In this document: positions 1 to 53,491 of the stretch, in pieces
How positions within the stretch are numbered: position 1 is the first letter of the stretch
Layout of the letters: the number at the start of each line of letters is the position of its first letter
Source: Chloroflexota bacterium
GTDB lineage: Bacteria > Chloroflexota > Dehalococcoidia > Lucifugimonadales > UBA3495
Direction of reading: 5' to 3'
Assembly (NCBI GenBank): GCA_009840165.1
Contig: VXOG01000054.1
Coordinates: forward strand, 1-53,491
Length of the DNA stretch: 53,491 bases
Notes under the pieces: generated by a model
The model's input: the letters and a program-made list of their open reading frames with translations, nothing else
The model's database searches: none
Told to the model about the DNA's origin: nothing
Made by a program: the position numbers and the translations under genes

Positions 1-755
1 GGCGTGAACCAGAAGAGAAAGGGTTCGCCCCCGGCGATGCGCTCGTTGTCGATTTGGTCGGTACTGATAAACGTTACACGCCGGCGGATTTCGTGAAATG
101 TGTCCATGTAGATCCGGTCATCAAAGTGGCTTTTCCTATGCGGCGGGGCAACGATGGTGAATTGCGCATAGAAATCGCGCAGCTCGTTGAATTTGGCCAG
201 AGAGTTCAGCATATCGGTGGAAAATTCGACTTCGAACAAATTGGCGGGCATATCGCGCCTGTTGAACCAGATGACGTCCACCGTCCTTGCCCTGCGTGTA
301 AAGTGCTGATACCCGAAATTGGGCAAACGCGTTGTGGCGCAGACTTCCCCCAGCCTTTGATTGCCAAAGGCGCGATTTCTATCTTGCGCCGGCACGTAGG
401 TTTTGTAATCCCGCGCGTTGCCGATTTCCAGCAATAACCCTTGATAGTGCCAGTGATTCCGTTCAACGACATTGGGAGGCGCATCCCCCTCTTCAGGCAG
501 GTTGTACTGCTCTTCAAACTTTGACGCGAACTCCCTCAGACAATACAGCCCAGGTTTGAGGACATGGATGTAGTCTGGCGTGTTCCGCACGATGCGGCGT
601 ATTGTCGCCTCCGGGGTTTTGGTCGCCCACTTCGTAGCGTCCCCACCTGGGGCAAGGAGATGGCGAGTCAGCTGCGATAGCGTAGCAATGCCACCCAGTT
701 GTTGGAGGGCGGATACTGCCTGCATCCATTGAGTTGCCCGGCCCTGAACCGTCAT
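1..755 (-). CDS. Wing-helix (HARE-HTH-like) plus PD-(D/E)XK-like nuclease-type protein, partial
   Basis: The frame is open from an ATG at 755 to the left edge of the window, so the C-terminus is missing; 251 codons are visible. Residues about 12-75 resemble a HARE-HTH/wing-helix module: a LGGIATLSQL helix, a TPEATIRRIVRNTP recognition-like helix and a closing VLKPGLYCL strand. Residues about 160-240 contain DVIWFNRR, then FEVEFSTDMLNSLAKFNELRDF and FTIVAPP, a D...ExE arrangement compatible with a PD-(D/E)XK nuclease core as in restriction-type proteins. The fold assignment is by eye. It lies just outside the left end of the transposon at 831. A restriction or defence role is plausible but is inference; a transcriptional regulator with a nuclease-derived domain is the alternative. 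Confidence 0.7.
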   Translation of the reverse strand, partial: MTVQGRATQWMQAVSALQQLGGIATLSQLTRHLLAPGGDATKWATKTPEATIRRIVRNTPDYIHVLKPGLYCLREFASKFEEQYNLPEEGDAPPNVVERNHWHYQGLLLEIGNARDYKTYVPAQDRNRAFGNQRLGEVCATTRLPNFGYQHFTRRARTVDVIWFNRRDMPANLFEVEFSTDMLNSLAKFNELRDFYAQFTIVAPPHRKSHFDDRIYMDTFHEIRRRVTFISTDQIDNERIAGGEPFLFWFT

Positions 756-822
756 ATTAGATCACCTGATCGTCAATGCGGCGCCACGTTACCACTACTA
801 ATTGTGTAGTGTCAACGATGGC

Positions 823-858
823 CTCGGCACGGTGCCGTTTCCTTCTGGGTGGTGGCCC
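823..858 (+). repeat. Left target duplication and left terminal inverted repeat
   Basis: CTCGGCAC at 823-830 is followed directly by the inverted repeat 831-858, which begins GGTGCCGTTTCC and ends GGGTGGTGGCCC. Mismatches to the right end are at repeat positions 1, 3, 5 and 13. Confidence 0.75.
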
Positions 859-904
859 AGGCACGGCGCAATCCAAGCCGCTAGAATTGAGGCCACACCA
901 ACAA

Positions 905-960
905 TGTTATACTGAACCCGTGGCAAAAATTAGGAGCTCCCGTCAAACGCAACCGGGAGC
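905..960 (+). promoter_or_regulatory. Extended -10 promoter and 5'-leader hairpin of the first micropeptide
   Basis: TGTTATACT at 905-913 fits an extended -10 (TGn plus a TATAAT-like hexamer). About 22 bases further on, GCTCCCG (936-942) pairs perfectly with CGGGAGC (954-960) across an 11-nt loop. A good Shine-Dalgarno (GGAGG, 979-983) and the ATG at 989 follow. The same order of promoter, hairpin, ribosome site and short ORF recurs at 4720-4793. Confidence 0.5.
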
Positions 961-988
961 CCCCACACAAACCGCCACGGAGGTCGCC

Positions 989-1078
989 ATGACTAGAACA
1001 ATCCAAGTGTGTTTGTTCCTTCTGCCCGCCGTTTACACCGCCATCGGCCTGGCCGGTATCGCGGTGGGCTCCCCGTGA
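989..1078 (+). CDS. 29-residue single-helix membrane micropeptide
   Basis: ATG at 989 has GGAGG 5 bases upstream and the frame ends at TGA 1076-1078. The product begins MTRTIQVCLFLLP and continues AVYTAIGLAGIAV: a charged N-terminus followed by one hydrophobic helix, with no room for another domain. The pattern MTR...(A)Y.AIG(L/I) recurs in the broken copy at 4793-4884 near the other end of the element. It is too short to assign by family. Possible roles are a membrane-active toxin, a regulator of a membrane protein or a leader peptide; all are inference. Evidence that it is a gene: promoter, hairpin, ribosome-binding site and the related second copy. Confidence 0.5.
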   Translation: MTRTIQVCLFLLPAVYTAIGLAGIAVGSP

Positions 1079-1168
1079 TGATCCCCGCCATTTTATCATG
1101 GGAGAATGCGCCGAAATTTATCCCATTGCGACTGTCGTCAGATTTTCCTTCAATCGCGCTCTGAGCAA

Positions 1169-2353
1169 TTAGAATCGTAGGCTACCCCGACCCGGGCGCG
1201 GCCCCGGCCGGCCTGCGCCGGCGTAAATGTGCGGCGTGGGTTGCCGTCTTGGTCTCGTGGTGCGCTCAGCGGCTTCGCGCTCCCGGTATGCCTCCACAGC
1301 GTCGCGGATTTCGGCCATCTGGGCGTCCTTGCCGGGGCGCGTGAATCCGAGAGTTTCGCCCAACGTGGGCTGCCTTTGGGCCGGTTTGGGCGTCGGCCTT
1401 GATTTATGGCGGGACAGGGTTTCGCTCCGCACCTGAGGCTCCGCGATCTCACCACCCATACGTACCACGTCCGCCCATTCCACCCACGGCACGTTCACGC
1501 CCGCAATTTCCCCCGGCCGTCTGCCGCCGAGGGCCTCATGGTCGCGGAAGAAGTTGTAGTCGATCACAAATCCGTCCAGGTAATCCTGCGCGGTGCGGCG
1601 GGTCTCCAGACCGCGTTGGGTCTTGGTGCGGTCGCGGAACGTGCCCTGTACGCGCTCCGATAGATTGTTGTTGAGCTTGGCGTAGATGCCCTCGGATACG
1701 ACGTGCTTGGTGCTTGGCAGCACCGTCTTGACCGCCTCCACGTAGGAGCCCAGTCCGTCGGTGGTGATGGTCTCCGGCGGCCTTTCGGCGGCGCGCAAGG
1801 CCTTGCGAAACACGGCACGAGCTTGATTGACGCCGCGCCCCCGGCTGATGCGTGACGCCAATAGATAGCGGGTCTTGGCGTCCATCACGTTCCAGTTCCA
1901 ATACTTTTTGCCGCCAACCTTGAGTTGCATCTCATCGGCAACCCAGTGCGGGCCGGTTTTCGCCTTGACCGGCTTGCCAGTGGCCGTGGCCTTTGTACCG
2001 TCGTCGCCGATCTGACCTTGCAGGAATGCGCGGGCCAACTTGGTGTAACCCTTGACCCAGTCGTGGACGCTGGCTTTGGACGGCTCTCCCATATCGTAGG
2101 CGTCTTGCATGAACTCGGCGGTCTGTTTGTAGGACGTGCCGGAGTAATAAACGTCGATCGCGGCCCCAACGTGTTCGGCGGGAACCTGTTTGCGCTTCGC
2201 CTTGCCGGTAACGGAGAACCGGCGTCGGCAGGTCTTGCATTGATAGCGTTGGACGCCCTTCCGCTTGCCGTAGCGGATGATTTTGCTCGGCCCGGGACAC
2301 CGTGGGCTGGGGCAGGTGAGGGTAAAAACTTGATTGTAGGAAAATTCGTCCAT
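1169..2353 (-). CDS. IS6/IS240-like DDE transposase with N-terminal zinc ribbon
   Basis: 394 residues from the ATG at 2353; an in-frame ATG at 2368 is also possible. The N-terminus has a zinc ribbon (CPSPRC...CKTCRRRF, about residues 14-46), then a helix-turn-helix (about 75-105). The catalytic core shows the DDE order: D in HWVADEMQLKVGGKKYW, D in ITTDGLGSYVEA, and E in NNNLSERVQGTFRDRTK, followed by YNFFRDHEALGGRRPGE, as in the IS6/IS240 group. It is longer than typical IS6 transposases (about 230-240 residues) because of the zinc ribbon and a basic, proline-rich tail of about 90 residues. No inverted repeats flank the gene closely; the candidate ends are at 831 and 4993. It probably mobilises the whole 4.2-kb element. 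Confidence 0.85.
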   Translation of the reverse strand: MDEFSYNQVFTLTCPSPRCPGPSKIIRYGKRKGVQRYQCKTCRRRFSVTGKAKRKQVPAEHVGAAIDVYYSGTSYKQTAEFMQDAYDMGEPSKASVHDWVKGYTKLARAFLQGQIGDDGTKATATGKPVKAKTGPHWVADEMQLKVGGKKYWNWNVMDAKTRYLLASRISRGRGVNQARAVFRKALRAAERPPETITTDGLGSYVEAVKTVLPSTKHVVSEGIYAKLNNNLSERVQGTFRDRTKTQRGLETRRTAQDYLDGFVIDYNFFRDHEALGGRRPGEIAGVNVPWVEWADVVRMGGEIAEPQVRSETLSRHKSRPTPKPAQRQPTLGETLGFTRPGKDAQMAEIRDAVEAYREREAAERTTRPRRQPTPHIYAGAGRPGPRPGRGSLRF

Positions 2354-2420
2354 GATGACGCGCTCCATCCGGGGTGTCGGCCTCTGACGAAGCCAGGGGA
2401 AAATAAACGGATGGGGCAGG

Positions 2421-2621
2421 TCAACCGCCGAGGATGAAATTCAGCCAGTCTCGGATTTCGGAGGCAATACCGACCGCCGTGCCAACCCACGGTAGCCACC
2501 TACGTGCAAATCGCCACACCGGCCGTATGAAACCGGCAAATCGAGTCCTCGCGTATCTTGACGAGCGGGCGGCTGCCCGTGTACAATTGTGGATAAGAGC
2601 CGTTACGAATTTCGTAATCAT
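2421..2621 (-). CDS. Small basic protein with C-terminal hydrophobic segment, unknown function
   Basis: 66 residues, starting MITKFVTALIHN. Residues 14-45 are rich in arginine and aromatic residues (RAAARSSRYARTRFAGF, RPVWRFARRW), followed by a hydrophobic stretch LPWVGTAVGIASEI and the end WLNFILGG. It has no recognised family. It is encoded 67 bases upstream of the transposase on the same strand, so the two may be co-transcribed, and a DNA-binding or membrane-associated accessory role is possible. A perfect 11-bp hairpin (2660-2688) lies in its presumed leader. The ribosome-binding site is weak (GAGACG). Confidence 0.4.
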   Translation of the reverse strand: MITKFVTALIHNCTRAAARSSRYARTRFAGFIRPVWRFARRWLPWVGTAVGIASEIRDWLNFILGG

Positions 2622-2659
2622 AATCGTCTCGCAACGTTGGATTTTGGAAAGGCTCGACC

Positions 2660-2688
2660 GAGGCCGGGAGGTGTGATCTCCCGGCCTC
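2660..2688 (-). other. 11-bp perfect hairpin in the leader of the small basic protein
   Basis: GAGGCCGGGAG (2660-2670) and CTCCCGGCCTC (2678-2688) are perfect complements around a 7-nt loop. On the minus strand it precedes the ATG at 2621 by about 40 bases, a position like that of the hairpins ahead of the micropeptides. No T-tract follows on the minus strand, so a leader structure is favoured over a terminator. Confidence 0.5.
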
Positions 2689-2690
2689 AC

Positions 2691-2930
2691 AGCTGTCTGT
2701 CCGATGTATCCACCTTAGGGGATCACTCACGAAGGTCGTCAACCCCTGCCTGTCATATGACACGGATGTGGCGTGTGGCCGATGTGTGGGCGACTGACAA
2801 CCCCGAAAGTGCGTTCTGAAACTTGGCGCAAATCGCCGGGAAAACGCGCCTGAATCCTCGCGCTGAACCCGGGGGATACCCGGAAAATCCCGGATAATTC
2901 CACCCGTCCCGTCTCTGTGATAAACTGCCC
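2691..2930. other. Intergenic region between divergent transcripts, with a 12-bp palindrome
   Basis: No credible gene is seen here. TGTCATATGACA at 2751-2762 is a perfect palindrome suitable as a dimeric regulator site. It lies between the leftward 2621/transposase unit and the rightward RNA/cargo unit, so it could serve as a shared operator. Function is inferred from position only. Confidence 0.3.
2916..2924 (+). promoter_or_regulatory. Extended -10-like element for the structured RNA
   Basis: TGT followed by GATAAA (4 of 6 matches to TATAAT). A start 6-8 bases downstream would place the 5' end of the RNA at about 2931, right at the outer stem of the predicted structure. No convincing -35 is seen. 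Confidence 0.35.
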
Positions 2931-2932
2931 CC

Positions 2933-3056
2933 GTCAGAGACGCGGGTAACCCCGTGGCAGTCCCTATGAAATGGTCAAAGCCGCTACCTAAGCGGATGAG
3001 CCTCTTATGGCTCCTCTTGCGGCGGCTTTTGCCATTCGGTTGCCAGCGTCTCTGAC
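2933..3056 (+). ncRNA. Candidate structured RNA with nested long-range stems
   Basis: Outer arms GTCAGAGACGC (2933-2943) and GCGTCTCTGAC (3046-3056) are perfect complements 102 bases apart. Directly inside, TGGCA (2955-2959) pairs with TGCCA (3041-3045). Further in, 2970-2984 (AATGGTCAAAGCCGC) pairs with 3022-3036 at 14 of 15 positions, counting one G-U. The apex holds GAGCC/GGCTC (2998-3002/3009-3013). The arms are collinear, so one rod-like fold of about 125 nt forms. It lies 90 bases before the next gene and could be a stand-alone small RNA or a leader. A 28-codon frame (2966-3052) lies inside, but it overlaps the stems and is not preferred. No known Rfam motif was recognised. Confidence 0.45.
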
Positions 3057-3146
3057 AAGCGCCCATCCGACGCGCAAGGGGGGCTGCCACCCGTGCAGCA
3101 GTTGCACGCTGTCGCCAGCACCTCCACATGACCGGGAGGTGCCAGA

Positions 3147-3914
3147 GTGCAAGATCAATTCGTCGGTGATATTGGCGACTTCGCCAAATTCAGCCTACTC
3201 CGCTGGTTGTGCGGACTGACCGACCTCAATAGACCCGAGCCCAAGCTGAAGCTCGGCGTGGTCTGGTATTACAACAACCATCCTCGCAAGGGCGGCAATC
3301 ACACCTGCTATCCCGCTTGTCGAGATGCCGACCCCGAGCTCTACGACACCTTGCAAGGTCTGTTGTGTCCCAGCCGGCGAAATGTCCGTTGTTTGCAGAA
3401 GTCCGGCGTGCTGCCCGAAGGCACCAGATTCTTCCGCGAGGAAATGACGTACCCACCACAGAAGCCCCAACGTGAGGCGTGGCTGGGCCGCGCAGTTGAG
3501 AAGATGCAGAAAGACAGGTTGGTGTACCTCGACCCCGACACCGGCCTGGCCCCAGAGAGTATGAAGGATAAAGCGCACACGAAAGAAGGTTCTCACTACG
3601 CTTACAAGGCTGACGTGGCCAAATTCTGGAAGCAGGGCCACAGCCTCGTGATCTATCAGGACGCAACGCAAGGTGGTAATAACAAGCCTGAAACCATACA
3701 TCGAAAAATGGAGGAAATCCGGGCGGCGACGGACAACACAGCCGATGTGGTCGCGCTTCGATGGAATATGGCTGGCTCGGGGCGAGTATTCCTCGTCGCA
3801 GCTCAGCAAAAGCATCGGGATGCCCTTCTGAATCGAATTGATCGGTTGCCCAGCAGCATGAAGGCTGGTTGCTTCGAGCGCGTCCTCCTAATGACGCAAA
3901 CAGGGGGTGCCTAA
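3147..3914 (+). CDS. Conserved hypothetical protein of the 'GDxxDxxKxxLLR...LDPDxGL' type
   Basis: 255 residues from a GTG at 3147, with GGGAGGTG 6-13 bases upstream. Recognisable conserved blocks are QFVGDIGDFAKFSLLRWL at the N-terminus, GVVWYYNNH, LVYLDPDTGLAP near residue 130, and HSLVIYQDATQG around 165. From memory, this combination defines a family of uncharacterised bacterial and phage proteins starting with similar FGDxxDYxKYxLLR segments; I cannot name an established domain. The LDPDxGL motif could be an active-site loop of a nuclease or methyltransferase-like fold, but that is speculation. It is the largest cargo gene of the transposon and abuts the lipoprotein gene without a gap (TAA then ATG), so the two are likely one transcript. 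Confidence 0.65.
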   Translation: MQDQFVGDIGDFAKFSLLRWLCGLTDLNRPEPKLKLGVVWYYNNHPRKGGNHTCYPACRDADPELYDTLQGLLCPSRRNVRCLQKSGVLPEGTRFFREEMTYPPQKPQREAWLGRAVEKMQKDRLVYLDPDTGLAPESMKDKAHTKEGSHYAYKADVAKFWKQGHSLVIYQDATQGGNNKPETIHRKMEEIRAATDNTADVVALRWNMAGSGRVFLVAAQQKHRDALLNRIDRLPSSMKAGCFERVLLMTQTGGA

Positions 3915-4706
3915 ATGATGACCAAACTCGCCGTCGTGGCCCTCCTTGCCTTCGTCGCGCTCTTGCTCGTGGCGTGCTCCGGCGACAGCCATTTCGTCCC
4001 CGGGGTCTCGCCCACTGTTACGCCCACGTACAACCCTGAGGGCACGCCCAGTATGCCCGTTGTGATCACATCCGACCTGCCAGAAGGCTGGCGCTGGCAA
4101 TTCAGCCGGGGGTTCCCAATTCCCGACAGGGATGTGTGGCTACTACTCGACGATGACTCTGGAATCGTTGGGGCGGTGGGCAACGCCGGCGACAACTGCT
4201 GGATCGTGCTAGGGGATGACCTGCCGGGGAGGCCGCCATGCTACGACCGAGATGAAGTTGGGCGATACGCAATTGAGATGTTGATCACCAATGCGGAACC
4301 AGCACCGGCACCGGCTTCGGCTGTCGAGCCAAAAACGCTCTTAGGTGTGTTCAGGGCCGCGTTCACGCCAGATGTCGCCGAGGAGCATCAGGTCCACCAG
4401 GTTGATGACGGGTCTTTTGTCTGGGCGGCTTCGGTGCATGGGAGCGGCCTCTACCAGATAACCGAATGTCCGCCGGACGAAATCGCGCCATCGGGCGGCA
4501 TGTGCGTTCGAGGTCAATTGTCGAATACGACCAAGTACACGATGACGGGCGTCCAGGCCGTGTGCGATGGAAACGGCGATGAGAAAACTCCTCCGATGCA
4601 AGTATCAAATTCAATGCAACCCGGGGCTTCGGCGAGTTGGGTCTGGGTGCGCTTCCCAATCGTCGAGCCGTATTCCTGCGAGATCACGTGGACGGCCAGC
4701 CAGTAA
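3915..4706 (+). CDS. Secreted lipoprotein, unknown function
   Basis: 263 residues. The N-terminus is a signal peptide with lipobox LVAC (Cys21), so the protein should be lipid-anchored outside the cytoplasmic membrane. A short threonine/proline linker (SPTVTPTYNPEGTPS) leads into a globular part with several cysteines (DNCW, PPCY, TECPP, GGMCVRG, AVCDG, YSCE), likely disulfide-bonded. A tandem ATG ATG start directly follows the stop of the preceding gene. Residues 190-263 look like a beta-sandwich of the kind that stabilises extracellular domains. No enzymatic motif was recognised. Confidence 0.65.
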   Translation: MMTKLAVVALLAFVALLLVACSGDSHFVPGVSPTVTPTYNPEGTPSMPVVITSDLPEGWRWQFSRGFPIPDRDVWLLLDDDSGIVGAVGNAGDNCWIVLGDDLPGRPPCYDRDEVGRYAIEMLITNAEPAPAPASAVEPKTLLGVFRAAFTPDVAEEHQVHQVDDGSFVWAASVHGSGLYQITECPPDEIAPSGGMCVRGQLSNTTKYTMTGVQAVCDGNGDEKTPPMQVSNSMQPGASASWVWVRFPIVEPYSCEITWTASQ

Positions 4707-4719
4707 TGCAGGCTGTCTT

Positions 4720-4774
4720 TGCTATAATAAAATCACACTGTATAGAGGTGCGGCCCTGGAACCAACAGGGCCGC
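4720..4774 (+). promoter_or_regulatory. Extended -10 promoter and 5'-leader hairpin of the second micropeptide
   Basis: TGCTATAAT (4720-4728) is a near-ideal extended -10. GCGGCCCT (4750-4757) pairs with AGGGCCGC (4767-4774) around a 9-nt loop, then AGGAGA and the ATG at 4793 follow. It mirrors the arrangement at 905-989. Confidence 0.55.
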
Positions 4775-4792
4775 GCTAGGAGAAGAATCACC

Positions 4793-4884
4793 ATGACCCG
4801 CCACGGCGGGTTGGGGCAGCGCTGTTTGTCCTCATCATTGCCTACATCGCCATTGGGATTTCGGCGGGAGGACAACTCCCGTAG
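4793..4884 (+). pseudogene. Second membrane micropeptide, apparently frameshifted
   Basis: The ATG at 4793 has a good ribosome site (AGGAGA), but its own frame gives a polar 31-residue peptide. The frame entered at 4810 encodes VGAALFVLIIAYIAIG then ISAGGQLP and stops at 4882-4884. Adding one base before 4810, in a run of G, gives a 30-residue product starting MTRHGG and continuing into the hydrophobic helix. That product parallels the intact peptide at 989-1078 (MTR start, Y.AIG core, similar length). I therefore read it as a second copy with a one-base deletion, or an assembly error. Confidence 0.45.
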
Positions 4885-4965
4885 GTGACTCGGGAGAGAG
4901 GGTAGATTATCGGCCACGGCGGCTGTAATTGTGCTGGGTGGGGTATGCGTCCTCAGCACGAGTCG

Positions 4966-5001
4966 GGGCCACCACCCAGAGGGAAACGCCGCTCTCGGCA
5001 C
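4966..5001 (-). repeat. Right terminal inverted repeat and right target duplication
   Basis: The inverted repeat occupies 4966-4993 and is followed directly by CTCGGCAC at 4994-5001. Read on the minus strand it begins AGCGGCGTTTCCC and ends GGGTGGTGGCCC. Confidence 0.75.
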
Positions 5002-5066
5002 TTATGAGGTGATTTCGCTATCGTCGGTGAGGGTTCCGTGGCGAAGACCACGGGTAGGGATTTGGG

Positions 5067-5920
5067 CTAGGGGGCGCGGGCGGGGTTGCTGCGTTTTCGC
5101 AAGAGGGGGTTGGTCCAGTAGATGCGGTTGATGTCGATGGGATTGCGGGGGTGTTCAATGTTCCGGCCGGTCAGGTACTCGGCGTAGCGCGCCAGAAAGT
5201 CCTCCAGCTGATCGGGGTCGCGGATGAGGTACTCCATGGTCGGACTGCAACGGGCGGCGGCTTCGAGCTGGTCTGCATCCTCAAGTACGTTGCCTTCGCG
5301 GTCGTGGAGGCGGTCTTCGCAGACGCAGGGGAAGGGATCGTCCCGGTAGTACACCGGGCCGTGCTTGCTGAATTCGATGAGTTGCGTACGGCGTCGGGCT
5401 GCCAGTTCTTCAGGGGTCGGCTCGGGTTCGGGCTCGGCAGCTTCCTGAGACTCGGCATCCTCGGGGAGGTAGTCGAAGCCGCGCTGGAGGAGTTCTTTGG
5501 CGGCGGAGAGGCGGTGGCAGGGTAACCCGCCCTGCATGGCGTCGATAAGGAACTGGACGAGGACGTAGCCATCGTAGGTTTCCTCGCGGACGATCTGGGC
5601 CGGTTCGGCGCGGATGGAGTGGGTTGCGCTTTGGGATTCGGCTTCGGCTTGCCGCTGAGCTTGAGCCTGAGCCTGAGGCTGGGAGCGAGAATCGCGGTTG
5701 GGTGCGCGCTGGCGCTGGGCGGCGGCGCGCTGGTTGGCACGGGTGCGGTCGATGGCAGCCTGGGCCTGGTCGAAGCCGAGTTTGACGAGGAGTCGAGCAG
5801 GGTCGATGCGGTGGCAGGGTAGGAAGTCGGTAGGTCGCCGTCCACGGCGGAAAGGAGGAAGCGGACGATGAGATGGCCGTCCTGGGTTTCCTGGGCGATG
5901 ATGTCGGCGAGGTTGGACAT
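5067..5920 (-). pseudogene. Protein with duplicated 'LPCHR' module, broken by a one-base frameshift
   Basis: From the ATG at 5920 the frame encodes MSNLADIIAQETQDGHL, then IVRFLLSAVDGDLPTSYP and loses homology. Restoring one C to the CCC run (5817-5819, GGG on the plus strand) continues it as CHRIDPARLLVKLGFDQA and on to the stop at 5067. The repaired product of about 284 residues holds two copies of one module: DGHLIVRFLLSAVDGDLP...PCHRIDPARLLVKLGFD and DGYVLVQFLIDAMQGGLPCHRLSAAKELLQRGFD. They are separated by a Gln/Ala-rich linker and followed by an acidic region. The module recalls uncharacterised Chloroflexota accessory proteins; function is unknown. Either the gene is decaying or the base is missing from the assembly. 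Confidence 0.6.
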
Positions 5921-6077
5921 ATATTCTATTTTATGGGGGGGGTGGTGAGGTGCGTAAACGGGGGATTGTCACTCACTGCGACGACGGTACGGTGCGTCGT
6001 TCCGCTGGGGCGACGCTCTGACTCTGGAGCCGGCACTGCCCGGTTTCGCTTGCCCGATGGACCGTATTTTTTGGCTA

Positions 6078-6272
6078 CTAGCCCCCGCCCGTCCACGTTT
6101 GTGTGCGGGCCATGTCTATCGTTGTTTGCACGGTGAGGTTGTGGCCGGCCTGGTTTTCCGAGCGGGCCAACTCTCGTTGACGCCTTGTCTGCTCGGTGTC
6201 CACGTGGAGGGCGCCTTGGAGGGTTTGCCGACGGCGACTTGTGCGGCGGATGAGAGCGGTTAGCCAGTGCAT
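6078..6272 (-). CDS. Small basic hypothetical protein
   Basis: 64 residues beginning MHWLTALIRRTSRRRQ, with a good ribosome site (GAGGAG, 9 bases upstream). It is rich in Arg, Gln and Thr and has a possible short amphipathic helix at about residues 20-45. It lies 157 bases upstream of the 'LPCHR' gene on the same strand and may belong to its transcript. No family was recognised. The opposing long frames in this region have poorer composition and no ribosome sites. Confidence 0.4.
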   Translation of the reverse strand: MHWLTALIRRTSRRRQTLQGALHVDTEQTRRQRELARSENQAGHNLTVQTTIDMARTQTWTGGG

Positions 6273-6295
6273 CGGCGATTCTCCTCACTAACGCT

Positions 6296-6387
6296 CTGGA
6301 TTCCCGCGAAAGCGGGAATGACGTGTAGGGCGGGAATGACGGTGTAGAGTGCTAATGACGGCCCTTCGACAAGCTCAGGGTGAGCGG
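6296..6387. repeat. Two interspersed palindromic repeats in the gap before aroC's stop
   Basis: 6296-6322 is a copy of the CTGGATTCCCGC(gaaa)GCGGGAATGAC repeat, followed by degenerate GCGGGAATGACG tails. 6365-6387 carries a second family (TTCGACAAGCTCAGGGTGAG). A relative of the latter lies inside a gene at 34777-34799. Confidence 0.8.
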
Positions 6388-6427
6388 AATCGATGGGTGT
6401 AGGTGGGGAAAGCTGTGGGGGATCGGG

Positions 6428-7615
6428 TTAGCTGTAGCGGAGGCGGGGGCCTACGGTGGCCTGGTAGCCCTCGAAGTTGCGGCGGGTTTCGGGGATGCTG
6501 TCGCCGCCGAATTTCTCCATGAAGGCGTCGGCGAGGACCAGGGCTACCATCGCCTCGCCGATGACGCCGGCGGGGGGCGCCTGGCAGACGTCGCTGCGCT
6601 CGAAGTGGGCCTGCACCGGCTCGCCGGTATCCAGGTCAACGGAGGGCAGCGGGTTGTGCAGGGTGGCGATGGGTTTGATGACGAACCTGGCCACCAGGGG
6701 CGGGCCGCTGGTCATGCCGCCCTCGGTGCCGCCGGCCCGGTTGGTCTTGCGCTGCCAGGGATGATCCGGGTCGGTCACCGGCTCGATCACGTCCTGGAAC
6801 TCGGAACCCCAGGCGTCCATCAGCTCCCAGCCGGGGCCGATGCTGACGGCCTTGACGGCGTTGATGCTCATCAGGGCCTGGGCGATTTTCGCGTCGATTT
6901 TGCGGTCCCAGTGAACATGGGAGCCGAGGCCGATGGGTACGTTTTCAGCAATCACTTCAACGGTGCCGCCCACGGTGTCGCCGACCTCTCGTGCCGCGTC
7001 CACCTCGGCCATCATTTTCACGGCGGCGTCGGCGTCGGCGCAGTGTACGGGTGATTCCTCAACCTCGTCCCAGTCGATGGCGTCGTGCTCGGTGGGGTTG
7101 GCATGGACGCGGCCGATGGAAACGACGTGGCTGTGCAGAACGATGCCGAACTCTTCCAGCAGGCGCATGGCGACGGCGCCGGCGGCGACCCGGCCGGCGG
7201 TTTCTCGCGCCGAGGCACGCTCCAGGGAATTGCGCACGTCATGGAAGCCGTATTTCATCGCGCCCGGCAGATCAGCATGGCCGGGACGGATGCGAGTGAC
7301 GCGGGCGTTCCGGCCTTCTTGGGACGGGTTTTCTACGTACTCGACGGCCATGGCATCCTGCCAGTTGACCCAGTCGCGGTTTTCCAGGAGCATACCGATG
7401 GGGCTGCCCAGGGTATAGCCGTGGCGCACGCCGGTCTGGATGTGGGCGTGGTCGCGCTCAATCTGCTGACGCCCGCCGCGCCCGTAGCCGCGCTGGCGGC
7501 GGGCCAGGTGGTGGGCTATGTAGGCTTCGTCCAGCGGCAGATAGGCGGGAACGCCTTCCACGATTATCATCAGCCCCTGCCCGTGGGACTCGCCGGCGGT
7601 GAACCATCGTATCAT
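6428..7615 (-). CDS. aroC: Chorismate synthase
   Basis: 395 residues. It converts 5-enolpyruvylshikimate-3-phosphate to chorismate with reduced FMN, the last step of the shikimate pathway, in the cytoplasm. Signature segments are present: GESHGQGL near the N-terminus, RRQRGYGRGGRQQIERD, RPGHADLPGAMKYGF, and SLERASARETAGRVAAGAV. The start at 7615 is chosen because it gives MIRWFTAGESHG, the usual family N-terminus, has GGAGG 9 bases upstream and overlaps the aroE stop as ATGA. Length is normal for the family. It is translationally coupled to aroE. Confidence 0.97.
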   Translation of the reverse strand: MIRWFTAGESHGQGLMIIVEGVPAYLPLDEAYIAHHLARRQRGYGRGGRQQIERDHAHIQTGVRHGYTLGSPIGMLLENRDWVNWQDAMAVEYVENPSQEGRNARVTRIRPGHADLPGAMKYGFHDVRNSLERASARETAGRVAAGAVAMRLLEEFGIVLHSHVVSIGRVHANPTEHDAIDWDEVEESPVHCADADAAVKMMAEVDAAREVGDTVGGTVEVIAENVPIGLGSHVHWDRKIDAKIAQALMSINAVKAVSIGPGWELMDAWGSEFQDVIEPVTDPDHPWQRKTNRAGGTEGGMTSGPPLVARFVIKPIATLHNPLPSVDLDTGEPVQAHFERSDVCQAPPAGVIGEAMVALVLADAFMEKFGGDSIPETRRNFEGYQATVGPRLRYS

Positions 7616-8496
7616 CGGGATCGTTCCTCCTGCTCCCTCTCGCGCATGGCGCCCATCGCCGCGTCCATCATTACTACTACCGGGGCGGGTCTCTCCAGCC
7701 AAATCTCGAACGACGCGGCGCCCTGGTACACCAGCATGGTGATGCCGCCCAAGGTGGCGGTGCCGACCTGCCCTGCTTCTCTAAATAATGGAGTCAGGGC
7801 GGGATTATACACCAAGTCGTAGACCAGGGCTGCGGGCGGGATTTGGTCGGCACGCAAGGGCGAGGCACCCTCGTCCGGGCCGTGGGTCATGCCGAGTGAG
7901 GTGCAATTCACGATCAAGTCGGCGGAGTGGGCGGCGTCATTGATTTGGGCGGAATCCAACGGCATGGCCTCTGCCGGGACGCCTCGAGATCGTGCCATGT
8001 CCGCAAGGGATTGGGCTCGGGCCAAGGTGCGGTTGGCAATGGCAAGAGATGCGATGTCGGCGCGGAGCAGGGCCTGAACCACGCCCCGGGCCGACCCGCC
8101 GGCGCCCAGAATCAGAGCGTTTTTGCCCGCGGGTTCCAAGCCGCCGGATTCGCGCAAGGCCCGCAGAAATCCGTAGCCATCGGTGTTGTAGCCCGCCAGG
8201 CGTCCATTACGGTTGACGATGGTGTTGACGGCTCCGGCTTCGGCTGCCCAGTCGTCGATCTCGTCCAGATGGGCTATGACCGCCTCTTTGTGGGGGACGG
8301 TTACGTTGATGCCGTAAACGGACTCGGAACGGAGCGAATCCACGAACCTGCCCACGTCACCAGGGTTGACTTCATAAGCCCGGTATTCCGCGTTAATCTT
8401 GAGGTAATCCAAGGCTGCCTGCTGGAATACCGGGGAAATCGAATGCCCGATGGGATAGCCGATGATGCCCAAGGGGGATTCGATGGAGGTGTTCAT
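7612..8496 (-). CDS. aroE: Shikimate dehydrogenase (NADP+)
   Basis: 294 residues. It reduces 3-dehydroshikimate to shikimate. Substrate-site motifs are visible: GYPIGHSISP, NVTVPHK with the catalytic Lys, and GYNTDGYGF with the catalytic Asp. The NADP-binding fold follows (LGAGGSARGV, then ANRT). The start at 8496 (MNTSIESPLGIIGYPIG) is preferred over an upstream frame extension because family members begin close to the GYPIGHS motif. The stop overlaps the aroC start by 4 bases, and a lipoprotein gene ends 8 bases upstream, suggesting one transcript. Confidence 0.96.
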   Translation of the reverse strand: MNTSIESPLGIIGYPIGHSISPVFQQAALDYLKINAEYRAYEVNPGDVGRFVDSLRSESVYGINVTVPHKEAVIAHLDEIDDWAAEAGAVNTIVNRNGRLAGYNTDGYGFLRALRESGGLEPAGKNALILGAGGSARGVVQALLRADIASLAIANRTLARAQSLADMARSRGVPAEAMPLDSAQINDAAHSADLIVNCTSLGMTHGPDEGASPLRADQIPPAALVYDLVYNPALTPLFREAGQVGTATLGGITMLVYQGAASFEIWLERPAPVVVMMDAAMGAMREREQEERSR

Positions 8497-8504
8497 CCGG
8501 CCAG

Positions 8505-9149
8505 TTACCCGATGCGCAGGTTTTTGATTACGCGGCAACCACGAGATGTGACCGGCGTATCTTGTCTGGAATCGTTGCCTCTGACGTACAGATCAAACAC
8601 CATGTCGAAATGGGTTATGGTCAAAACGTACCGACCGTCGGCGTCGGTTTCGGTTTCCACAACGGTGTTGTCCGTCTGACTGCGAGCGAATACGGCGGTG
8701 CCAGCGGGCGGTATGGAGTTCCCTATCGTGACCTCTCCGGCGATAATACACGGAGGCCCGCTGGACTGCTCGGGCAAAAGGGTTGGCGTGGGGGTTGGGA
8801 CCGGCGTACTGGTGGGTACCGGAGTGTCAGTGGGCGCTGCCGTAGGCACTGCTGTCGGTTCAGGCGCGGCGGTTGGCGGCACAGCGGTAGGTGGGCTGAC
8901 GGCGGCGATTGCGGCGGCGACGGTCTGCGCGATGTCCGGCGTGGGAACCTCGGTAGGAGCGACGGTCGGCGTTGGTTCGGGGGTAGGAGTATCTGTAGGT
9001 TTCGCCGCTGCGACCGCTGCGTCGATGGTGGCCTGGATGTCCGGCGTGGGTTCCGCTTCTTCGTCTCCACCGAAGCAACTCGCTACTGCGCCGAGCATCA
9101 AGCCGGCAGTCAAAATACACACGATAAGTCGGATATTTTTACGTCTCAT
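8505..9149 (-). CDS. Lipoprotein with long Pro/Thr stalk
   Basis: 214 residues from the ATG at 9149, with AGGAG 8 bases upstream. The signal peptide MRRKNIRLIVCILTAG ends in lipobox VASC (Cys25). Residues about 33-130 are low-complexity PTP/TPV/VPT repeats typical of Chloroflexota cell-surface stalks. Two related segments (DIQATIDAAVAAAKP and DIAQTVAAAIAAVSP) are set in the stalk. The C-terminal ~85 residues resemble a carboxypeptidase-regulatory/Cna-B-type beta domain (GEVTIGNSIPPAGTAVFARS, then TDADGRYVLTI). It is probably a structural or adhesive surface protein, placed upstream of aroE without obvious functional link. Confidence 0.8.
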   Translation of the reverse strand: MRRKNIRLIVCILTAGLMLGAVASCFGGDEEAEPTPDIQATIDAAVAAAKPTDTPTPEPTPTVAPTEVPTPDIAQTVAAAIAAVSPPTAVPPTAAPEPTAVPTAAPTDTPVPTSTPVPTPTPTLLPEQSSGPPCIIAGEVTIGNSIPPAGTAVFARSQTDNTVVETETDADGRYVLTITHFDMVFDLYVRGNDSRQDTPVTSRGCRVIKNLRIG

Positions 9150-9254
9150 CAAAAGGCTCCTGTTAGTGCGCAACGACTGTATAGCTATTAGATTTTGTCA
9201 AATTTTTCTCAGATATGCCCGGTGATTGGCGTGCGGATTATGGCAAATCCGAGG

Positions 9255-11948
9255 TCAGGCGGCCAGGTGGGCGATGATGTCCTCGATCCGCTCCCTTTGT
9301 TCGGTGAGGCTGCGCAACCGGTCGCGTTCCTTTTCAACGACTTCGGGTCGGGCTTTGGAGACAAAATTGGCGTTGGCGAGCAGCTGCTCCACCCGCTGCT
9401 GGTTGCGGCGCGTAGATTCCAGCTCCTGGTCCAAGCGTTGAGATTCAGCTTCCAAGTCAACGATGCCGGTCAAGGGCAGGCGCACCACCAGTGGATTCAC
9501 CACAAGGCTGACTCCGACTGCTCCCTCGGCCACAGCGCTGTCCAGGATTCGCAAGGGTTCAACCCGCGCCAGGACGCTGATCGCCGCTCGTTCTTCTTCT
9601 ACGACGGTTTGCATGCCGTTAGATTCAATTGACGCTTCGAGCTTTTGGGCTGCCGGAATGCGCAGTTGGGCGCGCATATTGCGCACGGCGCGAATGGTTT
9701 GCATCACCACCTCCAGCTCAGCTTCCGCATCAGGAGCTGCCCGCGGGGTTTCCACCTGCGGGTAATCCGCAACCATGATGGAGGGGGAGATACTGTAGTC
9801 GAGAACCGGGACTCGCGAGGTCAAGTTCTGCCAGATTTCTTCGGTCACGAAAGGCATGAAGGGATGGAGCAATCGCAGTGAACGCTCCAGCACATGGACC
9901 AAGGTCAGCGCAACACCGGGTTCGTTTTCCCGAAGCCGCACCTTCGCCATCTCGATATACCAGTCGCAGAAGTCATTCCACACGAAATCGTAGAGTTTCT
10001 GCTGAGCCTCGCCGAGTTCAAAATGGGCAAGGGATTCATTGACATCTTGCGTGAGGGCATCGAGGCGCCCGATGATCCAACGGTCCTCGCGATGTTCCGG
10101 CGCGATGGGGTCATGCCAGCCGTCAAGGTCACCCCGACCTTCCACCGCGGTAATCACGAAACGGGCGGCGTTCCAGATCTTGTTGGCGAAATTGCGGGCC
10201 GACTCCAGCTTGTCGTCGCTCAAGCGGAGATTATTTCCCGGCGCCGTTCCCGTCGTCAGGGCGAAGCGAAGGGCATCGGTGCCGTACTGTTCCAGCAGGT
10301 CCAGGGGGTCCAGAGTATTGCCCCGGGTCTTGCTCATCTTCTGGCCCTCGGCGTCCAGCACCATACCGTGGAGATAGACTGAACGGAAGGGCACCTGGCC
10401 GGTGTTTTCGATGCCCAGCATGATCATGCGGGCCACCCAGAAGAACAGAATATCGTAACCTGTTTCCAGAACCGAGTTGGGGTAAAAATCATTCAGGTCG
10501 TCGGAATCTTGATCCGGCCATCCCAGGGTGGAGTGAGGCCACAGCCCGCTGCTGAACCAGGTATCGAGTACATCGCTTTCCTGGTCAATGTTCGCGCTGC
10601 CACAGGACTGGCAGGTTGTGGGGTCTTCGACGTGGGCGGCGTAAGCGCCACAGTCGGCGCAGTACCAGACCGGGATGCGGTGGCCCCACCACAACTGCCG
10701 GCTGATGCACCAGTCCCGAATGTTTTCCAGCCAGTTCAGATAGACGCGAGTGAATCGTTCCGGAACGATTTCGATGTCACCATTGGCGACGGCGGCGTAA
10801 GCGCGGCCGGCGATGCTGTGGGGGTCGGTGTGCTGTCCCACGTTGAGAAACCATTGCAGGCTGATGAGCGGCTCCACCACTTCGCTGCATCGCTGGCACT
10901 GTCCGACGGAGTGGTGGTAGTCCTCAACCCGTTCCAGCAGTCCCAGGCGGTCCAGTTCTTCGGCAACCGCAGCCCGGGCGGCGAAGCGTTCCATTCCCGC
11001 ATAGTTCGGCCCGGCCGCGTCGGTCATGCAGCCGTCGAACCCGATGACGTTCACGATGGGCAGCCCGTGACGTTCTCCGATCTCAAAGTCCACCACGTCA
11101 TGGCCCGGCGTGACCTTGAGCGCGCCGGTGCCGAATTCCATCTCGATGGCAGTATCGCCAACCACCGGAATTTCGCGGCCGGCGATGGGCAGCACCGCCA
11201 TCTTGCCGATGTGGCTTTGAAAACGTTCATCATCAGGATGGACCGCCACGCCGGTATCGCCCAGCATCGACTCTGGACGGGTGGTGGCGACGGTAATGTA
11301 GTCATCAGGCCGGTCGCACAGTGGGTAGCGGATGTAATACAGCCGGCCGTCGCGCTCCTCGTAATCGACCTCCAGATCGGACAAAGCGGTGGCGCACCGG
11401 GGGCACCAGTTGATGATGCGTTCGTGGCGGTAAATGAGGCCCTTGTTGAAGAGCTTGACGAAAGTGGTTCGCACCGCCTGCACCGGGTTGGGGTCCAGAG
11501 TGAAACGAAGGCGCGACCAGTCGCAAGAAGCGCCCAGCCGACGGTGCTGCTCGTCGATGGTATTGCCGTAACGCTCAACCCAATCCCAAACCCGACGCTC
11601 GAAGGCTGCGCGGCCCAATTCGTGGCGGTTGGTTCCTTCGTCGGCCAGCGCACGCTCAACCACCCACTGAGTGGCGATGCCGGCATGGTCTTTGCCGGGC
11701 AGCCACAGAGTCGGGTCGCCGCGCATCCGGCGCCACCGAGTCAGGGCGTCCTGCAAGCTGGCCGTTAGAGCATGGCCCAGGTGCAGCTCGCCCGTGACGT
11801 TGGGCGGCGGCATTACGATGCAGAAAGATTGGCGCGAGGAGTTGGCGCGAGGCGCGAAGTAGCCGGAATTCCACCAGTTTTGATAGATGCGTTGTTCCAC
11901 GGCTCCCGCTTCATAAGCGCGGGGTATGGCGTTAGCAGGTTGAGTCAT
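9255..11948 (-). CDS. valS: Valyl-tRNA synthetase
   Basis: 897 residues, class I synthetase charging tRNA-Val in the cytoplasm. PPPNVTGELHLGHAL carries the HIGH-type motif near residue 50, the editing (CP1) domain spans roughly residues 190-400, and KMSKTRGN is the KMSKS loop. An anticodon-binding region and a C-terminal coiled coil (LDQELESTRRNQQRVEQLL and beyond, about the last 65 residues) complete the usual ValRS layout. The start MTQPANAIPRAYEAG at 11948 is preferred to an upstream in-frame start because it matches ValRS N-termini. No T-box motif was found upstream. Confidence 0.97.
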   Translation of the reverse strand: MTQPANAIPRAYEAGAVEQRIYQNWWNSGYFAPRANSSRQSFCIVMPPPNVTGELHLGHALTASLQDALTRWRRMRGDPTLWLPGKDHAGIATQWVVERALADEGTNRHELGRAAFERRVWDWVERYGNTIDEQHRRLGASCDWSRLRFTLDPNPVQAVRTTFVKLFNKGLIYRHERIINWCPRCATALSDLEVDYEERDGRLYYIRYPLCDRPDDYITVATTRPESMLGDTGVAVHPDDERFQSHIGKMAVLPIAGREIPVVGDTAIEMEFGTGALKVTPGHDVVDFEIGERHGLPIVNVIGFDGCMTDAAGPNYAGMERFAARAAVAEELDRLGLLERVEDYHHSVGQCQRCSEVVEPLISLQWFLNVGQHTDPHSIAGRAYAAVANGDIEIVPERFTRVYLNWLENIRDWCISRQLWWGHRIPVWYCADCGAYAAHVEDPTTCQSCGSANIDQESDVLDTWFSSGLWPHSTLGWPDQDSDDLNDFYPNSVLETGYDILFFWVARMIMLGIENTGQVPFRSVYLHGMVLDAEGQKMSKTRGNTLDPLDLLEQYGTDALRFALTTGTAPGNNLRLSDDKLESARNFANKIWNAARFVITAVEGRGDLDGWHDPIAPEHREDRWIIGRLDALTQDVNESLAHFELGEAQQKLYDFVWNDFCDWYIEMAKVRLRENEPGVALTLVHVLERSLRLLHPFMPFVTEEIWQNLTSRVPVLDYSISPSIMVADYPQVETPRAAPDAEAELEVVMQTIRAVRNMRAQLRIPAAQKLEASIESNGMQTVVEEERAAISVLARVEPLRILDSAVAEGAVGVSLVVNPLVVRLPLTGIVDLEAESQRLDQELESTRRNQQRVEQLLANANFVSKARPEVVEKERDRLRSLTEQRERIEDIIAHLAA

Positions 11949-12103
11949 CGCGCCGTCCCGAATTGCCCACCGGAATTGACGGATCGGCGCCAATTCCTAC
12001 CGTGGTGTGTTCTTGCTAAAAATTTACTCAAAAAATGGTAGCATCGTACCTGCTGAATTGTCCATAAGCAGCGAGATTCCCTCCGGCCCGGGCCGAATAG
12101 CGG

Positions 12104-12132
12104 TTGCAATTTGAGTCCGTTATAAGTATTAT
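12104..12132 (+). promoter_or_regulatory. Sigma-70-type promoter of rpsA
   Basis: TTGCAA (12104-12109), a 17-base spacer and TATTAT (12127-12132), about 107 bases before the rpsA start. It lies in the divergent region between valS and rpsA. Confidence 0.6.
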
Positions 12133-12238
12133 TAGGCAGGCGAATTGTAAGTTAACCAGACTGCCGTTGCAGCGCAGGTGTCGGCGGCGGCCATGTTTCA
12201 ACGATTCTGCCCAGCAAGTGTAAGGAGCAACATAACAG

Positions 12239-13333
12239 ATGGTAGCCCAGGACCCGTATGCAGTCACCGATATGTCGGAGCTTCCCGAATCGGCATTCTC
12301 GCCGAGGGAGTACCGCAGAGGCGATTTGGTGACCGGGGAAATAGTGCGCATTGATGAAGAAGGCATGGTCATCAGCGCGGGCCTCAAAACCGAGGGAATC
12401 GTCCCGCCTCAGGAAATGCGGACGCTGACCGATGAAAAGCGCGAGCAGATGGTTCCCGGAACGCGCGTCATGGTAATCCACGTCAACAACCGGGGACCTG
12501 GCGGGATGGCCGTATTTTCCTACGACCAGGCGCAGGAAAAGCAGGTTTGGGAAGACCTGATTGATCTGCATCAGAAAGACGCCGAGCTGGCGGCAAAGGT
12601 TGTCCAGCACAACAAGGGCGGCCTGGTTGTGGACTGGAACGGAATACGTGGATTCGTGCCCTTCTCACAAATGGCGCCGGTCCCGAAGGAAGGGCGCATC
12701 GAACACCTGGACGCTCGCATCGGTGAGGATGCCCGGTTCAACATTCTGGAGCTGGATTCCCAGCGGGAAAAACTGGTGCTGACCGAACGCCGCATCTGGC
12801 GCCAATTGCGCAACGCTGCCAAGGAACGCCTGTTGGAAGAGTTACAGGAGGGCCAGATCGTCCAGGGCACCGTACGCTCCATGCGCGGTTTCGGCGCTTT
12901 CGTTGATTTGGGTGACGCCGAGGGTCTGGTTCCCATCTCCGAACTCTCCTGGTCCATGATTAAATCGCCCGAGGAAGTGGTGAGCATTGGCGACAGTCTG
13001 ACGTTGAAGGTGCTCCGAGTTGACCGGGAGAACAGCAAGATTTCCCTCAGCCTGAAGCGCACCCAACCGGAACCCTGGGATTCGGTGCCGGAACGCTACC
13101 ACGTTGGCGATATAGTTGACGGCACCGTGACCCGGCTCATGGACTTCGGGGCCTTCGTCAAGTTGGAAGACTGGGTGGAGGGCCTGGTGCACATTTCCGA
13201 GCTGTCGGCCCGACGGATGGAACACCCCAAGGAGATCGTCTATCAGGGTCAGCAGATCAAGGTGCAGATCCTGAGCATCGACACCGAAAGGAAGCGCATG
13301 AGCCTCAGCTACCGCCGGGTTTATGGCCTTTAG
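12239..13333 (+). CDS. rpsA: S1 RNA-binding domain protein, 30S ribosomal protein S1 type
   Basis: 364 residues with four S1 repeats at about 25-95, 110-180, 197-266 and 282-352. The last two are the most canonical (GQIVQGTVRSMRGFGAFVDL and GDIVDGTVTRLMDFGAFVKL). The protein binds single-stranded mRNA and helps load it on the 30S subunit; four-domain versions are common outside the proteobacteria, which have six. The ATG at 12239 has AAGGAG about 12 bases upstream. A consensus promoter precedes it and palindromic sequences follow, so it is probably monocistronic. Confidence 0.92.
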   Translation: MVAQDPYAVTDMSELPESAFSPREYRRGDLVTGEIVRIDEEGMVISAGLKTEGIVPPQEMRTLTDEKREQMVPGTRVMVIHVNNRGPGGMAVFSYDQAQEKQVWEDLIDLHQKDAELAAKVVQHNKGGLVVDWNGIRGFVPFSQMAPVPKEGRIEHLDARIGEDARFNILELDSQREKLVLTERRIWRQLRNAAKERLLEELQEGQIVQGTVRSMRGFGAFVDLGDAEGLVPISELSWSMIKSPEEVVSIGDSLTLKVLRVDRENSKISLSLKRTQPEPWDSVPERYHVGDIVDGTVTRLMDFGAFVKLEDWVEGLVHISELSARRMEHPKEIVYQGQQIKVQILSIDTERKRMSLSYRRVYGL

Positions 13334-13361
13334 ACGATCCTTTGGGAAAGCAGGCGTTATG

Positions 13362-13388
13362 TGTAGGGGCTACCACGGGTAGCCCCTA
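13362..13388 (+). repeat. GTAGGGGC-type palindromic repeat downstream of rpsA
   Basis: GTAGGGGCTACC and GGTAGCCCCTAC are perfect 12-bp arms around ACG. It shares the GTAGGGGC...GCCCCTAC ends with the repeats at 27014 and 31939. It may also end the rpsA transcript, although only a weak T-rich stretch follows. Confidence 0.7.
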
Positions 13389-13492
13389 CTTGTGTTAGAG
13401 GGTGTCTAAAAAGGCGGATGTAAAACGCAAGCGGGCGATGAAACTGTGAAGTAATCCCCCTCACCCCGCATCAAGCGCTGGGCAGGCTCCAG

Positions 13493-13523
13493 CCCTCTCC
13501 CCACCAGGGGAGAGGGAGTTTTT
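13493..13523 (+). terminator. Hairpin with T-tract downstream of rpsA
   Basis: CCCTCTCCCC (13493-13502) pairs with GGGGAGAGGG (13507-13516) around a 4-base loop, followed by AG and TTTTT at 13519-13523. It fits an intrinsic terminator but also resembles a dispersed repeat found in many genomes. Confidence 0.5.
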
Positions 13524-13565
13524 CGATACCCTCTCACTGATGCGTGAACGATCATCTAAACCCCG

Positions 13566-13592
13566 CTGGATTCCCGCGAAAGCGGGAATGAC
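13566..13592. repeat. CTGGATTCCCGC palindromic repeat copy
   Basis: ATTCCCGC-gaaa-GCGGGAAT core with the flanks CTGG and GAC, as in eight other places in the window. Confidence 0.85.
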
Positions 13593-13613
13593 GAAACGGT
13601 TTGGTTCAGCTGT

Positions 13614-14429
13614 CTATTCACGCCAGCGCCCCATGAGGGCCGCCGGAGGGTCAAAGCTGCCTCCGGTAAAATGGTCGATGGGGTCGGTTTGGTCGGTATT
13701 TTGGAGTTCTCGCAGTCGTTGCAGTCCCCGGCGGGTGTCGCTGGCAACGCGGGCCGGGTGCCACTTCTTGACCCGCCGCTTAAACAGCCAATAGGTGAAT
13801 TCCTGCCACACGGCCAGCGAGAGAGCTTCGGAATCGGTCTCCCAGATCCCGCAGGTATCGTGCAGAAACTTCGCTAGCAGGTTCGTTCGGGTGTCTCCAT
13901 ACAGGTGGCAGTGCGCGTCTTCAATGACCGTGTCGCTGTCCTGATAGCATCGTGCCAATCGGCTTTTGCGTATGGACTCTTCCGCGACCAGTTGCAGGGC
14001 CTCCTCCACGACTACGCCGTATCTGAAATTCAGCAACGCAGTGTAGCGGTACGGACCGATCAACTCCCGCAGGCGTTCCTGATTCATCCGCTCCGGCCAT
14101 TGGCCGTGGAACAGCAGAGATTGCAACTCATACGGTGGCACGACGTTGGGGATTTCCAGGCACAAGCGCTGCGCCAGGGAAAGGCCGTCCAGCGCCTCGC
14201 CGCCGATCACGTATTGCCAATCTCGTCCGGCGACATTTTCGCGCGCCAAACTCCATTGACCCATGGCTTGCAGCAAGGCCACGTGCCAGGATTCTTCTTT
14301 GCCGGCTCGCTGACGCAATTGGGCGATGACGCCGGCGTGGAAGGGGTCAAGTTCCGGCTCGATCTCAACGAGCTGAGCCGCGAAGGACTCCGTGTCGCGG
14401 GCAGAGGCAAAAGTGTCCGTGATGGTCAT
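13614..14429 (-). CDS. Conserved hypothetical protein, alpha-helical
   Basis: 271 residues, no recognised domain. The sequence is mainly helical and rich in Leu, Glu, Arg and Trp. Striking segments are LDPFHAGVIAQLRQ, WQYVIGGEALDGLSLAQRL, HCHLYGDTRTNLLAKFLHDTC and EFTYWLFKRRVKKWHPARV. No signal peptide or transmembrane helix is present, so it is probably cytoplasmic. Its ATG at 14429 overlaps the polX stop (ATGA), implying translational coupling to a DNA-repair polymerase. That suggests, but does not show, a link to DNA metabolism. Confidence 0.75.
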   Translation of the reverse strand: MTITDTFASARDTESFAAQLVEIEPELDPFHAGVIAQLRQRAGKEESWHVALLQAMGQWSLARENVAGRDWQYVIGGEALDGLSLAQRLCLEIPNVVPPYELQSLLFHGQWPERMNQERLRELIGPYRYTALLNFRYGVVVEEALQLVAEESIRKSRLARCYQDSDTVIEDAHCHLYGDTRTNLLAKFLHDTCGIWETDSEALSLAVWQEFTYWLFKRRVKKWHPARVASDTRRGLQRLRELQNTDQTDPIDHFTGGSFDPPAALMGRWRE

Positions 14430-16222
14430 TGCCCGGACTCAACCCGTCTGCGGGCGACCATCGCGTCAAAACGCGCCGCGCGCTCACCTTTGTGAGATCG
14501 CAGCCATGCCAGGAATTCGGCCCTGGGGTATGCGTTCAGAACGTGCTCCGGGCCGCACCAGGCGCGGCGGGCTACCGCAACGCCGTACCGCTGATTGCTC
14601 AACCCGTCGGTGTGGTGGGAATCGGTGTTGATGACCAGCGGCACTCCCAACTCGCGGGCGCGGGCTGCGTGAGTGTCTTTCAGGTCCAGCCGTTCCGGAG
14701 CGGCGTTGATTTCCATGGCCGTTCCGGTGTCCCGGGCGGTCTGCAAAAGGGTCTCGATGTCAAAATCCACCGGGTCCCGGTGTCCCAGCAGGCGTGTGGA
14801 CGCATGGCCGATGACGCAGACGTAGGGGTTTTCCATAGCGCGCACTATTCGCCGCGTCATCGTTTCGCGATCCTGGCTCATGGCGTTGTGTACCGATGCG
14901 ATCACCCAGTCCAGCATGGCCAGCACGTCGTCCGGAAAATCCATTGCGCCGTCGGCCCGTATGTCCACCTCGGAACCGCACAGGATTGTCATGTCGTAAC
15001 GGTCCTGCAACGCCTTCAGTATCTCAATCTGTCGAGCGAGGCGGTCGGGGGTGAGGCCGTTGGCGACGCCCAGGCCCTGCGAATGGTCGGTCAACGCCAT
15101 GTATTCGTAGCCCATGGCGGCGACGGCGGCCACCATTTCTTCCAGTGGGAACTTGCCATCACTCCAATCGCTGTGCAGGTGCAGGTCGCCCCGGAGATCC
15201 TCTACGGTGATCAGGTTGGGCAGCGAGCCGGCGCGGGCGGCGTCCAACTCGTCCGCGCCCCGCCTGAGTTCCGGCGCAATCCAGGGCAAGCCCAGCCGGT
15301 CGTAGAACGATGCTTCATCGGCGAATTTCTCGGTGACGCCGCTTTCGATGACGGTGATGCCGTATTCGTTAAGCGAGAGGCCCTGACGGTTCGCGTAGTC
15401 GCGCAGGCGGATGTTGTGCTGCTGGCTGCCTGTGAAGTACTGGAGCATGGCACCCATAGCGTCCGGTTCGCCGATGCGGAGGTCAATCTGTATGCCGGGG
15501 TCAACCACTACGGAGGTCTTGGAATCGCCCTGCACCAGCGTTTCCCGTACCGACGGCAATGCGGCAAGGGCAGGCCCAGTTTCGGACGGGTTGTCGGAAA
15601 TTGCGATAAGGTCCAAGTCGCCGATGGTTTCTTCCCAGCGGCGGAGGGAACCGGCCGGGGTCAGGCTGACCAGGCCAGGGCAAGCGTCGAAGAGTTGGGC
15701 CGAGACTGCCGCGCAGGTTTCGGCGGCGATGCCCAAGGGGGTGCGGTCGGAACGCATCCGCTGGGCATGGATGTGCCGGAGGATATTCTCCGCCGATTTT
15801 TTGCCCATGCGTGGAAGTTGGGCCAGACGGCCATCCAGAGCGGCCTGTTCCAACTCGACAACCGATGAAATGCCCAGTTCCTCCACGGCCGCCTTGACTG
15901 TTTTGGGGCCCATGCCGGGGACTTCCAGCAGGTCCAGCACGTTGGGCGGCAGTTCTTCCGCCAATCGGTCGTAGGCTGCGACGTGTCCGGTGGCAACGTA
16001 CTCCTGCACCTTTTCGCTGATAGCCTTGCCGATGCCCGGAATTTTACGCAGGTCTTCGCCATTGGCGGCAGCGGTGGCCAGCGACCAGGAAAGCTGATCG
16101 ATGGTATTGGCGGCCCGCTGGTAGGCGCGAATCTTGAAAACCGAATCGCCCTTGATTTCCAGCATGGCTGCCATGTTGCTGAAAAGGGTGACGATGTCGT
16201 CGTTGCTGATTTGCGTGGTCAT
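14426..16222 (-). CDS. polX: DNA polymerase X family with PHP domain (PolX)
   Basis: 598 residues, matching the usual ~570-600 of bacterial PolX. The N-terminal 8-kDa and helix-hairpin-helix region has GIGKAISEKVQEY and VPGMGPKTVKAAVEELGI. The polymerase palm carries GDLDLIAIS with paired aspartates. The C-terminal PHP domain has DLHLHSDWSDG, GSEVDI, and later NTDSHHTDG metal-ligand motifs, giving 3'-5' exonuclease or AP-endonuclease activity in known members. It acts in gap-filling base-excision repair. MTTQISNDDIV at 16222 is taken as the start; ATG codons a few residues upstream are possible. It overlaps the downstream hypothetical gene by 4 bases. Confidence 0.93.
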   Translation of the reverse strand: MTTQISNDDIVTLFSNMAAMLEIKGDSVFKIRAYQRAANTIDQLSWSLATAAANGEDLRKIPGIGKAISEKVQEYVATGHVAAYDRLAEELPPNVLDLLEVPGMGPKTVKAAVEELGISSVVELEQAALDGRLAQLPRMGKKSAENILRHIHAQRMRSDRTPLGIAAETCAAVSAQLFDACPGLVSLTPAGSLRRWEETIGDLDLIAISDNPSETGPALAALPSVRETLVQGDSKTSVVVDPGIQIDLRIGEPDAMGAMLQYFTGSQQHNIRLRDYANRQGLSLNEYGITVIESGVTEKFADEASFYDRLGLPWIAPELRRGADELDAARAGSLPNLITVEDLRGDLHLHSDWSDGKFPLEEMVAAVAAMGYEYMALTDHSQGLGVANGLTPDRLARQIEILKALQDRYDMTILCGSEVDIRADGAMDFPDDVLAMLDWVIASVHNAMSQDRETMTRRIVRAMENPYVCVIGHASTRLLGHRDPVDFDIETLLQTARDTGTAMEINAAPERLDLKDTHAARARELGVPLVINTDSHHTDGLSNQRYGVAVARRAWCGPEHVLNAYPRAEFLAWLRSHKGERAARFDAMVARRRVESGQ

Positions 16223-16345
16223 GAGTATCACCATACCATCGGCCCGCAAAACGGGGCAAGCGCGGGCCGGCTGCGTGGAATCGTACTTATTGCGTTCGCC
16301 GCAACGTGGACAGTTCTTTGAACGTTGGTTTAGGATATACCAGTC

Positions 16346-17023
16346 ATGCGCTATCGAGTTGCCAGTGCCGCCGACTCCGTCCTGCCGTTGCCGGGGACGC
16401 TGGCGGATGTTGTATTTCCGGATTCAGCAGGGACGGCGCGCATCGCCCGCGACGTTGCGCTGATCGTCGCCGGCAGCCTGCTGGTGGCGCTGTTTGCCCA
16501 GATCAAGATTCCTTTGGGCTTTACGCCGGTGCCCATCACCGGCCAGACTTTCGCCGTCCTGCTGGTTGGGGCATTGCTGGGAGGTTGGCGCGGCGGGCTG
16601 GCACTGGCGCTGTACGCCATCGAAGGCGCGTTCCTGCCGTTCTTTGCGGGAGGCGCATCGGGATGGTTCTGGCTGTTGCCATCGGGCGGTTACATCGTGG
16701 GATTCATTCCCGCGGCGGCGCTGGTCGGGTTCCTCTGCCAGTGGGGTTGGAGTCGGCGCCCATGGGTGTTGCTTGCCATGCTGCTCGGCAACGTCGTGCT
16801 GTACATTCCGGGCCTGATTCAATTGGGCCTGTTCCTCCCTGCGGATGTTGCCACCGCGTGGGGCTGCGCCGACGTCTGGCAGTGCGGCCTGTTGCCGTTC
16901 ATACCCGGTGATCTCGTCAAATTGGTTGCGGCGAGCCTTGTTGTGCCGGCGGGATGGGCGCTGCTGGACAGGTTTATCGTCCCTCCTCGCAACGGCTCTG
17001 GATTCCCGCTTTCGCGGGAATGA
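16346..17023 (+). CDS. bioY: BioY family biotin transporter S component
   Basis: 225 residues with about six membrane helices. BioY is the substrate-binding subunit of the ECF biotin transporter and can work alone or with EcfAT. Typical blocks are GFTPVPITGQTFAVLLVGALLGG, ALYAIEGAFLPFFAGG, LPSGGYIVGFIPAA and FIPGDLVKL. No ecfA/ecfT gene is in the window. The last ~10 residues and the stop come from a CTGGATTCCCGC repeat (16998-17024). A TATACC hexamer ends 4 bases before the ATG, so the message may be leaderless. The N-terminal ~30 residues are longer than usual, so an internal start is possible. Confidence 0.92.
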   Translation: MRYRVASAADSVLPLPGTLADVVFPDSAGTARIARDVALIVAGSLLVALFAQIKIPLGFTPVPITGQTFAVLLVGALLGGWRGGLALALYAIEGAFLPFFAGGASGWFWLLPSGGYIVGFIPAAALVGFLCQWGWSRRPWVLLAMLLGNVVLYIPGLIQLGLFLPADVATAWGCADVWQCGLLPFIPGDLVKLVAASLVVPAGWALLDRFIVPPRNGSGFPLSRE

Positions 17024-17135
17024 CGAGGGTACGCGGGAATGACGGTAGTTTGCGGGAATGACGTTTGGTTGTGGGAACGACGTTTGGTTGTGGGAACGAC
17101 GTTTGGTTGTGGGAACGACGTTTGGTTGCGGGAAC
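16998..17135 (+). repeat. Palindromic repeat and 19-bp minisatellite
   Basis: 16998-17024 is a CTGGATTCCCGC repeat. At 17060-17135 four 19-bp units (GACGTTTGGTTGTGGGAAC) stand in tandem, the fourth with one change. A diverged fifth unit precedes them at 17041-17059. The units look like amplification of the repeat's GGGAATGACG tail. Confidence 0.85.
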
Positions 17136-17166
17136 GGCGGTGGTTTAACTGCCGAAATGTACAGCC

Positions 17167-17175
17167 TGGTATAAT
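17167..17175 (+). promoter_or_regulatory. Extended -10 promoter of the MBL-fold gene
   Basis: TGG followed by a perfect TATAAT (17170-17175), 20 bases before the ATG at 17196, leaving a leader of about 14 bases. Confidence 0.6.
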
Positions 17176-17195
17176 TTTGTGAACGAGCGCGATTT

Positions 17196-17879
17196 ATGGA
17201 CATTTACTGGCTGGGACATGCCGCGTTTCGCCTCCGCTCTATTACGACCGGGCTGTCCATCATCACCGACCCCTACACAGCCAGCTCAGGTTTAGGGATG
17301 CAGATTGACTCCCGCCAGATCGTGGACGTGGTCGGGGTCACCGTCAGCCACGACGATGCGATGCACAACAATCCCGCCGACCTCGGCGGGGACGCGCGGG
17401 TATTCAATACGCCCGGCGAGTACGAATTCCAGGGCATCACCATCAGGGCCGTGATGACCGGGCTGCCCGAGGGAGTCCCGCGCAGTCAGCGCAACGTGGC
17501 CTACACCATCTCGATAGACGGGATCAGCGTTTGTCACCTGGGCAGCATCGCCAGGCCGCTCACTGCCCAGCAGATTGACCTTATCGGCCCGGCCGACGTT
17601 GTGCTCGCGCCGGCGGGCGGGGAAGACCGCAACCTGCTCTCGTACCGCGCCATAAATCAGACCGCGCAACAGTTGGACGCCCGTTGGCTCGTACCCATGC
17701 ACTTTCGCGCGCCGGGGGAATCTTCGGGGATACAGCCTGAGGATCCCAGAGCCTTTTTGCGTGAGCTGGGGGTGGCTGATGGGTCGTTGCAACCCCAGGG
17801 ACGGATGCAGGTTACCCGGAACAACCTGCCGCCGTCCCTGCAAATCGGCTTGCTCACCCCGCAAATTCGATCCCGTTAG
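17196..17879 (+). CDS. MBL-fold protein of the UlaG-like type, metal site degenerate
   Basis: 227 residues. The fold is recognisable from WLGHAAFRL at the N-terminus, ITDPYT, VSHDDAMHNNPADL, NTPGEYEF, CHLGSIARPLT and WLVPMHFR. UlaG-like members are metal-dependent hydrolases with HxHxDH and a later Asp. Here the HxHxDH site reads H52-D-D-A-M-H57, and the usual Asp after HLG is Ser117, so most ligands are altered. The protein may be a non-catalytic relative. It starts 20 bases after a strong -10 and is followed after 3 bases by an acetyltransferase gene, likely co-transcribed. Confidence 0.8.
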   Translation: MDIYWLGHAAFRLRSITTGLSIITDPYTASSGLGMQIDSRQIVDVVGVTVSHDDAMHNNPADLGGDARVFNTPGEYEFQGITIRAVMTGLPEGVPRSQRNVAYTISIDGISVCHLGSIARPLTAQQIDLIGPADVVLAPAGGEDRNLLSYRAINQTAQQLDARWLVPMHFRAPGESSGIQPEDPRAFLRELGVADGSLQPQGRMQVTRNNLPPSLQIGLLTPQIRSR

Positions 17880-17882
17880 TCA

Positions 17883-18413
17883 ATGGCGGAAATCACGATA
17901 GGCTCGATGCTGCCGGAGGACTGGCCGGCCGTCCGGCTCATTTACGCCGAGGGCATTGCCACCGGCCACGCTACTTTCGAAACCGAACCGCCGGATTGGG
18001 AAGCGTGGAATCGAAACCACCATGCCAAATGTCGTCTGGTCGCGAGGGCCGGCGACGAAGTAGTCGCGTGGGCCGCCATTTCCCCGGTGTCGGCCCGCGC
18101 CTGTTATGCCGGCATTGCCGAGCACAGCATCTACGTTGACGCGAGTCAGCGAGGCAAAGGCATCGGCAAGCGACTGTTGGGGGCGTTCGTGGAGGCGTCC
18201 GAGTCGGCTGGATTCTGGACTTTGCAGAGCAGTATCTTCCCCGAGAATCGTGCCAGTATCGCCATCCATCTGGCTTGCGGTTTCCGGATCCTGGGCCGCC
18301 GCAAGCGTGTGGCGATGCTCAACGGCGTCTGGCGGGACACGGTGATGGTGGAGCGGCGGAGCAGGGTGGTGGGCATGGAGCGAGGGTCAATTTGCGCGCC
18401 ATCGCCCCCGTGA
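17883..18413 (+). CDS. GNAT-family N-acetyltransferase, Pat/MnaT-like
   Basis: 176 residues. The layout resembles phosphinothricin/methionine-sulfoximine acetyltransferases: IYAEGIATGHATFETEPPDW at the N-terminus, an EHSIYVDASQRGKGIGKRLL acetyl-CoA-binding motif A (QRGKGIG), and FPENRASIAIHLACGFRILG. These enzymes acetylate small amines such as methionine sulfoximine or amino-acid analogues. The ~12 C-terminal residues after MVERR are probably an extension beyond the domain. It follows the MBL-like gene by 3 bases. The substrate is not predictable. Confidence 0.87.
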   Translation: MAEITIGSMLPEDWPAVRLIYAEGIATGHATFETEPPDWEAWNRNHHAKCRLVARAGDEVVAWAAISPVSARACYAGIAEHSIYVDASQRGKGIGKRLLGAFVEASESAGFWTLQSSIFPENRASIAIHLACGFRILGRRKRVAMLNGVWRDTVMVERRSRVVGMERGSICAPSPP

Positions 18414-18470
18414 TAAAATGGCCGAAACTCACGGCTCCAAGCCAACGACCAATGATCCAGGAGGCAGGCA

Positions 18471-19637
18471 ATGACCGTCCCGGCGCGTATGAAATTCGGC
18501 GTATTCATGGCCCCTTTCCATCGGGTTGGCGAGAACCCGACCCTGGCCCTGGAGCGCGACCTCGAACTGCTCCAATGGCTGGATCACCTGGGTTACGACG
18601 AAGCCTGGATCGGCGAGCATCACAGCGCCGGCTGGGAGACCATAGCGTCCCCCGAGGTGTTCATGGCCACCGCCGCCGAACGCACTCGTAATTTGCGCCT
18701 GGGTACCGGCGTCGTCAGCCTTCCGTACCACCATCCCTACATGGTCGCCAACCGCATGGTACTGCTCGATCACCTCACCCGGGGTCGTGTGATGCTGGGT
18801 GTGGGGCCCGGAGCCCTGGCCTCCGACGCCTATATGTTCGGCATTGACCCGGCCCGCCAGCGGGAGATGATGGATGAGTCGCTCGGCGTTATCAAGCGCC
18901 TGATGGATAATCCTGAACCCTACACCTATACCTCGGACTGGTTCGAGCTGCACGACGCCCACTTGCAACTCCGCCCGTACCAGCAGCCGTTCCCGCTGGT
19001 TGTGGCCTCGGTGCAGTCGCCGGCCGGCGTAACCACCGCCGGCAAACACGGCGCCGGCGTCATCTCGCTGAGCGTTCCCCGCGACATGGTGCGCTCCACC
19101 AGTCTCAAAGACCAGTGGGCCATTGCCGAGGAGACTGCCGCCGAACATGGGCAGACCGTCAAGCGATCCGAGTGGCGTCTTTCCGTCGGCGTCCACCTTG
19201 CGGAGTCGAAAAAAGAAGCGCAGGAAGACATCCGCGAGGGTTCCGCCCGCGTGGTGACCGAGTACTTTGGCAACACCCTGGGCCACGAAGTGCCGGACGT
19301 TCCCCGCGACCAGATTGTCGATTTTATGACCGACAACAAGCAGTGGATCGTGGGCACTCCCGACGACTGCATCCAGCGCATCAACGAGTTGCAGGAACTG
19401 TCGGGCGGTTTCGGGGGTATGCTGGTTCGCGTGGAGGACTGGGCGCCCCGGGACAAGATTCACCGCTCTTACGAGCTGATGGCGCGCTACGTGATGCCCC
19501 AGTTCCAGGGCACACTGACCGGCATCCAAACCTCCCAGCAGTGGGCTTCCGACCTGCGCGATACCTTGCAGGTCAACCGCCGGGCCGGATTGGACCGGGC
19601 AACGCAGGCATACGAGGAGACTCGGCAGGGCCGCTAG
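18471..19637 (+). CDS. LLM-class flavin-dependent oxidoreductase
   Basis: 388 residues of the bacterial luciferase-like fold. MKFGVFMAPFHRVGENP, a DEAWIGEHHSAGWE loop, LRLGTGVVSLPYHHP, ANRMVLLDHLTRGRVMLGVGPGAL and GTPDDCIQRI are classic for the limonene/alkanal monooxygenase subgroup. Such enzymes use reduced FMN and O2 to oxygenate small organics, with FMNH2 supplied by a separate reductase; a few use F420 instead. An AGGAGG site lies 8 bases before the ATG at 18471. The hairpin at 19661-19685 should end the transcript. It is one of two LLM proteins in the window, the other at 37255. Confidence 0.92.
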   Translation: MTVPARMKFGVFMAPFHRVGENPTLALERDLELLQWLDHLGYDEAWIGEHHSAGWETIASPEVFMATAAERTRNLRLGTGVVSLPYHHPYMVANRMVLLDHLTRGRVMLGVGPGALASDAYMFGIDPARQREMMDESLGVIKRLMDNPEPYTYTSDWFELHDAHLQLRPYQQPFPLVVASVQSPAGVTTAGKHGAGVISLSVPRDMVRSTSLKDQWAIAEETAAEHGQTVKRSEWRLSVGVHLAESKKEAQEDIREGSARVVTEYFGNTLGHEVPDVPRDQIVDFMTDNKQWIVGTPDDCIQRINELQELSGGFGGMLVRVEDWAPRDKIHRSYELMARYVMPQFQGTLTGIQTSQQWASDLRDTLQVNRRAGLDRATQAYEETRQGR

Positions 19638-19660
19638 CGAACGGATACAGGATCGCAACG

Positions 19661-19685
19661 GGGCGGGTTCAAAACCCGCCCTTTT
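19661..19685 (+). terminator. Intrinsic terminator after the LLM gene
   Basis: GGGCGGGTT (19661-19669) and AACCCGCCC (19673-19681) are perfect arms around CAA, followed by TTTT at 19682-19685. Confidence 0.75.
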
Positions 19686-19724
19686 GCTTATCCCGGCGTC
19701 GCTGTGATAGCGTGCGATAGCGGT

Positions 19725-19730
19725 TATAAT
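19725..19730 (+). promoter_or_regulatory. -10 element of pyk
   Basis: A perfect TATAAT, 55 bases before the pyk start and after the upstream terminator. No good -35 is seen at the expected distance. Confidence 0.5.
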
Positions 19731-19785
19731 GCGCTTGAAAGAAATATAACAAGATTTAAAGCAGGCTCGGACAAGGGGATTGGTC

Positions 19786-21240
19786 ATGCGGAAAACCAAG
19801 ATTATCGCCACCATCGGACCGGCCTCCCGGTCTCCGGAAACGCTGGACAGGCTGGTAGCAGCCGGCATGGACGTGGCCCGGCTCAACTTCTCTCACGGCA
19901 CTCTGGAAGAGCATGCCGAGGTTATCGCCAACGTGCGCAAGGCTTCGGAAAAGCATAACCGCCCGGTTGCCGTCTTGCAGGATCTGGGCGGCAACAAGTT
20001 CCGCCTGGGCCAAATGTCGGAAGCCATCCAGCTCAACTTCGGAGATCGTATCTCCATCGTCAACGAAACCAGCTCCGATACCCCTGGCCGCCTGCCCTTC
20101 CCGGAGCCAGCTATCTTGGCCAGCCTCCGCCCGGGCCATCTGGTGTACCTCTCCGACGGCACGGTGTGCCTCGAAGTTCTGGACGTTGCCGACGACCTCG
20201 AGATCAAGACGCAGGTGCGCAACGGGGGCAACCTCTCATCCTACAAGGGCGTCAACCTGCCCGACGTTCCTATCGACATGCCTGTGATCACCGAAAGCGA
20301 CAAGATTGCGTTGCAGTTCGGTGTTGAGCAGGAGGTTGACTGGGTCGCGCTGTCGTTCGTGCGCACCGGGGAAGACGTGCGCTATGCCCGGGCCCATCTG
20401 AACCAGCTCAACAGCCAGGCCCCCGTGATGGCGAAACTGGAGCGTCGGGAGTGCATCAGCAACCTGGATGAGATCCTCGAAGAAGTTGATGGCATCATGG
20501 TCGCCCGCGGCGACCTGGGCGTCGAGATGCCGATGGAGGAAGTGCCGGTCATTCAGAAGGATATGGTGACCCGCGCCAACATAGCCGGCCGCATTTCCTC
20601 GGTAGCGACCCAAATGCTGCGCTCCATGGTCAACTCGCCCACGCCAACCCGCGCGGAAGTGTCCGATATTGCCAACGCGGTGCTGGATGGCTGCGACTCG
20701 ATCCTGCTGTCCGACGAAATCGCAGTGGGCGCGTACCCGGTGGAGGCGGTCCGCATTGCCGACGCGGCCATTGTTCAAGCCGAAACCATGTACAACTATT
20801 ACACTGAGTTTCCTCAGCGTAATCAGACCCAAGCCGTCACTTGGGGCGCCACGCAACTCACCAAGTCGCTGAACGCCAAGCCCATAGTCATCACCAGCAC
20901 CGGACGCGCCGCTTACGAGCTGGCGCGGTTCCGCCCCGAAAACGACATCATTGTCTTCTCGCACGACGCGGCGGTCCAGCGCCGCGTCTGCATGGCCTGG
21001 GGCCTCAACCCCAAGGGCGTAATACCCGCCGAGCCGGACGTCGCCAAGCTGGTGACCATGCTCGTTGACGCCGCAATGGCGACCGGAATGGTTTCGGAGC
21101 GGGACGTTGTTACTCTGGTGCACGGCTTCATGACCGGGGTTACCGGCACTACCAACACTATCCAGGTGCTGAACATCCAGGAATACCTGGGCCATATTGG
21201 ACGCAGTGCGGTCGCACACGCCGCGCCGCAGCCGGTGTAA
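19786..21240 (+). CDS. pyk: Pyruvate kinase
   Basis: 484 residues. It transfers phosphate from phosphoenolpyruvate to ADP, the last step of glycolysis. Motifs present: TKIIATIGPASRSPE, DVARLNFSHGT, MAKLERRECISNLDEI with catalytic Lys and metal-binding Glu, GIMVARGDLGVEMPMEEVP, VATQMLRSM and PTRAEVSDIANAVLDG. The usual LSGETA reads LSDEIA here. The C-terminal domain (about 350-475) is present. MRKTKII at 19786 with AGGGGA upstream is the preferred start over a TTG six bases earlier. A perfect -10 and an upstream terminator suggest its own transcript. Confidence 0.96.
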   Translation: MRKTKIIATIGPASRSPETLDRLVAAGMDVARLNFSHGTLEEHAEVIANVRKASEKHNRPVAVLQDLGGNKFRLGQMSEAIQLNFGDRISIVNETSSDTPGRLPFPEPAILASLRPGHLVYLSDGTVCLEVLDVADDLEIKTQVRNGGNLSSYKGVNLPDVPIDMPVITESDKIALQFGVEQEVDWVALSFVRTGEDVRYARAHLNQLNSQAPVMAKLERRECISNLDEILEEVDGIMVARGDLGVEMPMEEVPVIQKDMVTRANIAGRISSVATQMLRSMVNSPTPTRAEVSDIANAVLDGCDSILLSDEIAVGAYPVEAVRIADAAIVQAETMYNYYTEFPQRNQTQAVTWGATQLTKSLNAKPIVITSTGRAAYELARFRPENDIIVFSHDAAVQRRVCMAWGLNPKGVIPAEPDVAKLVTMLVDAAMATGMVSERDVVTLVHGFMTGVTGTTNTIQVLNIQEYLGHIGRSAVAHAAPQPV

Positions 21241-21310
21241 CCGGTGGTGGCATTAAGGTACGCGGTTCGGCGATCGCGGGAGATGAGCAAGGCTTTTTCA
21301 AAGTTAAACC

Positions 21311-21336
21311 GTCATTCCCGCTTTAGCGGGAATGAC
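21311..21336. repeat. CTGGATTCCCGC-family repeat, partial copy
   Basis: GTCATTCCCGCTTTAGCGGGAATGAC is a palindrome with the family core but symmetric GTCATT/AATGAC flanks. It lies in the pyk-tRNA gap, which otherwise holds no gene. Confidence 0.8.
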
Positions 21337-21439
21337 TGATTGGGGTGGAAAGCCGCTATCCACGACTTTGAAAACGCCGTGGTGAGATGAGCAACCCGGT
21401 TGCGTGGGAGGCGCCGGGTTGCTAGAATAAACGTGACGC

Positions 21440-21513
21440 ACCGGCGTGGTGTAGTGGTAGCGCATCGGTCTCCAAAACCGAAAGTGTGGGTTCGATTCCT
21501 GCCGCCGGTGCCA
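21440..21513 (+). tRNA. tRNA-Trp (anticodon CCA)
   Basis: 74 nt. Acceptor arms ACCGGCG (21440-21446) and CGCCGGT, discriminator G and an encoded CCA (21511-21513). The D arm is GTGTAGTGGTAGC. The anticodon stem TCGGT/ACCGA encloses loop CTCCAAA, so the anticodon is CCA. The T arm has GTGGGTTCGATTCCTGC. A terminator follows. Confidence 0.96.
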
Positions 21514-21535
21514 AAGCGCGCTATCCGGTTAAATG

Positions 21536-21564
21536 ACCGTCCTCAAGTAGGGCGGTTTTCTTTT
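21536..21564 (+). terminator. Intrinsic terminator after tRNA-Trp
   Basis: ACCGTCCT (21536-21543) pairs with AGGGCGGT (21549-21556), including one G-U, around CAAGT. TTTCTTTT follows. It overlaps the final bases of the convergent amidohydrolase gene. Confidence 0.75.
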
Positions 21565-22564
21565 AGATTCCCAGCAGCGCCTCCAGGTTTTTCCATGAGA
21601 CCCGCTCTTTCTCTTCCTGCGTGAGGGAGGTTAACCCTTCCAGCCATCCGCCGGGGGATGGATCCCAGCCGACGAAAGGCCAGTCGCTGCCTATGACCAC
21701 GCGGTCGGCGCCCACCGTGTCGATGAGGAAGCGCAGGCCGGCCTCGCTGCTGGTCAGGAAATCGTAGTAGATCCGGTTCTGGTAGGCGCTGGGCGGTTTC
21801 AGGATGTTCGTGCGGGCTTCGGAACGAACCTGCCAGCCGTGATCCATACGGCCCATGGCGAAGCAGGCTCCGCCGCCGCCGTGGGCGATGCAGACGCGCA
21901 GGTTGGGGCACTCATCCAGGATGCCGCCGTAGATCAAGGTGGCGACCATCAAAGCGTCCTCCAGCACTACCCCTACGCTGTTGGGCAGGCCGTACCTCAG
22001 CGTCTTTTCCAGCGCGACGATGTTGTCCTGGGGCTGGGGATGGAAGAACAGCAGGGCATCCAGGGACTCGGCGGTTTTGAACAGCGGCAGGAATTGAGGT
22101 TCGTCCCAGTTGAGGCCGTTGACCACCATGTCCAATTCAGCGCCTTTGAGGCCCAGCACCTTGACGGCGCGCTCCAGTTCTTCGATGGCTGCGTCAACGT
22201 CCTGCACCGGAAGGGTGGCAAGGCCCGCGAATCGGTCGGGCCAACGCTGCGTCATGCCGGCGATTTCGTCGTTCACCTCACGGGATGCCTGGATTGCTGC
22301 TGCTGTCTCCCAATGGTAGGGGAACAGGGGCGTGTGGATGGACACCACCTGCACATCTGTCCCTTCGGCGTCCATGTCGGCCAGACGTTGTTCCGGCGTG
22401 TAACGGATTTTCGGGGAGTTGATCAGGATCCGCTTGCCGTTGCCGACGATGAACTCCTGTTCGCCTCGAGCTTCGTGGCTCATGCCGTGCCAGTCCTGCC
22501 CCTGCTCGAAGGCGTTCCATAGGACTTGCGGCGCGAGGTGGGCATGGACGTCTATAACTCTCAT
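21563..22564 (-). CDS. Amidohydrolase_2 (ACMSD-like) family protein
   Basis: 333 residues. VIDVHAHLAPQ has the N-terminal HxH metal motif; VCIAHGGGGACFAMGRMDHGW and VVIGSDWPFVGWDPSPGGW hold the later His and the catalytic Asp (GSDWP). This matches the aminocarboxymuconate-semialdehyde decarboxylase superfamily, whose members decarboxylate or hydrolyse aromatic and cyclic acids. MRVIDVHAHL at 22564 is preferred over a GTG two codons upstream. It is a tandem paralogue of the next gene upstream and likely shares a transcript with it and a polysaccharide deacetylase. The substrate is unknown. Confidence 0.88.
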   Translation of the reverse strand: MRVIDVHAHLAPQVLWNAFEQGQDWHGMSHEARGEQEFIVGNGKRILINSPKIRYTPEQRLADMDAEGTDVQVVSIHTPLFPYHWETAAAIQASREVNDEIAGMTQRWPDRFAGLATLPVQDVDAAIEELERAVKVLGLKGAELDMVVNGLNWDEPQFLPLFKTAESLDALLFFHPQPQDNIVALEKTLRYGLPNSVGVVLEDALMVATLIYGGILDECPNLRVCIAHGGGGACFAMGRMDHGWQVRSEARTNILKPPSAYQNRIYYDFLTSSEAGLRFLIDTVGADRVVIGSDWPFVGWDPSPGGWLEGLTSLTQEEKERVSWKNLEALLGI

Positions 22565-22585
22565 TGTCACCTTCCATTGCGGTCA

Positions 22586-22610
22586 CTGGATTCCCGCGAA
22601 AGCGGGAATG
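22586..22610. repeat. CTGGATTCCCGC palindromic repeat copy
   Basis: Family core ATTCCCGC-gaaa-GCGGGAAT between the two amidohydrolase genes. Confidence 0.85.
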
Positions 22611-22641
22611 GTTGTAGGGATGACGGTTTTTTCGGTACAGC

Positions 22642-23643
22642 CTAGATCCCCAGCAGGTTTTCCACGTTCTTCCACAGGATGGCGTCCTTCTCGTCCTGAG
22701 TTATGCTTTCCAGGCTCAGAATCCAGGACACGGGCCAGTCTTGCGCCATGTCGTAGGGCCAGTCGGTGCCGAACAGAACCCGGTCGATGCCCACCGAGTC
22801 AATCAGGAACCGCAGCGCCGGCTCGGTGTACACAATGCAATCGTAATAGAACTTGTCCAAGTATTTGCTGGGAGGCATGGACGCCAGGCGGTCCGCCGCG
22901 GGGATACGCTCCCAACCGCGATCCATGCGCCCGGCGCCGTAGCAGGCGAAACCGCCGCCGTGGGACAGGCAGATGCGCAAGTCGGGGCAGGCGTCCATCA
23001 CGCCGCCCATCACCAGGGACGCAAAGGTCAGAGTGCGGTCCGCGAGGTTGCCGATGGAGTTGGGCAGGTGGTAGCGCTTGATGCGCCGGTCCACGATGGT
23101 TTCACCGCCCTGGTGGAACAGAATCACCGCGCCCAGTTGCTCGGCGGCCTTCCAGAAGGGCATAAATTCCGGCTCGTCCAGCAGCTTGCCGTTGATCTTG
23201 TCGTCAATCACGGCGCCTTTGAAGTTGAGGTTGACCATCACCCGCTCCAGTTCGGCGATGGCGGCGGGAACGTTCTGCATAGGCAGGGTGGCCAACCCGG
23301 AGAACCGATCGGGCCAGGACAGCATCATCTGGCTGATTTCGTCGTTGCATTCGCGGGAAGTGGCGGTGGCTGCACCGGCGTCCAGCTCGTAGTTGTAGAA
23401 TCCGCTGAAGGGCGAAATAACGTGCACGTCCACGCCGAGGGAGTCCATATCGGCCAGGCGCTGTTCCGGGGTCCAGCTGGATTTGGGCGGCAGTTGGCCC
23501 AGACCAACGCCATTGCCCGAGATCAAAATCGGGCGTCCCATAGCGTTCCGCTCGCGCCTGATGCCATGCCAGTCGCCGCCGTCCTCGGTAGCGTGCCAAA
23601 AGCATTGGGGCGTCAGGTGAGCGTGGATGTCGATACTGCGCAT
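22642..23643 (-). CDS. Amidohydrolase_2 (ACMSD-like) family protein, tandem paralogue
   Basis: 333 residues. SIDIHAHLTPQCFW carries the HxH, ICLSHGGGFACYGAGRMDRGW the internal His, and VLFGTDWPYDMAQDWPV the catalytic Asp. It shares blocks with the following gene (TPEQRLADMD, WPDRFSGLATLP, WKNVENLLGI), so the two arose by duplication. It lies 38 bases downstream of the deacetylase gene on the same strand. The role is probably decarboxylation or hydrolysis of an aromatic or unsaturated carboxylic acid. The two copies have diverged enough to suggest different substrates. Confidence 0.88.
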   Translation of the reverse strand: MRSIDIHAHLTPQCFWHATEDGGDWHGIRRERNAMGRPILISGNGVGLGQLPPKSSWTPEQRLADMDSLGVDVHVISPFSGFYNYELDAGAATATSRECNDEISQMMLSWPDRFSGLATLPMQNVPAAIAELERVMVNLNFKGAVIDDKINGKLLDEPEFMPFWKAAEQLGAVILFHQGGETIVDRRIKRYHLPNSIGNLADRTLTFASLVMGGVMDACPDLRICLSHGGGFACYGAGRMDRGWERIPAADRLASMPPSKYLDKFYYDCIVYTEPALRFLIDSVGIDRVLFGTDWPYDMAQDWPVSWILSLESITQDEKDAILWKNVENLLGI

Positions 23644-23681
23644 ACTCGTCTCCGGAGAGTCAAAGGTCAGAAACTCGCCTG

Positions 23682-24566
23682 CTACCGTTGCCGTGGATGC
23701 TTGGCCAGGAAGTCGTCGGCCATGTCTTCGAGCGTGACGAAACGCACGCCGTCGTGGGAGCGGATATACTCGGTGAGCCGTTCCAGCATCAGCAGAACCT
23801 GGGGCCGGCCGCTCACGTCGGGGTGAATGGTAATAGGGAAGACCGCTTCGTCATACTCCCGGTACACCCAGTCGAACTGGTCGCGCCACATCTGCTCGAT
23901 ATCCCTGGGATTCACAAACCCGTGGCTATTGGGGGACTTCTTGATGAACATCATCGGGGGCAGGTCGTCCAAGTACCAGTTGGCGGGAATCTCCACCAGG
24001 TCGGTCTCCGTGCCGCGCTCCAGCGCGTGCATCCAGTAGTCCGCGGGCATGGCGTAGTCGATTTTCGTCCAGCGGTCACCGACCCGGACGTAGTAGCACT
24101 CGAAGTCCTTGTGCATCAGGCTATGGTCATACTTGATGCCGTGCTTCAACAGCAACTCGTTGGTTACGTGGCTGAACTCCCACCAGGGCGCCACATAGCC
24201 CCGAGGCCGCTGTCCCGAAAGCTCGGTGATCAGGTCGATGCAGCGCAGCAACACCGCCTCCTCCTGCTCCGGCGACATGGAGATGGGGTTTTCGTGGGAG
24301 TAACCGTGCATCCCGATTTCGTGACCTTGCTCCACGATCATCCGACACTTGTCGGGAAAAGTTTCAATGGAGTGGCCGGGGATGAACCAGCTGGTCCTGA
24401 TGTCCAGCCGTTCAAAAAGCTTCAGCAGACGGGGCGTCCCGACTTCGCCGGCGAATAACCCGCGTGAAATGTCGTCCGGGGAGTCCTCGCCGCCGTAGGA
24501 TCCGAGCCAACCGCCTACGGCGTCCAGGTCAACGCCAAAACCGCACAGAATCTGTTTTTCGGCCAT
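23682..24566 (-). CDS. Polysaccharide deacetylase family protein (PuuE/PgdA-like)
   Basis: 294 residues. The NodB-type fold shows [39 protein letters not shown] with the metal-binding HxxxH, and [14 protein letters not shown]. The DLDAV and [15 protein letters not shown] segments resemble the PuuE allantoinase and HpPgdA branch rather than chitin deacetylases, so a small cyclic amide rather than a glycan could be the substrate. The start at 24566 follows GGAGGG; upstream frame extension covers a repeat and is not used. No signal peptide is seen, so it is cytoplasmic. It heads a three-gene leftward unit with two amidohydrolases. Confidence 0.88.
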
Positions 24567-24683
24567 GTTCCCTCCTTCCATGCCGATGGCGACCCGGGCG
24601 AAACTGCCGTCGGATCGTTGTTCCAAGCCGGCCATATAGTACCTTATAGGTGGAGTTGATGACCGCGATATGGCAAGGATTTT

Positions 24684-24710
24684 CTGGATACCGGCTTTCG
24701 CCGGTATGAC
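24684..24710. repeat. Diverged CTGGATTCCCGC-family repeat
   Basis: CTGGATACCGGC-tttc-GCCGGTATGAC: both arms carry compensating changes from the main family, so the hairpin is kept. It lies in the divergent gap 24567-24819, where nothing else was recognised. Confidence 0.8.
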
Positions 24711-24819
24711 GGTTTCGCTTTCGGATGTCGCCTCAAGTCTGAACAAGCAAGCCTTGGGAAATCACGGCGCCCGCATCCCGTGCTAATATCCGGTTGCGCG
24801 ACTGCGCTGAGGTGGGAAC

Positions 24820-25845
24820 ATGGCACTGAAAGGCGAAGACTGGCTGGCACTGACGACTGAAGAAACTTTGGAGCCGGACATTCCGATTTGCGATCCGCAT
24901 CATCACTTCTGGATTTCCCGCCCCGAGCCGGCGGCGTACCAACGCTACCTGCTGCCGGAGCTGAGTGCTGACGTGAACAGCGGACATAACGTGCGCTCCA
25001 CGGTGTTCATCGAGGTGCGGTGTGAGTACCGCCAGGGTGGGCCGGAGGAAATGCGGCCGGTTGGCGAGGTGGAATATATTGAAACCATCGCCGACGAAAG
25101 CGCCGCCGGCAGCCATGGGCCGACGCGCGCCGCCGCCGCTATCATCGGTCACGCCGACCTGAAAATTGGCGACTCCGTGCGGCCAGTGCTGGAAGCGATG
25201 CAAGCGGCCAGCCCGACCCGGTTCCGTGGCGTCCGCCATTCGACGGGCTGGGACGAGAGTCCGGAACTGGTGAATCGGGACATTCAGGGCACGCTGACTT
25301 CAGAGGGTTACCGGGCTGGAGCCAGGGTGATGTCCGATATGGGACTGGTGCTAGAGAACTCTCTGTATCACCCGCAACTGCCCGATCTGGCGGCGCTGGC
25401 AAGAGCCGACCCCGATCTCACCATCGTCCTCAATCATATCGGTGGCCTGGTGCGCGTTGGCCCCTACGCCAACCGGGACGACGAGGTGATCCCAGCTTGG
25501 CAACAGGGGCTTGCCGAGGTGGCGCAGTGTCCCAACGTGGTGCTCAAACTTGGCGGCGTCGGTCAGGTTCGCTACGGATACCAGTGGGATGCACGGGACA
25601 CTCCTATCGGCTCCGAAGAGTTGGCGGGAACCCTGGGCCCGCTGATGAACTACTGCATCGAACAGTTCGGGCCGGACCGATGCATGTTCGAGAGCAATTT
25701 CCCGGTGGACAAGCCGTCCTACTCGTATAACGTCCTCTACAACGCCTTCAAACGGCTTTCTGCCGGCTATTCTGCCGATGAACGCGCTGCTCTGTTCCAC
25801 GACACGGCGGCCCGGGTGTACAACATCGACGTTCCTGCCTCATAA
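24820..25845 (+). CDS. Amidohydrolase family protein, LigI/TIM-barrel type
   Basis: 341 residues. PICDPHHHFWISRPE has the HxH metal site; FRGVRHSTGWDESPEL, VLNHIGGLVRVGPY and RCMFESNFPVDKPSYSY are typical of the branch containing 2-pyrone-4,6-dicarboxylate lactonase and fuconolactonase-like hydrolases. Members hydrolyse lactones or cyclic acids. It is divergent from the deacetylase/amidohydrolase unit and is followed 147 bases later by an extradiol dioxygenase gene. A ring-cleavage product of that enzyme as substrate would fit, but this is inference. Confidence 0.88.
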   Translation: MALKGEDWLALTTEETLEPDIPICDPHHHFWISRPEPAAYQRYLLPELSADVNSGHNVRSTVFIEVRCEYRQGGPEEMRPVGEVEYIETIADESAAGSHGPTRAAAAIIGHADLKIGDSVRPVLEAMQAASPTRFRGVRHSTGWDESPELVNRDIQGTLTSEGYRAGARVMSDMGLVLENSLYHPQLPDLAALARADPDLTIVLNHIGGLVRVGPYANRDDEVIPAWQQGLAEVAQCPNVVLKLGGVGQVRYGYQWDARDTPIGSEELAGTLGPLMNYCIEQFGPDRCMFESNFPVDKPSYSYNVLYNAFKRLSAGYSADERAALFHDTAARVYNIDVPAS

Positions 25846-25873
25846 TGCGTTAAAATGCGCGCAGTAATCGTCA

Positions 25874-25963
25874 GAATCAGGATTTACGGGATTACAGGAT
25901 TGTGGTTATGACTGCATCATCAACTCAATCCTGACAATTACTGAATCCGGTAAATCTTGATTC
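25874..25963. repeat. 90-bp nested imperfect palindrome
   Basis: GAATCAGGATTTACGGGATT (25874-25893) is nearly the reverse complement of 25944-25963. Inside it CAGGATTG (25895-25902) pairs with CAATCCTG (25926-25933). The GGATTTACGGGATTACAGGAT motif is a common dispersed palindrome. It fills most of the gap before the dioxygenase gene. Confidence 0.75.
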
Positions 25964-25992
25964 AGACCGCAGCCAATTGAAGGAGCTGGAAA

Positions 25993-26988
25993 ATGGCAGA
26001 ACTAGTTTTTGGTGTGGCATCGTCCCACAGCCCGCAGCTCAGCACCCCCTCCGATGGTTGGGCCGGCCGGGGCGAGCGCGACAAGGGACACATTGAACTC
26101 ATCGGGACTGACGGCATCACCTCCAACTACGAGGACCTACTGGCGCGCACCGATACCGAGCGCATCGCCAAAGAGATTACGCCGGAGAAGTTCGAGCAGC
26201 GGCACCAGCGGAACCAGAAGGCGATTGCGCATTTGTCCAAGAAGCTCTACGACGCCAACCTGGACGTGCTCGTCATGGTTGGCGACGACCAGCACGAATA
26301 CCTGCTGGACGACAACATGCCGGCTTTTTGCGTTTATTGGGGCGATGAGGTGAAGGTCACCGGCCACGAGGCCGGGCCTTCCACCGGTGGCCGGCGTTTG
26401 ATCGGCTACAACACTGAGGATCAGCACGTGCCCACCGACTCCGCGCTGGGCCTGCACATCATCAACAGCCTGATGGACGCCGAGTTTGACGTGGGCAGTT
26501 CCAGGTTCCTTGATCCGACCCGAGGCCGGGGCGAGCAGGGCGGCATCGGCCACGCTTTCGGGTATGTCTATAACCGCCTGATGACTGACGGCATCATCCC
26601 CACGGTTCCGGTAATGCTCAACACTTATTACCCGCCCAACCAGCCGACGCCTAAGCGGTGCTACAACCTGGGACAGGCCCTGCACGCGGCCATCGAGTCC
26701 TGGGATAAGGACATCCGGGTGGGCATTCTGGCGTCCGGTGGGCTGAGCCACTTCGTCGTGGACGAGGAGCTTGACCAGCAGGCGCTAGCGGGAATGCAAG
26801 CCAAGAGTGTGGAGCAGATGATGGCGCTGCCGCGGGAGAAGATCAACTCCGGCAGCTCCGAAATCCGCAACTGGATCGTGGTTACCGGCGCCACCGAGCA
26901 CCTGGACATGGACGTGGTGGACTACGTTCCGTGCTATCGCTCACCGGCCGGCACCGGCTGCGCCATGGGGTTTGCCACGTGGGGGTAG
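25993..26988 (+). CDS. LigB-type class III extradiol dioxygenase
   Basis: 331 residues. FGVASSHSPQLSTPSDGWAG near the N-terminus supplies the iron-ligand His region, DVLVMVGDDQHEYLLDDNMPAF and ILASGGLSHFVVDEELD the further conserved His and acid residues of the LigB fold. The family includes protocatechuate 4,5- and gallate dioxygenases, which cleave catecholic rings with Fe(II) and O2. The form here is a single-chain LigB without a LigA domain. The start has AAGGAG 11 bases upstream. Neighbouring amidohydrolases and an HpaB-type hydroxylase (convergent, 27062) make an aromatic-catabolism setting. Confidence 0.9.
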   Translation: MAELVFGVASSHSPQLSTPSDGWAGRGERDKGHIELIGTDGITSNYEDLLARTDTERIAKEITPEKFEQRHQRNQKAIAHLSKKLYDANLDVLVMVGDDQHEYLLDDNMPAFCVYWGDEVKVTGHEAGPSTGGRRLIGYNTEDQHVPTDSALGLHIINSLMDAEFDVGSSRFLDPTRGRGEQGGIGHAFGYVYNRLMTDGIIPTVPVMLNTYYPPNQPTPKRCYNLGQALHAAIESWDKDIRVGILASGGLSHFVVDEELDQQALAGMQAKSVEQMMALPREKINSGSSEIRNWIVVTGATEHLDMDVVDYVPCYRSPAGTGCAMGFATWG

Positions 26989-27013
26989 GCGATTAACGCA
27001 CCGTTCGAGACGT

Positions 27014-27042
27014 GTAGGGGCAGGTTTCAAACCTGCCCCTAC
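27014..27042. repeat. 29-bp perfect GTAGGGGC palindrome
   Basis: GTAGGGGCAGGTTT, one C, then the exact reverse complement. The same 29 bases occur at 31939-31967. It lies between two convergent genes and could terminate both. Confidence 0.9.
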
Positions 27043-27061
27043 TGTTGACGGCAACAAGCTA

Positions 27062-28546
27062 CTACCGCAGAGGCTCCGCAATCAGGGCCTTGATGCGGTC
27101 GGTGATGTCGGTTTGGTCGTAGTTGCGCAGGAGGTTGATGCGGTTGCGGTTGGGGTCGCCGCCGTGCCAGTATTCGTAGATTTCCTGGCGCATCCCGAAG
27201 GACGAGGCGGCGAGGTCGTGGGCGAGGCGGAACAGGCGTGACTTGTACTCCACGCCCACGCCGCGGCCCGGCATGTAACGGTCGAGGTAGGGCCTGAACT
27301 CCGGGTTGGCCAGGTCCGCCTCGCTGGGCTGCATGATCATGCCGGAGCCGGAAATCTCCCGCAGCAACTCAACCATTCGCTGCGACATCTGGGCGAAGTA
27401 GATGTTCATGCCCGAGGTTGACCCCAGGGACATCATCCCGTTATCGGCAAGATAGGCGTTGTGCTCCACGCCATCCATGGCGTGCCGCCACATCTCGGTG
27501 TGCATCGCCATTTCGCCCAGCTTGGCGGCTACCTCCCGGTATTCGATAACTCCGATGGCTTCGGCGATGAGCGTCGCCACGGCGGTCATGAGCTTCATGC
27601 GCTGGTGGATGCGGCAAAGGTTGCCCCAGCCCCGGAAGTTCGCCTCTGAACCCAGCCGTTGCAGTAGGGGGCCGGAGTCGTACAGCATGAAGATGCGATC
27701 CCAGGGCACCAGTACGTGGTCGAAGAACAGCATGGCGTCCTGCTCGTCGTAAACCGCACCCAGAGGATGTCCGTAGCTGCCGGGCCACTGGGATACAGGC
27801 TCACGGCAGAGGATCTTCAGACCCGGCGTGTCCGTCGCAATCGAGAAGGCCAGGATGAACCTGGGGTCGGAGCGGCGCATGAACGTGGCGGATAGCGACA
27901 CATAGGTCTCGTTGCTGATGGGCGCGGCGGTGGCCAGCTGCTTGGCGCCGTGGACGATTACGCCGTCGGCGGTTTCCTCAACCACGTGCAGCGCGACCTC
28001 CGTTTCGCCATCGGACCGGGTTTCGTTTTGCGGTTGCTGGCTGCGGTCCACCTGCGGGTCGCCCAGCGCGTGGGTCAGGAACAGGTCGTTCTCCATGCAG
28101 TAGCGATGGTAGTTAATGATGTTCTCGCCGAAATCGCACCTGGGATGCTTCACTTGCCCTAGCGTGTCGTTGATGGCCACCAGGCTGATGATGTGCGGCG
28201 CGAGAATGTCAGGGCTGCGGCCCAACTGCCCCCACGATTCCTCGTTCCAGATTTCGCTGTTGCGCCGCTGCCGCTTCAGGTCTTCATGGCTGCGCGGCAG
28301 CAACCACGACGTGCTGCACCGGTTCCCGGTGTCCGGTGAGGCGAAGGTCATCTCGTCCTGATACTGCTTTGAATGTTGCAGGTCGTAGATGCGGGCCAGC
28401 TCGTGCACCATGCCGGTCAGCGCCGGATGGCTGGGCACGTCGTCAACCTTCGTTCCGTCCAGCCAGACTTCCCGACCGTCACGCAGGCTGGCGATGTAGC
28501 GGGCGCCGGTCATGGCGCCAGGAGTGGTTTCAACTTTCAGAGCCAT
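27062..28546 (-). CDS. 4-hydroxyphenylacetate 3-hydroxylase family (HpaB-like) monooxygenase
   Basis: 494 residues, close to the usual ~480-520. HpaB-type enzymes are group D flavin monooxygenases that ortho-hydroxylate phenols with FADH2 and O2 from a separate reductase; some members are decarboxylating or dehydrating relatives. Family segments: TGARYIASLRDGREVWLDG, DILAPHIISLVAIN, TDGETEV-type beta strands, FFDHVLVPWDRIFMLYD, and SSFGMRQEIYEYWHGGDPNRNR at the C-terminus. The start at 28546 has GGGAGG upstream. No reductase gene (hpaC) is near. It is convergent with the dioxygenase gene. Confidence 0.9.
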   Translation of the reverse strand: MALKVETTPGAMTGARYIASLRDGREVWLDGTKVDDVPSHPALTGMVHELARIYDLQHSKQYQDEMTFASPDTGNRCSTSWLLPRSHEDLKRQRRNSEIWNEESWGQLGRSPDILAPHIISLVAINDTLGQVKHPRCDFGENIINYHRYCMENDLFLTHALGDPQVDRSQQPQNETRSDGETEVALHVVEETADGVIVHGAKQLATAAPISNETYVSLSATFMRRSDPRFILAFSIATDTPGLKILCREPVSQWPGSYGHPLGAVYDEQDAMLFFDHVLVPWDRIFMLYDSGPLLQRLGSEANFRGWGNLCRIHQRMKLMTAVATLIAEAIGVIEYREVAAKLGEMAMHTEMWRHAMDGVEHNAYLADNGMMSLGSTSGMNIYFAQMSQRMVELLREISGSGMIMQPSEADLANPEFRPYLDRYMPGRGVGVEYKSRLFRLAHDLAASSFGMRQEIYEYWHGGDPNRNRINLLRNYDQTDITDRIKALIAEPLR

Positions 28547-28602
28547 TGTTGCCTCCCTACGCAGTCTCATTTCTACTAGAGAATGGTTACCTCTTTCGCT
28601 CG

Positions 28603-28629
28603 CTGGATTCCGGCTTTCGCCGGAATGAC
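28603..28629. repeat. CTGGATTCC palindromic repeat, CCGGC variant
   Basis: CTGGATTCCGGC-tttc-GCCGGAATGAC, between the HpaB-like and epimerase genes. Compensatory changes keep the stem. Confidence 0.85.
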
Positions 28630-28686
28630 AGTGTGGGGCCGGAGTGACGGTGGGGGCCGTGAATGGCGGGATTTGTCAGCGGGAGG

Positions 28687-29667
28687 CTAATTCAGGAACC
28701 CCGATTCTTGCCGCCAACGCACGTAGTCGGTCAGTCCCTCAGCCAAGTCGTACTGCGGCGTCCAGCCCAGGTCGTGCCACAGGCGGTAGCCGGATAGCGG
28801 CCCGCGCGTCGGCCCCAGGGAGCTGGCCTCGGAGTCATCCCTGGTGGGTTCCACGATTCGCGTTTCAGGGAAGAGTTCGGCCAGAGTGCGCTGGATCTGG
28901 CCTTCCGTTACGGGCATTCCGTTGGTGACGTTGTACAGGTCGTGAGGCAAGCGGTCGGCGTCAACCACTGTCGCTACCGCAGATGCGGTGTCCAGCACGT
29001 AGGTGTAGTCCCGGCCGTGGTCGGAGTCGTTGGACTCGATGGGCTCGCCCCGGAGCAGCTGGCCCGTCCACTGGTACGGAGTGGACATATTGCCGCGGTG
29101 TCCGGTGACCCGTTCCATCGGCCCGTAGGGGGTGCTCAAACGCAGGCTCACCGTGCTGAACCCGTGCAGTTCGCCATAGCGTCGGGCGAGCAACTCGCTG
29201 GCGAACTTGGTGATTCCGTAGAGGTTGCCCGGCTGCGGAGCGTCGTCCTCGTTGTAGGTCTGGTCGGGGTCGCGGCACAGGCCGTAGGCTGCGCCGGAGC
29301 TGATGTACACGAAGCGTTGCACATCGCACAACCGGGCCATTTCCAGCAGGTTGCCGGTGCCGGTGAGGTTGATGTCCAGGATGTCCTTGCTGCGGGCGGT
29401 TTCCAGGTCGGTGCGGTTGACGGTGAACACGGCGGCGTGAACGATCTTCTCGAAGCTGTGGGATGAGCGCAGAGCGTCCAGGGCCGCCGCGTCGAGAATA
29501 TCCCCGTGGACGAAGGTGACCCGTTCCGCCAATTCACCCATGAAGCCCAGTAACAGTTCGTCAACGGGCAGCACGTCCAGGCTCACCACGTCGTGCCCTC
29601 GGGCGGCCAGTTCTTTCACGATGTTGGCACCAACAAAGCCGGTTCCGCCAGTTACCAGAGTTGCCAT
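28687..29667 (-). CDS. NAD(P)-dependent epimerase/dehydratase (extended SDR)
   Basis: 326 residues. LVTGGTGFVGANIVKELAARGHDV is the Rossmann glycine motif; VYISSGAAYG and NLYGITKFASELL hold the catalytic Ser and YxxxK. The C-terminal half has substrate-domain features (SLRLSTPYGP, DYTYVLDTASAV, YNVTNG). The family acts on nucleotide sugars or on related hydroxy/oxo substrates. The start at 29667 follows AGGAGG. It is 24 bases downstream of an MFS gene on the same strand, so the two are probably co-transcribed. Confidence 0.9.
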   Translation of the reverse strand: MATLVTGGTGFVGANIVKELAARGHDVVSLDVLPVDELLLGFMGELAERVTFVHGDILDAAALDALRSSHSFEKIVHAAVFTVNRTDLETARSKDILDINLTGTGNLLEMARLCDVQRFVYISSGAAYGLCRDPDQTYNEDDAPQPGNLYGITKFASELLARRYGELHGFSTVSLRLSTPYGPMERVTGHRGNMSTPYQWTGQLLRGEPIESNDSDHGRDYTYVLDTASAVATVVDADRLPHDLYNVTNGMPVTEGQIQRTLAELFPETRIVEPTRDDSEASSLGPTRGPLSGYRLWHDLGWTPQYDLAEGLTDYVRWRQESGFLN

Positions 29668-29691
29668 TTTCCCGTCCTCCTTACCCTGCAA

Positions 29692-30930
29692 TTACTCGCC
29701 GCTACCCGGCCGGCGCAGCGGAATGACCGCTATGATCGCCGCCGTAATCAGTGTGAGCGCGCCCGCGTAGTAGTACACGGCGCCGTAGCTGCCCGTGTAC
29801 TCGATGATCGCCGAGGCCAGGAACGGCGAGCCGATGCCGATGACACCGTTGATCCCGAAGAGCAGCCCAATGCCCGTCGCCTCCGCTCCCTCTCCCATGT
29901 AGTCCAGAACGGAAGCCTGGATGATCTGGTGAAGGGCGAAGCTGAACAGGCCGAGTCCCGCCATGACCGGAATCAGCAGCAGGGTTCCGCCCACGCTCGC
30001 CACGGCGAAAGAAAGCAGGGCCGCGACCACGAACCCCGGCGCCATGACCGCTTTACGTCCCCATTTGTCGGACAGCCATCCCAATACGGGCGCGGAGACG
30101 ATGCCCATACCGGTCATGAGAGCGTAGTACACGCCGGCCTGGAACGTGGTCATCTCGAGCGTTTCCCGCAGGTAGAACGGCGTCCAGTTAAAGAGGGCGT
30201 TCAACCCGATGCCGCGCAGCAGGGCGGCCAAGATCAGGGCCATTACCACCGGGTTTTTCAGCAGCCCAATGGCATAGGCGAATCGCCGGCCCAGATCTCC
30301 CGATACTCGCGCGTCTGCCTCGCGTCCCAGGCCGCGCAGGGACCACCAGACCATTGCCGCCATGAGGATCGCCAGCCCCGCGTAGATAAAGAACACGTGT
30401 CGCCACATCAGGAATCCGGTGCTTAACAGCAAGCCGGCCAACACCGGGCCGGTGACGTTGCCCAGGTTAGACCCGAACCCGCTCATTGATATTGCGAAAC
30501 CCCGCCGGTCGGGGAACCGCTGCGAAATCGCCGCTGCCGAAGGCAGATGCCACAGGGATCCGGGCACCGATACAAACAACATGATCAGAGCGACGACCAG
30601 GAAATTCGGGGATCCGCCCATGGCGGCGTAGGTTACGGCGTGTCCCAGCATGCACGCCGTGAGGATCAACCCCCAGTATGACTTGAGAGCGTCGGTCAAC
30701 GGCCCGCCGCCCAGGCTGGTCGCGCTGGATCCGGTCTGCCGCACGGCGAACAGCGTGGCCGTCATAAAAGTACTGAGCCCCATCGCTTTGGCGATTTCGG
30801 TGATCAGCAGAGGCAGACCCTGATCGAACATGTGGGACAGGCCGTGTCCCACCGAAAGGCTGCCGAGGACGAATACGCGGTTATTCTTGATACCGGATGC
30901 TTCGGGCGCGGCCGGTGTGGCGGCTTGCAC
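29692..30930 (-). CDS. MFS transporter
   Basis: About 412 residues with 12 predicted hydrophobic helices. GLSHMFDQGLPLLITEIAKAMGLS, the loop between helices 2 and 3 (GGGPLTDALKSYWGL), GSLWHLPSAAAISQRFPDRRGFAISM and GWLSDKWGRKAVMAPGF between helices 8 and 9 mark the major facilitator fold. It has no ATG start; a GTG at 30930 sits 9 bases after GGAGG, while a TTG at 30936 is only 3 bases away, so 30930 is chosen. The substrate is unknown; helix content is closest to organic-anion/oxalate-formate-type carriers. It is co-transcribed with the epimerase. Confidence 0.88.
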   Translation of the reverse strand: MQAATPAAPEASGIKNNRVFVLGSLSVGHGLSHMFDQGLPLLITEIAKAMGLSTFMTATLFAVRQTGSSATSLGGGPLTDALKSYWGLILTACMLGHAVTYAAMGGSPNFLVVALIMLFVSVPGSLWHLPSAAAISQRFPDRRGFAISMSGFGSNLGNVTGPVLAGLLLSTGFLMWRHVFFIYAGLAILMAAMVWWSLRGLGREADARVSGDLGRRFAYAIGLLKNPVVMALILAALLRGIGLNALFNWTPFYLRETLEMTTFQAGVYYALMTGMGIVSAPVLGWLSDKWGRKAVMAPGFVVAALLSFAVASVGGTLLLIPVMAGLGLFSFALHQIIQASVLDYMGEGAEATGIGLLFGINGVIGIGSPFLASAIIEYTGSYGAVYYYAGALTLITAAIIAVIPLRRPGSGE

Positions 30931-31038
30931 AGGCAATATCCTCCGATGGGCGGGAAAAACAATGCGCTGATTGTAACGACGCGCCCCAGAGCGGGCAAGT
31001 TGCCGAAAACTGCCAAACCACAGCCGAGCGTCGTATCG

Positions 31039-31044
31039 TATAAT
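31039..31044 (+). promoter_or_regulatory. -10 element of the small membrane protein/redox operon
   Basis: A perfect TATAAT 67 bases before the ATG at 31111, in the divergent region with the MFS gene. No -35 is evident. Confidence 0.45.
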
Positions 31045-31110
31045 ATGGGCGAAGGTGGCGGGAGGCGATTCAGCGTCTCGTTACCTGGCGTCCGTACCGG
31101 AGTTATCACG

Positions 31111-31305
31111 ATGACCGCTGCCCGCAAAGCGATCGGAATCGGTATTCACCTGCTGCTATTCCTGGCGGCCGTCCTTATCTTCTATTTCGGCCTTGGCGTC
31201 GGCCTGGCATTCAATCCCGCGCTGGGCACCTTCCTTTGGGTTGTTGCTGGCGCCGTTGCCATCCTCAACCTGGTCTGGATCATACGCAAACCCCTATGGA
31301 GATAA
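31111..31305 (+). CDS. Two-helix small membrane protein
   Basis: 64 residues: MTAARKAIGIGIHLLLFLAA..., with one hydrophobic helix at about 8-30 and a second at about 37-58, and a basic end (RKPLWR). GGAG lies 9 bases before the ATG. It precedes the sulfite-oxidase-like gene by 6 bases and so likely heads the same transcript. It could anchor or assist the redox pair, but no family was recognised. Confidence 0.6.
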   Translation: MTAARKAIGIGIHLLLFLAAVLIFYFGLGVGLAFNPALGTFLWVVAGAVAILNLVWIIRKPLWR

Positions 31306-31311
31306 AGCCTC

Positions 31312-31917
31312 ATGGTCACACGAGGGTTCTTTGGTCGGCGCCGTGAAACGCCGCCCCGTCCCATTCCGCCCGGCCAGTATCTGGAGCGCGGCTTTCCGGT
31401 GCTTACAGCCGGCCCGACTCAGCGCGTCCCGCTGGATCAATGGACATTTACCCTTGTTGGCGTTGATGGCGAACCGCTGGGTGAATGGAATTGGGAGCAA
31501 TTCCGCAGCCTGCCCGAAACCGAAATCTTCACTGACATTCACTGCGTGACCAAGTGGAGCAAGCTGGACACCACCTGGAAGGGAGTTACCATTGACGACA
31601 TGCTCGCCGCGGCCGGCGTCAGCGACGTTCCGCCCTACCTGATGGCCTTCTCCTACGGCGGCTACACCACCAACCTGCCTACATGGGACGTGATCGAAGG
31701 TCGCGGCATGGTCGCTTTTGAATTCGACGGCCAGCCCATCGCGCCCGAGCATGGCGGCCCGGCCCGCCTGGTCGTCCCTCATCTCTACTTCTGGAAGTCG
31801 GCCAAGTGGTTGCGGGGCATCCGCTTCATGCCTCAGGATCAGCCTGGATTCTGGGAGCAGTACGGCTACCACATGTACGGCGACCCGTGGAAGGAACAGC
31901 GTTACTGGGGCGACTAG
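31312..31917 (+). CDS. Sulfite-oxidase-like molybdopterin oxidoreductase
   Basis: 201 residues, the compact form of the sulfite oxidase fold found as soluble YedY/MsrP-like homologues. FTDIHCVTKWSKLDTTWKG contains the Cys expected to ligate molybdenum; FSYGGYTTNLP and EHGGPARLVVPHLYFWKSAKWLRGI are other family blocks. No Tat signal is visible, so it is probably cytoplasmic. It is followed immediately (TAG then ATG) by an FNR-like flavoprotein, a pairing seen in other bacteria, in which the flavoprotein probably supplies electrons. The substrate is unknown. Confidence 0.88.
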   Translation: MVTRGFFGRRRETPPRPIPPGQYLERGFPVLTAGPTQRVPLDQWTFTLVGVDGEPLGEWNWEQFRSLPETEIFTDIHCVTKWSKLDTTWKGVTIDDMLAAAGVSDVPPYLMAFSYGGYTTNLPTWDVIEGRGMVAFEFDGQPIAPEHGGPARLVVPHLYFWKSAKWLRGIRFMPQDQPGFWEQYGYHMYGDPWKEQRYWGD

Positions 31918-32730
31918 ATGCTGTCTGACGTTGATCCGGTAGGGGCAGGTTTCAAACCTGCCCCTACTCCTACGCACTGGCAATCCGCGGTCGTCGAGCG
32001 AGTTGTTGTCGAAACCTACCGGGCGCGGACTTTCACCCTGCGACTTGACGAGGCACGCCCCTTTCTTGCCGGCCAGCACTATGACGTGCGCCTGACCGCG
32101 CCTGACGGTTATCAAGCCCAGCGTTCCTATTCGATAGCGTCGCCTCCAAATTACCAAACAGGGACTATTGACCTTACCGTCGAGTTGATTCCTGACGGCG
32201 AGGTTTCACCTTACTTCCACGAGGTTGTGCAGCCGGGGGACGAGTTGGAAGTGCGTGGCCCCATTGGAGGACCGTTTACCTGGACACCGGATAGGGGCGG
32301 GCCGCTGCTCCTCGTAGCCGGTGGCTCGGGGATCGTCCCGCTGCGCTCAATGCTGGCGCACCGTGAGGTCGCAGCACGCGCATTACCGGCGTTGCTCCTG
32401 TACTCTGCTCGCACGTCGGACGACATAATCTACCGAGCATGGCTTGACGCGCTGCCCCAGGGCGATCCGGCAGTTCAGGTGAGTTATACGCTTACCCGTC
32501 GCCAACCATCCTGCTGGTCGGGATATGCCCGCCGCGTTGATCCCTCGATGCTCAGTGATTGTATTTCCCGGTTGTCTCAACTCGCCGAGCGTAACGGGGC
32601 TGCTGCCGCCGATCCGATATGTTACGTTTGCGGCCCCACCGGATTTGTTGAAACCGTGGCCGATGGTTTGCTGGAGGTTGGCATATCGGAGACGGTCATC
32701 AGAACCGAGCGCTTCGGGCCGACCTCCTGA
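31918..32730 (+). CDS. FAD-binding ferredoxin-NADP reductase-like oxidoreductase
   Basis: 270 residues. The FAD domain has QRSYSIASPP (RxYS flavin motif) and the NAD(P) domain LLLVAGGSGIVPLRSML and CYVCGPTGFVETV. The family moves electrons between NAD(P)H and a partner; here that is likely the sulfite-oxidase-like protein. No 2Fe-2S domain is present. Residues 8-17 (VGAGFKPAPT) are encoded by a 29-bp palindromic repeat at 31939-31967. The domain proper begins near residue 20 (HWQSAVVERV), so the N-terminus may be repeat-derived or a later start may be used. Confidence 0.88.
   Translation: MLSDVDPVGAGFKPAPTPTHWQSAVVERVVVETYRARTFTLRLDEARPFLAGQHYDVRLTAPDGYQAQRSYSIASPPNYQTGTIDLTVELIPDGEVSPYFHEVVQPGDELEVRGPIGGPFTWTPDRGGPLLLVAGGSGIVPLRSMLAHREVAARALPALLLYSARTSDDIIYRAWLDALPQGDPAVQVSYTLTRRQPSCWSGYARRVDPSMLSDCISRLSQLAERNGAAAADPICYVCGPTGFVETVADGLLEVGISETVIRTERFGPTS
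31939..31967. repeat. 29-bp GTAGGGGC palindrome inside a coding frame
   Basis: Identical to 27014-27042. In frame it encodes VGAGFKPAPT at the N-terminus of the FNR-like protein. It keeps the reading frame open. Confidence 0.9.
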
Positions 32731-32735
32731 ATTGC

Positions 32736-33431
32736 CTAGAATCCCGTAGCTAATCCGGCGAGCCACTGGGTAGCCGGTAGTATTGTTGCCCAAAGTATCC
32801 CCGGCCTTAGCACAAAGTCGGCCGCTATCAGCGCCACAAGCAGTATGGGTGCGAATCGCTGAAACTTCTGGTGCGTCTCACCGGCCTCTTCCGGGAGGAA
32901 CACCGCGAGGGTCCGGTAGCCGGCCAATGGCGAAAGGGGCAACAGTTGGAACACGGCGTGCAGCAGGTTGTAGATAATCAGCAGACCTACCACGTCGGAT
33001 ATGCCTAAACGCAGCCCGCCCGTCATTACCAGCGTCAGGCTGTCCGGCGACGGGATGGCCCACGACAGCCAGCCCGCTTTCACCGGGGCGGCGAGCACGA
33101 ACGCTACGCTCAGGTTGCCCAGGGGTCCGGCCGCCGCTATCGCCACCGACGGCCAGCGGCCCTGCCGTCCCGGAGGGCCGGGAACCGGCCGACCCCAACC
33201 CAGTCCGGACACCGTCGCTACGGCGATGCCAACCGGGTCGAGGTGGCGCAACGGGTTGCCGTACAGCCGGCCCTGCGCCCTGGGGGCCGGGTCGCCGAAA
33301 ACTGTTGCCGCCACTGCCTGGAACCAGCCGCTGACCCACATGGTCACCGCTGCAGAGACAGCGCAAAGCACCGCCAATCTGATGAAAGCGGCAACGTCGT
33401 CGGGCAGCAGATTGGCGGATGAAATCAGCAT
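32736..33431 (-). CDS. Site-2-protease-like (M50) membrane protein lacking catalytic residues
   Basis: 231 residues, about five to six hydrophobic segments. The block FGDPAPRAQGRLYGNPLRHLDPVGI is the characteristic GDPTA..GRLTLNPLxHIDPxG signature that follows the HExxH helix in small M50 proteases. In this protein the HExxH position reads S34-G-W-F-Q38, and the second motif (NxLPxxPLDG) reads LLPLSPLAG with Ala170 for the metal-binding Asp. AAAGPLGNL is retained. All three zinc ligands are therefore missing, and it should be a pseudoprotease. It ends 5 bases from the convergent FNR-like gene. Confidence 0.8.
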   Translation of the reverse strand: MLISSANLLPDDVAAFIRLAVLCAVSAAVTMWVSGWFQAVAATVFGDPAPRAQGRLYGNPLRHLDPVGIAVATVSGLGWGRPVPGPPGRQGRWPSVAIAAAGPLGNLSVAFVLAAPVKAGWLSWAIPSPDSLTLVMTGGLRLGISDVVGLLIIYNLLHAVFQLLPLSPLAGYRTLAVFLPEEAGETHQKFQRFAPILLVALIAADFVLRPGILWATILPATQWLAGLATGF

Positions 33432-33535
33432 GGCGGCGGCATATTCTACGCCATCGGCGCCGCATACGCTTGCTGGATCAGGCAGTCATTCCGCCGAAAG
33501 CCGGACTCAACTGCGCCGTGCCGCAAAAACAGGTC

Positions 33536-33562
33536 CTGGATTCCCGCTTTCGCGGGAATGAC
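33536..33562. repeat. CTGGATTCCCGC palindromic repeat copy
   Basis: Core with tttc loop, followed by degenerate GGGATGACGGCG tails up to about 33605. Confidence 0.85.
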
Positions 33563-33618
33563 GGCGATGTGGTTATTGGGATGACGGCGAGAGAATTATT
33601 GGGACGACGCCAATGGAA

Positions 33619-34851
33619 TTACTGCAACACGGCCGCCAGGTCCGGATGCAACGCGCTTTCCTGCTTGTCGATGCCCGTGTACTGCAACCGCTTCACGTAC
33701 TGACGCACGTAGTCCGAACGCAGCCGATCCACGGGGGCCTTGCCGTCTGACATGGCGCGTACCGACCCGCCGGCGATTATTGCCATCGCTTCCCACAGCA
33801 CCGGGTCTTTCAGCTCGCCAGCCATATCCTTTTCGATGGAACCCAGGGTTCTGCGCAGTGAGACGCCGAAGTCCACTCCCTTCACGGCGATGGTCAGCTT
33901 CAACATACCCAGCCCATAGGCCATGTGGCGTGCTTTGTCCTGCAAGCACAGGCCGAATATCTTGCGGTCAACCGGGTTGCGCGCGAAGTGCGCTCCGAAC
34001 CGATACAGCAACAGGGTCAAGGTTCCCCTGGCGATGTACAACGACACGGAGACTTCCGGCCAGCCGGCCCGGGTTTCTACCATCCGGCGGTTCATCATGC
34101 CGGGAGATTCGAGGCCCAACGCGCCGCCGTTGCACAATGCGCGATGTCGCATCGTTTCGAAGTGCCGCGCCGAGTCGAACTCCTGGGTTGCCAGGAACAT
34201 TTTCGGTTCGATGTAGGCATAGTTCATGCGGTGGAGCCATTGGCCGATGGTGTCGATCTCGGCGGTGGCGTGCTGGCCCAGCTCCGTGCATAGCTGGCAC
34301 CAGGCCAGTTCTAACTCCTCGGTCAACGTTGGCAGTTCGTCCCAGGAGATGTCCTGCATCGCGTTCCACCGGCGCTGTATCGCTTCTTCGTAGAGGGTTG
34401 CCGCGTTGTCCGACCACAGCTCATCCTTGCGGTTCACGGAGTAGTTGTCCAGTCGCGGCATCCCCGGCGTGGCGAACGAGCCGCGCGGCATCCGGGTCAT
34501 CTCCCGACTTTCGTCGGGAATTTCACCATACACGCCGACCAGAATTGATTCGATAGTCAACCCGTGCTCAGTGAGGGGAGCTCGCACTCCCCATTGCCGC
34601 GTGTCTTTCATCCACGGGAAGCGTTCGATTGGCGACTGGACGGTTTCTTCCTCCGGCTGCGCGTCTGATTCGGCTTCGGCCGGTTCAGCGGAGCCGTCGC
34701 TCGCTGCGACGTTCTGCTGCACCCGCTCCGCGGCCGAGGAACGGTAGCGGCCGGTGGGGTCGCTGTCGTCACGTGGTTCGACAGGCTCACCATGAGCGGA
34801 TTGGATTGTGGCTTCGCCGCTGCCCTTTTGCGAATCGTGATGAGTGGTCAT
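33619..34851 (-). CDS. Ferritin-like superfamily protein, iron-ligand positions altered
   Basis: 410 residues. The helical core (about 150-380) is a paralogue of the next gene upstream. In that gene the two iron motifs are DESRH and DEARH; here they read DSARH (QEFDSARHFET) and DKARH (CLQDKARHMAYG), and the Glu in the first core helix is also replaced. Only the Glu in YIEPKMFLATQ and the His residues remain. Diiron chemistry is therefore doubtful; it may be a structural partner. The ~85-residue N-terminus is polar and disordered and includes GEPVEP from a dispersed repeat at 34777-34799. GAGG 5 bases before the ATG at 34851 supports this start. Confidence 0.82.
   Translation of the reverse strand: MTTHHDSQKGSGEATIQSAHGEPVEPRDDSDPTGRYRSSAAERVQQNVAASDGSAEPAEAESDAQPEEETVQSPIERFPWMKDTRQWGVRAPLTEHGLTIESILVGVYGEIPDESREMTRMPRGSFATPGMPRLDNYSVNRKDELWSDNAATLYEEAIQRRWNAMQDISWDELPTLTEELELAWCQLCTELGQHATAEIDTIGQWLHRMNYAYIEPKMFLATQEFDSARHFETMRHRALCNGGALGLESPGMMNRRMVETRAGWPEVSVSLYIARGTLTLLLYRFGAHFARNPVDRKIFGLCLQDKARHMAYGLGMLKLTIAVKGVDFGVSLRRTLGSIEKDMAGELKDPVLWEAMAIIAGGSVRAMSDGKAPVDRLRSDYVRQYVKRLQYTGIDKQESALHPDLAAVLQ
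34777..34799. repeat. GEPVEP-encoding repeat inside a coding frame
   Basis: TTCGACAGGCTCACCATGAG: a relative of the repeat at 6365-6387. On the minus strand it is translated as HGEPVEP within the disordered N-terminus of the ferritin-like protein. Confidence 0.75.
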
Positions 34852-34865
34852 GATGCCTCACCGTA

Positions 34866-34899
34866 GTAAAACGGCCCGCCGACTCGGAGGCGACGGGCC
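34866..34899 (-). terminator. Terminator-like hairpin between the two ferritin-like genes
   Basis: On the minus strand GGCCCGTCGCC (34899-34889) pairs, with one bulge, with GGCGGGCC (34880-34873), followed by GTTTT. It lies after the upstream ferritin-like gene and may end or attenuate transcription into the second. Confidence 0.55.
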
Positions 34900-34931
34900 A
34901 TTGGGATTACTGATGTTGACCGCAGGCCGGA

Positions 34932-36026
34932 TTAAGCCGCTTTGTATGCATCCAGCAGCGCCGGGTTCACGCGACCGTTCTCGATGCGGTCGTCGAAGCC
35001 GCAGGACTTAAGCCGCTGGAAGTATTCCTTGACTTGGCGTTGCCGGATGGCAGCGAGGATCTTCTTGCCTTCGTCGGCTTTGTCGGCGCCGCCGCCAAGA
35101 AGGATGGCCAGTGAGTCGGCAGTCAGGTTCGCGCTGCGGGCCGCGGGGTTTTCGCCGCCGTTGCCGGTGGCCTGACGGTCTTCCGCTTCGTCGAGATAGG
35201 CGTGGATTTCTTCCCGCCGCTCCGGCGTGCACTCGTTCATGTAGCGGGCGTGGAGGACGCCGAAGGCCACGTGACGCGCCTCGTCCTGGGCAGCGCGGCG
35301 GTAGATGGCTTTCTCAGCGTCGTTGTACGCCATCAACTCGCCGAGGCGGAACAGAGTCAGGACGTTGCCCTCGCCCACGATGTGCAGCCGGCTGGACATC
35401 TCGGTGAATTCCCGCGCGTTGTCGGTGCTGCCGCCGGTTACATCACTCACCGAGTCGATCATCCGCATCAGGCCGCCGCCGTTGGCCAGCGCCCGCTTGC
35501 GGAACACTTCCATGTGGCGCGATTCGTCCATCACCTGAGTCAGCAGGAACATGCGGACTTCGTGGTAGTCGGGAGACATCTGCGCGATGAACCGGCCTGG
35601 AACGTCCGCCGCCACGAACTCCACTTGGGCGAAGAAGGTTGCCAACTGGCACTGCGCCGCTTCAACGTCGTCGGGCAGGGGACGGAGGGTGTCCCACGGG
35701 ATGTCGGTCGCTGATGACCACTGGCGGGAGACGGCTTCCTGGTAGAGCTTGGTCAGGTTGTATCCCCAAACTTCCTTCTTGTCGCGGAAGGTGTAGGCGG
35801 AATACTGAGGAACTCCGGGGCGAGGCAAGGCGCCTCGGGTGCGCTGAGTCTGGTTAGGCGATTCGTTCAGCAACTCCGGCGTGTGCTCGGCCAGCGTCGG
35901 ATCGTTCGCCAACTCTTCGGCGGCGCCGGGAATCTGCTGCTTCAACTGTTGCAGCCACGAAAGATCGAAACCGTTCTGGACCGCCTCTTCCATCTCGGCG
36001 GTGGGGCGATCCTGCAATATGGTCAT
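34932..36026 (-). CDS. Ferritin-like diiron protein
   Basis: 364 residues. The four-helix core contains QVEFVAADVPGRF (Glu), YHEVRMFLLTQVMDESRHMEVF (Glu and DExRH) and IYRRAAQDEARHVAFGVL (DExRH), the ligand set of ribonucleotide-reductase-R2-like and related diiron oxygenases. It may be an N-oxygenase or hydroxylase acting on small molecules; the radical Tyr expected of R2 is not evident. The start at 36026 follows GGGAGG. A catalytically altered paralogue lies downstream behind a terminator-like hairpin. Confidence 0.85.
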   Translation of the reverse strand: MTILQDRPTAEMEEAVQNGFDLSWLQQLKQQIPGAAEELANDPTLAEHTPELLNESPNQTQRTRGALPRPGVPQYSAYTFRDKKEVWGYNLTKLYQEAVSRQWSSATDIPWDTLRPLPDDVEAAQCQLATFFAQVEFVAADVPGRFIAQMSPDYHEVRMFLLTQVMDESRHMEVFRKRALANGGGLMRMIDSVSDVTGGSTDNAREFTEMSSRLHIVGEGNVLTLFRLGELMAYNDAEKAIYRRAAQDEARHVAFGVLHARYMNECTPERREEIHAYLDEAEDRQATGNGGENPAARSANLTADSLAILLGGGADKADEGKKILAAIRQRQVKEYFQRLKSCGFDDRIENGRVNPALLDAYKAA

Positions 36027-36203
36027 GTTCGTTCCTCCCAATCCCGTTAACGCGCGATAGTACTTGCAATGTACCCGAATCCGTCTCCCAGCGTCAAGCG
36101 CGGGTGTGCGAGTGCAACAGTGCAAAGACAGTGCAAAGGTAGAATTACCAACTGCCGAGAGTTTGTAGTACAGTACGCTGAAATCGCTAATAAGGACTGC
36201 AAG

Positions 36204-37046
36204 ATGAACACAAATGGAAAGCCCGTCGCCGTAGTGATCGGGGCGACCTCAAAATGGCAGGCAGACGGACGCAACACTCACCTGGTTCACGGCGGGGACA
36301 TCGACGACAGCGACCTACCCGTTGGGGTTCGCTGGGGCGTGGGCGGCGCCATCTCGCAGAAATTTGCCCAGGAAGGGTTCTACACGGTGCTAACCACGCG
36401 CAACGCCGCCAACGCCGAGCCGCTGAACGCTGCGATTAGGGAACAGGGTGGCGATAGCGCAATCGTGGAGTTGGATCTGGCTCACCGTGATTCCATATCC
36501 AATGCGTTCGCCCGGATCAGAGAAGAGGCGGGCGACCCGGACGTGCTGGTTTATAACGCCGGGTACCTGGAGGGACGCGACCTGCCGCCCGAAATGGAAT
36601 TGCTGGAACACATGCCTTTCGAGATGCTCGAAACGGCGCAGCACATTTCCGTCAGCGGTCCGTTTTTGGTGGCCCAGGAAGTTCTCCCAGCCATGCGTGA
36701 GCGAGGCGAGGGCAGCATCCTGTTTTCCAACAACGCAGCCGGATTGCGGGGCAGGAAGCGGTACACCGGGCAGTCGCTCTACTATCCCCGGGTGATGATG
36801 CGGACGCTGGCGCAGGCGCTGACGGAGGAATACTCTGAACATGGGATACACGTCGCCAACGTGGTGATCGACGGGACCATCGATTCGCCCGGTACTCGCG
36901 CGATGCCGCGCGCGCAGCAGCATCCCGAGCTGATCATCAACCCGGTGGCGATCGCCGACGCCTTCTACTACCTGCACACGCAGGACAAATCCTGCTGGAC
37001 CCACGAACTGCAACTCACCCCCTACGCCAGCAAGCCAAGTTTCTGA
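36204..37046 (+). CDS. Short-chain dehydrogenase-like protein with insertion in the cofactor loop
   Basis: 280 residues. The SDR fold is shown by VAVVIGATS, DVLVYNAGYLEGRDLP and ISVSGPFLVAQEVLPAMRERGEGSILF. Between GATS (residues 13-16) and GVGGAIS (45 onward) is a 28-residue insertion (KWQADGRNTHLVHGGDIDD...) that splits the usual TGxxxGxG nucleotide loop. The catalytic YxxxK is not found: the corresponding segment is GQSLYYPRVMMR, with Arg at the Lys position and Leu at the Tyr position. It could bind a different cofactor or be non-catalytic. The start at 36204 has AAGGA 7 bases upstream. Confidence 0.8.
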   Translation: MNTNGKPVAVVIGATSKWQADGRNTHLVHGGDIDDSDLPVGVRWGVGGAISQKFAQEGFYTVLTTRNAANAEPLNAAIREQGGDSAIVELDLAHRDSISNAFARIREEAGDPDVLVYNAGYLEGRDLPPEMELLEHMPFEMLETAQHISVSGPFLVAQEVLPAMRERGEGSILFSNNAAGLRGRKRYTGQSLYYPRVMMRTLAQALTEEYSEHGIHVANVVIDGTIDSPGTRAMPRAQQHPELIINPVAIADAFYYLHTQDKSCWTHELQLTPYASKPSF

Positions 37047-37091
37047 GGTCCCAACTGTGAAGGGGGCTAAACCGGCAGGGACACAAAACAG

Positions 37092-37215
37092 TAATTCCTG
37101 CGAAAACAGGAATCCGGGAGCCTGCGCGATAACGACGTTCTGGATTCCCGCTTTCGCGGGAATGACGTAGATGGCGGGAATGACGTGAATGGCGGGAATG
37201 GGGGAATGACGTAGC
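37092..37215. repeat. CTGGATTCCCGC repeat with degenerate tails
   Basis: 37140-37166 is a full copy with tttc loop. It is followed by three partial GGCGGGAATGACG units up to 37210, and preceded by ATTCCTGCGAAAACAGGAAT (37093-37112), a related palindrome. The rest of the 37047-37254 gap has no gene. Confidence 0.8.
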
Positions 37216-37254
37216 CGGCTCGAAAAGGCCATGCGTATCGAAAGGAGTTTTTGC

Positions 37255-38319
37255 ATGGATGTGGGAATGATGATGATCTTTTCCAGTTACGGCTGGGAAG
37301 GTGGGTCGGACGGTCAGATGTGGGAAGAAGAACTGCGCCTCGCTGAAATGGCTGCGGACTCGGGGTTCGATTGCCTCTGGTCTGCCGAACACCACTTCAA
37401 CGATTACTCCTTCGTGCCCGACAACCTGCAACTGATGACCCACATCGCGGCCAAGCATCCCGACATCGACGTGGGGACGGCGGCGGTGATACTGCCCTGG
37501 CACAATCCGTTGCGCGTGGCGGAAAACGCAGCGGTATTGGACCTGCTGAGCAACGGACGCCTGCGGCTTGGTTTTGGGCGTGGGTTGGCCCGACGCGAGT
37601 TCGAAGCCTTCGGCATCAGCATGGACGAGTCTCGGGACCGTTTCGACGAGGCGGCGCCCATGATCGTGGAAGCACTGAAGACCGGCTACATTGAGGGCGA
37701 CGGCAAGTATTACCAACAGGATCGGACGGAGATCCGGCCGCGTCCGCAACATTCTTTTGATGGGCGCATTTACGCGGTGGCCGCCAGCGAGGAATCGGTG
37801 CTGTCGGCGGCCAAACTGGGGGCCCACATCATCATGTTCGCGGATCGTCCGTGGGAAATGCGGATGCCGGGCATCGAACGGGGCAGGGCCTTACACCGGG
37901 AATTTCACGGCACGGAACCGCCGGCATTGATGCTCAGCGAGTTTGTGGTCTGCGGCACCGACCTGGAGCAGTGCGAAGCAGAAGCGCGCCAGTACCAGGG
38001 GAAGTTTGTTGAGAGCAATTTTTACCACTACGAGTTTCTGGGGGACCATTTCAGGACCGTGCAGGGTTATGACGCCTACCAGCAGAAGGCGGAGATTGCG
38101 CGGTCGGCCGGGTTAGAAGGCGCGGTGGAAGGCTTTATGAAGGCCGCCAGTTGGGGCACGCCGGACAAGATTCTGCGCGGACTGGAGGAACGCAAGGAGA
38201 TTTTGGGCGAGTTCGAGTTGAACGTGGCGTTCCGGTTCGGGGGCGTGCCGTTTGACGTGGCGGAGCGCGGCCTGAAGCTCTTTGCGGAGGAAGTCCTGCC
38301 CGTTCTCAAGTCCTGGTAG
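37255..38319 (+). CDS. LLM-class flavin-dependent oxidoreductase
   Basis: 354 residues of the luciferase-like fold: MDVGMMMIFSSYGWEGGSDG, DCLWSAEHHFNDYSFVPDNL, DVGTAAVILPWHNPLRVAEN, LDLLSNGRLRLGFGRGL and SWGTPDKILRGLEER. It differs clearly from the LLM protein at 18471, so a separate substrate is likely. Family enzymes are FMNH2-dependent monooxygenases needing a separate reductase. The start at 37255 has AAGGAG 7 bases upstream. It is followed after 9 bases by the DUF255 gene, so one transcript is probable. Confidence 0.92.
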   Translation: MDVGMMMIFSSYGWEGGSDGQMWEEELRLAEMAADSGFDCLWSAEHHFNDYSFVPDNLQLMTHIAAKHPDIDVGTAAVILPWHNPLRVAENAAVLDLLSNGRLRLGFGRGLARREFEAFGISMDESRDRFDEAAPMIVEALKTGYIEGDGKYYQQDRTEIRPRPQHSFDGRIYAVAASEESVLSAAKLGAHIIMFADRPWEMRMPGIERGRALHREFHGTEPPALMLSEFVVCGTDLEQCEAEARQYQGKFVESNFYHYEFLGDHFRTVQGYDAYQQKAEIARSAGLEGAVEGFMKAASWGTPDKILRGLEERKEILGEFELNVAFRFGGVPFDVAERGLKLFAEEVLPVLKSW

Positions 38320-38328
38320 CACATACCC

Positions 38329-40107
38329 ATGAGCGAATCAGAACACGTCAACTCAATCTCGTGGCGGGAATGGAACGAGTCCGCCTTTGCGGACGCCAGA
38401 TCCGAGGAAAAGCCGGTTCTGCTGACGCTGGGGGCCACCTGGTGCCACTGGTGCCACGTGATGGACGAGAAGGCGTACTCGGATGAGCGTGTCATTGAGT
38501 TGGTGAAGTCCCGGTTTATTCCGGTGCGCGTGGACGTTGACCAGCGGCCCGATATATCGCTGCGCTACAACCAGGGCGGTTTCCCGTCGGTAGCGTTCTT
38601 GACCGGGACCGGCGAGTTCCTGGCTGGCCGGCCCTACACCCCACCGGATGAGATGGTGGCGCTGTTGGAGCAGGTTTCCAGCGGTGGAGTCGTACCGGAT
38701 GGAGACGGCGCGGGTGGCTCTCCGGCATCGCCCAGAAGCAGGTCTCTCAATGGTTCAGTTGATGCGGTGTTCTCCCGGTTGACCGAACTCTACGATGAGG
38801 AATTTGGCGGGTTTGGGCTGGAACCGAAACAACCCCCGTGGGAAGCGCTGCGGTTCCTCGTCGCCCGCTATGGCATTACTGGTGATCGCGCCACCTTGAA
38901 GATGGTGGAGACCACGCTGGAAGGGATGTGGCAGGGTATCTACGACCGCAAGGATCAAGGCTTTTTCCGCTACTCGGTGAGCCGGGACTGGAAGGTTCCG
39001 CACTACGAGAAGATGCTGGTCAGCAACGCCAACCTGGCGATGGCTTACCTCGAGGCATTTCAGATCACGCGGAAAGCGGCCTACAAAGTCGCGGCGCAGG
39101 GAATACTGGATTACTTGCTCACCACGCTGTTCAGCTCCGATGAAGGGTTGTTTTTCGCCAGCCAGGACGCGGATGAACCTTTCTACCAAGGATCTTGGAA
39201 AGACCGGGACGCGGCCACTCCGCCACCTGTGGACCACACTTTCTACGCGGGCTGGAACGCGCTGGCCGCGCACGCCCTGATCGCGGCCGGCGACGTGTTG
39301 GGAGCACCGGCTTACTCGCAATTGGGATGCGACATCCTCGAAAAACTGTGGACGGGGAGTTGGACGCCGGAACGCGGGTTGGCCCACCGTGTAAGCGAAC
39401 CAGGAAACGGAACGCTTATCCTGTCCGATCAGGTGAATTTCCTGCGGGCATGGCTGGTCCGGTACCAGTCCACGGGCCGCGCGGAATACCTGGCGCGGGC
39501 GGTAGAAGTCTCCGAGACCGTCCAGCGGCGATTCGGCGCAGCCGGCGGCGGTTGCTACGACACTACAGTTCCCCGATCTTTTGAGGCCGCGCTGCTCCCT
39601 CGGGAACAGCCGGCCCTAGACAATGGCTATTGGGCTGAAAGTTTGCTGATTCTGGGTGCGATAACGGGTGACGGAGAATACACGCAACGAGCAGCCGCCA
39701 CGCTGGACGTTTTCGACTCCGCGGTACCCGGCAGGAGTTACCTGGGATCTCATGCCTCCCGTCGGATGGAGGAGGATGAGGAGGCGTTGTTCCTGCCGGC
39801 CGGCGCAGCCTGGGGCCGGGCGAAGGACATGCTTATCCAGGGGCCGGTAAGCATGGTATTGGTGGGCGATTCTTCCAGCACGGCCTACCGGCGACTGCAC
39901 CAAGCGGCCTTGAGAATCTATGCGCCGCACCGAGTTGTGCGGCCCCTGGATTCAGTGCGGGACGCGGAGCAGGTGGGCAGCCTAGGCTTTCCAACAGATA
40001 GGGAACCTGCCCTTTACGTCTGCATGGGCGACCGCTGCCTGGCGCCGATTACGTCGCCTGCGAGTGTCAGGGCAATGGCCAGGTCGCGCCCCTGGGCCAC
40101 TGTTTGA
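38329..40107 (+). CDS. Thioredoxin-fold/DUF255 protein with six-hairpin glycosidase-like domain (YyaL/SSP411-like)
   Basis: 592 residues. The N-terminal thioredoxin-like domain has the strongly conserved ATWCHWCHVMDEKAYSDERV (CxxC) and a cis-Pro region GGFPSVAFL. The large remainder is an alpha-toroid (FSRLTELYDEEFGGFG, GIYDRKDQGFFRYSVSRDWKVPHYEKML, YAGWNALAAHALI). A CxxxxC-type end (CMGDRCLAP) is present. Family members are shorter here than the usual ~670-700 residues: the N-terminal part after the CxxC is compressed. Function in bacteria is unresolved; a redox or carbohydrate role has been suggested. Confidence 0.9.
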   Translation: MSESEHVNSISWREWNESAFADARSEEKPVLLTLGATWCHWCHVMDEKAYSDERVIELVKSRFIPVRVDVDQRPDISLRYNQGGFPSVAFLTGTGEFLAGRPYTPPDEMVALLEQVSSGGVVPDGDGAGGSPASPRSRSLNGSVDAVFSRLTELYDEEFGGFGLEPKQPPWEALRFLVARYGITGDRATLKMVETTLEGMWQGIYDRKDQGFFRYSVSRDWKVPHYEKMLVSNANLAMAYLEAFQITRKAAYKVAAQGILDYLLTTLFSSDEGLFFASQDADEPFYQGSWKDRDAATPPPVDHTFYAGWNALAAHALIAAGDVLGAPAYSQLGCDILEKLWTGSWTPERGLAHRVSEPGNGTLILSDQVNFLRAWLVRYQSTGRAEYLARAVEVSETVQRRFGAAGGGCYDTTVPRSFEAALLPREQPALDNGYWAESLLILGAITGDGEYTQRAAATLDVFDSAVPGRSYLGSHASRRMEEDEEALFLPAGAAWGRAKDMLIQGPVSMVLVGDSSSTAYRRLHQAALRIYAPHRVVRPLDSVRDAEQVGSLGFPTDREPALYVCMGDRCLAPITSPASVRAMARSRPWATV

Positions 40108-40128
40108 TTGCAAGCCCCGCCCAATCGC

Positions 40129-40518
40129 CTATCCCAGCTCAGCGATCGCTTCGATCTCCACGTCCAGCCCGTCCTCGGCGAGAGCGGTGATCTCAACCAA
40201 CGTATTGGCCGGGTATTCGCCCTGGAAACATTCGGTGAACTGGGCCTCCTGGTCCTCCCTGATCTCGCGCCAGGCGGGGATGCTGGTGACGAAGGTTGTG
40301 ATCTTTACGATGTCCGATGGGGCGCCGCCTTCTGCCCGGACAATTCCGGCGATGCGGTCCAGGGTGACCCGGAGTTGCTCCGACATGGACCCGCCTTGCG
40401 CGTCCGTACCTCTCGCGGTGCAACCGGCGATGAACAGAAGGTTGCCCACCCTCACGCCTCTGCTGAACGTTGAGCCCGCCGGCGCGATGTCCGGGTAATT
40501 GTTTCTTATTTTCTCCAT
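40129..40518 (-). CDS. RidA (YjgF/YER057c/UK114) family protein
   Basis: 129 residues. GVRVGNLLFIAGCTARG, MSEQLRVTLDRIAGIVRAEGG, SDIVKITTFVTSI and VEIEAIAELG match the family. Archetypal RidA deaminates enamine/imine intermediates using an Arg before the TVE segment; here that stretch reads YPANTLVEITAL, with Asn in place of Arg. The subgroup without this Arg lacks imine deaminase activity and often accompanies catabolic genes. It is convergent with the DUF255 gene, 21 bases apart. Confidence 0.88.
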   Translation of the reverse strand: MEKIRNNYPDIAPAGSTFSRGVRVGNLLFIAGCTARGTDAQGGSMSEQLRVTLDRIAGIVRAEGGAPSDIVKITTFVTSIPAWREIREDQEAQFTECFQGEYPANTLVEITALAEDGLDVEIEAIAELG

Positions 40519-40670
40519 AGCTCTATGCCTCCTGTGTCTCTGCTGATTCCATTCGTTGCCAACACCTGCGCGACTGGGATCATACAGCAGATCAGGCTAT
40601 CCGCATAAAAACCCGTTACAATGGCGCACAGTCAGGATTGTCCCGTCGGGGGCAACAGGGAGGTGACAGC

Positions 40671-41600
40671 ATGGCGGATCTGGTATTGAACGTAGCGGTG
40701 GGCAATTATGGGCATACCGCGCCGTTGAAAGACGGGAGCGTGGAGTCAGCGATGTTTCAAATGGAACACACGGAAGTGTCTCCAGTGACCAGCATCTTCC
40801 GCCGGATGGTGCGGGGATTGGAGTTTGACGTTGCGGAGATGGCGCTGTCCACGTATCTGTGTGCTCGCGCCCACGGTAAATCCTTCACGGGGATTCCGGT
40901 TTTTCTCACGCGGGCGTTCTACCACGGCGGCATCGCGGTGAATGAACGTTCCGGCATCAGCGAACCGCGAGATCTGGAAGGCCGCCGGGTGGGCGTCCGC
41001 AGCTACACACTGACCCCTGGGGTGTGGACTCGCGGCATATTGGCGTCCGAGTACGGAGTTGACCTGGACGCGGTGACGTGGGTGCTGTCCGGGGACGAGC
41101 ACGTGGCGGAATTCGTCGCACCTTCCAACGTGGTGTCTTCCTCAAACAGTGATCTGGTTGAGATGCTTAAATCGGGCGAGATTGACGCCGCTATCGGGGT
41201 CCGGCCCGGCACTGCGCCGGAAATCAAGGCCCTGTTCCCGGAACCCGGCGCGGCCGATGAAAACTGGCACCGCAAAACGGGGATTTATCCCATAAGCCAC
41301 ATGGTGGTGGTCAAAAGCGCCCGGCTCGACGCCGACCCGGAACTTGCGTCCGAACTATGCCGCGTGTTTGAACAGGCGAAAACACCTTACGTTGAGCGGT
41401 TGCAGGGAGGCGAAGCAACCACAGCTATGGACACCGAACTGCTGGGAATGGGCCAGATAGTGCAGGGCGACCCGATACCTTACGGGTTAGAGTCCTCGCG
41501 CCGGACACTGAATGCCTTTATAGACTTCAACGTCAGCCAGGGAGTGATCCCCGAGCGGATTGAACCGGAAGAGATTTTCCCCGCCTCTACGCTTGCCTGA
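40671..41600 (+). CDS. Periplasmic-binding-protein-like / 4,5-dihydroxyphthalate decarboxylase-like protein
   Basis: 309 residues. The two-lobe solute-binding fold shows as FDVAEMALSTYL, FLTRAFYHGGIAVNERSGI, EPRDLEGRRVGVRSYTLTPGVWTRGIL and EIDAAIGVRPG. The closest named relatives are 4,5-dihydroxyphthalate decarboxylase and NMT1/tauA-like binding proteins. No signal peptide is present, which favours a cytoplasmic enzyme over a transporter component. AGGGAGGTG lies 6 bases before the ATG at 40671. Its last 14 bases overlap the convergent MFS gene. Confidence 0.8.
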   Translation: MADLVLNVAVGNYGHTAPLKDGSVESAMFQMEHTEVSPVTSIFRRMVRGLEFDVAEMALSTYLCARAHGKSFTGIPVFLTRAFYHGGIAVNERSGISEPRDLEGRRVGVRSYTLTPGVWTRGILASEYGVDLDAVTWVLSGDEHVAEFVAPSNVVSSSNSDLVEMLKSGEIDAAIGVRPGTAPEIKALFPEPGAADENWHRKTGIYPISHMVVVKSARLDADPELASELCRVFEQAKTPYVERLQGGEATTAMDTELLGMGQIVQGDPIPYGLESSRRTLNAFIDFNVSQGVIPERIEPEEIFPASTLA

Positions 41601-42816
41601 GTTTCGGAGCCACCAGGGCGAGGGCCAGCACCAGCACGATTCCCGCGGCACCGACGAGTTGAGCGGCGGCCGGCGCTCCCCACAGTCCCGCGACGGCGCC
41701 GGCTCCTACGCTGCCGAAGCTGTACGCCAGGATAGCGAATGATCTCAGGCTCATCACGCGGCCCCGGAATTCCCGTTGGGTGGTGCGCAATAGCAACGTG
41801 AGTATCAGAACCTGGGTTGACGCGAACGCCATGCCGACCAGCACGAAAAGGCCCATGGACAGGTAGAACGACTTCGACAGCGAAAAGGCCAGGATCATGG
41901 CGTGCCAGGCAAACACGGCGGCGATCAGCGATTTCCCCACGTGCCGAAGATTCGGGACCATCGACAGCCCCAGCGAGCCGCTCAATGCTCCGATGCCAAA
42001 GGCAAACAGCAACAGGCCCAATCCCGCCGAGTCAGTTCCCAGCACGTCCCGGGCGAAAATCGGCGCGAGGCCGGTATGCACCGTCCAGCCGGCCAGGTTG
42101 ATAATGACCGCAACCAGCAGCACCGCCCAGATCACCTGGTTGCCTACCGCGTAGCGCAGACCCTCCAGCACTGTCCGGAGGACCGGCTCACCGCTGCGAT
42201 TCGACTCCACGCGCTCAATCCGGATGCCCAGGGCCACGACACCGCTGGCAAGGTACAGGCCGGCAATGGCCAGATACGCCCCCTGGGGTCCGAACGCTTT
42301 GAACAGAAAGCCGCCGATCACCGGGCCGCACAGCATCGCGATGTTCATGGCGACGGTGTTGAACGCCGCCCCGTGCCCCAAGCGTTCCGGGGGCAATGTA
42401 TCCGCCACCAAGGATTGGGCCACCGGCATCTGACACAGTCGAACCAGGCCCATCGCCAGCGTAATGCCGAAAATGTGCCAGACTTCCAGGAACCCGGTGA
42501 GGATCAGTATGAGCATCAAGATGCCCAGGGTTCCCATGATGAATTCGACGGAACACAGCAGCAGGTTCCTGGGGAGGCGGTCGGCCAGCGCGCCGGCAAA
42601 CAGCGCCATGAAATTCAGAGCCATGCGGGCGGCGGCGATGGACCCTACCAGGAAAGGAGAATCGGTCAGGGTGAGGACGAACCAGCCCAGCACCGCCGAC
42701 TCCATCTGCGTGCCCACGCCCACCAAGGCCGTGGAACCCCACACGAAAGCGAAGTTGCGGTGCCGGAAAATCCCCAGCGGCAGGGCGGCCTGGGTGAATG
42801 TGTTGGTCAGTCTCAA
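41587..42816 (-). CDS. MFS transporter, EntS-like
   Basis: About 409 residues, 12 hydrophobic helices. FRHRNFAFVWGSTALVGVGTQMESAVLGWFVLTLT, the helix 2-3 loop AGALADRLPRNLLL, and RTTQREFRGRVMSLRSF late in the sequence resemble the enterobactin-exporter/multidrug branch. The only start near the N-terminal motif is a TTG at 42816, without a clear ribosome site, so translation may be coupled to the hydantoinase gene ending 25 bases upstream. It may take up or export the hydantoinase substrate or product. Confidence 0.87.
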   Translation of the reverse strand: MRLTNTFTQAALPLGIFRHRNFAFVWGSTALVGVGTQMESAVLGWFVLTLTDSPFLVGSIAAARMALNFMALFAGALADRLPRNLLLCSVEFIMGTLGILMLILILTGFLEVWHIFGITLAMGLVRLCQMPVAQSLVADTLPPERLGHGAAFNTVAMNIAMLCGPVIGGFLFKAFGPQGAYLAIAGLYLASGVVALGIRIERVESNRSGEPVLRTVLEGLRYAVGNQVIWAVLLVAVIINLAGWTVHTGLAPIFARDVLGTDSAGLGLLLFAFGIGALSGSLGLSMVPNLRHVGKSLIAAVFAWHAMILAFSLSKSFYLSMGLFVLVGMAFASTQVLILTLLLRTTQREFRGRVMSLRSFAILAYSFGSVGAGAVAGLWGAPAAAQLVGAAGIVLVLALALVAPKLRQA

Positions 42817-42841
42817 TATGTGAGGCCCACAGGACCCGGGC

Positions 42842-44284
42842 TTACACCGATGTCTGCGTAATCACCCTGGGCGCCACTTTGCGGGGGAGCCAGCGCCCGT
42901 CGCCGGGGCTGCCCAGCAGTTGGCCGTCGCGGACGATCACCTTGCCGCGGAGCATCGTCATGACGGGATAGCCTTCGCAATGGAAACCGTCCCAGATGGA
43001 GTAATCCGAGTCGGCGTGCAGCTCGTCAACCGTAATTGTCTTCTTCAGGTTGGGGTCAAAGAGAACGATGTCGGCGTCGCTACCCACGGCGATGGCGCCC
43101 TTCTGCGGGTACATGCCGAGGATTTTCGCGGCATTGGTGGAAGTGATGGCAGCGAAACGCTGCAAGTCAATCCGCCCGTTGGCGGCCAGCTTGGTGTAGG
43201 TCACCGGCATTCGGGTTTCGATTCCGTTGTGGCCGCCGCAAAGAGTGCGGATAGTGTCGCCGGCCAGTTTGATGTTCTTGTAGGTGGTCCACTCGTCGGT
43301 GGCCGTGGTGCAGATCGGACCGTCAACCAATCCCTGCTGCAAAGCGTCCCGGTCGTCCGAGAATTTGATGGCGGGATAGGTGTGGATCGCCAGGCCGTCG
43401 GGTTTCAGGTAATCGTCGCAGGTGAACTCAAGGTAGTTGTGCAGGGCCTCGCCGTACACCGGCAACTGAGCGGCGCGGGCTTCGGCAATGGCGGCGACGC
43501 CCTCCTTGGCGGTAGTGTGAACGAAATAGATGCCGGTCTCCGTCTTCTGCGCCAGCCGCACCACCTTGCGGAAGGATATGTCCTCGGAGATGTTGTTGTG
43601 CGCCAGGTGCAGGTTGGAGGCGTGGTCGCGGCCCTCTCGCTCCAGCTTCTCCTCCATGTAGGTTACGATGTCGTCCTCTTCGGCGTGAACCGCCATGATG
43701 CCGCCGTGCTTGCCCACCTGCTGGAAAATCTCCCACAGGTGGCCCATGGGCACACGGGCGTGGAAAGTGGTGAAAATCTTGAAACTGGCAACGCCCGACT
43801 GGATGGCCTCGCCGATTTCGCCCAGGGTGCTGGGCGGGATTGCGCCGGCCAGGATGTAGTGAAAGGTGTGGTCGATGTAGGAATGGCCGCGGAAGATGTC
43901 CCGGCGTGACTCGATCTGCGCCATGATTGGATCCGCCGGAGGCACCGCGCCCGGAGTCAGCGGCAGGGCGCCGGCAAAATCGACATAGGTTGTGACGCCG
44001 CCGAACGCGGCGGCGCGGCTGGCGCCTTCCGGCGGTTGAGTGAATACCCCGTCGTCGCCACCGGCCCAGTAGTCCGGCACCGGCACGTTGATGTGCGCGT
44101 GGGGTTCGATGCCGCCGGGCAAGACAATCATCCCGGTGGCGTCGATGGTTTCCCTGGCTCCCACGTCGTCCAGGACACCGGGGCCGGCCACCGCCGCGAT
44201 CTGCTCACCTTGAATCCCCACGTCCATAGCGCCTACGCCGTCCGGAGTTACCACGGTTCCGTTTTTGATGATCGTGTCCAGCAT
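42842..44284 (-). CDS. Dihydropyrimidinase/D-hydantoinase-type cyclic amidohydrolase
   Basis: 480 residues. Metal-site motifs: GGIEPHAHINVPV (HxH), GVASFKIFTTFHARVP with the Lys expected to be carboxylated, VHAEEDDIV, YFVHTTAKEG, and SDADIVLFDPN near the C-terminus. It hydrolyses cyclic amides such as dihydropyrimidines, hydantoins or related compounds in the cytoplasm with two metal ions. Length is typical. The start at 44284 follows GGAGG and gives MLDTIIKNGTVVTPDG. It is co-oriented with an MFS gene 25 bases downstream. Confidence 0.92.
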   Translation of the reverse strand: MLDTIIKNGTVVTPDGVGAMDVGIQGEQIAAVAGPGVLDDVGARETIDATGMIVLPGGIEPHAHINVPVPDYWAGGDDGVFTQPPEGASRAAAFGGVTTYVDFAGALPLTPGAVPPADPIMAQIESRRDIFRGHSYIDHTFHYILAGAIPPSTLGEIGEAIQSGVASFKIFTTFHARVPMGHLWEIFQQVGKHGGIMAVHAEEDDIVTYMEEKLEREGRDHASNLHLAHNNISEDISFRKVVRLAQKTETGIYFVHTTAKEGVAAIAEARAAQLPVYGEALHNYLEFTCDDYLKPDGLAIHTYPAIKFSDDRDALQQGLVDGPICTTATDEWTTYKNIKLAGDTIRTLCGGHNGIETRMPVTYTKLAANGRIDLQRFAAITSTNAAKILGMYPQKGAIAVGSDADIVLFDPNLKKTITVDELHADSDYSIWDGFHCEGYPVMTMLRGKVIVRDGQLLGSPGDGRWLPRKVAPRVITQTSV

Positions 44285-44483
44285 GATTGCCTCCAAAAAT
44301 GACGGATTCAACGAGTTTGACACAAACCTGTTACGGATTAGAAATTTTTTGCCAGCATGACTGCGGGTTAGGACAGGACTATGATAATATGCGTTGCTGT
44401 TGGCGTCTGCATCCAGTTTATAAACGCCCCCCCGATTGCAGGGCCAAGAAATAACTCTTCACAACTATACATTACGGATCAGC

Positions 44484-46468
44484 ATGGCATCTCATAGAAG
44501 ATTCACGGATTCCACGCCAAACGTCCAGTTCGGTGAAGATGAAGCCGCATTGGCGGAGCGATTATTTCGACTAAGCGATGCCAGCATCCGCGTGACTGGC
44601 ACTCTTGAAATCGGCAACGTACTCCAGGAAGTAGTGGACAGCGCCTGTGCGCTGGCCGAAGCGCGTTACGGCGTACTGGCGCTTTTGACCAATCGGGAGG
44701 ATTCCAGGAAACGGTTACGTTCGGGTTTGACTCCCAGCAGTTGAGCCGCATGATGAATCAGCCGGTGGGTAAGGGTTTGCTGGGATACCTGAATGAGCTG
44801 GAAGGGACGTTACGCGTAGCCGATATTTCCAAGCATTTCCGCTCGGTGGGTTTTCCGGAAAACCACCCACTGATGAGAACGTTCCTCGGGGCGCAAGTTC
44901 GCCACGACGGTGTTCACCTGGGCAACATCTACCTAGGCGAGAAGGTTGATGAGGGAGAGTTCACCGAACTCGACGAGGAGATAATCACCCGATTCGCGGC
45001 GCAGGCCGGGACAGCGATCATCAACTCTCGAAGATTTGAAAGGGAGCGAAGGATCAAGACGGATCTCAGAGCGTTGGTCAAAATCGCTCCGGTGGGCCTG
45101 CTGGTGTTCGATGCCAAGACGGGGGCCGTCCTCACTTCCAACCAGGAATGTCAACGCATCGGTGGCGATGTGGGTTCGCAGGCGATGTCCTGGCAAGAGA
45201 CCTTTGAGAGCATCACCTTGTTCAGACCGGACGGGCGCCAGCTTCCGGTTGGAGATCGCCCGTCAACCCAGGTTTTGCAAGGCGGCGAAGTGGTACGCGC
45301 CGAGGAAATAACCCTGCGTTTTCCCGACGGGCGGAAAATCAACACGCTGATCAGCGCGGCGCCGATCTACTCTGATCACGGCGATATTGTCTCGGTAGTG
45401 GTGGCGTTGCAAGACCTGACTCAGCTGGAAGATGCGGAACGCATGAGGGCGGAGTATCTGGGGATAGTCAGCCACGAGTTGCGAACTCCGCTGGCTACCA
45501 TCAAAGGTTCGGTAGTCGCCTTGAGCGAGTTGGCGCAGTCGTTGAACGAGACGGAGCCATTGCAACTATTGCAGATTATCGACCACCAAGCCGAGGTGAT
45601 GAGGAACCAGATAAACAACTTGATCGAGCTCAGTCACATCGAGGCCGGCACTTTGTCGCTGTCGCTGGAACCTACCGACCCGACAACGCTGATTAACGAT
45701 AGTGTTCGGGAATTCAAACGCAATCATGCCGGGTTTACCGTGAGTCAGAGGATCCCGGTGGATTCGCCTCGAGTCATGGTTGACAAGGACCTAGTGTCTC
45801 AGGCTTTGCGGGACATGTTCGCCCACGCGGTCAAATACGCATCGGCGGAGTCCACCATATCCGTCAATGTCGAGCCGGAAGATTTCCGCGTGAAAATCTC
45901 GGTGTCGATCGCCAATGATCGCTCCAATGCCCCTGAACGGCCTGAATTGTTGGAGTGGATCAGGTTCGAAGCCGAGGACGAAGCGAAACAGCCCTTTGAG
46001 GGGGACGGTCTGGCCCTAACTATCTGCAAGGGAATCGTTGAAGCGCACGGTGGACGGTTCCAGGCCGAACGCGGGGACTGCGGTCGGGGAATTACTTTTA
46101 CTTTCACCGTTCCGCTCGCCGAGGACTTGTACTTGAACGAGGGCCGGCGCGACGATGGTCAATCGAACGGATACGCCTTCAGATCGGTAGCGATCGACTT
46201 CGATTCCCACGCGGTGGCGGTGGATGGCCAGCCGACACACCTGACCGCGACTGAATACAAGCTGCTTTGCGAACTGTCCAAAAATGCGGGCCGTGTGGTC
46301 ACGCAGGATGAGCTTCTTCAGGAAGTGTGGGGGAGTGAATACCGGGGCGAATCGCAACTACTGCGCGCATACGTGAAGGCTCTCCGACAGAAATTGGGAG
46401 ATAACGCGCGCGCCCCGACCTACATATTTACTGAGCGCGGGGTAGGGTACCGGATGGCGAAAGGCTAG
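44484..46468 (+). pseudogene. GAF-PAS-histidine kinase-wHTH fusion without receiver domain, frameshifted in the GAF domain
   Basis: Two frames join across a TTTT run (44683-44686): the first ends ARYGVLAL, the second resumes FDQSGGFQETVTFGFDS and then KGLLGYLNELEGTLRVADIS, a normal GAF continuation. One added T restores a 661-residue protein: GAF about 30-190, PAS about 200-315, HisKA with SHELRTPL (His331), HATPase about 420-550, and a PhoB/OmpR-type DNA-binding wing helix 575-661 (LTATEYKLLCELS to GVGYRM). No receiver domain lies between the last two. The ATPase N-box reads DMFAHAVKY instead of NxxxNAxKY and no DxGxG is evident, so ATP binding is doubtful. It may sense a ligand and bind DNA directly. 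Confidence 0.7.
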
Positions 46469-46506
46469 CCGGCAAACGCCCTGTCGCGCCCGGTTCGAGA
46501 ATTTCC

Positions 46507-47490
46507 ATGCCCGAAAGCGCGCGGACTACCATCCTGCGGCGTCTGACTCTGGAGTCGGGGGAGCAGGATGACATTGCACATAGCACCGTAGCGGGAAGCG
46601 TAATTGAGACGCTCACTCCAGCCTTGGAACGGGCGCTGGCCGGCGAGAGGATGGTTCCAGTACCGCCGACGGATTACTGGTTCACCGCCACCGAAATATC
46701 AGACAACCCGCCAAACTACGCGCTGCGAGCAGAATTCGGAACCGCGTCTTTAGGATCACATCCGATAGTCGAAATGACGCTGCTTCCTCCGGACTCGGAC
46801 GGCGCGCCGGCTATCCTGATGACCAGCATCGGCGGATGGCTTCAGGCGGTCTCAAACGGCTCCCTGGGAAACCGCCCCGCAGCCGACCGGGTAGCATACG
46901 AGATCGCGGACTTGGAAAAGTGCCTGGCGTGGACGTGGTTGGAGTTGCGCGGGCACGCCACCCGTTTGCAGAACCTGGGCAGTCCGCTGGAGGTGCTGTT
47001 CTCTGCCGGCGGCGGGATGTTGACCGCCATCGTGGAGGAGCCGGGGCAACCTTCCGAGGTGTGCTTCCTGGTTCAAAACGAGCCAGGGGCGGTGCGCCGA
47101 CTGCCGGAAATTCCGAGCATCGCGGTACATACCAGGCTGTTCAAGATCGGCGGCGTACATTTAGCGCCGCTGGTAGCTCGAATCGGCGATACGTGGTATG
47201 AATCCTGGATCAACGCCTGCGCCGACGAGGGGCGAGGGATGGAAGAACTGGAAATACTGTCTGGCCAAAGCCGGCTGGTATTCCTGATCTACGATGGAAC
47301 GTCGCTGGATCCCGAGCGTACCGTCCAACTCGCCAACCCGCTCGCCGACACTATAGGTCAGATTAGACGGGTCATGGATGGCGTACCACCCTGGAGCATG
47401 GAAGAATTCGCTGACGCCAGGGAGGAACTCTACGCGGCGTACCCGACCCCGCAGGACCTTATCTTCGGAGCCGACATCACTACGAGATAG
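46507..47490 (+). CDS. Hypothetical protein
   Basis: 327 residues, no recognised domain, no signal peptide or membrane helix. It is acidic and beta-rich. Segments of note are VPVPPTDYWFTATEIS, LRAEFGTASLGSHPIVEMTLLPPDSDGAP, AYEIADLEKCLAWTWLELRGHATRL and SRLVFLIYDGTSLDPERTVQLANPLADTI. It begins 38 bases after the sensor/DNA-binding fusion on the same strand, so it may be its partner or target. It is convergent with the CoA-transferase operon. Confidence 0.7.
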   Translation: MPESARTTILRRLTLESGEQDDIAHSTVAGSVIETLTPALERALAGERMVPVPPTDYWFTATEISDNPPNYALRAEFGTASLGSHPIVEMTLLPPDSDGAPAILMTSIGGWLQAVSNGSLGNRPAADRVAYEIADLEKCLAWTWLELRGHATRLQNLGSPLEVLFSAGGGMLTAIVEEPGQPSEVCFLVQNEPGAVRRLPEIPSIAVHTRLFKIGGVHLAPLVARIGDTWYESWINACADEGRGMEELEILSGQSRLVFLIYDGTSLDPERTVQLANPLADTIGQIRRVMDGVPPWSMEEFADAREELYAAYPTPQDLIFGADITTR

Positions 47491-47503
47491 GCTTCACAAA
47501 CAA

Positions 47504-48892
47504 TCACTCTTGTGCATTGCCGGGAACGTGGGCAACGTAATCCGCGTCGTAATCCACCGTCCACCCCAGCTCGACCTGTCGTTCCAGCGGCACCGCGGAT
47601 GGCGTCCGCGCGCCGGCTAAACGTTGCCCTACTGCGTCGGCAGCCTCCAAGTCAGCAATCTCCCGTTCGGTTAGGCCCAAAACGTGGGAAAGCACGTACT
47701 GGTTATCCTCGCCGAGCATCGGGGCCGGCTTTCGGATGCGCACGTCGTTTCCGGACATTCGCCAGCCGCGGCTTACGTACTCTTGGCGTCCCAGTTCCGT
47801 TGCGGAGGGGTGTTCCACGGCCTCGAAATATCCCCGATCTCGAAAATGGGGATCGCGCAATAGGTCTCTGCCGTCCAGCACCGGGCCGGCCGGCACCCCG
47901 GCGACCTGCAACAGATTCATTACCTCATACTTGGAGCGGGTGGAAGTCCAATCGGATATGACGGCGTCCAGATCATCCTGATGGCGGTGGCGTTCCACAG
48001 GGTCGGCGAATCTTGGGTCGGCGGCGAGTTCCGGCTTTTCCAGAGCCGTGCACAGCGCTTGCCAGTCCGCATCGTCCCGAACGGCGATAACCACCCATTG
48101 GTCATTGCCTTGGCAGGGGTAGCAGCCATGGGGTGAAAGAGTTTCGTGCCGATTGCCCAGCCGGCGTGTGCGGCGACCGTTGAAAGCGAAGTCGAGCAGG
48201 CCCTCCCCCATGAACGACGTTCCAACCTGATACATGGCAAGATCGATCCACATTCCCTGCCCCGTTCGCTTCCGGTGAATCAGGCTGGCCAGCACCGCCA
48301 ACTGCGCCGTCCAGCTAGCCAGGAAGTCGGTGTACGAGTTGGCGATCTTGTTGGGCACCGTCCCCGGCGAAGTGCGACCATCGGCGTCGACGTCCAGGTA
48401 TCCCGTGAACGCCCCGGTACCGTGGGTGGGTTCCAGCGCGGTCGCCATCGCGCCGAAGTCCGTCCACGGACCGGAATGGCCGTAGCCCGTGTTGGATACC
48501 ATGATCAGGTCGGGTTTGACGGCTTTGAGGTTCGGGTAATCTAGTCCGAAGCGGCGCATCACCCTGGGAGTGAAGTTTTCCAGCACCACGTCCGACACCG
48601 ACACCAGTTGTCGCAGCACGTCCAACGATTCCGCCGAGCGGAGGTCGAGTGTCACGCTTAGCTTGCCGTGATTCAGCGTATGGAAGGTGCCGGCGCGCTC
48701 CCAGTACAGTTCACCCGGTTCGTTGTCGGGGTATGGGCCGTTGAGGGTGCGGGTGGTATCGACAAACTGGTTGTGGTGCGTTTCAACCTTGATGACTTCG
48801 GCGCCCAGGTCAGCCAGGTAGGCCCCGCAGTAGGGCATGGCAAACACCCGGCTGAGGTCAGCGACGCGGATTCCCTCCAGCGGCAGCGTCAT
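47504..48892 (-). CDS. CaiB/BaiF-type (family III) CoA-transferase
   Basis: 462 residues. LEGIRVADLSRVFAMPYCGAYLADLGAEVIKVE is the family N-terminus, with ENFTPRVMRRFGLDY (Asn-Phe substrate loop) and a catalytic-Asp region within MWIDLAMYQVG. The enzymes move CoA between carboxylic acids. Its ATG overlaps the stop of the preceding CoA-transferase gene (ATGA), so the two may form a heteromer or act in sequence. The C-terminus (after about residue 400) is longer than usual. Confidence 0.92.
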   Translation of the reverse strand: MTLPLEGIRVADLSRVFAMPYCGAYLADLGAEVIKVETHHNQFVDTTRTLNGPYPDNEPGELYWERAGTFHTLNHGKLSVTLDLRSAESLDVLRQLVSVSDVVLENFTPRVMRRFGLDYPNLKAVKPDLIMVSNTGYGHSGPWTDFGAMATALEPTHGTGAFTGYLDVDADGRTSPGTVPNKIANSYTDFLASWTAQLAVLASLIHRKRTGQGMWIDLAMYQVGTSFMGEGLLDFAFNGRRTRRLGNRHETLSPHGCYPCQGNDQWVVIAVRDDADWQALCTALEKPELAADPRFADPVERHRHQDDLDAVISDWTSTRSKYEVMNLLQVAGVPAGPVLDGRDLLRDPHFRDRGYFEAVEHPSATELGRQEYVSRGWRMSGNDVRIRKPAPMLGEDNQYVLSHVLGLTEREIADLEAADAVGQRLAGARTPSAVPLERQVELGWTVDYDADYVAHVPGNAQE

Positions 48893-50100
48893 ATTGCCCC
48901 CAATGTCCGCAGTTGCACCAAGTCGGCAGTTGAACGTCCAAGCTCTTCTCGGTAGATCTCATGGTTATGCTGCCCCAGCAGCGGGGCCGGGCGGTTCACC
49001 TCATAGTTGATTGGTAAAGAGTCCGGGCCCGACAACTTGGGACCCATTCCGGGATAATCAGCCTCGCCGGCCACCGGATGTTTCACCGTTCGGAAGAAAT
49101 CCCGCTCGCGCAGGTGTGGGCAGTCGTGCAAATCTCCGGCGTCCTGCGCCATGCCGAACACCAGCCGGCGTTCCCCGGACGCCTGGTGCAGCGCTTTGCG
49201 ATCCCACCGGGCCAGGCCCTGAACCAACAATTCGTAAATCTCCTCGCCGTATTCGATGCGCCCGGAACCCGAGGCGAACCGTTCGTCGTGCAATTCCGGT
49301 ACGCCGATCAAGTCAGCGACCGTGGCCCACGGCTGCGAGCCCTGGACCGACGGGATGACGTAACCGTCGCGGGCTGGCATCAATTCTTCAAACCCCGACC
49401 CGCGCACCGGCCGGCGTCCCTTGATGGCTCCCATGTAGCTGTAATAGGGAACCGCCTGCACCAGGTGGGACGCCAAACATTCCACCGTCGAAACGTCAAT
49501 GCTCTGCCCCCGGCCGGTCGTCATCCGTTGGAACAATGCCGCTGTGGTCGCCACGGCGGCGTTGTTCCCGGCGACGTAGAATGACTGGTTTAAAACGTTG
49601 CGCAACGGCTCCCGGTCCGAATCGCCGGAGTGGTACATCAGCCCGCTCATCGCTACGGCGACTATGTCGGTAGCCGCGTAGTTCCGGTATGGGCCAGTCT
49701 GACCGAAGGGGGTAATGGACGCGACAACCAGGTTGGGGTACGTCCGGGTCAGCGACTCGATTTCCAATGCCGCGGACGGCTTTTCATCTGGGGGATAGTT
49801 CTCGACCAGGACGTCGGCCTCGTCAAGCAACTCCGCCAGCAGCCCGTCCCCGGCGGTTGTGCTCGGGTCGAGAGTTATACCGCGCTTGTTGGTGTTCAGG
49901 TACAGGAAGGGGATGCTTTTGTCGGGGTGCGGGTCATCGTCCACGAACGGGCCCATCCGCCGCGCCTCATCGCCGGATCCCGGCGCTTCCACCTTGATGA
50001 CGTCGGCCCCGTAATCCGCCAGCAGCTTTGCGCAAAACGGGGCGGATACGTGTCCGCCAAACTCCAGCACGCGAATCCCGTTCAGTATGCCGGGTATCAC
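48889..50100 (-). CDS. CaiB/BaiF-type (family III) CoA-transferase
   Basis: 403 residues from a GTG at 50100, which overlaps the TGA of the upstream hotdog gene as GTGA and has GGGAGGAGG upstream. ILNGIRVLEFGGHVSAPFCAKLLADYGADVIKVEAPGSGDEAR is the family N-terminus; YLNTNKRGITLD, LVENYPPDEKPSAAL and GQSIDVSTVECLASHL (catalytic Asp) follow. It belongs to a three-gene operon: hotdog dehydratase, this gene, then a second CoA-transferase. Likely substrates are branched or hydroxy acids, but none can be named. Confidence 0.92.
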   Translation of the reverse strand: MIPGILNGIRVLEFGGHVSAPFCAKLLADYGADVIKVEAPGSGDEARRMGPFVDDDPHPDKSIPFLYLNTNKRGITLDPSTTAGDGLLAELLDEADVLVENYPPDEKPSAALEIESLTRTYPNLVVASITPFGQTGPYRNYAATDIVAVAMSGLMYHSGDSDREPLRNVLNQSFYVAGNNAAVATTAALFQRMTTGRGQSIDVSTVECLASHLVQAVPYYSYMGAIKGRRPVRGSGFEELMPARDGYVIPSVQGSQPWATVADLIGVPELHDERFASGSGRIEYGEEIYELLVQGLARWDRKALHQASGERRLVFGMAQDAGDLHDCPHLRERDFFRTVKHPVAGEADYPGMGPKLSGPDSLPINYEVNRPAPLLGQHNHEIYREELGRSTADLVQLRTLGAI

Positions 50101-51167
50101 CAGGGTTCCTCCTCCCAGGTTACCGGCAGCGACTGTCCGCGCCTGGGCAGGATCACGGTGGCGGTGCCCGACGCGGTCTGGTTGCCGCGGTCGTTTTGGA
50201 GCGAGACCGCGCAATCCACGTATCCGAAACCGTCGGCCTCCCGGGTTCCCGTGACGATGCCCGACGCCGTGAGGGTGTCGCCGGGGAAATCCATTCCCCG
50301 GTGTTCAACGTAAAACCGCTTGAACCAACCTTCTTCACCGGCGTAATCCAAAAGCAGTTGACCGAGGTATTGGTTCTTGAGGGAACCGTTGACCACCACG
50401 TTAGGCAAACCCTGATGCAGTTGCGCAAAGGGCAAATCCCAGTGGATTCGGGCGTAATTCCCGTTCGCCGCGGCCCATCGGATCAGGTGGGTGGTAGTCA
50501 TTGGCCCTTTCACCACGGGCGGCAGGCTGTCGCCCACCGCAACGTCCTCGAAGTACCGCTGCTGGCTGGCTTCCGGTTCAGGCTTCGCCAAAATCACTTC
50601 CGGGTTAGGGGGCGCCACTGCCACGGTGGTGAGGTCAGAGGCTACCTGGGCTACGTCAGTGGGTTCCTCGCCGGCCGGCAGAGCCCGGTGGATGCTGACC
50701 CGGCGGGCGCGGCTGAGCTGTTCGCCGTTCTGGTCGGTTTGCGTTTCCTCGCGCACTATGAACACCAGCGGCCCGGACCGTCCCTGCTTCTCGAAGATGT
50801 CCAGGATCCTGAACCGGCGGGTTACCCAACTTCCGACCCGCGCCGGCGCCAGAAACTGCCAGTCGCTGCCGCCGTTGAGACCGTAGCTGTTGAAAGGAAG
50901 GGGAACCTCGAAATGCCATTCCTGACCAGCGCCGAAATACCCGATGGGCGGCGCGATGTCTTTCCAGGCCGCCAGCGGAGGACAGAGCAAGCCCCCGAAC
51001 CGACTGTTCGTAGCGTAGTCGGAATCGACGTAAAGCGGGTTGTAGTCCTCGATGGCGTCGGCCACGTCATAGGCCATTTCCGCGCTGATGGGGAATCGAT
51101 TGCGCTCGGGCTCCGATTCCAACCCAATCAGGGCTCGTATTTCGTCGGTGATGAGGCTGCCGGACAT
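50097..51167 (-). CDS. Double-hotdog MaoC-like/FAS1-type dehydratase
   Basis: 356 residues. The N-terminal hotdog (about 10-160) has the FAS1-dehydratase look (ISAEMAYDVADAIEDYNPLYVD, FGGLLCPPLAAW); the C-terminal one (about 220-345) has YFEDVAVGDSLPPVVKGPMTTTHLIRWAAANGNYARIHWDLPFAQ with the expected acidic/His pair. Such proteins hydrate enoyl-CoA or dehydrate hydroxyacyl-CoA, in line with the two CoA-transferases downstream. The start at 51167 (AAGGAG 9 bases upstream) is preferred; the in-frame region farther upstream is a tandem-repeat promoter region, not coding. Confidence 0.9.
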   Translation of the reverse strand: MSGSLITDEIRALIGLESEPERNRFPISAEMAYDVADAIEDYNPLYVDSDYATNSRFGGLLCPPLAAWKDIAPPIGYFGAGQEWHFEVPLPFNSYGLNGGSDWQFLAPARVGSWVTRRFRILDIFEKQGRSGPLVFIVREETQTDQNGEQLSRARRVSIHRALPAGEEPTDVAQVASDLTTVAVAPPNPEVILAKPEPEASQQRYFEDVAVGDSLPPVVKGPMTTTHLIRWAAANGNYARIHWDLPFAQLHQGLPNVVVNGSLKNQYLGQLLLDYAGEEGWFKRFYVEHRGMDFPGDTLTASGIVTGTREADGFGYVDCAVSLQNDRGNQTASGTATVILPRRGQSLPVTWEEEPW

Positions 51168-51245
51168 CAGCCACGCTCCTTTTCCTGCTTGGCGTTTCCC
51201 AATGATCGCGGAGATTCTAACCAAACGGCCCAGTTTCCACAAATC

Positions 51246-51312
51246 AGGTGGTTCAATTGACATACCTCGGTCAGGCGGTTCAATTGACACACCCCGGCTA
51301 ATCATTTACTCT
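51246..51312 (+). promoter_or_regulatory. 27-bp tandem repeat and promoter upstream of the S49 protease
   Basis: Two 27-bp direct copies stand at 51246-51272 and 51273-51299, each with GGTTCAATTGACA (palindromic TCAATTGA). The second copy supplies a perfect -35 TTGACA (51284-51289) with a 17-base spacer to TACTCT (51307-51312). The first copy may be a duplicated regulator site. Confidence 0.55.
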
Positions 51313-51340
51313 GCTTACCCCACGCAGTTAGGCAAGGTTA

Positions 51341-52288
51341 GTGTTGAACAGGATCCTCGCGCCCTTACGCGCGCTTTCCAGTTGGTACGTTCTTGCGCCG
51401 TCCGCGATCATTATCGGACTGGTGATTGGTGGCGTCGTGCTCGTCAATACCGTCCCGACGAAGCACAACATCGGCGTAATCGACATCCCGTTTACGGTCA
51501 TCACTGACGATTCGGCGTACATTATCACCGAGTACCTCCGCTACGCGCGGGAAGACCCGTCCATCAAGGCTGTGGTGATTCGCCTGTCCTCCCCGGGAGG
51601 GGGTGCTGCCTCGAGTGAGCGGCTGTACCTCGAGACCCGGAAACTCCGGGAGGAAAAACCCGTGGTGATTCTCATGGGCGGCATGGTGGCCAGCGGAGGA
51701 TACATGATGGCCATGGGGGCCAATCACACTTTCGCCCAAACGTCCTCGCTGGTCGGCAACGTTGGCGTGATCGCGTTTGCCGGCTCGATTATCCCCCGAC
51801 CATTGCCGGAGAATATCGTGGTCACCGGCCCATATAAACTTAGCGGCTCCCCGCGGAGAGACTGGATTGGCCTGGTTGAGGGGCTGAAGGATTCTTTCGC
51901 CCACATGGTGATTCGTGAACGGGGCGATAAGCTATGCATCACCGAGGAACAACTGACGGAAGGACGACTGTACGCCGGTATTGACGCCGTGAGGCTTGGC
52001 CTGGTGGATGAACTGGGCGGTGACAGCGACGCCATGTCAAAGGCTGCCGACCTTGCGGGAATTTCCAATTACGGCACGGTGGATGTCAATGCCGAGGTTC
52101 TGCGGGAGTTGATCCTCCGAACGCGCCGCATATTCCGTTCCGAAAGCGAGGTAGCCTTGCCAGACGCCAATGGGAAGTTACCGTCAATGATATTCGACAA
52201 CATCAACCGCGAGAACCCGCTGCCCGAGTTCCCATTGGACATTCACGAGCCCAACATTTACTACCTGTATGCCGGCAATGACTACTAA
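51341..52288 (+). CDS. sppA: S49 family signal peptide peptidase (SppA-like)
   Basis: 315 residues from a GTG at 51341 with AAGG upstream. An N-terminal helix (SWYVLAPSAIIIGLVIGGVV) anchors the protein in the membrane. The ClpP-like domain has VVIRLSSPGGG, GGMVASGGYMMAMGANH with the catalytic Ser in ASGGY, SLVGNVGVI, and GPYKLSGSPRRDW with the Lys expected as general base. SppA degrades cleaved signal peptides. It is the single-domain form typical of Gram-positives and Chloroflexota. Its last 11 bases overlap the start of the next gene. Confidence 0.9.
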   Translation: MLNRILAPLRALSSWYVLAPSAIIIGLVIGGVVLVNTVPTKHNIGVIDIPFTVITDDSAYIITEYLRYAREDPSIKAVVIRLSSPGGGAASSERLYLETRKLREEKPVVILMGGMVASGGYMMAMGANHTFAQTSSLVGNVGVIAFAGSIIPRPLPENIVVTGPYKLSGSPRRDWIGLVEGLKDSFAHMVIRERGDKLCITEEQLTEGRLYAGIDAVRLGLVDELGGDSDAMSKAADLAGISNYGTVDVNAEVLRELILRTRRIFRSESEVALPDANGKLPSMIFDNINRENPLPEFPLDIHEPNIYYLYAGNDY

Positions 52289-53491
52289 ATTACTGGGAGT
52301 CCTGGGACTGCTCATCGTCTTCGCCGGACTGGCTTTTGGCGGCGGTTACCTGATTTTCCACCAGACGAGTTACGATCCGCCGGCCAAGGCGGAAGTCGCG
52401 TTTCCCGATACGACGGTGCGCGATCTGCCCGCGAATCCCGCCCGGGAACACCTTGCAGCCGTTTCGCCAGGTACCCTGATGGTAGTGGATGCCACTCACA
52501 GGAATTCGTACCGGCAAAGCGAGATTTCAGCCCTGCTGTCCCGAGTCTCCAGCCGGGGCGCGGTGGTGGAATATATTGGAGACTTCCGGACCACGGAAGC
52601 GGCGAAACGGGTGTCGTTGCTGGAGGAAAGTCTGCGCAGGGCAGATGCCTTATTGGTTATCTTACCCCGCGATGCTTACACCGCTGCCGAAGCCGACCTG
52701 GTAGAGAGGTTCGTCCGGAAGGGCGGCAAACTGCTGTTGATCTCGGATCCTACTCGGATCCATCAAATGAACAGCCTAGCGGAGCGGTTTGGAGTTAATT
52801 TCCAGCCGGACTATCTTTTCAATCAGCACGAGTACGACCTCAATTTCCAGCACATCTTCGTGCGGCAATTCCAACCGGACGAGATCACTTCCGGGGTAAG
52901 CTCCATCGCTCTGTATTCCGCCGGGTCAATCCAGACGTCCGGGTCCGGAATCGCATTTACCGACGGATTGACCGAGTCCTCCGTATCGCCGTCGGGGGTT
53001 GGGTTGTCTCCGATTGCCTGGGGCGACTCCCGCAACGTTCTGGCGGTCGGTGACTTCACGTTCTTGATCCCGCCCCATAACGCTGCGCTGGATAACGATC
53101 AACTCCTGTCCAACATCGCCGATTTCGTAACTGCCAGTTCGCGGGAATTTGTCCTGAGCGATTTCCCGAGCTTTTTCCGGGGCGGTTCAAATCAGGGCGT
53201 TGAGGTAGTGGTCGGGCAGGCTTCCCTTTTCAGCAGTGGCACCGCCGTCAAGAATCGGTTGTCCGAAAGTGGAATCGTGTCCGAACTAACAACGGTTGAG
53301 GATTTCAGTCGCGATACGGTCTTCCTGGGACTCCATGAAGACGCGCAGCGAGTTGGCGGCTACTTGCAAACGGCGGGAATCCGGGTGGACGATTCCCTTT
53401 CGGGACCCTTCGGTGCAGATCTCGGGCTGGAGAGCGCAGCAGTAGCCGTTCTGGATCAGAGCAGCGACCGGCACATCCTGATTTTGCTGGC
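52278..53491 (+). CDS. Membrane-anchored DUF4350/GldG-like protein, partial
   Basis: The frame runs from an ATG at 52278 to the right edge of the window with no stop; 404 codons are visible. A membrane helix at about residues 5-27 (LLGVLGLLIVFAGLAFGGGY) is followed by a domain resembling DUF4350/GldG-type GATase-like folds: HRNSYRQSEISALLSRVSSRG, RADALLVILPRDAYTAAEADLVERFVRKGGKLLLISD and later NVLAVGDFTFLIPP. These lie outside the membrane and often accompany ABC-2 transporters or moxR gene clusters. The start overlaps the sppA stop by 11 bases, implying translational coupling. Family assignment is by eye. Confidence 0.7.
   Translation, partial: MTTKLLGVLGLLIVFAGLAFGGGYLIFHQTSYDPPAKAEVAFPDTTVRDLPANPAREHLAAVSPGTLMVVDATHRNSYRQSEISALLSRVSSRGAVVEYIGDFRTTEAAKRVSLLEESLRRADALLVILPRDAYTAAEADLVERFVRKGGKLLLISDPTRIHQMNSLAERFGVNFQPDYLFNQHEYDLNFQHIFVRQFQPDEITSGVSSIALYSAGSIQTSGSGIAFTDGLTESSVSPSGVGLSPIAWGDSRNVLAVGDFTFLIPPHNAALDNDQLLSNIADFVTASSREFVLSDFPSFFRGGSNQGVEVVVGQASLFSSGTAVKNRLSESGIVSELTTVEDFSRDTVFLGLHEDAQRVGGYLQTAGIRVDDSLSGPFGADLGLESAAVAVLDQSSDRHILILL

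Follow-up and report, generated by a model that had tools for sequence, protein, structure and literature searches.

A zinc-ribbon IS6-like transposon with passenger genes and a predicted pseudoknotted leader RNA that is also found in IS1595 transposons of the same genus

IS6-type elements are minimal movers that mostly consist of a single gene. An IS6-like transposase within about 4.2 kb of DNA that also contains genes without a role in transposition therefore raises the question whether these genes are true passengers of a mobile element, and how such a cargo could be controlled. The locus lies in a stretch of 53,491 bases from a Chloroflexota bacterium, called the window here. A literature search by title and start of abstract retrieved no report on this element or on its leader RNA.

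The transposon spans positions 831 to 4993 (4163 bp) and is complete, as its ends, the target duplication and an unoccupied site demonstrate (Table 1). As inverted repeats, the two ends agree at 24 of 28 positions; in 40 shuffles of positions 700-5200 that preserved dinucleotides, the highest count for a 28-bp inverted pair was 18-21. The octamer CTCGGCAC occurs just twice in the window, both times exactly and directly outside the transposon ends, and the end scan around the element returned a match with a duplication of 8 bp and none with 7 or 9 bp. In G009, a genome of the same genus, the flanks are joined and the transposon is absent, though an unrelated 218-bp insert lies a few bases away; a second unoccupied site was sought in G006, which matches the left flank, and was not found there. 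The earlier note's claim of a complete transposon with an exact 8-bp duplication is thus borne out, and so is its description as a one-copy relative of IS6 with passengers between its ends. A chance pairing of ends and octamer without any mobile element, for which the imperfect repeats and the single copy could be cited, is practically eliminated by the end scan, the shuffles, the unoccupied site and the fact that homologous transposases are enclosed in the same way. The tips read GG on the left and AG on the right, and each end has G as its seventh base; the right tip begins with A and not with G, as it had first been read. The single copy and a nearest detected transposase of 53% identity give no indication of recent activity.

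Table 1. Features of the transposon and its borders (positions in the window)
Feature	Position	Strand	Basis or remark
Left copy of 8-bp target duplication, CTCGGCAC	823..830	.	direct reading, end scan
Left terminal inverted repeat, tip GGTGCCGTTTCC	831..858	+	24/28 match to right end
29-aa hydrophobic micropeptide ORF	989..1078	+	open frame
Zinc-ribbon IS6-like DDE transposase, 399 aa	1169..2368	-	second possible start 2353
Small ORF, 89 aa (fewer with an inner ATG as start), directly upstream of transposase	2421..2690	-	ORF list
Conserved structured leader RNA, predicted pseudoknot over Shine-Dalgarno-like strand	2929..3096	+	folding, covariation
Possible 12-codon leader ORF (GTG..TGA) after paired GGGGGG	3093..3131	+	read from sequence
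LDPDxGL cargo protein, 255 aa	3147..3914	+	ORF list, profile and fold searches
Cargo lipoprotein, 263 aa, signal peptide and LVAC lipobox (by eye)	3915..4706	+	ORF list
Strong hairpin ahead of out-of-frame micropeptide relative	4747..4777	+	z -4.1 for 4735-4800
Right terminal inverted repeat, tip AGCGGCGTTTCC, beginning with A	4966..4993	-	24/28 match to left end
Right copy of 8-bp target duplication, CTCGGCAC	4994..5001	.	direct reading, end scan

Profile searches identified a DDE_Tnp_IS240 domain in the transposase (E 1.6e-20), in which D145, D204 and E238 are conserved and probably form the catalytic triad. The IS6 model aligns to residues 58-275 and gives 109.5 bits, below its cut-off of 125; residues 22-52 match the IS1_IS1595_Zn model with 34.9 bits against a cut-off of 28, which defines an N-terminal zinc-binding domain. 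The proposed relationship to IS6 therefore holds for the IS240-type DDE domain and the 8-bp duplication, but not for strict membership. IS1 family membership was rejected (46.8 bits, cut-off 100), and a sequence search against solved structures yielded nothing useful. All 52 scanned transposases, including that of the window, match the IS6 model at E up to 0.001, and 47 match the zinc model. The small ORF just upstream is weakly hydrophobic (best 19-residue mean 0.98), has no match in profile searches and may not be a gene; at this position, membrane-type ORFs are present in many relatives.

The element is not the lone form that had been supposed. Among 103 transposase loci, 58 showed ends with an exact 8-bp duplication, compared with 1-6 in eight offset controls; removal of five duplicates left 53 distinct elements of 837-6592 bp, the window's included. 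The 45 failing loci include truncated, broken and contig-edge ones; at L024/L036, which contain the top-scoring other transposase, ends and duplication were sought and not found. The duplication could be extended by one base in 12 and 15 of the 53 elements, which is the chance level. Their 106 ends, which the left end of the window element resembles, have G at position 1 in 98, at position 2 in 99 and at position 7 in 50 cases. In the transposase tree, the window and L037, L038, L039 and L045 form a five-member clade (support 100/99). The passengers of these four nearest elements are DNA methyltransferase genes (L037, L038 and L039, with HNH domains in L037 and L038) and a DUF805 gene (L045). 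Zinc-ribbon relatives of IS6 make up a large family whose members seem usually to carry cargo; genes of methyltransferase, nuclease and type I restriction-modification-like kinds are among it.

Most of the 53 elements hold passengers, and similar transposases are paired with different ones (L177/L178, L181/L183, L174/L188). Such variation would also be expected of an ordinary IS-like element in which chance host DNA became trapped between the ends, so that leader and genes would have no role for the element. Passengers that mostly lack a known function, broken methyltransferase frames in L037 and L039 and the presence of the leader in only two of the 53 elements point in the same direction. 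We nevertheless consider this explanation quite improbable. Of 36 elements with an upstream ORF on the same strand, 24 have this ORF no more than 30 bp from where the transposase begins, often overlapping it (ORFs called mechanically), and membrane segments are commoner in same-strand cargo ORFs (40/61) than in flank ORFs (109/422; 90-350 aa, rows not independent). In addition, the leader recurs in IS1595 transposons.

The structured RNA that had been listed at this locus is strongly folded (positions 2925-3065, z -6.2); new is its nature as a conserved leader that is present with another transposon family too. Both-side changes were observed in 12 of 51 pairs in a free alignment of three sequences and in 48 of 51 pairs among 30 model-fitted copies. 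In the predicted pseudoknot, the anti-Shine-Dalgarno-like strand CCUCUUGC pairs with the Shine-Dalgarno-like strand GCAAGGGGG; all 30 copies allow 11-16 contiguous pairs, with a mean of 12.5 compared to 9.1 for swapped and 7.3 for shuffled strands. Small lipoprotein or membrane genes often follow immediately 3' of the RNA. The LDPDxGL gene of the window begins 51 nt beyond the RNA end and has its own GGAGG, so that its start may not be occluded by the leader.

Altogether, 35 leader copies were found, 23 of them with scores below 60 bits, and eight lie inside delimited transposons: two IS6-like elements (the window and L045, the latter with a modest 32.8 bits), five IS1595 elements and, less surely, one IS5 element. 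The other 27 were not placed in any delimited transposon. The scan for 8/9-bp duplications detected ends around 5 of the 35 copies; its cut-off is too strict for those of the window and L045, which are imperfect. The IS5 element (L260) has ends with a 4-bp duplication; it is less certain than the 8/9-bp cases, because the 4-bp scan also gives end pairs of 15-17/18 at L262, L263 and L264, where no IS5 transposase is known. In the IS1595 elements of the same genus, the leader occurs with lipoprotein, membrane or LDPDxGL genes. Since leader copies reside in both IS6-like and IS1595 transposons, we infer that unrelated transposons, probably including IS5, share one kind of leader-linked cargo in this genus. 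A class-wide search with strict filters detected the RNA in 3 of 393 genomes.

The RNA could instead be an independent small RNA, or a part of the transposition machinery, that merely precedes the cargo. It folds strongly on its own, and in the window, L255 and L250 the next large gene does not begin until 51 to 307 nt past it. Transposases of four kinds were found within 4 kb of 15 of the 35 copies, a fraction that is biased upward and misses other kinds, as the queries were taken from the same loci. We regard this view as unlikely. A Shine-Dalgarno-like run with a start codon closes the RNA in 25 of 30 copies (by a generous pattern used without a control), which fits a leader; around 20 of the 35 copies no such transposase lies within 4 kb, although some contigs end nearby, so that the leader also occurs apart from them; and the remaining 51 IS6-like elements gave no leader match at E up to 2.

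The two large cargo genes confirm the claim of non-transposition genes inside the element. Both sit between the ends within one duplication, as expected for a tIS, an IS with passenger genes. Searches of Pfam, NCBIfam and PADLOC at E up to 1 gave nothing for the LDPDxGL protein, and PHROGs gave a single chance-level match; a defence annotation of the window cargo was discarded, because PADLOC gave no match and PHROGs and Pfam matches were at chance level. The sequence search against solved structures was likewise without useful result. A homologue of the lipoprotein was found in one other genome (G007) of 60 searched. LDPDxGL genes are not strictly tied to the leader, which is present at 4 of the 10 copies found and absent at 6. 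Ten LDPDxGL loci were detected in viral contigs, where no relative of the window transposase was confirmed, and none in phage records. LDPDxGL genes near a transposase in G025, considered as a second case, were rejected since they lie outside the apparent ends of that element. The micropeptides described earlier are reduced to one open frame (989-1078), as inspection by eye places its counterpart near 4793 out of frame; a weak hairpin (about 933-963, z -1.4) precedes the open frame, which has no homologue above chance among the fetched loci.

The LDPDxGL gene may be a methyltransferase-like defence or modification gene that replaces the DNA methyltransferase cargo found in three of the four nearest elements. 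Its predicted alpha/beta fold (pTM 0.86) has weak matches to methyltransferase-type structures among its best (best E 6.7e-3, TM 0.37), and a plasmid homologue sits between two GIY-YIG genes. With no PADLOC match, no hit at E up to 0.001 in the PDB and viral fold searches and no demonstrated SAM-binding motif, this is a possible but doubtful assignment.

We therefore favor, with a probability of about three in four, a zinc-ribbon IS6-like transposon with passengers, whose leader-linked cargo is gated by a pseudoknot and belongs to a pool common to unrelated transposons. The DDE transposase would act on the two 28-bp ends and insert all 4.2 kb while 8 bp of the target are duplicated, probably, by analogy to IS6, via replicative cointegrate formation and subsequent homologous resolution. 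Pairing of the two strands in the folded RNA would restrict translation as long as no signal opens the pseudoknot, and the LDPDxGL gene, followed by the lipoprotein gene, would lie behind this leader. IS1595 and probably IS5 elements of the genus appear to carry the same kind of leader and cargo, as if unrelated transposons drew on one pool. In a more specific form, towards which we lean slightly, a new pseudoknotted leader family serves as a shared mobile control cassette that accompanies LDPDxGL genes and, at genes for small surface proteins, masks the Shine-Dalgarno sequence; it would have been taken up by IS6-like, IS1595 and probably IS5 transposons in one genus, while IS6-like passengers are swapped as cassettes beside a conserved transposase. 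If the cargo module is common to unrelated transposases, selection would act on cargo and leader and not on one element. The leader thus provides a handle on the purpose of some cargo, and what opens the pseudoknot would tell when the passenger is made.

Translational riboswitches and other leader RNAs that sequester the Shine-Dalgarno sequence are a known class. The RNA described here is of this regulatory leader type, with a covarying fold upstream of coding genes and a paired Shine-Dalgarno-like strand, and may likewise control translation. It differs from known riboswitch families in having no Rfam match at E up to 1 (window 700-5200; relatives L219 and L220). The scan of 700-5200 gave one sub-threshold match, away from the leader RNA. 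Some IS1595-family transposons carry passengers; those of this genus share the leader-linked genes with the window element, although the transposase family is unrelated. IS26 and IS6 proper have in common with it the IS240-type DDE domain, the 8-bp duplication and a G as seventh base of each end, but are about 0.8 kb long with one gene and GG tips, whereas the window element lacks GG at its right tip and its transposase stays below the IS6 cut-off. Clades h/i (VII/VIII), mainly from Clostridia, are described as having an N-terminal zinc-finger extension, an IS6-like DDE domain and an 8-bp duplication (PMC7986276, PMC6807381), so that a zinc-ribbon transposase is less unusual than the earlier note had assumed. 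They measure 1226-1761 bp, and the available text of these sources names no passenger for them (PMC7986276, PMC6807381). The one passenger-bearing IS6 member named in that text is ISDsp3 of Dehalococcoides sp. BAV1 (PMC6807381, PMC7986276). Judging by the names of the relatives, its host would belong to the same class as that of the window. As described, ISDsp3 likewise combines long inverted ends (28/36), which deprives the longer ends of their supposed rarity, with an 8-bp duplication and a passenger gene; it is 1456 bp long, its 319-aa transposase lacks an intact zinc finger, and its single passenger is hypothetical (PMC6807381, PMC7986276). By the same descriptions, the window element is set apart by its 4163 bp, its zinc ribbon and its leader-linked cargo.

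The window element, 4163 bp long and located in the first 5 kb of the window, is bounded by inverted repeats that match at 24 of 28 positions, whereas 40 dinucleotide shuffles of positions 700-5200 yielded top 28-bp inverted matches of 18-21 of 28. The octamer CTCGGCAC directly flanks the element on both sides and occurs twice in the whole window. The earlier note had described a complete element with matching ends and a duplicated octamer, and this description holds. It also holds that the element is present in one copy, as its own genome (3.76 Mb, 115 contigs) contains the transposase once in full and once as a distant partial match, together with a single copy of the left end. The unoccupied site that the note proposed to look for is found in the same-genus genome G009, where homologues of the left (83% identical) and right (80% identical) flanks lie only about 0.2 kb apart. 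The window flanks, joined with one octamer, align across this site and the 4.2-kb element is absent. Thus, the window element is an insertion. No second unoccupied site was obtained from the genome G006, although it matched the left flank. In G009, an unrelated 218-bp stretch with inverted ends is present a few bases from the site of the window element and apparently has, by eye, its own duplication of roughly 9 bp; the site therefore seems to have been hit twice independently. The right flank is matched in 28 of 40 genomes, many of which share a short stretch that is probably a dispersed REP-like repeat. The gene region in the right flank recurs as partial copies at many places in same-genus genomes, eight of them in the genome G007 alone; several of these copies are at contig starts, as if the region were a repeated family.

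Coordinates of the features (window positions unless a locus or genome:contig is named)
Feature	Location	Strand	Remarks
Window element	831-4993
Transposase	inside element	-	399 aa
Structured RNA (leader)	2929-3096, inside element	+
LDPDxGL gene	3147-3914, inside element	+	with leader
Lipoprotein gene	inside element	+
Hydrophobic ORF	inside element	+	29 aa
LDPDxGL copy	G001:C43		with leader
LDPDxGL copy	G000:C115		with leader
LDPDxGL copy	G009:C2		with leader
Left flank aligned to G009	37-822
Right flank aligned to G009	5003-5973
Right-flank gene region	5060-5973
Probable REP-like repeat	6295-6389
218-bp insert	L152 (G009:C101), at unoccupied site; L139, about 1284-1505	reverse	inverted ends TACGCGTACCCAGTTTG
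Methyltransferase gene, cargo of L037 and L039	L026 9664-11176; L027 10521-12034
Archaeal element L075	6101-12692
LDPDxGL homologue, Ensifer plasmid	L212 6001-6720
Relative of window lipoprotein and nearby ORF, G007	L221 5709-6734 and 8319-9734

The window transposase has an IS240-type DDE domain (E 1.6e-20) and an N-terminal zinc ribbon (34.9 bits, cut-off 28). Its IS6 score of 109.5 is below the cut-off of 125, and it therefore falls outside strict IS6 membership. This is in line with Harmer and Hall, who, in the available excerpt of their paper, propose separating long zinc-finger members from IS6/IS26 (PMC6807381). All 52 transposases scanned, including that of the window and leaving out L191, matched the IS6 model (E up to 0.001), and 47 of these 52 matched the zinc model. 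Of 60 related genomes, 11 contain relatives of the transposase, as do 34 of the 393 genomes searched for the class (E up to 1e-30), the own genome being counted both times; a named collection has such relatives at 61 loci, mostly from Chloroflexota and some from archaea. The same kind of ends was sought around 103 transposase loci, including that of the window, by requiring 20-bp inverted ends with at least 13 matches, an exact 8-bp repeat outside them and GGT or GGC on at least one tip. The scan passed 58 loci, or 53 distinct elements after five duplicates were dropped, with duplicates removed from the passing loci and retained among the 45 non-passing ones; ends of this kind, for which the earlier note suggested a search, are thus found around homologous transposases elsewhere. 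With the duplication read at offsets of 3 to 23 bases, eight controls let through 1-6 of the 103 loci. Extending the repeat by one base gave matches in 12 and 15 of the 53 elements, which is the chance level, and therefore the duplication is 8 bp. The elements are 837 to 6592 bp long (median 1858), with 21 of at least 2 kb and eight of at least 3 kb. In the tree, the window falls into a five-row clade (support 100/99) with L045, L038, L037 and L039, all of which are cargo elements. A subgroup (L059, L067, L070, L071, L072 and L073) has unlike tips, with CTT or CCTTTT on one end and GGTTC on the opposite one, and keeps exact 8-bp duplications.

Cargo is common in these elements. Mechanically called same-strand ORFs of at least 90 aa are present upstream of the transposase in 33 of 53 elements, and same-strand ORFs with a predicted membrane segment likewise in 33 of 53; the window's own upstream ORFs of this kind are probably spurious. 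In a looser listing, 24 of 36 upstream ORFs stop no more than 30 bp from the start of the transposase, and many of them overlap it. A simple hydropathy rule, applied to rows that are not independent, predicts a membrane segment in 40 of 61 same-strand cargo ORFs, compared to 109 of 422 ORFs of 90-350 aa from the flanks. A Pfam scan of 20 cargo proteins, complemented by PADLOC, revealed DNA methyltransferases in L037, L038 and L039 and HNH or endonuclease VII proteins in L037 and L038. Further cargo includes a type I-like methyltransferase and specificity pair in the archaeal L075, a PIN domain in L091, an AbiU2-like HEPN protein in L052 and DUF805 membrane proteins in L041 and L045. L075 is a 6.6-kb member from Methanomethyliaceae with ends identical over 28 bp, and its restriction-modification-like pair is accompanied by three further ORFs. 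In L037 and L039, which come from different genomes, the methyltransferase gene is divided at a similar C-rich position into two overlapping frames; this may reflect a real break, slippage or an assembly error. In the same-genome pairs L177/L178, L181/L183 and L174/L188, the transposase halves share 84-88% DNA identity, the passengers have no blast match to each other and similarity begins at or near the transposase start. This pattern shows an exchange of passengers between elements with similar transposases.

The structured RNA upstream of the cargo genes is a conserved, covarying leader with a paired Shine-Dalgarno-like strand. Window positions 2925-3065 fold far better than shuffles (z -6.2), and related DNA is present in two same-genus genomes; in a free alignment of the three sequences, 12 of 51 predicted pairs show changes on both sides. 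A first covariance model gave 13 matches, spread over 8 of the 197 genomes searched in the order. Built on these, a second model gave 35 matches at E up to 0.01, which come from 15 of 39 related genomes and of which 23 score below 60 bits; across the class, it matched in 3 of 393 genomes under strict filters. Thirty of the 35 copies were aligned, omitting L247 and four without a fetched locus. In this alignment, which was fitted to the covariance model and leans towards it, 48 of 51 pairs show both-side changes and pairing holds in 88.0% of 1363 cells. Its covariation score of 0.526 compares to 0.176 after shuffling and no more than 0.106 after sliding. A pseudoknot outside the covariance model, pairing CCUCUUGC-type with GCAAGGGGG-type sequences, is present in 30 of 30 copies, where contiguous pairs average 12.5, compared with 9.1 when rows are swapped and 7.3 (at most 8.0) when partners are shuffled. 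The RNA tail is Shine-Dalgarno-like in 29 of 30 copies, and AUG, GUG or UUG comes next, where the RNA ends, in 25 of 30, a count without control. This start codon opens a lipoprotein- or membrane-type ORF in L228, L234, L237, L241, L243, L246 and L252. At L227, a leader copy and a DNA methyltransferase-like gene, whose matches stay below curated cut-offs, are arranged back to back, which recalls the cargo of L037-L039. Rfam has no family match for the RNA of the window or of two relatives, and no description was found in the literature as judged by titles and abstract openings, which is weak evidence of absence. The RNA family itself may be new.

The leader is carried by more than one transposon family, as seen from the IS6-like and IS1595 cases. 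One copy (32.8 bits) is found in L045, an IS6-like sister of the window element, and ends at the DUF805 gene start. Five copies are located inside IS1595 transposons (L256, L257, L258, L259 and L198) whose ends agree at 16-18 of 18 positions and whose duplications are exact over 8 or 9 bp; L257 is in the window's own genome. The transposases of L256-L259 reach the NCBIfam IS1595 cut-off, and the L198 transposase shares 58% identity with one of these. A further copy is located inside L260, with a CTAG duplication and ends of 16/18; this is a probable IS5 element and a weaker case, because its transposase piece, at 103.7 bits, remains below the cut-off of 110 and scans for 4-bp duplications gave look-alikes at other loci. 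In total, 8 of 35 leader copies, including that of the window, lie within delimited transposons; offset controls of the 8/9-bp scan gave 0-1 of 35. Using queries taken from the leader loci themselves, a transposase of four kinds (IS6-like, IS1595, IS5 or IS1182-like) was found within 4 kb of 15 of 35 copies and at none of 15 other, smaller loci, which make a weak control.

The LDPDxGL gene occurs with and without the leader. Among 60 genomes it has ten copies, four with a leader 51 to 307 nt upstream and six without (two of these same-genus, in G003 and G000:C84), and no leader was found at ten viral and three plasmid copies. The G009:C2 copy lies inside the IS1595 transposon L198, and the G000:C115 copy adjoins an IS1595-type transposase at a contig edge. 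The predicted alpha/beta fold is fairly confident (pLDDT 82, pTM 0.86) and gave weak methyltransferase-like matches only. The homologue on an Ensifer plasmid is flanked by two genes annotated as GIY-YIG nucleases. At the leader loci L230 and L234, a gene further on is GIY-YIG-like by eye, the one at L230 without an NCBIfam match. The only relative found of the window lipoprotein, in G007, has an ORF resembling an IS1595 transposase at a distance of about 1.6 kb.

By analogy to IS6, the window element would move by replicative transposition followed by RecA-type resolution. The leader would gate the translation of the cargo, which may have a surface or nucleic-acid role. The paired GGGGGG of the window RNA is followed by a frame of 12 codons beginning with GTG, and the LDPDxGL start, which has its own GGAGG, is located 51 nt beyond the RNA end; control of LDPDxGL might therefore operate via this short frame.

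As a kind, the window element is a transporter IS. In the available part of PMC7986276, ISDsp3 is the single passenger-bearing IS6 member named, and the excerpt of PMC6807381 describes it as 1456 bp long with ends matching at 28 of 36 positions. As far as these excerpts extend, the present family, with its cargo and its leader, goes beyond this known IS6 passenger carrier.
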